In this document: positions 1 through 30,041 of the stretch, piece after piece
Position numbering within the stretch: the first letter of the stretch is position 1
Layout of the letters: the number at the start of each line of letters is the position of its first letter
DNA from: a virus
Virus record (IMG/VR): IMGVR_UViG_3300026518_000043
Location: 1 to 30,041 of that record
Strand: one strand, 5' to 3'
DNA: 30,041 bases
Translations under genes and position numbers: made by a program
Notes under the pieces: model-generated
Told to the model about the DNA's origin: nothing
The model's database searches: none
Seen by the model: the letters and a program-made list of their open reading frames with translations, nothing else

Positions 1-2994
1 AGCATCCCGACCAACGGAAAATAAGCCGAAACCACCAAACCTGTCAACTCCAAGCGTAACCCAGTCCATTGTTGTGTTGTTCTTTCTGTTAGGAGCTATG
101 CCGCCATAGCGCACTTCATCGCTAAGACGTGTGCTAAGAATGCCAAGCAATGTGGAAATAATAAAAGCATTGGTGGCTGCAATGCGCTCTGTTTTGGAGG
201 CGTCTTTGCCAAGCATCTTCTTAATCATTCGAGGCAGCACAGTGTTGCCAAACTGTGTTGGGAATGAGCGCAGCGTAACAAACAGCTTAAATCTAGGATT
301 ACTGTGATATAGCGGTAGCTGGCTTGCCCTTGGCATGATTACACTATCAAGCACAAACTTAAGCTGCCCCTTCTGAATGTATGCTTCATATAGCGGGTCA
401 TCGCGCTTCATGCCGTTCTTAAGCCATAGAAGCCCTTTCTCATAAGGAATGCCAAGCTCTGCCAAGTCCTTCTTGTAAAGCTCAACATTCCCACGATTGG
501 CTGCAATGTCTTTAAGATGCCCCTTAATCATTGCTCTGGCAGTTTCATTCGCCCCTATCATCATGGCTCTAGTCCATTGGTGAAGGAAGTTCAGCTTAAA
601 GAACTTGTTGTCAATCTTGTGCATGTAATTGAACACGCGATTCTCACTAAGCTGAGATTGTAAATCCATAATGGCGCTATCAATGCCAAGCCCTAGTTCG
701 TCAATACTTCTCTCTGCCTCATGCTTCGGAATCTTCTTAAATCCAACAGCTCTAGGCACTGAATGGGTCATATTGCGAATGATTCCTTTGAATCCATGCA
801 GTGAAGACGTTGGCCTAGCTGCAGCGCGAAGCATCCAAGTTGCTGGCTCTGAAATAGAGCTTAATGTAGCCAACGGAAGGGTGAGCACATGAATGGTGGG
901 AACGGCCAGTCTGTTCGCAGCAAAGGCAACACGCCCACTTGCTGTATCAGACAATGGCTTATACTTCATAAGCAATGCATCAGCTAGCCCATAAATAGCA
1001 TCATATTCATTCTGTGTGATGCCTCCGGTGTCAGGAACAACCTTGTTCATATCCCTTAGCTGTTCCTTCAAGGAGGTCACTGTTACGTCATCGCCTTCCT
1101 TGGCTGCTCTAGCAATAGCATCCCTTAGCTGCGCCTTTTGTGCCTTGAGGTCTCTTCTATTGCTGTCAACGGAGAGCTTACGCTCAATATGCAGCACCTT
1201 GTTTTCCATGCGCTTAATTTCTGCCTTATCCCTAGCTCTATGGGCTGCGTCAAGTCGAGACTTCGCTTTACTCCACAATTCAAATAGCTGAGGCATTTCA
1301 GCAGCTCTGCGCTTCTGCAGGTCAATCTCACGCACTATAGCGTTCAGCTTTTCATTGTTCGCTCCAAAGCGCCTAGCATATTCTGCATACTGAATAGAGC
1401 GACGCATGTATGTGTGAAGCGTGTCGTAAATGTTTGTGTCATCCTTCAAGAATGGAGCAAGAGCGCTGTCAGGAACTTTTACCCTGCGGCTATTTAAGGA
1501 GCCGTGTTCACGCACCTTCCTACCGTCCAGCTCTCTGGCTAAATCCGTGTCAGCATCAACAAGAATGCCATCGCGCTTCAAAATACTGTCATATAATGCC
1601 CGCGCTTCTTCTGGTGTGTGTCCATACTTAGTGAGCGTGTTCATCCACTCCTGACGTATTTCAGGGTGCTTCATGGCGGCTACGTCATACACGCGAGGAA
1701 ACCAATTCTTAACCTTGTTCTTTATGAGGCCCCTGTTGTGTAAATAGTCTCCAAACTCATTCAGCAGCTTAATAAAAGGAGCGCTTTCAGCATCGACAAT
1801 GCCGTTCCTCACCTTATGCTGAATGCTTACGCTCACCTCTTCCGGCATCGTTTTGCCAATCAAATGACGTTTAAGCAATGGCTCAACAATTTCATTCAAT
1901 TTGTTTATGTATTTGCCTGTTGCCAGCATAACGCCCTGCTCATAGCTATGCACCTTAGAGCCCACTGCTGCGCCTTCACCCGTGTAGTCTCCTGCAAGTG
2001 TGGCAAGCTTCCTCGCTGCTGGCACGCCTATGTTGGCAACCTTTGTGACTGCCTTGCCACCTATGGTTGTTCCAATATCCTTGGCGCCATCAACAGCCTT
2101 TGAAGCAATGTCTTTTAGCTTTCCGCCAGTGATTCTATCAGCAGCATTAAACGTGGCTTTTGTGGCTTGTACAGGCGCCTTGGCTACCACCTTCGCACCA
2201 GTCTCCAGAGCATTGGCCGTAGCAGAGATTGGCTTCATGCCAACATCCACAACCTTCCCTACATGCTCAAGACCTTTTCCTGTGACGTATTTAACCGTCT
2301 CGGGGACAAGACTGCCAAGCCTGTCTAATGTCATAGCAATGCGAACGCTTCCCTTTGTAGCTCCAGCAACAGGCGTTCCTGCAAACTGTGAAGCAATATG
2401 CCCAACGTCCAATATCTGCCTTTCCGTATCATCCTTCGTTAAGGCAAATGCCTCATTGTAGTTCTGCTCGATAATATCCTGATCTGTCTCGCCAGCCATA
2501 TCCTGAATGTATCTATCAGCAGCATCTTTTAGCATGAAGTCCTTATCGGCTAACACCTTGCCTATAAGCGCAGCAATCTCTGCTGGCGTCCCAAAAGCCG
2601 TACGAATGCCAGCCATAAGATTGAAGGGGATGCCAAATGGATGATAGATGGTGTCGCCTTGAGCGTTTGTGTCGTTGCTTGAAGGCTGTTGTTGAGCCTT
2701 ATTGAGAAAAGAGTCCAGCTCTGCCTCGCTCATATTAGCTATTTCTTCATCGGAGGGAATGGCGTTTTGAGGAGCTTTGGGTTGACTTGAAGGGGTTGGT
2801 AAGGGAGCTGCCTCCAAAGGCTGTTCTTGAGGATTCTGTGGCTCTACAGGCAACGCCTGTGCGGCTAATTGCTGATTGTCAGGAATAGCTGGAAGCGGAG
2901 CAGTTTGTGGCGGCTGAGCAAGCTGGAGAAACCTATCCAGCTCAGCTTCGCTCATGCCCGCTATCTGCTCATCTGTCGGAATGTTATTGGACAT
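1..2994 (-). CDS. Large internal virion / DNA-ejection protein (3' end outside window)
   Basis: Open from the ATG at 2994 to the window edge: 998 codons with no stop, so the C-terminus is missing. The N-terminal ~110 residues are Pro/Gln-rich and carry a duplicated helix motif (IPTDEQIAGMSEAELDRFL near residue 5, IPSDEEIANMSEAELDSFL near residue 79). The rest is mostly helical. It includes a charged, coiled-coil-like stretch at roughly residues 550-640 and segments with Trp/Arg helices (FLHQWTRAMMIGANETAR) of the kind seen in large polyvalent phage proteins. It overlaps the upstream gene by 11 bp and is last in the tail/ejection cluster, the usual place for big internal core proteins that enter the cell with the DNA. 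I see no lysozyme or polymerase motif in the visible part. The role is inferred from position and composition. Confidence 0.6.
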   Translation of the reverse strand, partial: MSNNIPTDEQIAGMSEAELDRFLQLAQPPQTAPLPAIPDNQQLAAQALPVEPQNPQEQPLEAAPLPTPSSQPKAPQNAIPSDEEIANMSEAELDSFLNKAQQQPSSNDTNAQGDTIYHPFGIPFNLMAGIRTAFGTPAEIAALIGKVLADKDFMLKDAADRYIQDMAGETDQDIIEQNYNEAFALTKDDTERQILDVGHIASQFAGTPVAGATKGSVRIAMTLDRLGSLVPETVKYVTGKGLEHVGKVVDVGMKPISATANALETGAKVVAKAPVQATKATFNAADRITGGKLKDIASKAVDGAKDIGTTIGGKAVTKVANIGVPAARKLATLAGDYTGEGAAVGSKVHSYEQGVMLATGKYINKLNEIVEPLLKRHLIGKTMPEEVSVSIQHKVRNGIVDAESAPFIKLLNEFGDYLHNRGLIKNKVKNWFPRVYDVAAMKHPEIRQEWMNTLTKYGHTPEEARALYDSILKRDGILVDADTDLARELDGRKVREHGSLNSRRVKVPDSALAPFLKDDTNIYDTLHTYMRRSIQYAEYARRFGANNEKLNAIVREIDLQKRRAAEMPQLFELWSKAKSRLDAAHRARDKAEIKRMENKVLHIERKLSVDSNRRDLKAQKAQLRDAIARAAKEGDDVTVTSLKEQLRDMNKVVPDTGGITQNEYDAIYGLADALLMKYKPLSDTASGRVAFAANRLAVPTIHVLTLPLATLSSISEPATWMLRAAARPTSSLHGFKGIIRNMTHSVPRAVGFKKIPKHEAERSIDELGLGIDSAIMDLQSQLSENRVFNYMHKIDNKFFKLNFLHQWTRAMMIGANETARAMIKGHLKDIAANRGNVELYKKDLAELGIPYEKGLLWLKNGMKRDDPLYEAYIQKGQLKFVLDSVIMPRASQLPLYHSNPRFKLFVTLRSFPTQFGNTVLPRMIKKMLGKDASKTERIAATNAFIISTLLGILSTRLSDEVRYGGIAPNRKNNTTMDWVTLGVDRFGGFGLFSVGRDA

Positions 2995-3886
2995 TCTGCT
3001 GTGCTCTTAATTGAGCTGCAAGCTGAGCCGCAGCAGCACGCTTCTGGGCAACCGCATCTTGATACGCCTGCTGTTTAACGTCTGCAGGGTTATAGCTTGT
3101 CTGGTCGTGTGCCGCAGCTTGCAATGCCTCTTCATACGGAACCTGTACGCCTTGTGCGGCAGCCATCTGCTGAATTGTCTTAGCTCTTACTGCAAGCTCT
3201 GCTGTCTTTGAGGCGATTGCTGCATTAACATCATTGTCACTCACTCCAAAAAATGGGACGTCATTGCTTGGTATGCCAAGCTCGTCAGCATGGTCTTGCA
3301 CATAGGATTGCGTAAGCGCTGTCTCTGCCTTCGTTGATCTGGCGTCAATGGCTTTAACTGTTGGCCTCTTCGCTTTTGGTGCTCTCGGAGAAAGCCCTTT
3401 TGGTAGATGTGAAACAACGCTTCCGTCATCTCCTATACCAACATATGTGCCGCTATTTTCATCATACATCCATGAAGAAACATGGGGCTTCTTCACTTTG
3501 AATGTGCTCACATATGTTTTGAACTCGCTGGCATCCATGTTCCCAAGCTCTTCATCTGTGAAGTCAGCCTGCAATCCAAGCTTGCTAAGCATGCTATGCC
3601 GAAGCTTGCCACGAGCCCTTGCAGCCCTTGCCTTCCTTTCGATTTGAAGCTTCTCTTTCTTTGGCTTGCGCTTCGCGGCTTCAATGGCAAGCCTGTTCTT
3701 TTCAAGAAGCTGCTTGTTAAGCGCATCCTGCTGTGCAAGCGCAGCTTCATGCTCAGCCTGCTGTTTTTGTTGCTGTTGGAGCTGATACATTCCTTGAACA
3801 GCCTGCAAGTCTTGCAGCTTCTTCTGTTCAAGTTGCGCCTGATAGCCGTCAATAGCGCCTAAGAGCGGCTGGAGGTCGCTAGGCAT
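2984..3886 (-). CDS. Gln-rich coiled-coil virion protein (presumed ejection protein)
   Basis: 300 residues. Residues 15-110 are Gln/Lys/Glu/Ala-rich and should form a long coiled coil. The middle has a short motif (FTDEELGNMDASEF) resembling the duplicated motif of the downstream large protein. The C-terminus again is Ala/Gln-rich helix. The start ATG shares its A with the stop of the upstream gene (TAATG), so translation is probably coupled. No enzyme motif was found. Position between other Ala/Gly/Gln-rich proteins and the large protein suggests an internal virion component ejected with the DNA, as P22 gp7/gp16/gp20 are. That analogy rests on order and composition, not on recognisable sequence similarity. 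Confidence 0.5.
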   Translation of the reverse strand: MPSDLQPLLGAIDGYQAQLEQKKLQDLQAVQGMYQLQQQQKQQAEHEAALAQQDALNKQLLEKNRLAIEAAKRKPKKEKLQIERKARAARARGKLRHSMLSKLGLQADFTDEELGNMDASEFKTYVSTFKVKKPHVSSWMYDENSGTYVGIGDDGSVVSHLPKGLSPRAPKAKRPTVKAIDARSTKAETALTQSYVQDHADELGIPSNDVPFFGVSDNDVNAAIASKTAELAVRAKTIQQMAAAQGVQVPYEEALQAAAHDQTSYNPADVKQQAYQDAVAQKRAAAAQLAAQLRAQQNVQ

Positions 3887-4350
3887 TATTTATTCCCCTG
3901 TAGCTGCAGCTTGTACAGTTGCAGCAATTTATCAGCCTCAGAAGGCTGCTGGTTAAACATGCCTCCAAGCTTCGCCCCTGCAATGCCTCCAGCTAGAAGA
4001 TTTGAGAATCCCTGCTGCCGCACTTTATTCATGCTGTCGATGTAGTTGTTGTATGACTGGTTAGCCGCAATCATGTCCCTTGCTCTCTGCTCTGCGGCTC
4101 TCTGCCCGTTCTGATACATTAGATTGGCGCGATTAAACATATCAGCAGAGTTAATTCCACCTTTTGCTCCCATGCGTCCATTATATGCAGCGAGCTGAGC
4201 ATTAGCCTGACGCTGTAATGCTGGAATTGTTGCCGCATCAAGTGCAGCAGCGCTTACAGGAGCATGAGGCTGATAATGAGGAGTGAAGTGTCTCCCCATC
4301 AGTGCGCCTAGTCCTGCCCCGATTAGCGGGGCGAATGCCTGAAAGTTCAT
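3886..4350 (-). CDS. Small internal virion protein (presumed ejection protein)
   Basis: 154 residues with an N-terminal Gly/Ala hydrophobic segment (FAPLIGAGLGALMG). A helical Ala/Gln/Asn-rich body follows, then a second glycine-rich hydrophobic patch (LLAGGIAGAKLGG) near residue 120. The start ATG at 4350 has a good SD (AAGGAGG about 6 nt upstream). Amphipathic, Gly-rich segments in a small virion protein are typical of podovirus ejection proteins that enter or cross the membrane. No specific family was recognised. The next gene begins at the stop codon (TAATG), and the upstream gene ends 9 bp before the start. Confidence 0.45.
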   Translation of the reverse strand: MNFQAFAPLIGAGLGALMGRHFTPHYQPHAPVSAAALDAATIPALQRQANAQLAAYNGRMGAKGGINSADMFNRANLMYQNGQRAAEQRARDMIAANQSYNNYIDSMNKVRQQGFSNLLAGGIAGAKLGGMFNQQPSEADKLLQLYKLQLQGNK

Positions 4351-4359
4351 GTGTCCTCC

Positions 4360-5232
4360 TTATGCGTTAAGCGGCTTAACGCCTTGCTGTAAGCTCTTAA
4401 ATAATCCTGCTGCGTCTGCAGCCTGTTGCTGATTTGCGGCTTGATTCATTCCGCCGCCAGTTGGCTGCGCTGGTGCAATTAGTGCTGCAGGAGCCACGCC
4501 TCCACCTGTAAATGTTCCGCCTGCAGATGGCTGCTGTCCTCCTCCTGCTCCTGCTCTATTTCCAAAAAACTGCATGCCAAGTCCTGCAGCTTGAAGCCCG
4601 TCAGCCCATCCAAATCCATTGCTCGCTGCAATCTGTCCAAATGACGGGGCAGTGAATGAATCAACTGCTGCAAGCCCGCCTTGCTTCAATGCTGTGCCTA
4701 CACCCATCCCCTGATTCATCGCGCTGTTAAATGTGCCGTTAAATGCGCTGCCTGCATCGCTAGAGCCAGCAGCATATCCAGCAATAGCCGGAGCAACGGC
4801 ATCTTGAAGCGGCTGATATCCCTTATTGTTAAGGCTGCCTCCTGCAATGCCTGCGCCCGCTCCAATAATAGCACCAATAGGGCCGCCAGTTGCATACCCA
4901 GCTACAGCGGCAGAGCCAGTCTTAACGGCTGGCCTATAGATGTTTCTATAAGCGCTTGTGTTTCTAAATGATGGGTCAACAAGTGATGTTGATGGGTTGT
5001 GAATAAATCCCTTTGGGTTTTTTAAAGCATATACAGGAGCGCCAAATGTTCTAATTGCAGTTTGCGGAATCCCTTTTGCCAATGCTTTTGCTGCTGCGGC
5101 ATTCTTATCTGAGATGATATTTGCCCCATGCAAAATGTTTATAGGTAGCGATGCCACCGTCTGGAGCGAGTTCCCTACGGCATTCGACACTGTTTTTAAC
5201 GGGTGACTAAAGAACCCTCCAAATCCGCCCAT
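4360..5232 (-). CDS. Gly/Ala-rich virion protein (presumed DNA-injection protein)
   Basis: 290 residues. It begins MGGFGGFFSHPLKTVSNAVG. Residues 110-140 form a strongly Gly/Ala hydrophobic run (VAGYATGGPIGAIIGAGAGI) that could insert in a membrane. The C-terminal ~80 residues are low-complexity Gly/Gln/Ala. The start overlaps the stop of the gp10-like gene (TAATG). Gene order (adaptor, gp10-like hub, then this) and composition suggest a channel-forming or pilot protein released at infection. No catalytic motif is visible. The low-complexity tail makes homology-based naming unsafe. Confidence 0.45.
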   Translation of the reverse strand: MGGFGGFFSHPLKTVSNAVGNSLQTVASLPINILHGANIISDKNAAAAKALAKGIPQTAIRTFGAPVYALKNPKGFIHNPSTSLVDPSFRNTSAYRNIYRPAVKTGSAAVAGYATGGPIGAIIGAGAGIAGGSLNNKGYQPLQDAVAPAIAGYAAGSSDAGSAFNGTFNSAMNQGMGVGTALKQGGLAAVDSFTAPSFGQIAASNGFGWADGLQAAGLGMQFFGNRAGAGGGQQPSAGGTFTGGGVAPAALIAPAQPTGGGMNQAANQQQAADAAGLFKSLQQGVKPLNA

Positions 5233-6722
5233 TATCTCATTCCTCCGTCAATAATATACACTTCCACAATCTTCATTCTGAAATCGCTATTACTATCGTT
5301 CCAGACGTCAAAGCTTATGAGCTCACTTCGACCGACTATGGGAAGCTCAAACCTTCCGCTTTTCAAGGCATTAGGCAACACCCCTGTTGGAGAAAGCTGA
5401 TAAATGCCGCTATTCATAACCGATACGTCTAGGTCGTAATAGTAATCAATTCCAATGCTGTCATTGCCTTGGCTCTCATAAATGAGCTCAAACCTGCGCC
5501 ATCGTGGCTTATGCTCAACCTGCGCCTTAAATGGGGCTGGCGTCCATATCATCTTGATAGCAGTGCCAGCACCTCCAACCGTAAGCGTATCCTGATACGC
5601 TTTATGGTCTAGCGAACACAAGGCTGCGCTGGTTGTTGGGTTAGCTGTGTATGTTGTAATGTTGCTGTCGGTGAACATGCACCCATTCATGCCAGTCCAC
5701 TTAAACCAACCATCAAACATAACCTGATAAGCCCATACAATACCGTCAATGTGACACAAGTATAGGCCAAGCCGCTGATTATATGTACTGCGAATGGAGG
5801 AGAGTGGAGCCCCATTTAGAATCTGCGCACGCACATCTGAGCTAATGGGTTGCGAAGCATCATTAACCTGAGAATCACCCTGAACAAAAGAAGTTTGGAG
5901 TTTCTTAAATCCGTTCTGTGAAAGGAATATAATATCTTCGCCTACTGCCTGAATACTCTTGTGGGCGACACATCCCTCACCATGAACTACCTTGTATAGA
6001 TATGAATTATATCCATTAGATTCATCAATGTTATAGACAAGAATGTTTCGGCTGCAAAATACAATGAGCATGCCTCTATGTGTAGCAAGCCCTGTTATCT
6101 TGTCGCCCTCCACATCGCCAGAGCAATCAATCAAATAGCCGCGTTCACCTGCAGTACCCGCAGGACCTTGGTCCCAATAATCAGCGCCACTGACTGCTGC
6201 CGTAGTGCCGATTGTGTCAGACACGAATATAGTGAGAGGAAATGATGGATTGCCAGCCGCATATAAGCGGCCTTTATGCGGATGGAATATGCTTCCAATA
6301 GCAGCATTGCCAACTGGCGCTGGAGGCTTAGATATGGCACTCCATGTTGTGCCATTATACTTCATGGCATTAGCTACACCATCACCAATTACCATGTAGT
6401 TTTTAAGCATTGCAGATGATGATTCGCCAGCGAACGTTTGCCCCTGCGGTGCTGAGGACGTTGGCGTTATCTTGCTGATTGCGCCAGCAGCATCTTTTGC
6501 GAATAGCTCCGTCGTGCCTCTGTATGAGTATTCAAAAATATCCTTTGCAGTAAGGCTGTAATTTGAAATGCCTTTTTGACATGGCCTGCGTCGCAGTGTA
6601 ACCCCATTGTCATACCAGATATTTTCAAGGGCTACAGCATATTCCTCTGTAAGCTCTCTAGGAGGCACAGTTGTATTCATCCCCTTTACAGGGACGCTGC
6701 GACGGATTGGAATTAACGCCAT
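5232..6722 (-). CDS. P22 gp10-like tail hub / packaged-DNA stabilisation protein
   Basis: 496 residues. It opens with the phrase typical of the family: basic residues, then GMNTTVPPRELTEEYAVAL and ENIWYDNGVTLRRRPC. The rest is a run of beta-rich repeats with FSYRG-, GDGVANAMKYNG- and SIFHPHKGRLYAAGNP-like segments, consistent with a beta-propeller hub. In P22-like phages this protein joins the connector to the tail needle and receptor-binding parts and helps keep DNA in the head. It is directly preceded by the adaptor gene with a TAATG overlap, the conserved order. Confidence is good for the family and moderate for the exact role. Confidence 0.7.
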   Translation of the reverse strand: MALIPIRRSVPVKGMNTTVPPRELTEEYAVALENIWYDNGVTLRRRPCQKGISNYSLTAKDIFEYSYRGTTELFAKDAAGAISKITPTSSAPQGQTFAGESSSAMLKNYMVIGDGVANAMKYNGTTWSAISKPPAPVGNAAIGSIFHPHKGRLYAAGNPSFPLTIFVSDTIGTTAAVSGADYWDQGPAGTAGERGYLIDCSGDVEGDKITGLATHRGMLIVFCSRNILVYNIDESNGYNSYLYKVVHGEGCVAHKSIQAVGEDIIFLSQNGFKKLQTSFVQGDSQVNDASQPISSDVRAQILNGAPLSSIRSTYNQRLGLYLCHIDGIVWAYQVMFDGWFKWTGMNGCMFTDSNITTYTANPTTSAALCSLDHKAYQDTLTVGGAGTAIKMIWTPAPFKAQVEHKPRWRRFELIYESQGNDSIGIDYYYDLDVSVMNSGIYQLSPTGVLPNALKSGRFELPIVGRSELISFDVWNDSNSDFRMKIVEVYIIDGGMR

Positions 6723-7372
6723 TAGCGATAGCTCTCAGGTTCAACGCGGTATTGAGAATTACTATTCATGTAAGTCCACATGCGATTCTTTTCCGCTTCA
6801 TACAACTGGAAGTAACCGCGCTCAACACCATCATAGGCATCAAGATGACCAAGGGCGCCGAGGACGAGCAGGTCATCTGCAGCAATCTCTGTCGTGCTAT
6901 TGTCATCAACGGTAAACCTTGTCGGCCTCTGTGTTGAGGCGACAATAACCTGAGAGCCGTTTGCAGGGGCGGGATAAATATCAACGCCAAGCTCATTGTT
7001 AACCCCAGCCATTCTATAGAAGTAATACTCGCCATGCGCCGTAGGGAATTGCGCTCTCTTCTCAAGCAGCGCTTTGCGACTGATCTCCGTGGCTACATGC
7101 CTGTCAATAGTGCATGAAATTGCAGAATTGACGCTGGAGGGAATGCCGGATGACATAAATACAGTCATAGCTCCATCGCCAGTGCCTATAAATGAGCTAT
7201 AAAGAACAGGCCAATCAATCTTTCTATCCAAATCCTCAACAACAAGATTGAGATAATCAATGATTCGCTCTGCAATGCCAGCAGGGGAGTTTACGACGGT
7301 TGATAGTGGCTGATAGTCGCCTGTTGTGCGCAGAACGCGATTAACCAAGTTTAACGCATTGTCAGACGGCAT
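6722..7372 (-). CDS. Head-to-tail adaptor protein (P22 gp4 / T7 gp11-like)
   Basis: 216 residues. The N-terminus (ALNLVNRVLRTTGDYQPL) and the following helix (RIIDYLNLVVEDLDRKIDWP) match the phage adaptor pattern. So do the central FPTAHGEYYFYRMAG and IYPAPANG strands and the helical C-terminus (YFQLYEAEKNRMW). Adaptors bind under the portal ring and form the first part of the short tail. SD GGAGG lies just before the ATG and overlaps the TAG stop of the upstream gene. The following gene is the gp10-like hub. Confidence 0.7.
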   Translation of the reverse strand: MPSDNALNLVNRVLRTTGDYQPLSTVVNSPAGIAERIIDYLNLVVEDLDRKIDWPVLYSSFIGTGDGAMTVFMSSGIPSSVNSAISCTIDRHVATEISRKALLEKRAQFPTAHGEYYFYRMAGVNNELGVDIYPAPANGSQVIVASTQRPTRFTVDDNSTTEIAADDLLVLGALGHLDAYDGVERGYFQLYEAEKNRMWTYMNSNSQYRVEPESYR

Positions 7373-7381
7373 ACGCGCCTC

Positions 7382-7663
7382 CTATATAGAATTGGCCTTA
7401 ACCGTTGAGTATTCAGGATGCTCACGAATAAAGCTGCGTAAGAAATTCTTGTCGAGCCAACATTCTTCACCAAGCATCCTAGCCCAATAATTATATAACT
7501 GAACAGGAACGCTCACGTTCATTCTGCGACTTCTATCTTCGGAAAAGCCATTTGTCTTTTCGCGAATTTCATTATTCAAGCGAGCTATGCCTGTGTTATC
7601 CTCTTCAATGTTGAGAACAATCTCACCATTAGCACCGCAGACAATTCCTTTTCTAATCTCCAT
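7382..7663 (-). CDS. Small conserved-position protein between capsid and adaptor
   Basis: 93 residues from the ATG at 7663, which has the SD AGGAGCC. A TTG one codon earlier is less likely. It has no recognised family. The N-terminal half is polar (KGIVCGANGEIVLNIEEDN) and the C-terminal half is helical with aromatics (LYNYWARMLGEECWLDKNF). It lies downstream of the capsid terminator. The stop is TAG and is in frame with the adaptor start four codons later, so read-through would fuse the two proteins. A decoration, head-completion or regulatory role is possible; none is supported by motif. Confidence 0.55.
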   Translation of the reverse strand: MEIRKGIVCGANGEIVLNIEEDNTGIARLNNEIREKTNGFSEDRSRRMNVSVPVQLYNYWARMLGEECWLDKNFLRSFIREHPEYSTVKANSI

Positions 7664-7720
7664 CAAAGGCTCCTGAATCGCTTTCTTATAGCAACATAGG
7701 GCATAGCCCCATGCTGCGAT

Positions 7721-7753
7721 AAAAAGGCGAAGAGAGGGCTTTTACACCCTCTC
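7721..7753 (-). terminator. Intrinsic terminator after major capsid gene
   Basis: Read on the minus strand, a 7-bp perfect stem (GAGAGGG / CCCTCTC, 7753-7747 with 7738-7732) has an 8-nt loop and is followed by TTCGCC and a T5 run (7725-7721). It starts about 10 nt after the capsid stop codon, so it likely limits read-through from the highly expressed scaffold/capsid genes into the tail genes. The GC-containing gap before the T run makes it less than ideal. Confidence 0.6.
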
Positions 7754-7762
7754 CCCTTTACC

Positions 7763-8821
7763 TTATGCCAACCCTAACAAAAGAGCTGAAGAGTTTTCAG
7801 CGCGTGCTTCCAGCGTAACCGCAGATTCAATCATGAACCTGCGACTGGAGCCCAGACGGGCAAGCTCTTCTGCGCGAACAGGGCGCAGATAAGCGGCTGC
7901 AAACTGACCGCTCTCCAAGACAGCAAGAGAGCCTGCAGGCATCCAGCGATTGGTCTTAACCGCATGGCGACCGAAGTCACTCTCATAAATGTCGATGGAG
8001 TTTGTGAGTGCCTGCGCGTCAGCAGTCAGGCGGCGGATGTTAGAAGCGAAGCCAGAGATAGCACGTTTCTGCTTTGTCGGAGCATGAACGGTGTCTGGAG
8101 AACCGCCCTGATTGTAGCATGCCTCAAAAGCATCATTGATGGTGGTCTCTGACAATGCTGCCGGAACAGCATATACAGCATACAGGACTGTAGCTGCCGG
8201 AACAACGTCCCAAGCTGCAACAGTGAGGGTATTGGTAGCAACGCCAGTTACAAGGCGATACTGACCGCCACCAACCTGATCTGCGCCAGTGGCGTCTTTC
8301 GGCAGGATGTACACGTAAGACTGATTGGCAACAGCACCATGACCAGCAGCTACGGTGATTGTGGTAGCGGTGGCTGCAGTTGCAGCACCAGTGTTAGGAG
8401 CAACAGCGTCAGTGCGGTTGGTGTTCAGGAAGTGGAAGATGCCGCCCATCATCTGTGCGGATGGTGAATTACCAACGCTCTTAGAGCCCTGAATGAATGC
8501 GCGCTCAGTGTCGAGGGCGATTTCCTTAGTGGCCTTCTCAAGCTGATAAGCATATTCAGACTTAACGCCTGCTTTCAGAACAGCCTCTTGGTTGTCAGAA
8601 ATCTGACCAGTCTTACGAATGTTCTGAATGTAGTTGCCAACACGAACACGCGGAGTGAGCGTGCCAAAGGTTGCGTCGCTACCTTCAACCTGCGCATTCA
8701 GCGTGGGGGAGGCAAGAGCATCGGTGAGCCACTCATGGTTTGTGCCTGTGGCTTTCTTGGTTTGAATGGATGAAGTCAACGGAGCGTCCGTTGGTGAAAT
8801 CATCGTGATAATCGGAATTAA
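7763..8821 (-). CDS. Major capsid protein, exon 2 (SU10/DUF5309-like)
   Basis: Encodes residues 16-367 of the spliced 367-residue coat protein, starting LIPIITMISPTDAPLTSSIQ. Markers are ISPTDAPL, the HEWLTDAL helix after it, VGNYIQNIRKTGQISD (N-arm / E-loop region), ALDTERAFIQGSK, and a C-terminal MIESAVTLEARAENSSALL. This is the pattern of the SU10-type HK97-fold capsid family. A Thr/Ala/Val-rich beta segment in the middle is probably an inserted domain. An ORF reading would begin at the ATG at 8836, but residues MLIYL are intron sequence. The family N-terminus (MAxLxTYQxVGxxED) is found instead in exon 1 at 9666-9710. The gene follows the scaffold and is ended by a terminator. Confidence 0.85.
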   Translation of the reverse strand, partial: LIPIITMISPTDAPLTSSIQTKKATGTNHEWLTDALASPTLNAQVEGSDATFGTLTPRVRVGNYIQNIRKTGQISDNQEAVLKAGVKSEYAYQLEKATKEIALDTERAFIQGSKSVGNSPSAQMMGGIFHFLNTNRTDAVAPNTGAATAATATTITVAAGHGAVANQSYVYILPKDATGADQVGGGQYRLVTGVATNTLTVAAWDVVPAATVLYAVYAVPAALSETTINDAFEACYNQGGSPDTVHAPTKQKRAISGFASNIRRLTADAQALTNSIDIYESDFGRHAVKTNRWMPAGSLAVLESGQFAAAYLRPVRAEELARLGSSRRFMIESAVTLEARAENSSALLLGLA

Positions 8822-9665
8822 CAAGTATATTAACATGAAGGCTCTTTATCCCTCACTTCTCTGGATTTCGCCAGAGCTTAGACTATATCATCATGCCTTG
8901 CAAAGGCATGCCCCGCACTCGTGTCGCTTTACCGTCTGTTCTAGACTCCATGCGTTAGTCGTTGAACCTTCAACCCATCCCTAGGCTGCTTGGCTGCTGA
9001 TTGCCCAATCCTTATTCTTTTCAAGCATTCACGCTTGCTGTTGCCAGCTACGTTGTAGCGAATAAGGCTCTAAGGGGTTCCCAGCAATTCACGGGGTTTA
9101 TCGAGGACTTAATCCATATCAACTTGATAATTGAACTTAGCGCAATTCTGTTGCTTGGTCAGATATTGAAGATTGTTCAAAACATGTAATCCGCAAACCG
9201 TACGTCCTTGGATTGGATATATATGATCAACTTCATAGCCATCAGGTCTGTTCTCATAAAACATCTTGATGGCTTTTTTATCTGCCCATTTAGGGGTAGC
9301 TCTTTTTCTGGCCTCTCTATATTTACGTGCATATGAAAATGCTTTCTCTTTGTCATTCTCATACACGCGCTTATTGCTTGCCAGCTTCTTCTCTGGGTCT
9401 CTTCTATAGCGCTCTCTACATCGCTTAAGTTGAGGCTCAGGGTTTCGAGCATACCTTTTCCTATCTGCGGCTGCATATTGCTCTGGTTTTTTTGCTCTAT
9501 TGAGCTTGTTCCTTTGCATTACGCATTTCTTGCACATGCTCCTTCGCTTGCCTGTATCCTTGCGAAGGTAGAATTGTTCAACATCTAAATCCTGATTACA
9601 GTGAGAGCATATCATCCATCAACTATGATCTCGGCAATCAGGAAAGTCAATACGTGACTACGTCA
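8822..9665 (-). mobile_element. Group I intron (844 nt) in the major capsid gene
   Basis: Exon 1 ends in U (9666) and the intron ends in G (8822), as group I splicing requires. P1: exon CGAGGAU (9672-9666) pairs perfectly with GUCCUCG (9108-9102), giving the U-G pair at the splice site. P10: AUUAA (9113-9109) pairs with the exon 2 start UUAAU (8821-8817). P7: GACUA (8960-8956) with UAGUC (8885-8881). P3: CCGUG (9094-9090) with CAUGG (8952-8948). P9 is a perfect hairpin at 8876-8859, and an extra perfect hairpin lies at 8910-8892. AAUUGCUGGGAACCCC near 9090 looks like the usual P4/P5 start of phage introns. The endonuclease ORF lies between the splice site and the guide, in the P1 loop. The subgroup (probably IA) is not proved. 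Confidence 0.9.
9109..9615 (-). CDS. Intron-encoded HNH homing endonuclease
   Basis: 168 residues. The N-terminus has a zinc-binding pair (CSHC at 3-6, CKKC near 28-31). A long basic Arg/Lys/Tyr region should bind DNA. The C-terminal HNH core runs VDHIYPIQ, then GLHVLNNLQYLTKQQN and CAKFN. It would cut intronless capsid genes and drive intron homing. The ATG at 9615 lies 50 nt inside the intron. The TAA stop (9111-9109) forms part of the P10 strand, and the guide sequence starts at the next base, so coding and ribozyme sequence abut and partly overlap. The family is certain from motifs; the cleavage site is inferred to be at the exon junction. Confidence 0.85.
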   Translation of the reverse strand: MICSHCNQDLDVEQFYLRKDTGKRRSMCKKCVMQRNKLNRAKKPEQYAAADRKRYARNPEPQLKRCRERYRRDPEKKLASNKRVYENDKEKAFSYARKYREARKRATPKWADKKAIKMFYENRPDGYEVDHIYPIQGRTVCGLHVLNNLQYLTKQQNCAKFNYQVDMD

Positions 9666-9710
9666 ATCCTCGCGGTTGCCTACCGACTGATATGTTTGCA
9701 ATACTGCCAT
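9666..9710 (-). CDS. Major capsid protein, exon 1 (15 codons)
   Basis: Reads MAVLQTYQSVGNRED from the ATG at 9710, with the SD AAGGAG 7 nt upstream, then meets TGA at 9665 in the unspliced RNA. Joined to exon 2 it gives ...GNRED-LIPIITMISPTDAPL. This is the N-terminal layout of SU10-type coat proteins, where the exon-1 motif runs straight into the ISPTDAP-type motif. Both splice sites are fixed by P1 and P10 pairing. Without splicing only a 15-residue peptide would be made. Confidence 0.88.
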
Positions 9711-9725
9711 GTTATTCTCCTTGCC

Positions 9726-10553
9726 CTATTCAAAGGGGCTTTTCTGCAAGTGATTTCCAGCAATGTCATTAAACACGCCGCTAACGTTTCCAGCCGTAGG
9801 CTTGCGCCGTGCTGGAGCTTTTCTCTTTACACTACGCTGAGACGAAGCCTTCTTAACAGGCTTACGCTTGCGTATAGCTGCCTTCTTAACGCTTGAGAGG
9901 CTATCGTTCATAACCTTCATTGAGTGATGCAGCGCATCTTCTGGGTCAGCGCCAAGCATGATTGAGGCAAGAGCATTCGTAATGATTACCTCTGCCTGCT
10001 CAGCAGAATTACCATCAATCATTGGATATTCATTAAGCAATCCAGCCGCTTCTTGACGCAACGACGCTGTTGCATTCTCAAGCTGCTGCTGCTGCTCAAT
10101 TTGCTGCTGCTTCGCTTTCATCTCCAGCATTTCAGGAGATAGCGCCTGCGGCCTATCAAGCTTAATTACATCGTCCAAATCAAGCTCTTTAAGCTGCTTC
10201 TCAATGTTGGCTATTGTACCTTCATAGCTCTCAATAGCGGCATTAAGCTCCTGCTCTCTTTGCGTTGATGCCTGCAAAGCAGCTTGGATTTCTTTACGCC
10301 GCTCACGCTCCTTGTGTAAGGCAGCATGAGGAACAGTTTGCACTTCATCAGCATCTTCTTCGTCATCATCGTCGTCTAAAAGCTCTTCCAACTCTTCGTC
10401 GTCAAGCTCTTCGTCGTCAATGTCCTGCTCGTCATCAACAGGTTCTTCCATTTCCTCTTCGTCAATCTCTTCGTCTATTGGCTCTTCAATAGGCTCTTCG
10501 ATTGCTTCGTCGATAAATGGTGATTCTGGCAAAGCCGTAGCTTCTGTAGTCAT
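9726..10553 (-). CDS. Capsid scaffolding protein
   Basis: 275 residues. Residues 15-70 are extremely acidic (runs of E and D). A predicted coiled coil follows from ~78 to 130 (ALHKERERRKEIQAAL onward), then a Gln-rich helix. The C-terminus is strongly basic (KKAAIRKRKPVKKASSQR, then KRKAPARRKP), the usual coat-binding end of a scaffold. It is placed directly before the coat gene and after the portal group, as expected. SD GGAGG precedes the ATG. The stop is TAG, in frame with the coat start six codons later; the coat gene has its own SD in that gap. Confidence 0.75.
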   Translation of the reverse strand: MTTEATALPESPFIDEAIEEPIEEPIDEEIDEEEMEEPVDDEQDIDDEELDDEELEELLDDDDDEEDADEVQTVPHAALHKERERRKEIQAALQASTQREQELNAAIESYEGTIANIEKQLKELDLDDVIKLDRPQALSPEMLEMKAKQQQIEQQQQLENATASLRQEAAGLLNEYPMIDGNSAEQAEVIITNALASIMLGADPEDALHHSMKVMNDSLSSVKKAAIRKRKPVKKASSQRSVKRKAPARRKPTAGNVSGVFNDIAGNHLQKSPFE

Positions 10554-10645
10554 ACTATCCTCCGTGTTTTCGAGTTTCTTCTCTCGCAGAAAAGGATGCG
10601 CTCCTTATCAGGCGTAGCTTTTAACGTGCCTACACACGAAAGCCT

Positions 10646-10816
10646 TTATTTGGCTGTTTTATCTTTGGCTGGACGTCCAGCACGTTTCGGCTTAGAAAGA
10701 GCCTCTATGCGCTCTTCAAGGGTGTTCACTGCGCCAATTAGCTGAATGATTGCCTTTGATAACGTCTGCAGGTCGGCGTTATAGGCAAAGTCATGTGGTT
10801 TGTCAAATTCAGTCAT
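10646..10816 (-). CDS. Small helical protein near portal/scaffold
   Basis: 56 residues, starting MTEFDKPHDF with the SD AAGGAG. A longer in-frame ORF exists, but it runs antisense-like into the upstream gene and has no SD. The centre is a leucine-zipper-like helix (LSKAIIQLIGAVNTLEERIE) and the C-terminus is basic and Pro/Lys-rich. It overlaps the end of the 115-residue gene by 8 bp. Function is unknown. Oligomerising helix plus basic tail would suit a small assembly or DNA-binding factor, but this is inference. Confidence 0.5.
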   Translation of the reverse strand: MTEFDKPHDFAYNADLQTLSKAIIQLIGAVNTLEERIEALSKPKRAGRPAKDKTAK

Positions 10817-11156
10817 AAGATACTCCTTCTTCCATTTCCTTGTATTGTTCGATTGCATTATTGAATGCTTCTTTCTCATGAATGTATCCCATGAGGATAT
10901 TCTTAATGTAGCTGGCTGTTTTAATCTCTGCCTTAGCCTGCGCAATAGCGCCTTTCATTCTCGCTGTGTAAAGCTTCTTATATGCATTGGCCTCAATGTC
11001 TTCCAATGCCTTAATGAGAATGACGCCGAATGGGCTTTCAATACTCTGGATGATGCCATTGAGATAGGCTTCTCGCTTCTCAAGGTCTCTCAAGTATTCG
11101 TTATCAGAAGTCACTGCGCGAATATGCTTACGCAATCTGCTGCTAGGTAATATCAT
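10809..11156 (-). CDS. Uncharacterised helical protein downstream of portal
   Basis: 115 residues, mostly charged helix (YLRDLEKREAYLNGIIQSIE; AQAKAEIKTASYIKNIL). The start at 11156 has the window's common SD cassette (AAGGAGAAGGG). No family was recognised. It lies between portal and scaffold in the late operon, where small head-assembly proteins are often found. Confidence 0.5.
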   Translation of the reverse strand: MILPSSRLRKHIRAVTSDNEYLRDLEKREAYLNGIIQSIESPFGVILIKALEDIEANAYKKLYTARMKGAIAQAKAEIKTASYIKNILMGYIHEKEAFNNAIEQYKEMEEGVSYD

Positions 11157-11165
11157 CCCTTCTCC

Positions 11166-12920
11166 TTATGCCTGTGGAATGGAGGCTGTTCCGCCTCCGC
11201 CTTCTGCCATTGCCGCGCCTCCCTGAAACGCACTTCGCGGCTGTATTGGCTGCGGGTCTGGCTGAACGCCGCCCATATCCTGCTCTGGCGTATTTGGCAT
11301 ACCCTGCTGCAATGCCTGCTGACTAGGAATAATCACGTCAGGGTCATACCCTGCAACCTCAAGCAAGTCGGCAAGCATCGGCCTGTAATTGGCGTTCGGT
11401 CCATAGGCGGTCTGTACAATGCCCATGATATTGGATGTGTTGGCCAATGCCTTGGCAATGTCATTCTGCGTGGCTGATGCAAAAGCATTGTAAATGAAGT
11501 CGCCACTAACTGCTGCCAAGTAGGGGTCAATGCGGCTAGTGTCGATACCAAGGCTATCAGCAGCCATCTTAAACACCTCTTCCGGTGCTTTCTGTGCAAT
11601 CGCATTACCCAGCTTGAAGTGAATGTCCTTCAAGGCGCTTGCCATGAACATCACCGTGTCCAAGCCTGTGCTGGCAGAAGCATTGCTCGCCATCATCTGA
11701 ATGGCTGTGGCTGATTCCTTGCGCTTGCCCTCAACGCCTTGGCGCATTGGTCCTTCACTGAACAGCCTATCCATATCCTGCTCGGCACGGCTCTCTTCAT
11801 TATGCCCTGTCTGTGTAACGTCGGGAACTGTCTGCCACTGAATAGCACTTAAATTATCAACACTTACGACTTTTCCTGGATATGAAAAGGATAGCTGAGC
11901 AGGGGTTACTCCGGCGTGTGGGGTTACATATTTCTCTGGATTGAGAATCAAAGCAACATTATCACGCCGCTGATTGCGGATTGCATTCACCTCAATCTGC
12001 AAGTCTTTAGCAAGCTCTGGCAATGCGGCTGCAAACTGCTCAAATGGCTTCGGATACACCTGCCCTACAGCAAAAGGCCAGCCGTGCTTGTTGCCACCCC
12101 AGTTCACTTCAAGCTCTGTAGGCTCTTCAAGAATGATGGTGTCACCTGCTGTTACGGCACGAACTGGCGTATAGCCATCTTCATCTTCCCTGAAATAGAA
12201 GTGGTAGCGAATCTCAATCAGGTCATTATCAATATCCATCAAGCTATTTTGCTGGAACGGACTATTAACCTGACGGCGCTCATAGGAAAGAACGTTGCTG
12301 TTGTTCGTTGTCACCATTGCAGCTTCGTCTGGAATCTCAGGCCACTTACCCTTCTCGCGCATTTCTTCTGCGAATGAACGGCTCTTATACGTGCGGAATG
12401 CTACATAGCGAGCTTCATCAATTTCATTCCATGAAACGGCTGCATCAACACGCACATCTTCCGGCGGCAAGGCCGTCACTACAGGATAGCTTTCAATAAC
12501 AAGCTCTTCGCCAGTCTCTTCATCAAGATGAGTGGTTTCAACCCAGTCAAGAAATACAGGCGCATAATTGTAAACAAAGCCGCAATATGCCATGTTGTAA
12601 ACAAGTGCATCATAGTTGATGTCTCTATGCAGATAGAAGTTGTGAACTTCCTGCTTAATCTTTGCGCCTACAGGGGATGAAGTGAGCGTATGCTTAATGG
12701 TTACGGGATTGTCGCCAATAGCCTGCGCGACAATATCTGCAATCTTACGCTTAACATATGCAGGAATCTTAGGGACGAAAATGCTACTGCGCCCAGCCTT
12801 GCGAGGGGTTAAATGACGCCCATTAACAAGCGTCTCATTAGCAGCCCACTGCTGCTGTTGCTGGTCAACGAATACGGAGGCGCTGCCCCACATTTCATTT
12901 AGGTAATCAATCTCTTCCAT
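11166..12920 (-). CDS. Portal protein
   Basis: 584 residues from the ATG at 12920 (SD GAGAGGC). A TTG four codons upstream overlaps the terminase stop and is less likely. It shows the portal pattern: an N-terminal helical region followed by the IPAYVKRKIADIVAQAIGDN segment, central FLDW and RYHFYFRE strands, and a helical crown/stem region. The C-terminus is low-complexity Pro/Gln/Gly. It would form the ring at the capsid vertex through which DNA is packaged. Position directly after the large terminase supports this. The length is shorter than P22 portal (about 725 residues). Confidence 0.75.
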   Translation of the reverse strand: MEEIDYLNEMWGSASVFVDQQQQQWAANETLVNGRHLTPRKAGRSSIFVPKIPAYVKRKIADIVAQAIGDNPVTIKHTLTSSPVGAKIKQEVHNFYLHRDINYDALVYNMAYCGFVYNYAPVFLDWVETTHLDEETGEELVIESYPVVTALPPEDVRVDAAVSWNEIDEARYVAFRTYKSRSFAEEMREKGKWPEIPDEAAMVTTNNSNVLSYERRQVNSPFQQNSLMDIDNDLIEIRYHFYFREDEDGYTPVRAVTAGDTIILEEPTELEVNWGGNKHGWPFAVGQVYPKPFEQFAAALPELAKDLQIEVNAIRNQRRDNVALILNPEKYVTPHAGVTPAQLSFSYPGKVVSVDNLSAIQWQTVPDVTQTGHNEESRAEQDMDRLFSEGPMRQGVEGKRKESATAIQMMASNASASTGLDTVMFMASALKDIHFKLGNAIAQKAPEEVFKMAADSLGIDTSRIDPYLAAVSGDFIYNAFASATQNDIAKALANTSNIMGIVQTAYGPNANYRPMLADLLEVAGYDPDVIIPSQQALQQGMPNTPEQDMGGVQPDPQPIQPRSAFQGGAAMAEGGGGTASIPQA

Positions 12921-12928
12921 ATTGCCTC

Positions 12929-14380
12929 TCAATACCCAACAAGCTCGTCAGCAAACTCTTGTGGCTTAGGAATGTACGCGCCACTATATTTACGATTGGC
13001 AACTATTGCAAACCTAAGAGACAGAGCTGCATATCGCGTGGCGGCCATAAGGTCATCGTTCTTATCAACAATCTTGCCGTTCTTCCTGTGATAGAGCCTG
13101 AACTCCTGAAACCACTCTTCGTTCGTCTTAAACACTTTGAACAAGCCTTGCTCCATTCTCGCATGAATAAATGCAACGCCTGCCTCAATGCCAATGCCTC
13201 CACTACCTTCTGGCATGCCGGGACTTGGAGGGTTTGTAAACTTATCAGGCAGCATCTTAACGCCTTCCTGTTCATACATGTCGCGCACTGTTCTGCCGCT
13301 ATAGCTGTCATGTTTCAAGCCATCATGTGGCCAAGCAACAGGAATCTTATCGGCACCCTTACGCTTTAGAATACTGCAGATTTCTGGAATAACCGTCTTG
13401 TTTATCTTCACAGCATCAACAACATAAATCACATCGCTCTCAGGGTCATAGGCGATATTTACCCATGCCGTTGCATGGTCAAAGCCGAAGTCTATCCCGC
13501 TAATCCTGCGCCAATGGTCAGGAATAGGGATAGGGTCAATGCCAATTAAGTCTTCCTGAATCGAATATACAAGGCCACTACCAATTACAGGAATGCCCTT
13601 GGAGCGCATATCTCGCTCATGCGGAGGCAGACTGCTTAAAATCTGCTCTTTCACATCCTTTGTAATATGAGGCGCATCATCCCACGTTGCATTCTGTAAA
13701 TACTGATGGGGCTTAAGCTCTTGCATGTATTGCTTCACAATGCCTGTAACGCCATTCTCCGGCGTAAACGTCATCATAATGTTGCCGTCAAGGTCAACAA
13801 TAGAACGCAATGCCTGCGTGTAAATCTCCTCTGGAGGCTCCTCATCAAGCCATACAAGATGAGCATTATTGCCCATCCATGCAGCCTTACCGCTCTCATA
13901 CGCCTGAAAGCTTACCTTGCTATTGCCTGCAATGTGCTTCACCGTCACAACAGACAAGGCATTAGGAATACCCGCTCTTCGCACTGTATTTACAATACGG
14001 CTCTTAGGGATAGCTCCAGTGCCCATAGCTGCTGGGTCTGTAGGGTCGCCCATAAGCTCTTTCTGAACAACGTCACGTGTACGCTCTGTCGTTACACCAG
14101 CAGCAATAATGCGCGGAGGCGTATTAAACCTCAGTCCTTCCCACCAATCTGGATATAAGCCAGTAAGGTGGTAAGCAACTTCCATAGCTCCTGAATAGCT
14201 TTTCCCTACACGGTTTGCCGCCATGAGGAGCCTATGCTTGTGATTGGCTCCAGAAGCGTAAAACTGCTTCTGAAACTTATACGGCTTAAAGCTTAGAAGC
14301 TTATTCTCCCTTTGTCGCCTATCCTTCTCCCTCAAAAGCTCTGCAAGGCGAGCCTTCTCTTCCCTTGTAAGCTCGGCCAT
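12929..14380 (-). CDS. terL: Terminase large subunit
   Basis: 483 residues. Walker A is AANRVGKS (54-61) and Walker B is LVWLDEE (175-181), followed by the TFTP coupling motif (~204-207). The RNase-H-like nuclease domain shows GIDFGFDHATAW with D297 and the C-terminal NDDLMAATRYA with D442/D443. It packages DNA into proheads and cuts the concatemer, with the small subunit choosing the site. Length and motifs are complete. The start is coupled (TAATG) to the 57-residue gene upstream. Confidence 0.92.
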   Translation of the reverse strand: MAELTREEKARLAELLREKDRRQRENKLLSFKPYKFQKQFYASGANHKHRLLMAANRVGKSYSGAMEVAYHLTGLYPDWWEGLRFNTPPRIIAAGVTTERTRDVVQKELMGDPTDPAAMGTGAIPKSRIVNTVRRAGIPNALSVVTVKHIAGNSKVSFQAYESGKAAWMGNNAHLVWLDEEPPEEIYTQALRSIVDLDGNIMMTFTPENGVTGIVKQYMQELKPHQYLQNATWDDAPHITKDVKEQILSSLPPHERDMRSKGIPVIGSGLVYSIQEDLIGIDPIPIPDHWRRISGIDFGFDHATAWVNIAYDPESDVIYVVDAVKINKTVIPEICSILKRKGADKIPVAWPHDGLKHDSYSGRTVRDMYEQEGVKMLPDKFTNPPSPGMPEGSGGIGIEAGVAFIHARMEQGLFKVFKTNEEWFQEFRLYHRKNGKIVDKNDDLMAATRYAALSLRFAIVANRKYSGAYIPKPQEFADELVGY

Positions 14381-14553
14381 TATTCGCCTTGTTCAGCCTC
14401 TTCCAGAAGGGCAACAGCCTTTTTCAACAGCTCAAGAGCTTTGCTCTCTTTGCTGCTGTCCATGTCGTTCATTTCCTCTTTCTTATCACCCAAGAGGCCA
14501 CCAGCCATGTTACCCATTTTCTCTTTAATTGCTTCTTTAATGTTTGCGTTCAT
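14380..14553 (-). CDS. 57-residue helical protein between ART-like gene and TerL
   Basis: Starts MNANIKEAIKEKMGN at 14553, overlapping the preceding stop by 4 bp (ATGA), with the SD AGGAGAAAG. It ends at the terminase start (TAATG). The sequence is a Lys/Glu-rich helix with a leucine-rich second half (ALELLKKAVALLEE) and a GGLLG break. There is no known family. The tight packing on both sides makes it a convincing real gene. Confidence 0.6.
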   Translation of the reverse strand: MNANIKEAIKEKMGNMAGGLLGDKKEEMNDMDSSKESKALELLKKAVALLEEAEQGE

Positions 14554-15704
14554 TTCTTTCTCCTGAAATGTTTATTATCGAATATAGCGATTGCCGGAGC
14601 ATGACCCTCAGCCTTATTTATGTAAACAACCCCATGAACGCCGTGGTCTTTCTTGGCCTTATTGACAGCGAACTCTTCTAGCTGGTCGCCGTTCAGCTTG
14701 CTTTCAAGCCTCTTTATCTTCTCGTCTGAATAGCCAAGCGCTTCAAGAATGCCTCTACCGTGAAGCGGAAGCCCTTTATCATCTATCTTCAATAGCTTAG
14801 CACCCTTTCCAACAACGTATTCAGAAATCTTGCGCCCCTTACCTGACAATAAGGAAGCATATTTAGCAGCGTCTTTCATGCTTGAGAATGTATGCATCAT
14901 CGCGCTCTGGCCGCTATCATGCCCCTCTGGAGGCTTGCCATTATGCGCATGGAACACTGTCTTTCTCTTAGGGAGCGTGACAATAACAGGCTCATGCTTA
15001 TGCTTCTTTTCTTTAATGCCAGCTCTTTCCTCGTAAGCCCTGCTTACGGCCTTGCGCTTATTATCTGCCTCTTCAAGAAGCCTCTTTATTTCCGCATTCT
15101 GCCATTTAGCTGGAGGAAACGCCTTGATGCTGCCCTTTATGTCATCTGGGTTGAATGTGCTGGAGCGCTTGAGCGCTTGCAGATACTCCTCGCTGCGCCT
15201 TACTTGCGCTGGGGTCATTGCAACTAGGCGCTTATGCTTTTTCAAAATATCTGGAGAAGCCAGCCCTCCAAAACGTGTATGCCTCAAGCCAACGTTCTCA
15301 GCCTCTTTATTAAGGGCTTCAAAAGCATTATCAGGCAAATCAGGACGAAACTCTTTACTCCTAACAGACGGCTCGTGCCCAATAGGAAGCCTGTCAGAAA
15401 GCCTTGCTCCTGTTCCTGACGTTGCCTGCCTGCTGTCATCGACAATCCCTTTCCTTGTGCGGCTGTTGTCAGCCATGCTGCGCACTACCTTCGGCTTGCT
15501 TATTTTTGTCTTCTGTTTAAGCCAAGCCTTACGCAAGCGCTGCTTTCTGATGCCATCAAGATTGGGGAGAGCTCTTTTTATCTCAGCTCCAGCTTTATGT
15601 AGCTGCTTCTCTGTCTTGGCTCCTGTAATTAGCGCATGAAGCTTCTCAAAGGGAAGGCTCTCAATAGCGTTCATTCCCTCATACAAGGCTCTAAGCAAAC
15701 CCAT
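14550..15704 (-). CDS. Protein with ADP-ribosyltransferase-like C-terminal domain
   Basis: 384 residues. The N-terminal ~240 residues are basic and polar, with no recognised fold. Residues 248-384 follow the layout of the ART fold seen in MuF-type and polyvalent phage proteins: TVFHAHNGK (249-257, first-strand His), FSSMKDAAKYASLL (273-286), a leader strand ending KLLKIDDKG, then the closing GVHGVVYINKAEG (355-367) with Glu366, and AIAIFDNKHFRR at the end. It is coupled by a TAATG overlap to the small terminase and sits before TerL, in a packaging operon. It may be packaged or injected and modify host targets. The fold call is by pattern only; activity is unproven. Confidence 0.4.
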   Translation of the reverse strand: MGLLRALYEGMNAIESLPFEKLHALITGAKTEKQLHKAGAEIKRALPNLDGIRKQRLRKAWLKQKTKISKPKVVRSMADNSRTRKGIVDDSRQATSGTGARLSDRLPIGHEPSVRSKEFRPDLPDNAFEALNKEAENVGLRHTRFGGLASPDILKKHKRLVAMTPAQVRRSEEYLQALKRSSTFNPDDIKGSIKAFPPAKWQNAEIKRLLEEADNKRKAVSRAYEERAGIKEKKHKHEPVIVTLPKRKTVFHAHNGKPPEGHDSGQSAMMHTFSSMKDAAKYASLLSGKGRKISEYVVGKGAKLLKIDDKGLPLHGRGILEALGYSDEKIKRLESKLNGDQLEEFAVNKAKKDHGVHGVVYINKAEGHAPAIAIFDNKHFRRKK

Positions 15705-16150
15705 TACAACACCTCAGCATCAATAACATTACCCTTACTCAACAGCGCCTTAATCTCTGTGTCAAGCTCCCTGTCGCTCTTTCCTTCTATTGTAACCTCA
15801 TGCTTAACAGGAGCGTCATACTTACCAAGACTCAATATCTTCTCAATGGCCTTAAGCTGAACTGCAGGCTCAGGGCAATTAAATGCTATCTCCATTAGCT
15901 TCTCAAAAGCTGCCGGGCCAAGAGCTTCAAACAGGCTGTGTAAATTCTTCTGAATGAATGGATTGAGGCGCTTCTTAATCTTATGCGGCATTTCCTCCAT
16001 CCCACTAGCTCTTGTAGCCTCAGAAGCATTGCCTGTTTGCAAATAAACATTCACCCATACACTCTCCTGCTCCGTTAAGCAGCGCTTCTTGAGAATGTAA
16101 CGCCCATTAGGCTGCTTCGTTGGAAGCAATGCCTCCTTGCTCTTTAGCAT
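15704..16150 (-). CDS. terS: Terminase small subunit
   Basis: 148 residues. The region LTEQESVWVNVYLQ-TGNASEATRASG (about 27-52) is the DNA-binding helix-turn-helix typical of small terminases. A helical oligomerisation region follows (LHSLFEALGPAAFEKLMEIA), then VQLKAIEKILSLGKYD. The C-terminus probably contacts TerL. It recognises the packaging start site. SD AAGGAGGG precedes the ATG. It is upstream of TerL, with two genes between them rather than none. Confidence 0.75.
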   Translation of the reverse strand: MLKSKEALLPTKQPNGRYILKKRCLTEQESVWVNVYLQTGNASEATRASGMEEMPHKIKKRLNPFIQKNLHSLFEALGPAAFEKLMEIAFNCPEPAVQLKAIEKILSLGKYDAPVKHEVTIEGKSDRELDTEIKALLSKGNVIDAEVL

Positions 16151-16192
16151 AAGCCCTCCTTGTTATTATTCATAATATATGAAACGCTGCGC

Positions 16193-16600
16193 TTATTCAT
16201 AGTACATAAAATAGCTCTGGTCTATCTTGCTCCTAACAGCGTTGAGCTCAATCTTATATTTCAGCTCGTACATCGTATTCCCATAAACCTTATGTCTAAC
16301 AATAAGACCAAGCTCAATAAGCTTATTAAGGCATAATATGGCCGCCTTCTTACTAAGACCTGTGCTATCCATAATATCCTTTACAGGAATGTAAATAAGC
16401 TCACCATCATGCCTATCACATAATATAGCAAACACAATGGCAGCAGGTCTATCAAAGAGCAAGGCAAGCAGCCTATCAAGCTTCGTGCTCTTACTATTAA
16501 GCGTAAAATCCTTCCATATTGAATGACACATCCAAGGACGTCTTTTAGCTTCAACATCTTTATTAGGCTTTACCCCTTCATCAATATCTTGCAAGTCCAT
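16193..16600 (-). CDS. Winged-helix protein, second of a tandem pair
   Basis: 135 residues. The C-terminal ~80 residues form a winged helix: LFDRPAAIVFAILCDRHDGE, IPVKDIMDSTGLSKKAAILC as the recognition part, then a beta wing with YELKYKI. It is similar in layout to its upstream neighbour, and both resemble RepL-type plasmid replication or regulator domains. It overlaps the upstream gene by 31 bp and has only a weak SD, so it may be translationally coupled. Either a regulator or a replication factor fits. The location, heading the leftward late operon, favours regulation. Confidence 0.5.
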   Translation of the reverse strand: MDLQDIDEGVKPNKDVEAKRRPWMCHSIWKDFTLNSKSTKLDRLLALLFDRPAAIVFAILCDRHDGELIYIPVKDIMDSTGLSKKAAILCLNKLIELGLIVRHKVYGNTMYELKYKIELNAVRSKIDQSYFMYYE

Positions 16601-16923
16601 AGCTCATATCCAGATTCATATGCCTCCCTTTTATGCGAACATCTAGTGGCTATAGAGGCATTCACATAATATATCAATCCATTGCTTATTCGTTTGGTGC
16701 ATAGAAACTTATTCTCAATCAAGAATGCAATAGCTCTCTTAACCGTAGGAACGCTAATATCACACAGAACAGCTATATCAACATGTCTTGCAATAACGCC
16801 ATTCGTATCATCCATAAGCTCAAGAAGCTTCAACATGACCCGTATAGCGCTCTTGTTGTTGGAAATGGAGGCCAAAGCCTCAGCCCCATCTGGAATTTTT
16901 AATTTAACATACCGTCTATCCAT
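16570..16923 (-). CDS. RepL-like winged-helix regulator/replication protein, probably leaderless
   Basis: 117 residues. Winged-helix core: SAIRVMLKLLELMDDTNGVI, then VDIAVLCDISVPTVKRAIAF (helix-turn-helix), FLIENKFLCTKRISNG (wing) and LIYYVNASIATRCSHKR. This last part is like the RepL ending in which a wing is followed by an Asn-Pro-type strand. The ATG at 16923 has no SD. A good promoter (TTGATA-16-TATCAT) ends 7 nt upstream, so the mRNA is probably leaderless, as known for lambda cI from PRM. Tandem operator-like repeats lie just beyond the promoter. A repressor-like autoregulator is plausible; an initiator is the alternative. Confidence 0.55.
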   Translation of the reverse strand: MDRRYVKLKIPDGAEALASISNNKSAIRVMLKLLELMDDTNGVIARHVDIAVLCDISVPTVKRAIAFLIENKFLCTKRISNGLIYYVNASIATRCSHKREAYESGYELWTCKILMKG

Positions 16924-16930
16924 GCGTGAT

Positions 16931-16958
16931 ATGATACATAGCTAGCTCACAATATCAA
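16931..16958 (-). promoter_or_regulatory. Leftward promoter for the winged-helix genes
   Basis: On the minus strand the -35 is TTGATA (16958-16953), the spacer is 16 nt and the -10 is TATCAT (16936-16931). Each box has 5 of 6 consensus bases. The predicted start of transcription falls at about 16924-16923, which is the A of the ATG. This explains the missing SD. Predicted by eye only. Confidence 0.5.
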
Positions 16959-16963
16959 GCAGT

Positions 16964-17015
16964 GATAGCTCATCTAGGGTGATCTATCTGATAGCTCATA
17001 TAGGATGATCTATCT
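16964..17015. repeat. Two tandem 26-bp operator-like repeats
   Basis: Copies at 16964-16989 and 16990-17015 are head-to-tail with no gap and differ at only three positions. Each begins GATAGCTCA and ends TGATCTATC, so each is itself an imperfect palindrome (GATAG...CTATC). They lie six bases upstream of the -35 of the leftward promoter. This suits a dimeric winged-helix protein; iterons are the alternative. Confidence 0.6.
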
Positions 17016-17239
17016 CTTTTTTGTAACCCATTGAAAAATAACAACAACAGCTAAAAACGTGCTATAGCGGAATGATCTGCTAGCTCTGCCATATGCTTCC
17101 CTAAAATAGTTTCCCCAAAAAGTAGGAGGAGAATATCATATCTATATACACCCTCGCTTCTCAACACCCTCCCCTCTTTGTTAATCTTCCTTCTTCGTCT
17201 CTAGGCTTTCCCTCTCTGTAAGATTATACGTGCATGGAT
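17016..17239. other. Non-coding part of the divergent control region
   Basis: No credible gene was found. The stretch 17150-17218 is strongly pyrimidine-rich on the plus strand. A GATCTGCTAGCTC segment near 17073 resembles parts of the 26-bp repeats. An SD-like AGGAGGAG at about 17124-17131 has no start codon after it. Strand asymmetry plus nearby repeats would suit a replication origin, but I see no decisive origin motif. Confidence 0.35.
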
Positions 17240-17321
17240 AATGCATGCGTAAGTATTCTTACGTTGTTACAACACGGCTACGTTATTATATATAGCTAAT
17301 GCATGCGTATGTATTCTTACG
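17240..17321 (+). promoter_or_regulatory. Rightward promoter bracketed by two 24-bp operator repeats
   Basis: The repeat at 17240-17263 ends exactly where a -35 box begins (TTGTTA, 17264-17269). After 17 nt comes the -10 TATATA (17287-17292). The second repeat copy is 17298-17321, over the expected start point. The copies differ at one base. The first contains the palindrome CGTAAGTATTCTTACG (17248-17263); the second has one mismatch in it. The layout is that of a promoter that can be closed by a dimeric repressor binding on both sides. Confidence 0.5.
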
Positions 17322-17546
17322 CTGGAAGAAGTGTTATGCGTGTAAGATATAAGAGAGGTGGGAGAGTTATCTTTTACCCTCTTTCTAGCTATCATTCCCT
17401 TTATGTATGTCTCTCTGTTCAATGCTAATTGTTCTTGTGCCTCGCATATGTGCTCCGCACAGGCTACAAGCCTCGTCTTAAATGTCAAGCTGTACATATT
17501 GGGGGGGTAAACTCTCCGCCTTGCTTCATTATGAGGGGTGGCGCTT

Positions 17547-17579
17547 GTTTTGCCTCCTTTTCCTTCGGAGAGGCAAAAC
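17547..17579 (+). other. Inverted repeat in early leader
   Basis: A perfect 10-bp inverted repeat (GTTTTGCCTC at 17547-17556, GAGGCAAAAC at 17570-17579) has a 13-nt loop. There is no T run, so it is not a standard terminator. In the leader of the first early gene it may protect the RNA or attenuate. It is preceded by a G7 run near 17501-17507. Confidence 0.4.
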
Positions 17580-17596
17580 CAGCTAAGGAGAAGGAT

Positions 17597-17696
17597 ATGT
17601 ATAGAGTGATATGAATTTGAGATTATTATAGATAGTTTGAGTGAGCTTGATGAATATAGCTGGCTCAGTGATGATGTTATTATTGAAAAGATATAA
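17597..17696 (+). other. Possible leader peptide or broken small ORF
   Basis: A typical SD (AAGGAGAAGG) precedes an ATG at 17597, but that frame encodes only MYRVI before TGA. The next frame (17610-17696) is open and reads YEFEIIIDSLSELDEYSWLS and on to EKI, which looks like real phage protein. A single-base frame change would join them. It may be a decayed gene, a leader peptide, or chance. Confidence 0.25.
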
Positions 17697-17709
17697 AGGA
17701 GAAGGAATT

Positions 17710-18252
17710 ATGAACACACAAGTTGCTAAACAAGAAGGTTTGAACGTTGTAAAGGCTGCATTTCGTCATGCTGATGGATGCGGTAGTTGTTTTCCACAGG
17801 GCAATGGCCTCGTTGAGGGTCAGATGAATTTGGATGGGCGGTTGTATGATGTGGTCGCGTCCGTAAACGATAATGACAAGCTTGAGCTTTCAATTAGTCA
17901 TGGCTCCTATAAGCAGGTGTTGGTGCTGGATAGGGTGCGCAGTAACAATTCAAGAGCTCCTAAGTTCCGCTCTAGTCGCCCGCATGAGGTGCATGATTTG
18001 GAATGGAGTTTTGCCGTTTGGCTGTCATATACGAAGCATGAACGTCGTTTCCTTTCTATTCGAGGGAATGTTGTTGAGCGTGTTGATGACAGCTTGATGG
18101 ATGTGTTTGAGGGCTCATATAAGCCTCGTAAACGCTCTTTTGTTGACGATGCTAATGGAAGTAGCGATGGAGTTCGTGATGTTGATGATGAGCTTGAACG
18201 GGAAGACTTGAATGCTGTATATGATGAGGAGGCACATGTAGAAACTTGGTGA
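17710..18252 (+). CDS. First early gene: uncharacterised 180-residue protein
   Basis: Starts MNTQVAKQEGLNVVKAAF with the SD AAAGGAGAAGG. A longer in-frame ORF from 17641 lacks a site. The middle is beta-rich (GRLYDVVASVNDNDKLELSI, KQVLVLDRVRS). It contains WSFAVWLSYTKHERRFLSI and ends in a very acidic tail (DVDDELEREDLNAVYDEEAH). There is no known family. It is the first gene after the presumed early promoter and is followed at once by a strong terminator, so it is probably made early and at high level. That pattern is common for host-takeover or DNA-mimic-type proteins; this role is inference. Confidence 0.7.
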   Translation: MNTQVAKQEGLNVVKAAFRHADGCGSCFPQGNGLVEGQMNLDGRLYDVVASVNDNDKLELSISHGSYKQVLVLDRVRSNNSRAPKFRSSRPHEVHDLEWSFAVWLSYTKHERRFLSIRGNVVERVDDSLMDVFEGSYKPRKRSFVDDANGSSDGVRDVDDELEREDLNAVYDEEAHVETW

Positions 18253-18259
18253 TAATAAG

Positions 18260-18290
18260 GGGGCAGGGCTTCGGCTCTGTCCCTTTTTTT
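18260..18290 (+). terminator. Strong intrinsic terminator
   Basis: A 10-bp stem (18260-18269 with 18274-18283, two G-U pairs) carries a UUCG tetraloop and is followed by seven Ts. It ends 38 nt after the stop of the first early gene. It should separate that gene from the longer early operon unless antitermination occurs. Confidence 0.9.
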
Positions 18291-18323
18291 ATTGCAGCCT
18301 CAAATATAGGAGAAGGAGAATAT

Positions 18324-18512
18324 ATGTTGTTTGGAATGTTTATTGTTTGCCTTATATGGACGTTGCTGGGGTTTGTAGCAATGCTTTTGAGCAGAGATTT
18401 CTCTATAAAAGAAGCTTTGAAGGGCTCCGGCACAGTGTTTGGCCTGTACGCTTTAATTATGGCTGGCCTGACAGCTTTTGCATTTCTTGCCCTGTTTATA
18501 TGGGCTCATTAG
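18324..18512 (+). CDS. Small membrane protein (62 residues, two TM segments)
   Basis: Starts MLFGMFIVCLIWTLLGFVAM at the ATG at 18324 with the SD AGGAGAAGGAG. The longer upstream in-frame reading runs through the terminator and is rejected. Two hydrophobic segments (residues 2-22 and ~40-60) are separated by a charged loop (SRDFSIKEALKGS). The stop is TAG. It is likely an inner-membrane protein of unknown role. Small early TM proteins of phages often act in superinfection exclusion, but nothing here proves it. Confidence 0.6.
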   Translation: MLFGMFIVCLIWTLLGFVAMLLSRDFSIKEALKGSGTVFGLYALIMAGLTAFAFLALFIWAH

Positions 18513-18571
18513 GAGCTGTGACTTGGCTTCGTGCATCCGTCAGATGCAAATTGGATTGATAGGAGGAAAAT

Positions 18572-18685
18572 ATGTGGTGGTCAACAGAATGGATTAGAAA
18601 CGTCGTTTATTTCTATGTTGCTCTGGCATGCATTGCTTTGATTGTTATGGGCGTGTATACCTATGTAATGCAAGGCTCTTTTTAA
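18572..18685 (+). CDS. 37-residue single-pass membrane protein, possible frameshift extension
   Basis: MWWSTEWIRNVVYFYVALAC, then a hydrophobic segment and YVMQGSF; SD AGGAGG. The stop TAA directly follows a T5 run (TTTTTAAAAGGG). In the -1 frame from that run the reading continues for 24 codons, giving LKGCNKCPAQGNNCACKGC and ending at 18756. The short form is the plain reading. The extended form would be a membrane anchor with a cysteine-rich, zinc-finger-like tail. Confidence 0.5.
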   Translation: MWWSTEWIRNVVYFYVALACIALIVMGVYTYVMQGSF

Positions 18686-18771
18686 AAGGGTGTAATAAGT
18701 GCCCCGCACAGGGGAATAATTGCGCTTGTAAGGGATGCGTCATAGCGCAGAATTAACAAAAAGGAGAAGGA

Positions 18772-18894
18772 ATGAAGTTAGTTGGCATTAAAACAAAAGG
18801 AACAGGAAGGAATATATGGCATTACGCCGTGTATGAATGCAATGGAGAGCTGTTCTTCATTAGCTGGAATAAAAGGAGAAGGAAATGGAATTAA
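18772..18894 (+). CDS. 40-residue uncharacterised protein
   Basis: MKLVGIKTKGTGRNIWHYAV, then a beta-like YECNGELFFISW and a basic tail. SD AAAAAGGAGAAGG lies immediately before the start. It overlaps the next gene: the codons for its KRRRK tail include that gene's SD. The short beta-strand composition with aromatics looks natural. No function is known. Confidence 0.5.
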   Translation: MKLVGIKTKGTGRNIWHYAVYECNGELFFISWNKRRRKWN

Positions 18895-19112
18895 CACGAC
18901 AAGAGAAACGCGTATTAAACAGAATGAAAGTGTTTGGCTTCATCAACCCAATTATTTCTTGGCGCCATTGTGGCGTTTACAGGCTTTCAGATGTTATTCT
19001 AAGGCTTCGCAAGAAGGGGTATGCCATTGAAACAGAAATGGTGGCACACGAAAACAGCTTTGGGGAACCTGTTAAATTCGCTCATTACTATCTAAAAGGA
19101 GAAGGGAAATGA
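18885..19112 (+). CDS. Small winged-helix protein
   Basis: 75 residues. Residues 1-55 (MELTRQEKRVLNRMKVFGFI, then PIISWRHCGVYRLSDVILRL and RKKGYAIET) fit the compact winged-helix family common in phages. In that family a helix ending GxI is followed by the recognition helix GVYRLSxxIxxLRKxGYxI. It likely binds DNA as an early regulator. SD AAAAGGAGAAGG; it overlaps the next gene by 4 bp (ATGA). Confidence 0.6.
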   Translation: MELTRQEKRVLNRMKVFGFINPIISWRHCGVYRLSDVILRLRKKGYAIETEMVAHENSFGEPVKFAHYYLKGEGK

Positions 19113-19531
19113 CGCTATCTGAAATTAAAAAATTGAAAGAAGAGCTTGATGCAATTTGTGAAGGCTTATGGCGTGAAGCTGTTGAGCACATTGAGAATGA
19201 GGACGATGATTTTGAAGTTGATGGCTTCCGCTTTATCGATGGAGAAGTTATTGATGACATCCTTGTAAATGAACTGAATTCAGATTCTTACCTTCTTGGC
19301 TGCTTCAAATCTTGGTCTATTGCTGAAGCTACTGGTTGGCCTGTAGCTCTTATTGAGGCAGCAAAAAAGGGAGAAGCATATGAAGAAATTGGCGACGCCA
19401 TGGGTAAAGATGATGTGCAAAAGCTGGCTGACATTTATGTAAGAAGTGACGGCTATGGTCACCACTTCGCAACATACGACGGCAATGAGCATCAGCTCTC
19501 CAATGGCTATTATGTGTTTAGAGTAGAATGA
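19109..19531 (+). CDS. Uncharacterised acidic phage protein (140 residues)
   Basis: MTLSEIKKLKEELDAICEGL begins a helical, acidic protein with a DDDFEVDGFRF segment. The C-terminal half has a YVRSDGYGHHFATYDGNEHQ strand region ending NGYYVFRVE. The SGYGHHF.TYDG style recurs in small phage proteins of unknown function. SD AAAAGGAGAAGGG. It is coupled to the next gene by ATGA. I do not recognise an enzyme motif. Confidence 0.6.
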   Translation: MTLSEIKKLKEELDAICEGLWREAVEHIENEDDDFEVDGFRFIDGEVIDDILVNELNSDSYLLGCFKSWSIAEATGWPVALIEAAKKGEAYEEIGDAMGKDDVQKLADIYVRSDGYGHHFATYDGNEHQLSNGYYVFRVE

Positions 19532-19749
19532 TGCGGCCATTATGCTTTGATAGTGATGAACAATTCAACAAATGGCGTGAGATGGCGCGTATAGTAAAGC
19601 CACGCTCTTATTGCTCAGATTGCACGCCTGAATATCAAGCTGAAATGATATGCCAGCATAGGTGCTTGCATCCTTATGTTGTCTTTAAGGTGGCAAACGG
19701 ATTCCTAACGGGAATGCGCATTAAGGAAAACAAAAAGGAGAAGGGATAA
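19528..19749 (+). CDS. Small cysteine-rich protein
   Basis: 73 residues starting MMRPLCFDSDEQFNKW (ATG ATG; the second may be used). It has CSDC at about residues 29-32 and CQHRC at about 42-46, plus a nearby H, a possible zinc site. It ends in a Lys-rich tail whose codons contain the SD of the next gene. No function was recognised. Confidence 0.5.
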   Translation: MMRPLCFDSDEQFNKWREMARIVKPRSYCSDCTPEYQAEMICQHRCLHPYVVFKVANGFLTGMRIKENKKEKG

Positions 19750-19913
19750 TGAACGAATATGATGAACCGCAGCCAATGCCACAACCAACACAAGACTATG
19801 AAGAAATGTGTAGAATGCACATCATCCTCGAAGCTGCAGAAATTGCCGCTGATCGGATTGATATGTTCGAGCTATTTATTCGTGAAGTGCATTCACGGAT
19901 GAGAGACGAATGA
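19749..19913 (+). CDS. 54-residue helical protein
   Basis: MNEYDEPQPMPQPTQDYEEM has a Pro/Gln-rich start. An amphipathic helix follows (ILEAAEIAADRIDMFELFIR). It is linked to the upstream stop by TAATG, with the SD AAAAAGGAGAAGGG. Unknown function; it looks like a real small gene from SD and coupling. Confidence 0.45.
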   Translation: MNEYDEPQPMPQPTQDYEEMCRMHIILEAAEIAADRIDMFELFIREVHSRMRDE

Positions 19914-19951
19914 GAGACAAAAAGATTGAATGAAATAAAAGGAGAAGAGAA

Positions 19952-20146
19952 ATGAATGAACTATCAATTCATGACGCTGAGCATGTTGAAGTTGAATACG
20001 TCAGAAAGAAAGTATCTAAATTATTTCCTTGTGGCTACAACGTTATGCGTATAACAACAACAGACAAGCACGGCTTAAAAACAAAAATAACCATTTTTTC
20101 TGATAAGATGGATATTGGTTTTGCTGCCAAGAAGGCAAGCAAATGA
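19952..20146 (+). CDS. 64-residue uncharacterised protein
   Basis: MNELSIHDAEHVEVEYVRKK is followed by beta-like YNVMRITTTDKHGLKTKITI and a short helix. SD AAAAGGAGAAGAG. No family was recognised. It lies just before the replication cassette. Confidence 0.5.
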   Translation: MNELSIHDAEHVEVEYVRKKVSKLFPCGYNVMRITTTDKHGLKTKITIFSDKMDIGFAAKKASK

Positions 20147-20166
20147 GAAGCAAGGAGGGATGAAAT

Positions 20167-20799
20167 GTGGAAGGGCATATTCTAATAAACAAAAAGATTA
20201 TTAAAAGCTGGGTGTTTGAAAAGCCACATGTTTTCAAAACATGGCTATGGATGCTATGCACAGCCTCAACAAATAAGAGGGTCGTTTATTGGCATGGTCA
20301 GCAGATAAATGTTGAAGCTGGTCAGTTAGTTTCAGGACGCAATCATATTATGAGCGCTCTGTCGCTAAGCCAATATGAGGCTGTGCAAGCATTAAAAGAA
20401 TTGGTGGAAGACAAGGCTATTTCTATTAAAAGCCACAGCAACTACAGCATCATAACAATAAATAATTTTCTTGAATATCAAGGTGTTAGCTCTGTAATTG
20501 ACGCCCCAGAGCGTGCTAAATATACAGCCGGATTCGATGCTTTCTGGAATGCCTATCCACGTAAGCAAGGGAAGGCTAAGGTAATGGAGTATTGGAGAAG
20601 GGATAGGCTAAGCAATAAATCAAAGGAGATTATGGATGCGCTTTCGCTGTTTGTTCGCAGCGATGATTGGCTAAGGGATGGTGGTAAGTTTATTCCGTTC
20701 GCATCCACTTGGCTGAATCAAAAGAGATATTTGGATGCTGAATATCTCAATGTGAAGAAGGAAGAAAATATGCTGACGGACTTGCCGGAAGCAATATAA
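20167..20799 (+). CDS. Replication initiation protein (replisome organiser type)
   Basis: 210 residues from the GTG at 20167 (SD AAGGAGGG, ideal spacing). No ATG in this frame fits. The N-terminal ~105 residues form a winged-helix domain (KIIKSWVFEKPHVFKTWLWM, VEAGQLVSGRNHIMSALSLS, then SIITINNFLEYQ). The C-terminal domain has FDAFWNAYPRKQGKAKVMEY and FIPFASTWLNQKRY, the pattern of phage O-like/DnaD-like helicase-loading domains. It should bind the origin and load the helicase encoded 1 kb downstream. Confidence 0.7.
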   Translation: MEGHILINKKIIKSWVFEKPHVFKTWLWMLCTASTNKRVVYWHGQQINVEAGQLVSGRNHIMSALSLSQYEAVQALKELVEDKAISIKSHSNYSIITINNFLEYQGVSSVIDAPERAKYTAGFDAFWNAYPRKQGKAKVMEYWRRDRLSNKSKEIMDALSLFVRSDDWLRDGGKFIPFASTWLNQKRYLDAEYLNVKKEENMLTDLPEAI

Positions 20800-20811
20800 A
20801 GGAGAAGGGAA

Positions 20812-21135
20812 ATGGATAACGTATATAAGTTTGTTGATTCCGCGGCAAAAGAAAAGCCCACCTATGGCTTTCCTGACGCAATGATGGAGAAGCTTAATGC
20901 AGGAAAGAAGCTAACAAGGGAAGAGAAGGATGCTCTTACAGAAGTATTTTACGGAACATTCGGGCAGCATAATGGGGCAAAGCTTCGCTATTCAGGATGG
21001 GAATGGAACTTCACTCCTTTTACAAAAAGATTCTTTGTAAACATTTACGGAGGCTGGAGTGAGGTTATGGGGTTTGATAAAACGTCTTTAAGAAAAGCAA
21101 TGCCAGTTGTTATGGAGATTTGCGAAGTAAAATAA
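20812..21135 (+). CDS. Uncharacterised 107-residue protein in replication cassette
   Basis: Starts MDNVYKFVDSAAKEKPTYGF with the SD AAAGGAGAAGGG. It has a Lys/Glu helix (LNAGKKLTREEKDALTEVFY) and aromatic-rich strands (YSGWEWNFTPFTKRFFVNIY). There is no known motif. Position between initiator and helicase suggests a replication accessory or regulator, by context only. Confidence 0.55.
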   Translation: MDNVYKFVDSAAKEKPTYGFPDAMMEKLNAGKKLTREEKDALTEVFYGTFGQHNGAKLRYSGWEWNFTPFTKRFFVNIYGGWSEVMGFDKTSLRKAMPVVMEICEVK

Positions 21136-21147
21136 AGGAGAAGGAAT

Positions 21148-21645
21148 ATGGTTACTCAAGCCTTGTTGAAAGAGCTTTTTATTTACAATCCAGACACAGG
21201 GCTATTCATCAGGCGCAAACAGGTCCGTGGCCCCAATGGAAGAATAGGGAACATTGCTGGACATAAAGATAAGAGTAATGGCTATGTTAAGATTGGTGTT
21301 AATGGAAAATCCTACAAAGCCCATCGCCTTGTATGGCTGTATATGTATGGCAAATTCCCAAGTAACCAATTAGACCATATAAATCACAATCGTTCTGATA
21401 ATAGGCTCTCTAATCTAAGAGAGGTTTCAATGGCCGAAAACTTAAAAAATAAAAAGTTTTATAGCTGTTCAAAACATGGCTTTAATGGCGTTATTTTTCA
21501 ACCAACACGGAATACATGGTATGCGCGCATATCTGTAAACGGCAAACTAATTCACATAGGAAGGTATCGAACATTTTATGCCGCATGTTATGCAGGACAT
21601 TCAGCCAATATTAAATATGGCTTTCATCAAAATCACGGCAAATAG
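21148..21645 (+). CDS. HNH homing endonuclease with AP2 domain (copy 1)
   Basis: 165 residues. HNH core: LDHINHNRSDNRLSNLREV (about 75-93), preceded by the YKAHRLVWLYMYGKFP strand-helix. An AP2-like DNA-binding domain follows: GFNGVIF, then WYARISVNGKLIHIGRYRTF and ANIKYGFHQNHGK. It is a free-standing mobile endonuclease inserted between early genes with its own SD AAAGGAGAAGG. A second, related copy is at 24515-25030. The stop TAG overlaps the SD of the next gene. Confidence 0.85.
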   Translation: MVTQALLKELFIYNPDTGLFIRRKQVRGPNGRIGNIAGHKDKSNGYVKIGVNGKSYKAHRLVWLYMYGKFPSNQLDHINHNRSDNRLSNLREVSMAENLKNKKFYSCSKHGFNGVIFQPTRNTWYARISVNGKLIHIGRYRTFYAACYAGHSANIKYGFHQNHGK

Positions 21646-21656
21646 GAGGAGTGGAA

Positions 21657-21872
21657 ATGGTTAGATTTCGCGGAATTATTGAAGGGAATAGAGGCGAGAC
21701 ACCACGGCTAGGAACAAAAGCATCGGGCTTCTATGCGCGTATTGATGGCTGGAATAAAGGCATCACAGTGAGGGCATGGTATGACGAAGCTACGGGTGAG
21801 GATATGTTTGAGGTGCATCTCACGGGAGGCAGCAATAATCCATCAGCTATTGATTGCTTGGGAGAATGGTGA
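21657..21872 (+). CDS. 71-residue uncharacterised protein
   Basis: Starts MVRFRGIIEGNRGETPRLGT at the ATG at 21657. The GTG at 21651 abuts the SD and is rejected. Predicted all-beta with GFYARIDGWNKGITVRAWYD and MFEVHLTGGSN. It overlaps the helicase start by one base (TGATG), so it is coupled to it. Function unknown. Confidence 0.55.
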   Translation: MVRFRGIIEGNRGETPRLGTKASGFYARIDGWNKGITVRAWYDEATGEDMFEVHLTGGSNNPSAIDCLGEW

Positions 21873-23065
21873 TGCGTTCCATTGAGATTGCTGTTATAGG
21901 TACGGCTCTCTCTGACCCGCAGCTCATTCAAACAACAGCGCTTGAGCCTGAACAGTTTGAAGATGTGCTGCTAGGGAGCATGTGGAAAGCAATGAAGGAG
22001 GGGGCGCATGATATTTATGCGCTTGCCTCTTCTTTCCCTGAGCACGATGCGTTGCTTGGCGAGCTGTATGGAGCATCCAGCCCCTCCATGTTTAGCAAAC
22101 ATGTGAAGAAGCTTCAAGAAAGCTCCAAAAAACGCTTCTTCAAGGCTGCGCTATGCAATGCCTTGGAAGAGATTGAAAAAGGCGCTGACGTTGATGTTAT
22201 AGCGTCTAATGTACAGGCAGCAGCATTAAAAGGAGAAGCTAGTGATAATTACAAAAGCATACGTGACATTGCAGTGGATGTTTACAATGACCTATCGAAT
22301 CGTGGCGGTGACGCTAGCGACCGCTACATACTTAGCGGTTACAGCAGTCTTGATAATGTTACAAATGGTATTCCACGCGGTGAGCTTAGCGTTATCGCGG
22401 CTAGAGCAGGTAGGGGAAAGTCTGCGTTCCTCTTGAACATTCTTCGTAACATATCTGAGGATCATGTATGCCTCTTAAACACGCTTGAAATGTCTAGCCT
22501 ATCAATGGGCTATAGAATGTATGCAAGCGAAGCCTCGGTGGATTTACGGCTTTTGAATGCTAGGAAGATTCAGAGTGAGGAAGGCTGGCGTAAGCTTGCC
22601 GGAGCATCAGGAGCAATAGCAAGGTTGAAGCTGTTTATTGATGACAATCCACGCATGAACATTAAACAAATATGCACAGCAGCTAGACGCTTTCATATTA
22701 AACAGCCGATTGATCTGCTTGCAGTGGACTACATTGGTCTGATACAATCAGACGGGAGAAGGAAACCACGGCATGAAGTTATTGCTGAAATGACACGTGA
22801 AATGAAGCTGCTTGCTGGTGAATTGAATATAGCTGTCATTATGCTGTGTCAGCTAAACAGGGATGCAGAAGGGAGTAAGCCAACACTCGCACATTTAAGG
22901 GAGAGCGGAGCCATTGAGTAGGATGCTGCGTTGGTGCTGTTCCCTCATAGGGATGATGAGAGTGCAAGCGTCATCATTGCAAAGAACAGGGGCGGCCCTA
23001 CAGGAGAAGTTCCAATGTATTGGGATGGAAGCACAGCCTATTTCAAAGAAGTGCCAAAGTTTTAA
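21872..23065 (+). CDS. DnaB-like replicative helicase, interrupted by one in-frame UAG
   Basis: The reading frame has 397 codons including one TAG at 22919-22921 (codon 350). N-terminal domain: VIGTALSDPQLIQ. RecA core: Walker A ARAGRGKSA (177-185), LLNTLEMSS, Walker B DLLAVDY (281-287), MLCQLNRDAEGSKPTLAHLR. The frame reads ESGAIE-stop-DAALVLFPHR, then ASVIIAKNRGGPTGEVPMYW and ends at TAA 23063. In DnaB proteins the stop position is normally Gln, and the downstream part holds the H4/H5 motifs and arginine finger, so a 349-residue product should be inactive. Start ATG at 21872 (SD GGGAGA, TGATG overlap). Suppression, recoding, mutation or sequence error could explain it. Confidence 0.8.
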
Positions 23066-23125
23066 TGGGCATTGCCTGTTAAAAAAATCCCCACGAGGAA
23101 CCAAAGAAAACTAGGAGAAAAACAA

Positions 23126-23704
23126 ATGACAAAATTGTTAGACAAATATAAGAGCGGAGGCGGCAAGAAGTTTCCTCCTGTTGGAGCTGGCACATATCCA
23201 GCACGCATTGCCCAAATCATTGACTTGGGCTTACAGAAGGATAGCTATCAAGGTGAGGAAAGCGTTAAGCCCAAACTGTTCATTACGTTTGAGCTGCCAA
23301 CAAAGAAGATTGAGATTGATGGCGAGATGAAGCCGCGTTGGATTAGCCGTGAATACACAAAGAGCACGCATGAGATGTCAGCTCTAACATCTGTAATTAT
23401 GGCTGTATGCCCTGATGCTTCTTCGTTTGAGGACTTGCTTGGGAAGCCATGCCTTATTCAGACAGGGCTTACAAGTGGAGGCAACGATAAGATTATTAGT
23501 GTTGCTCCTGAAATGGAAGGAATGGTGACGCCTCCATTGGCTAATGGCACTGTGCTCTATGACTTGGAGCATCCTTCGCAAGCAATCTATGACAATCTTC
23601 CTCGCTTCTTGCAGGAGAAAATTGACAACAGGATTGTGCAAGGGAAGCCTGCGGCTCCTAGCAAAGACCCGTTTGAGGGAACAGACGAGGATTTGCCTTT
23701 TTAG
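23126..23704 (+). CDS. Phage single-stranded-DNA-binding-like protein
   Basis: 192 residues from the ATG at 23126 (SD AGGAGA). The ORF extends 18 codons further upstream without a site. The pattern is a basic N-terminus, PPVGAGTYPARIAQIIDLG, LFITFELPTKK, WISREYTKSTHEMSALTSVI, FEDLLGKPCLIQTG and an acidic tail ending DEDLPF. This is the layout of a phage OB-fold ssDNA-binding family found next to helicases. The acidic -DLPF end resembles the protein-interaction tip of SSBs. The stop is TAG. Confidence 0.6.
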   Translation: MTKLLDKYKSGGGKKFPPVGAGTYPARIAQIIDLGLQKDSYQGEESVKPKLFITFELPTKKIEIDGEMKPRWISREYTKSTHEMSALTSVIMAVCPDASSFEDLLGKPCLIQTGLTSGGNDKIISVAPEMEGMVTPPLANGTVLYDLEHPSQAIYDNLPRFLQEKIDNRIVQGKPAAPSKDPFEGTDEDLPF

Positions 23705-23779
23705 GAGCATACTAGTTAGCTCCTTGTAAGACGCATAGACCAACGGGGTTTCCCTTCCCTTCTCCCCTCCAAGGCTATG
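23703..23779 (+). other. Hairpins after the ssDNA-binding gene
   Basis: AGGAGC (23703-23708) pairs with GCTCCT (23719-23724) right at the stop codon. Then CGCATAG near 23732 pairs with CTATGCG near 23779, enclosing a GGGG/CCCC helix and a pyrimidine-rich loop. No T run follows, so these are more likely RNA-stability or regulatory elements than terminators. The remaining bases up to 23840 hold only the SD of the next small gene. Confidence 0.4.
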
Positions 23780-23840
23780 CGCCAGCCTGAGCATGCTGCC
23801 TAACTGCTCACCTTCTCATTACAATTAAAAGGAGGCAGCT

Positions 23841-23969
23841 ATGCATGAGACAGCAGAACAATGCCGTGCTGCGCTTAGGCGTAGGCAAGAGGCTAAAGAA
23901 CAGAGTAAAAGATATTGGAGACGCATCCGCTTAACCGGATATGTTGATAAGATTGACACGAAAAATTGA
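23841..23969 (+). CDS. 42-residue basic protein
   Basis: MHETAEQCRAALRRRQEAKE and a basic Arg/Lys helix (QSKRYWRRIRLTGYVDK). A very good SD (AAAAGGAGG) lies 6-7 nt upstream. It is a single charged helix, perhaps DNA- or RNA-binding. It lies between two structured RNA regions. No family was recognised. Confidence 0.5.
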   Translation: MHETAEQCRAALRRRQEAKEQSKRYWRRIRLTGYVDKIDTKN

Positions 23970-24001
23970 ACAAATAACATTAGCAATGTTTTCAGAAACA
24001 A

Positions 24002-24028
24002 AAAGCCCCACCATATAGGCAGGGCTTT
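24002..24028. terminator. Bidirectional terminator-like hairpin
   Basis: AAAGCCC (24002-24008) pairs with GGGCTTT (24022-24028) and an inner CC/GG. On the minus strand it is followed by a T run (GGGCTTTTTG); on the plus strand by only TTTC. Flanking TTTTCAGA and TCTGAAAA extend the symmetry. It may end transcription from either side or form the 5' edge of the RNA island. Confidence 0.5.
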
Positions 24029-24036
24029 CTGAAAAC

Positions 24037-24421
24037 TGGGTTGAGAGCTTGGCCGCCGAAACCCATTGACGCGAATTATAGCCTCAATGAATTCTCCTGC
24101 CAAGCACTTAGTAGTTTTTGGCGTTCTCCCCTTAAAGAAAAACAGCCATCCACCTGCATGTGAATAAACTGCAAGCGTCGAATGAGCGTGCAATAGGTTC
24201 CGCAACTAGCTCTATTAGGCGTAGTGGGAAGCGGCTGTTCTGACCCCTTGAGCATCCCGACTGTAAGGAATTGCGAAAGCAATGCCATTGTGGTGCGTTA
24301 ATAGCGTAGAAGGAAATAGCTTATCCTTGCTTACATGAATGCCAAGCCTTAAGTTGGAAGCCCCTGTAAGCAGCCTATGTGTATAGGCCAAAGTGGATAA
24401 GAAGGGGCTCTTACGCTCTTA
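24037..24421 (+). ncRNA. Unassigned structured RNA candidate with pseudoknot
   Basis: No credible gene in 385 nt but many exact complementary segments. GCTTGGC near 24047 with GCCAAGC near 24099; AACAGCC (24141-24147) with GGCTGTT (24233-24239); ATTGC-GAAA-GCAAT (24270-24283). 3' domain: AGCGTA (24303-24308) with TACGCT (24412-24417); CTTATCC (24320-24326) with GGATAAG (24395-24401); TGCTTAC (24328-24334) with GTAAGCA (24366-24372); GCCTAT-GTGT-ATAGGC (24373-24388); and AGCCCCT (24359-24365) with AGGGGCT (24403-24409), which crosses the previous pairs as a pseudoknot. UGAGAGC near 24042 could close the whole unit with GCUCUUA (24415-24421), sharing three bases with TACGCT. The strand is inferred from neighbours. 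It could be a free ncRNA, a leader riboswitch, or a mobile-element remnant. Confidence 0.5.
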
Positions 24422-24438
24422 AAATAAGGAGGAAGAAG

Positions 24439-24522
24439 GTGGAAGGGAAAACAGAATGGGATGAAGCAGACGAACAGAATGACGAGCGCTGGCTAGAAGA
24501 AAAGGAGAAGGAAAATGGCTGA
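24439..24522 (+). CDS. 27-residue acidic ORF after the RNA island
   Basis: GTG start with a strong SD (AAGGAGGAAG). The peptide MEGKTEWDEADEQNDERWLE ends in a Glu/Lys-rich tail whose codons contain the SD of the endonuclease. It overlaps the endonuclease start by 8 bp. It could be a leader peptide coupling translation, or simply a small gene. Weakly supported by SD and position only. Confidence 0.35.
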   Translation: MEGKTEWDEADEQNDERWLEEKEKENG

Positions 24523-25030
24523 TGTTTACAAGAAAGGAATGCCATTAACTCAATCAAGGCTTAAAGAAGTTCTCGACTACAATAAAAATACAGGTGAGTT
24601 TAGATGGAAGGTTGCTCGCGGATGTAAACAAAAAGGCTCTATTGCAGGTCACAATGAGGCTGGCGCCTATGTGGTAATTAGAATTGACAATATTAAATAC
24701 AAAGGTCACAGGCTTGCTTGGCTTTATATGAACGGAGAGCTTCCTGACTGCGATATTGACCACGTAAACCATAATCGGTATGACAATAGAATTGAAAATC
24801 TACGTACTGTAACTAGAGCGCTAAATAATAAAAATCGCCCCAAGAGCCCAGATAATAAAAGCGGCACAACAGGCGTTTGTTTTCATAAAACAATAGGTAA
24901 ATGGCAATCTTTTATTAGAGTGAATGGAGTGCAAAAATATCTAGGTGTATATATAACATTGCTTGCAGCGGAAACCGCTCGCCATGTTGCAAATATAAAA
25001 TATGGATTCCATAAAAATCATGGAAAGTAA
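24515..25030 (+). CDS. HNH homing endonuclease with AP2 domain (copy 2)
   Basis: 171 residues, paralogous to the 21148-21645 protein. LKEVLDYNKNTGEFRWK opens the domain, then YKGHRLAWLYMNGELPDCD, HNH core IDHVNHNRYDNRIENLRTV, AP2-like GTTGVCF, then WQSFIRVNGVQKYLGVYITL, and the same ANIKYGFHKNHGK ending. SD AAAAGGAGAAGG. It sits immediately downstream of the structured RNA island. It is free-standing, with no interrupted gene around it that I can see. Confidence 0.85.
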   Translation: MADVYKKGMPLTQSRLKEVLDYNKNTGEFRWKVARGCKQKGSIAGHNEAGAYVVIRIDNIKYKGHRLAWLYMNGELPDCDIDHVNHNRYDNRIENLRTVTRALNNKNRPKSPDNKSGTTGVCFHKTIGKWQSFIRVNGVQKYLGVYITLLAAETARHVANIKYGFHKNHGK

Positions 25031-25041
25031 GGGAGGACGCA

Positions 25042-25278
25042 ATGGCTGACATTTATAAGGATGGGATTTTATATACTACATTTGAGATAGATGTTGAAGT
25101 GGAGCGAATGCCTGATGGTGAGATTGTTGCTCGCCCTTATGGACAGGAAGCTGACATCTTCCCGTATGAAGACTGGTATGAATTGAAGCAGATGTATGAA
25201 GTGGAAGAGGCATTTGACCTCAAAGAGCAAGACCTTGCAAGTAAGGCAATGGACATTAAATGGGAGAGTATGAAATGA
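25042..25278 (+). CDS. 78-residue acidic protein
   Basis: MADIYKDGILYTTFEIDVEV is beta-like. A WYELKQMYEVEEAFDLKEQD helix follows. The strongly acidic character and short alpha/beta layout are common in small phage proteins of unknown role. SD GGGAGG. It ends where the next gene begins (ATGA). Confidence 0.5.
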   Translation: MADIYKDGILYTTFEIDVEVERMPDGEIVARPYGQEADIFPYEDWYELKQMYEVEEAFDLKEQDLASKAMDIKWESMK

Positions 25279-25502
25279 GAGTGAAGCAATGTTGTCAGCT
25301 TGATTGTACTGACTTCTCAACGCATGAAAGTCAGCTATGTGAGAAGCATTTAACACAACACCTTACAAGGTGCGCAGAATTGACTAGAAGTGAATTGAAA
25401 ACAGAGCAGCTGCAATCACTCATACGGGAATATCAAAGCCGAATAGAAGCCATTGAGCGAGATATAAGGGAGATAAAGAATAGGAGCCAGCAGCATGGTT
25501 AA
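25275..25502 (+). CDS. 75-residue cysteine/coiled-coil protein
   Basis: From the ATG at 25275 (MRVKQCCQLDCTDFSTHESQ). An in-frame ATG at 25260 is possible but less well placed. Three Cys, then C-x2-H (LCEKHL), suggest a zinc knuckle at the N-terminus. A long charged helix follows (LIREYQSRIEAIERDIREIK), probably a coiled coil. Function unknown. It overlaps the next gene by 8 bp. Confidence 0.5.
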   Translation: MRVKQCCQLDCTDFSTHESQLCEKHLTQHLTRCAELTRSELKTEQLQSLIREYQSRIEAIERDIREIKNRSQQHG

Positions 25503-25710
25503 GCTTACGGATAAGGAGCGGAAAATCATCTGCGACTATTCCGTCAAATACAGCGTTCAGGCTGCTGCTGATATGTACGGCTTAAGCTTGTCAGGCATAG
25601 CAAAGATTAGGAAGAAGTTTGGCGTACAAAAGAAGCGGAAACAAAAGAAGGAAGTTATTGCTAAAATACCAGAAGTGAATGCCATGCTATTTATGGCAGC
25701 TAATAAATAA
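25495..25710 (+). CDS. Small helix-turn-helix protein
   Basis: 71 residues. KIICDYSVKYSVQAAADMYG followed by LSLSGIAKIRKKFGVQKK is a helix-turn-helix of the resolvase/transposase-like type, with a basic Lys/Arg stretch after it. It probably binds DNA as a regulator. SD AGGAG lies inside the preceding gene. Confidence 0.55.
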   Translation: MVKLTDKERKIICDYSVKYSVQAAADMYGLSLSGIAKIRKKFGVQKKRKQKKEVIAKIPEVNAMLFMAANK

Positions 25711-25720
25711 GGAGAAGGGT

Positions 25721-26077
25721 ATGACACATAAAGAACTTGTTAGAAACTTAAAGAAGAAGCCTCAAGAAATTACATTAAACATGACGGTTGCTGAGGCAGA
25801 TATGATACACATGGTGATGGGAATCTGCGGAGAAACTGGCGAGCTGCTAGACATCATCAAGAAGCATACGATGTATAAAAAGCCATTGGATATGCAGCAT
25901 GTTGTGGAAGAATTGGGTGATATTGAATTCTATCTTGAAGGGCTACGTCAAACGCTTGGCGTTAATAGGGACGTCATCCTAGCAGAAAACATTAAAAAGC
26001 TTTCTAAGCGATATTCAGATGGCGTGTATAGCAATGATGCTGCCATTAACAGGGCAGACAAGGAGAAGGGACAATGA
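25721..26077 (+). CDS. MazG-like nucleotide pyrophosphohydrolase
   Basis: 118 residues from the ATG at 25721 (SD AAGGAGAAGGG). The MazG/dUTPase-type all-helical metal site is present: GICGETGELLDIIKKH with E38 and E41, then VVEELGDIEFYLEGL with E64 and D67, and a trailing IKKLSKRY. Such enzymes hydrolyse NTPs or dNTPs, or the alarmone (p)ppGpp, to monophosphates. In phages they may adjust nucleotide pools or the stringent response. It overlaps the nuclease gene by 4 bp. Confidence 0.75.
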   Translation: MTHKELVRNLKKKPQEITLNMTVAEADMIHMVMGICGETGELLDIIKKHTMYKKPLDMQHVVEELGDIEFYLEGLRQTLGVNRDVILAENIKKLSKRYSDGVYSNDAAINRADKEKGQ

Positions 26078-26892
26078 AATCAGTTGTCAGAGACGTACAA
26101 GAACTAATCGACAAGGGCATCATGGCATCAGACGAATGGGCTTCTGAGTTTGCACGGCAGATGGGAAAGATGATGCAAGACAGAATGAAGCCGCGTAAGG
26201 ATGAACACAAGCTTCGCCTCTCAAGTCTTGGTAAGTGTGATAGATATTTATGGTATAGCGTCAGACCAGTGGAAAAGGAAGAGCTGCGCTATGATGTAAA
26301 GCTAAAGTTTTTGTACGGAGATGTTATTGAGCTGATGCTCTTGGAGCTAATTAAGCTAACAGGCCATTCAGTTGAGGGTGAACAGCAGGAAGTAAGCTTG
26401 TGCGGAATCAAAGGACATATCGACGCTGTTATTGATGGAAAGGTTATTGATGTTAAATCGACATCGCGCTTTGGCTTTAAGAAGTTCCAAGACGGGACGC
26501 TGTATAAGGATGACCCTTTCGGCTATCAATATCAATTAGCCGCATATTCAGAAGGGTTAGGTATTGATGCAGGTGGTTGGATTGCACAATGCAAGGAGAG
26601 CGGAGCTGTATGCGCATGCCCTCCACTCAACCTTCCGAATGCATGGGATAGAGCGGAATATGTTGTAGGCATGGTGGAGAATGACAATCCTCCAGAGCGT
26701 TATGCTGCTGTGTCAGATGGTAAGAGTGGGAATGAAAAGCTTTGCACACAATGCAGCTATTGCATGTATAAAGAAGAATGCTGGAAGGATGCAAACATGG
26801 GAGCAGGACTACGCAAAGTGCTGTATGCCAATGGACCACGCTGGCTAACGAAGGTGGTGAAGGAACCACAATTAAGAGGAGTGAGAGTATGA
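26074..26892 (+). CDS. Cas4/RecB-like PD-(D/E)XK nuclease with Fe-S cysteines
   Basis: 272 residues. An N-terminal Cys55 lies in LSSLGKCDRYLWY. Catalytic motifs: GHIDAVIDGKVIDVKSTS with D117, D126 and K128, then the motif QYQLAAY (Q154, Y158). C-terminal cysteines are C224, C227, C230 and C236 (LCTQCSYCMYKEEC). One early and several late cysteines match the Fe-S cluster layout of Cas4/AddB-type nucleases. It is likely a DNA exonuclease for recombination or replication, acting with the nearby ssDNA-binding protein. There is no CRISPR array here, so a CRISPR role is unlikely. Confidence 0.72.
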   Translation: MKSVVRDVQELIDKGIMASDEWASEFARQMGKMMQDRMKPRKDEHKLRLSSLGKCDRYLWYSVRPVEKEELRYDVKLKFLYGDVIELMLLELIKLTGHSVEGEQQEVSLCGIKGHIDAVIDGKVIDVKSTSRFGFKKFQDGTLYKDDPFGYQYQLAAYSEGLGIDAGGWIAQCKESGAVCACPPLNLPNAWDRAEYVVGMVENDNPPERYAAVSDGKSGNEKLCTQCSYCMYKEECWKDANMGAGLRKVLYANGPRWLTKVVKEPQLRGVRV

Positions 26893-27086
26893 AGTGCCTT
26901 CAATGTAATGGAACAGGCTTTGTTTATACGCCGCAGCATAAGGAAATACAATGCAATAATTGTCTAGGTCTTGGAGAATACAAGGTGATAGAGGTTGCTG
27001 TCGGCTTTAATGAGGCAAGGGTTGTTGGCAAGAAGGGGCTCTCAATGCCGATTGAAAGCGTTAGCGACCTATATAGACGTGTCTAA
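26889..27086 (+). CDS. DnaJ-type zinc-finger mini-protein
   Basis: 65 residues from the ATG at 26889, coupled to the nuclease stop (ATGA). Two CxxCxGxG-like units, CLQCNGTG and CNNCLGLG, make half of a DnaJ central zinc domain. The rest is a short beta tail. It may be a zinc-binding adaptor or chaperone-like factor. The coding region beyond the knuckles gives no clue. Confidence 0.6.
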   Translation: MKCLQCNGTGFVYTPQHKEIQCNNCLGLGEYKVIEVAVGFNEARVVGKKGLSMPIESVSDLYRRV

Positions 27087-27471
27087 GCGTAATATACCAC
27101 GACCGCGCAATGGCGGTAGCTGGTCGGAAAGCGAATACTGGGCTGCCGTCCGTTCTGCCTTGCGTCACAAGTTTCGCTATTGGAAGCCTATGCAGCAGAA
27201 GAAGCTGGAGGCAAGAAGAAAAAGCCAAAGTGACAACAAGCGATTGAAGTGGGAATATCAATGCGCCGATTGCAAGGGATGGTATGCAGGGAAGGAAGTT
27301 CAAATAGACCACATCGTTGAATGCGGCAGCTTAAAATGTGCTGATGATTTAGCAGGGTTCCTAGAGAGGCTTACACCAGAAGACCCTGACGCGTTTCAAG
27401 TGCTGTGTAAGCCATGCCATCATAAACGAACGCAAGCTTACAGAGCAAGGCTTAGGGCATCTGAAAAATAA
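27079..27471 (+). CDS. HNH endonuclease-family protein with zinc cysteines
   Basis: 130 residues from the GTG at 27079, which overlaps the previous stop. There is no ATG nearby and the SD is weak. YQCADCKGWYAGKEVQIDHI (about residues 67-86) holds the first Cys pair and the HNH DHI. The second pair is in FQVLCKPCHHKRTQ. The N-terminal part has SESEYWAAVRSALRHKFRYW. It may be an HNH nuclease acting in replication or packaging. It differs from the AP2-HNH homing enzymes. Confidence 0.65.
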   Translation: MSKRNIPRPRNGGSWSESEYWAAVRSALRHKFRYWKPMQQKKLEARRKSQSDNKRLKWEYQCADCKGWYAGKEVQIDHIVECGSLKCADDLAGFLERLTPEDPDAFQVLCKPCHHKRTQAYRARLRASEK

Positions 27472-27492
27472 AAACGCGTTTACGAGGGTTCT

Positions 27493-27699
27493 ATGCGCTT
27501 AGAAATAGAAAAGAGAAGGGGATACATGAGACCAGCAGCAGCGTTCAGTATTAAATGCCCTTGGTCATATAGCTGGTCAGACACACAGGATGGATGGATA
27601 AGCGTGCAGCATTGCTTGCATTGCAAATATAATGAAGTGATACACATATATCAAGATGAGCAGTTTGTTAAATGCTCTTTTAAGGAGGGTGAAAAATGA
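27493..27699 (+). CDS. Small Cys/Trp-rich protein
   Basis: 68 residues from the ATG at 27493 (SD GAGGG). An ATG at 27526 with AGAAGGGG is an equally good start and gives 57 residues. The body has [20 protein letters not shown], then CLHCKY and a last Cys, so a zinc site is possible. The tail is coupled to the pentapeptide gene (ATGA). No family was recognised. Confidence 0.45.
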
Positions 27700-28199
27700 A
27701 AGTCAATGGATATGAAATTAAGGCATGGGGAGACCTGGATGGCGCTGACTTGAGCGGCGCCAACCTGCGCAATGCCGACCTGTATGGCGCTGTCTTGCGT
27801 GGGGCTGACTTGCGTGAGGCTGACTTGCGCGACGCGATTTTATGCGGCGCTGACCTGCGCGGGGTTGACCTGCATCGCGCTGACTTGCGCAATGCCAACT
27901 TGTGTGAGGCCAACTTGCATGGCGCTGACTTACGTGGCGCCGATTTACATGGCGCTGACTTGCGAAACGTCATTGGAAATTCACAAGAGATTAAGTCGCT
28001 ACAACTAACAAAATACTACCACATAAGCTACACCGATGACGTGCTGGCTATCGGCTGTCAGCAGCATACGAAGAAGGCATGGCTGGCGTTCACTGACGAT
28101 CAAATCAGTGATATGAGCACAGGTATGCTTGAGTGGTGGAAAGAGTGGAAGCCTAAGCTTGAGATGCTTGGTGTATTTGATGACTTGGAGGTGAAGTGA
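27696..28199 (+). CDS. Pentapeptide-repeat protein
   Basis: 167 residues. From about residue 12 to 91 there are ~16 consecutive five-residue units of the A(D/N)LxG type ([19 protein letters not shown] and so on), forming a right-handed beta-helix. The C-terminal ~70 residues are a separate alpha/beta part ([17 protein letters not shown], then [20 protein letters not shown]). Known roles of such helices include DNA mimicry on gyrase and protein scaffolding. The phage role here is unknown. The DNA repeat units are near-identical 15-mers, so the copy number may vary. SD AAGGAGGG. Confidence 0.85.
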
Positions 28200-28603
28200 T
28201 GGCCGATACAATTTTTAGAATTGGAGACAAGCTAGATTCGGTAGAAGGCAGATGCTTTGTTGAGGATATAGTGCATGATAAAAGCCTCCCAGTAAAACTT
28301 AGGTTTGAAGATGGCATGTATAGATACGTGACTGCCGATGGCAGGGTTAATTCAACCGCAGACCACCCGTGCGTGTGGTTTCGTGAAACAGGTAAGCCGC
28401 CAGTGGTAGGCGAACGGCCAAGGCTTACTATCGGCAAGCCGACATGGTGCAGGGTGTGGCGTGCAGATTATGGTTACTGTATCAGATTGGTAGTTGATGC
28501 GAACAATGACTGCTACATGGATACACAAATGCGTCTCTGGAGCAACGCAGAGCCTTGCAGCAAGGATGAAATCCCTGGCTGGTGGCCGGAAGAATGGACA
28601 TAA
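28199..28603 (+). CDS. Uncharacterised beta-rich protein (134 residues)
   Basis: Starts [20 protein letters not shown] at the ATG at 28199, overlapping the upstream stop by one base (TGATG), with SD GGAGG. It has beta-rich segments (VKLRFEDGMYRYVTADGRVN; TWCRVWRADYGYCIRLVVD) and ends GWWPEEWT. Odd Trp/Cys content. No family was recognised. Confidence 0.55.
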   Translation: MADTIFRIGDKLDSVEGRCFVEDIVHDKSLPVKLRFEDGMYRYVTADGRVNSTADHPCVWFRETGKPPVVGERPRLTIGKPTWCRVWRADYGYCIRLVVDANNDCYMDTQMRLWSNAEPCSKDEIPGWWPEEWT

Positions 28604-28836
28604 CTTCATTAAGAATATGCACTTTCCGCTATGCGCTTGGTCGCTCGACCTACATTGTTAGCGCTGTTGTCGATGAGCTAATTGAGCATTGGGGCGAGTT
28701 TAAGGAATGGGAACGCAACATGATGTGCAATGATATTAAACACGCTATCAAACTCGGGGTAGCGGGCATGAAAATGGACGTTAAAGAATGGCAGCGCGTG
28801 TTGGAGCACGATAAGGAGGAAGCAAATGAAAATTGA
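28594..28836 (+). CDS. Small phage protein (MDITSLRICTF family style)
   Basis: 80 residues, start MDITSLRICTFRYALGRSTY. A GTG 12 nt upstream is an alternative. It has two helices with Trp (HWGEFKEWERNMMCNDIKHA; MKMDVKEWQRVLEHDKEE). I recall similar short proteins in many phage genomes but know no function. It overlaps both neighbours by about 10 bp. Confidence 0.55.
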   Translation: MDITSLRICTFRYALGRSTYIVSAVVDELIEHWGEFKEWERNMMCNDIKHAIKLGVAGMKMDVKEWQRVLEHDKEEANEN

Positions 28837-29308
28837 CGGTGTTGAAATTCCTGACGAAAAACTAATTGAAGCTGGCTGGACGCCGCCTGCCAAGAAGGAA
28901 GTGAAGAAGCGGTGGAGAGGTGATGACGAGCATCCCTACTTTTATATAAATTTATACGGGAATGTCACATCTGCACCTGAAAGTAGATATACCGAGGATA
29001 ATGCTAGATATTTGCTTGGTAACTACTACAGCTCTAAGAAAGAGGCCGAAAAAGCCCGTGATAAACAGCTTGCTTACATGCGATTACAGGATGCGCTGCT
29101 TGAATATAGCGACGGCTGGGAGCCTGATTGGAGTGATGGCGAACATGCTAAGTACGTGATTTATTGGAATCATAGAAGAAGGGCGTTCGTAGCAGATAAG
29201 CGATTCGAGTGGCAATATGAAGGTGTTTTTGTTGGCACTAAAGAAGCCTGTGAGCGCCTCATCAAAGAGCATGAAGATGATCTTAGGGCGGTTTGGGGGT
29301 TGGAGTAA
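28826..29308 (+). CDS. Uncharacterised 160-residue phage protein
   Basis: Starts MKIDGVEIPDEKLIEAGWTP with a good SD (AAGGAGGAAG). A basic linker follows (KKEVKKRWRGDDEHPYFYIN), then an aromatic alpha/beta region with NYYSSKKEAEKARDKQLAYM and a Trp-rich centre. The family-like opening (KIDGVEIPDE) is common among phage proteins of unknown function. It is coupled to the next gene (TAATG). Confidence 0.55.
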   Translation: MKIDGVEIPDEKLIEAGWTPPAKKEVKKRWRGDDEHPYFYINLYGNVTSAPESRYTEDNARYLLGNYYSSKKEAEKARDKQLAYMRLQDALLEYSDGWEPDWSDGEHAKYVIYWNHRRRAFVADKRFEWQYEGVFVGTKEACERLIKEHEDDLRAVWGLE

Positions 29309-29541
29309 TGATTGAGGAATTAGTAGCACACCTTCTAGGGGTCGATGCCGATGATCATTGGGATGACCTACCTGCTATGTTTGTAGATAAGTATGAAATT
29401 GAATTGTTTTGTGCCGAACGCCTCATAAGCGATTTGTTGCCCCTTTGTATGGAAGCTGAATCGCCACTAAGCGGTACAGTGTTTTGCGGCTTTGCTAATA
29501 AGAAAGAAGGTCGGTGGTTAATGAAGACGGAGGCGCAGTGA
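29308..29541 (+). CDS. 77-residue acidic protein
   Basis: Starts MIEELVAHLLGVDADDHWDD at the ATG at 29308 (SD TGGAG). Helical and acidic, with a FCAERLISDLLPLCMEAESP segment and a GFANKKEGRW end. No family was recognised. The next start overlaps its stop (TGATG). Confidence 0.5.
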   Translation: MIEELVAHLLGVDADDHWDDLPAMFVDKYEIELFCAERLISDLLPLCMEAESPLSGTVFCGFANKKEGRWLMKTEAQ

Positions 29542-29759
29542 TGAGTGAGGCAGCCGTATTCATTCTGATAATACCCCTTGTCCTGATAGACCTATACTAC
29601 ACACGGGAACGGTACAAAGCGAACTTGATATTTCTAAAGTTAGAGGTCGAAAACCATAAGGCTAGAATGAAATTAGAAGATAAGAAGTTTAAGTTGATTA
29701 TGAGTAGGCTAGATGATCTCTGCGAGAAGGCAGAAGCGAAGCCGAGAGGGTTAGAATGA
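29541..29759 (+). CDS. Single-pass membrane protein with coiled-coil tail
   Basis: 72 residues from the ATG at 29541 (SD GGAGGCG). N-terminal TM segment (AAVFILIIPLVLIDLYY), then a long charged helix (LIFLKLEVENHKARMKLEDK and on), so probably N-out/C-in or spanin-like geometry. No lipobox or partner spanin is visible. Coupled by ATGA to another tiny membrane protein. Confidence 0.55.
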   Translation: MSEAAVFILIIPLVLIDLYYTRERYKANLIFLKLEVENHKARMKLEDKKFKLIMSRLDDLCEKAEAKPRGLE

Positions 29760-29842
29760 GCAATACAGTGTTATTGATTCTGATGCCAGTGTTGTTTGTC
29801 TTGGGGTATGTTGTTGGCGAATTTTTGCGGAGAAGGAGGTAA
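29756..29842 (+). CDS. 28-residue membrane peptide
   Basis: MSNTVLLILMPVLFVLGYVV followed by GEFLRRRR. One TM helix with a positively charged end, which should face the cytoplasm. It starts on the previous stop (ATGA). Its last codons contain the SD of the next gene (GAAGGAGG). It probably acts with the preceding membrane protein. Confidence 0.5.
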   Translation: MSNTVLLILMPVLFVLGYVVGEFLRRRR

Positions 29843-29845
29843 AGA

Positions 29846-30041
29846 ATGAACGAAAGGAATGATAGAGCTAAAATAGAGTGGGTCCCTGTTGAAGATAGGT
29901 TACCCTCTAGCGGTAGAAAAGTGCTTGCGTTCTACACTAACAGATTGGGCAATCCGCGTATCGTTATTGGTGCATATGCTGCGAAGCATACGATAGAGCA
30001 AGACCCTTACGCTGACTATTTCGACTATTCCGAGGCGGAGG
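29846..30041 (+). CDS. DUF551-like protein (3' end outside window)
   Basis: 65 codons visible: MNERNDRAKIEWVPVEDRLP, then SSGRKVLAFYTNRLGNPRIV. The W-x-P-V-E-D-R-L-P-x-x-G-x-x-V-L pattern is that of DUF551, a small phage protein family of unknown function. Strong SD (GAAGGAGG). The gene is cut by the window edge. Confidence 0.6.
   Translation, partial: MNERNDRAKIEWVPVEDRLPSSGRKVLAFYTNRLGNPRIVIGAYAAKHTIEQDPYADYFDYSEAE

Follow-up and report, generated by a model that had tools for sequence, protein, structure and literature searches.

A mobile group I intron, carrying a gene for an HNH/endonuclease VII-like homing endonuclease, has very probably invaded the gene for the SU10-type major capsid protein, where it follows codon 15, a reading to which we assign a probability of about 95% from sequence comparison. 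The gene lies on the minus strand of the window, the 30,041-nucleotide stretch of viral DNA that was analysed here, with exon 1 at 9710-9666, the intron at 9665-8822 (844 nt) and exon 2 at 8821-7763. An RF00028 ribozyme core, the guide pairings with both exons and the intronless relatives agree on this arrangement, which the first-pass annotation had proposed.

The capsid gene is split after codon 15

Exon 1 (9666-9710, minus strand) encodes MAVLQTYQSVGNRED and is preceded by a good ribosome-binding site (AAGGAG-AATAAC-ATG). The intron (8822-9665, minus strand) begins with UGACG and ends with CUUG, so that its first codon is an in-frame TGA stop. Exon 2 (7763-8821, minus strand) is entered at TTAATT (8821), which encodes LIPIITMISPTDAPL; it runs from LIPIITMISP and matched PF17236 (SU10_MCP, 3.8e-78) and phrog_1328 (major head protein, 1.8e-81). 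The PF17236 score of 263 bits against a cut-off of 24.1 places the protein among the SU10-type major capsid proteins. When the two exons were joined, a single open frame of 367 codons was obtained. The immediate halt of exon 1 and the entry of exon 2 at 8821 were thus as first described, and so was the false start expected from naive annotation, since the mechanical ORF call begins with MLIYL at 8836.

A comparison with intronless relatives had been suggested, and two were found, L002 and L003, with capsid proteins 81% and 73% identical to that of the window, respectively. In both, the N-terminus matches exon 1 and GNREDLIPVITMISP is carried without interruption, and a search for group I introns in the two records found none. 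Their gene order is the same as in the window, with portal proteins 58-59% identical and neighbouring proteins 35-62% identical. At the junction, L002 reads CGCGAGGAC-TTGATCCCT and L003 reads CGCGAAGAT-TTAATTCCT, with no insertion, and excision of the window intron restores the same reading. Because both relatives carry NREDLIPVITMISP unbroken, the D15|L16 junction is fixed and the intron is 9665-8822. Among the loci with an SU10-type capsid match, a biased set drawn from the best 80 of 597, 90 of 92 read straight across the junction; the exceptions are the window itself and L009, which is described below.

Ribozyme core and guide pairings

The covariance-model search proposed in the first-pass annotation returned an RF00028 match at 8859-9141 on the minus strand (74 bits, gathering score 50, E=3e-17, model positions 1-253), and no other RNA family was found in the window by the Rfam search, even at E<=1. 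The core was 75-82% identical to phage introns by blastn against the phage collection. The predicted pairings comprise P3 (CCCCG at 9092-9096 with CGGGG at 8915-8911), P4 (UGCUGG at 9081-9086 with UCAGCA at 9000-8995), P7 (GACUA at 8956-8960 with UAGUC at 8885-8881), the P8 hairpin at 8892-8910 (CAUGCCUU/AAGGCAUG) and the P9 hairpin at 8859-8876 (CUCUGG/CCAGAG, pairing as written), all on the minus strand. P3, P7 and P9 had been named from the letters alone and are present, and the last intron base is the terminal guanosine G8822, again as claimed. Extra P7.1/P7.2 stems between the P7 5′ strand and the P3 3′ strand mark subgroup IA; here 40 nt (8955-8916) lie between these strands.

The internal guide GUCCUCG (9102-9108, minus strand) pairs with exon 1 CGAGGAU (9672-9666) to form a 7-bp P1 with the U-G pair at the splice site, and the adjoining AUUAA (9109-9113, minus strand) pairs with exon 2 UUAAU (8821-8817) to form a 5-bp P10. 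Both pairings had been claimed and could be written out in full. Nowhere else in the intron is there a 7-bp P1 candidate that ends in U-G. When the 34 nt 5′ of P3 were shuffled, such a P1 arose in 0.9% of cases, and a P1 with an adjoining 5-bp P10 in 0.0135%. The resulting P1 loop of ~557 nt is very long, which we counted against the main reading.

The first-pass description of the intron held for the ribozyme, but it overlooked two features, an ORF for an endonuclease within the P1 loop and a second in-frame UUAAU, again after a G, at 8834|8833. The latter raises an alternative 3′ splice site, at which splicing would also, or only, take place after G8834, so that the segment UUAAUAUACUUG (8822-8833, minus strand) would stay in the message and add LIYL to the capsid N-terminal arm. 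G8834 and G8822 are each followed by UUAAU, neither site shifts the frame, and an equally good P10 can be formed at the decoy. However, P9.0 AAG (8879-8877, minus strand), just before P9, pairs fully with CUU (8825-8823) at the 8822 site and at only two of three positions with CAU at the decoy. Moreover, the LIYL residues are absent from L002 and L003, and the lack of this segment in both relatives argues against the decoy. We regard its use as improbable.

Less probable still, and to be given very little weight, is that no splicing takes place and the capsid is translated from the ATG at 8836 (MLIYLLIPII...), exon 1 being a short upstream ORF. The frame is indeed open from 8836, with AAAGAG 6-11 nt upstream, but the strong ribosome-binding site belongs to exon 1, a start at 8836 would lose GNRED, which is conserved across SU10-type capsids, and an intact ribozyme with a matching guide would be left without purpose. 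That the intron and the capsid gene come from different phages through chimeric assembly is hardly credible. The contig, 30 kb long, is from an uncultured virus and has no close relative in the phage collection, but the guide and P10 fit this gene's own exons exactly and the reading frame is kept, which is not expected of a chimera.

The endonuclease ORF lies in the P1 loop

An ORF for an HNH/endonuclease VII-like protein of 168 aa occupies 9109-9615 on the minus strand. Since the guide adjoins P3, this ORF (9615-9109) sits within the P1 loop, and its TAA stop (9111-9109) falls in the P10 guide. The protein matched the unnamed PHROGs family phrog_26577 (4.5e-15) and phrog_1035, endonuclease VII (1.2e-14), and resembled annotated homing/HNH endonucleases by tblastn; searches of Pfam (at 1e-3) and NCBIfam gave no match. 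Its 168 residues include two cysteine pairs near the N-terminus and a DH...N...N stretch at the C-terminus. The ORF is poorer in GC than the exons, at 40% as against 53% for exon 2, as expected for a mobile insert. A clear ribosome-binding site was not found for the ORF, and the endonuclease used as query found no relatives among viral contigs.

Three more HNH endonuclease genes were seen on the plus strand of the window (21148-21645, 24515-25030 and 26995-27471). They are apparently free-standing, because the window has no other group I intron.

Proposed mechanism

On the preferred reading of a mobile intron after codon 15, folding of P1 and P10 would bring CGAGGAU next to UUAAUU. An external guanosine would then start splicing, the 844-nt intron would leave, and one 367-residue capsid protein would be restored. 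The spliced RNA would join GAT|TTAATTCCG, and the capsid peptide would read NREDLIPIITMISPTDAPLTSSIQTK, without LIYL. Ribosomes on exon 1 would stop at the UGA that forms the first intron codon and so be kept out of the ribozyme. In-frame stops at the 5′ splice sites of phage introns are common and are thought to keep ribosomes off the ribozyme, and endonuclease ORFs that overlap intron structure have also been described (PMC3984707).

In capsid alleles that lack the intron, the endonuclease would be expected to cut around the conserved NREDLI codons, and repair would copy the intron in. A ribosome ending at the endonuclease stop would block the P10 guide. Since this stop lies in the guide, we infer, with less weight, that a given RNA should serve either for translation of the endonuclease or for splicing, but not for both at once.

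A recurrent target motif in capsid genes

Another case of a group I intron in an SU10-type capsid gene was found in L009 (IMG/VR 3300028897_000624, 2244-3867), independently of the guide, through its capsid protein. The L009 intron (2310-3000, 691 nt; RF00028 63.5 bits, E=3e-15) splits MSIAYQFVTYNATAGSKEDVLD|LITQVDPEETPLLSR, where the intronless L011 reads NKEDVLDLVTQISPEDTPF. In the alignment its site lies three codons (nine bases) downstream of that of the window, and the target is GGAT^TTAATT in both. Both introns begin with UGACG and end with UUG, and both match RF00028 and carry an HNH-type ORF. They differ in layout: L009 has a compact P1 hairpin at the intron 5′ end with the ORF following P1, while the window ORF is inside the P1 loop. 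The L009 ORF (2336-2962) encodes a different HNH protein (PF01844) and runs into the ribozyme core.

We then scanned for the guide with TTAAGTCYTCGATAAA and obtained 57 stretches, among which 14 contigs (L125, L126, L137, L142, L152, L153, L155, L159, L160, L161, L164, L168, L169 and L183) have a capsid intron at QAED|LI with the target CGAGGAT^TTAATT. These L125-type introns share the guide TTAAGTCCTCGATAAA and this target with the window, but they differ in the capsid family (phrog_1357), in a compact P1 and in having another ORF or none. As the guide was the search string, its identity and that of the target are partly by construction; the location of the non-chance matches in capsid genes is not. 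The remaining 43 of the 57 stretches showed no capsid intron, which is near the number expected by chance from a rough collection size, and they were set aside. Those L125-type introns whose 3′ end could be placed all end in G; in three contigs the script did not find the downstream exon. RF00028 gave no match at the L125-type intron site. In L125, L142, L159 and L164 a P3 of 7 bp, whose sequences differ but compensate, lies beside a P7-like motif, and because this covarying P3 adjoins such a motif, the introns appear to be group I introns of a different kind. The L125 intron carries a DUF6321 ORF. In some contigs the phrog_1357 gene seems to contain several introns, that of L161 being in four pieces, and a further RF00028 match lies just upstream in L161 (76.9 bits) and likewise in L137 (79.2 bits).

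Among the 12 stretches found with the pattern GGATTGACG..TTAAGTCC, L009 and the pair L125/L126 were real; the other nine look like chance and were discarded. The pattern GTCCTCGNTAAAN{6,9}AATTGC gave 14 stretches, with group I introns in one only (L111), which is not in an SU10-type capsid gene. On the phage contig L111, two such introns fall inside 1 kb (1381-1596 and 2032-2269, minus strand).

One short motif in capsid genes is hit repeatedly, and its reuse may reflect either convergence or guide-directed spread. A stronger proposal would be that GGAT^TTAATT, the Asp-Leu-Ile codons, is a recurrent capsid landing motif reached by different kinds of ribozyme through the same guide, and that the guide rather than gene homology directs spread, which would go beyond ordinary homing and proceed by reverse splicing or by exchange of guides. 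We consider this proposal speculative and rather unlikely.

Relation to known capsid-gene introns

Capsid-gene introns are already known. Splicing of the mycobacteriophage LittleE capsid intron was shown by RT-PCR, cDNA sequence and N-terminal sequencing, and a capsid-gene group I intron of lactococcal phage Tuc2009 is cited in the same work (PMC3706429). In LittleE, as in the window, the major capsid gene contains a group I-type intron (~820 bp) that carries an endonuclease ORF, is preceded by a U, ends in G and has an intronless allele in relatives; LittleE differs in its HK97-type capsid gene, in the insertion site and in an opposite-strand ORF with LAGLIDADG similarity (PMC3706429). In Bacillus phage SP-15 (KT624200, annotated join) the major capsid gene is annotated in two pieces, together with an endonuclease ORF, and blastn matched the window core there, but the capsid is T4 gp23-like and the ORF, annotated as Phage_endo_I type, lies 3′ of the matched core; in that stretch no match to RF00028 reached the gathering score. 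The nearest core by coverage in the phage collection was that of the RNA polymerase beta intron of Serratia phage 2050HW (MF285618; 77.8% over 48% of the query), which scores 82.6 bits with RF00028 and has its endonuclease ORF 5′ of the core, as in the window, but interrupts another host gene.

The podovirus record MW202615.1 (L100, 1301-3543) has a PF13252 capsid gene downstream of both a group I core (67.2 bits) and an endonuclease VII-like ORF. Its sequence suggests that two group I introns divide the capsid gene and leave a small exon between them, and the record annotates the capsid from the last exon only.

The first-pass annotation had called an intron in an SU10-type capsid gene unusual. 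This stands insofar as no description of an SU10-type case was found in the open-licence literature, but because the introns of LittleE and Tuc2009 had been published and that of SP-15 annotated before, the claim is weaker than stated. What is new is the occurrence of L009 and L125-type introns at a shared motif.

Other observations on the window

No close relative of the window was found in the phage collection by megablast. The capsid query found no relatives among genome contigs, so there is no host lead.

A DnaB-like helicase frame (21854-23065, plus strand) contains an in-frame TAG (22919-22921) at the conserved Q of GAIEQDA. When the TAG was read through, the frame ran to 23065 and the Pfam DnaB_C score rose from 173.9 to 218.1 bits. 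The TAG may be a point mutation, a sequencing error or a site of readthrough; a global TAG=Q code was rejected, as there was no second convincing gene and no tRNA in the window.

Implications

Annotation pipelines give such phages a false capsid N-terminus and lose exon 1, and the same error is present in the public record MW202615. As the capsid protein is probably more abundant than any other protein of the phage, splicing must be efficient. An intron that lies early in the gene and has a stop as its first codon is well suited to a clean test of the coordination between translation and self-splicing, and the repeated occupation of the motif makes it testable whether the site is chosen by guides or by endonucleases.
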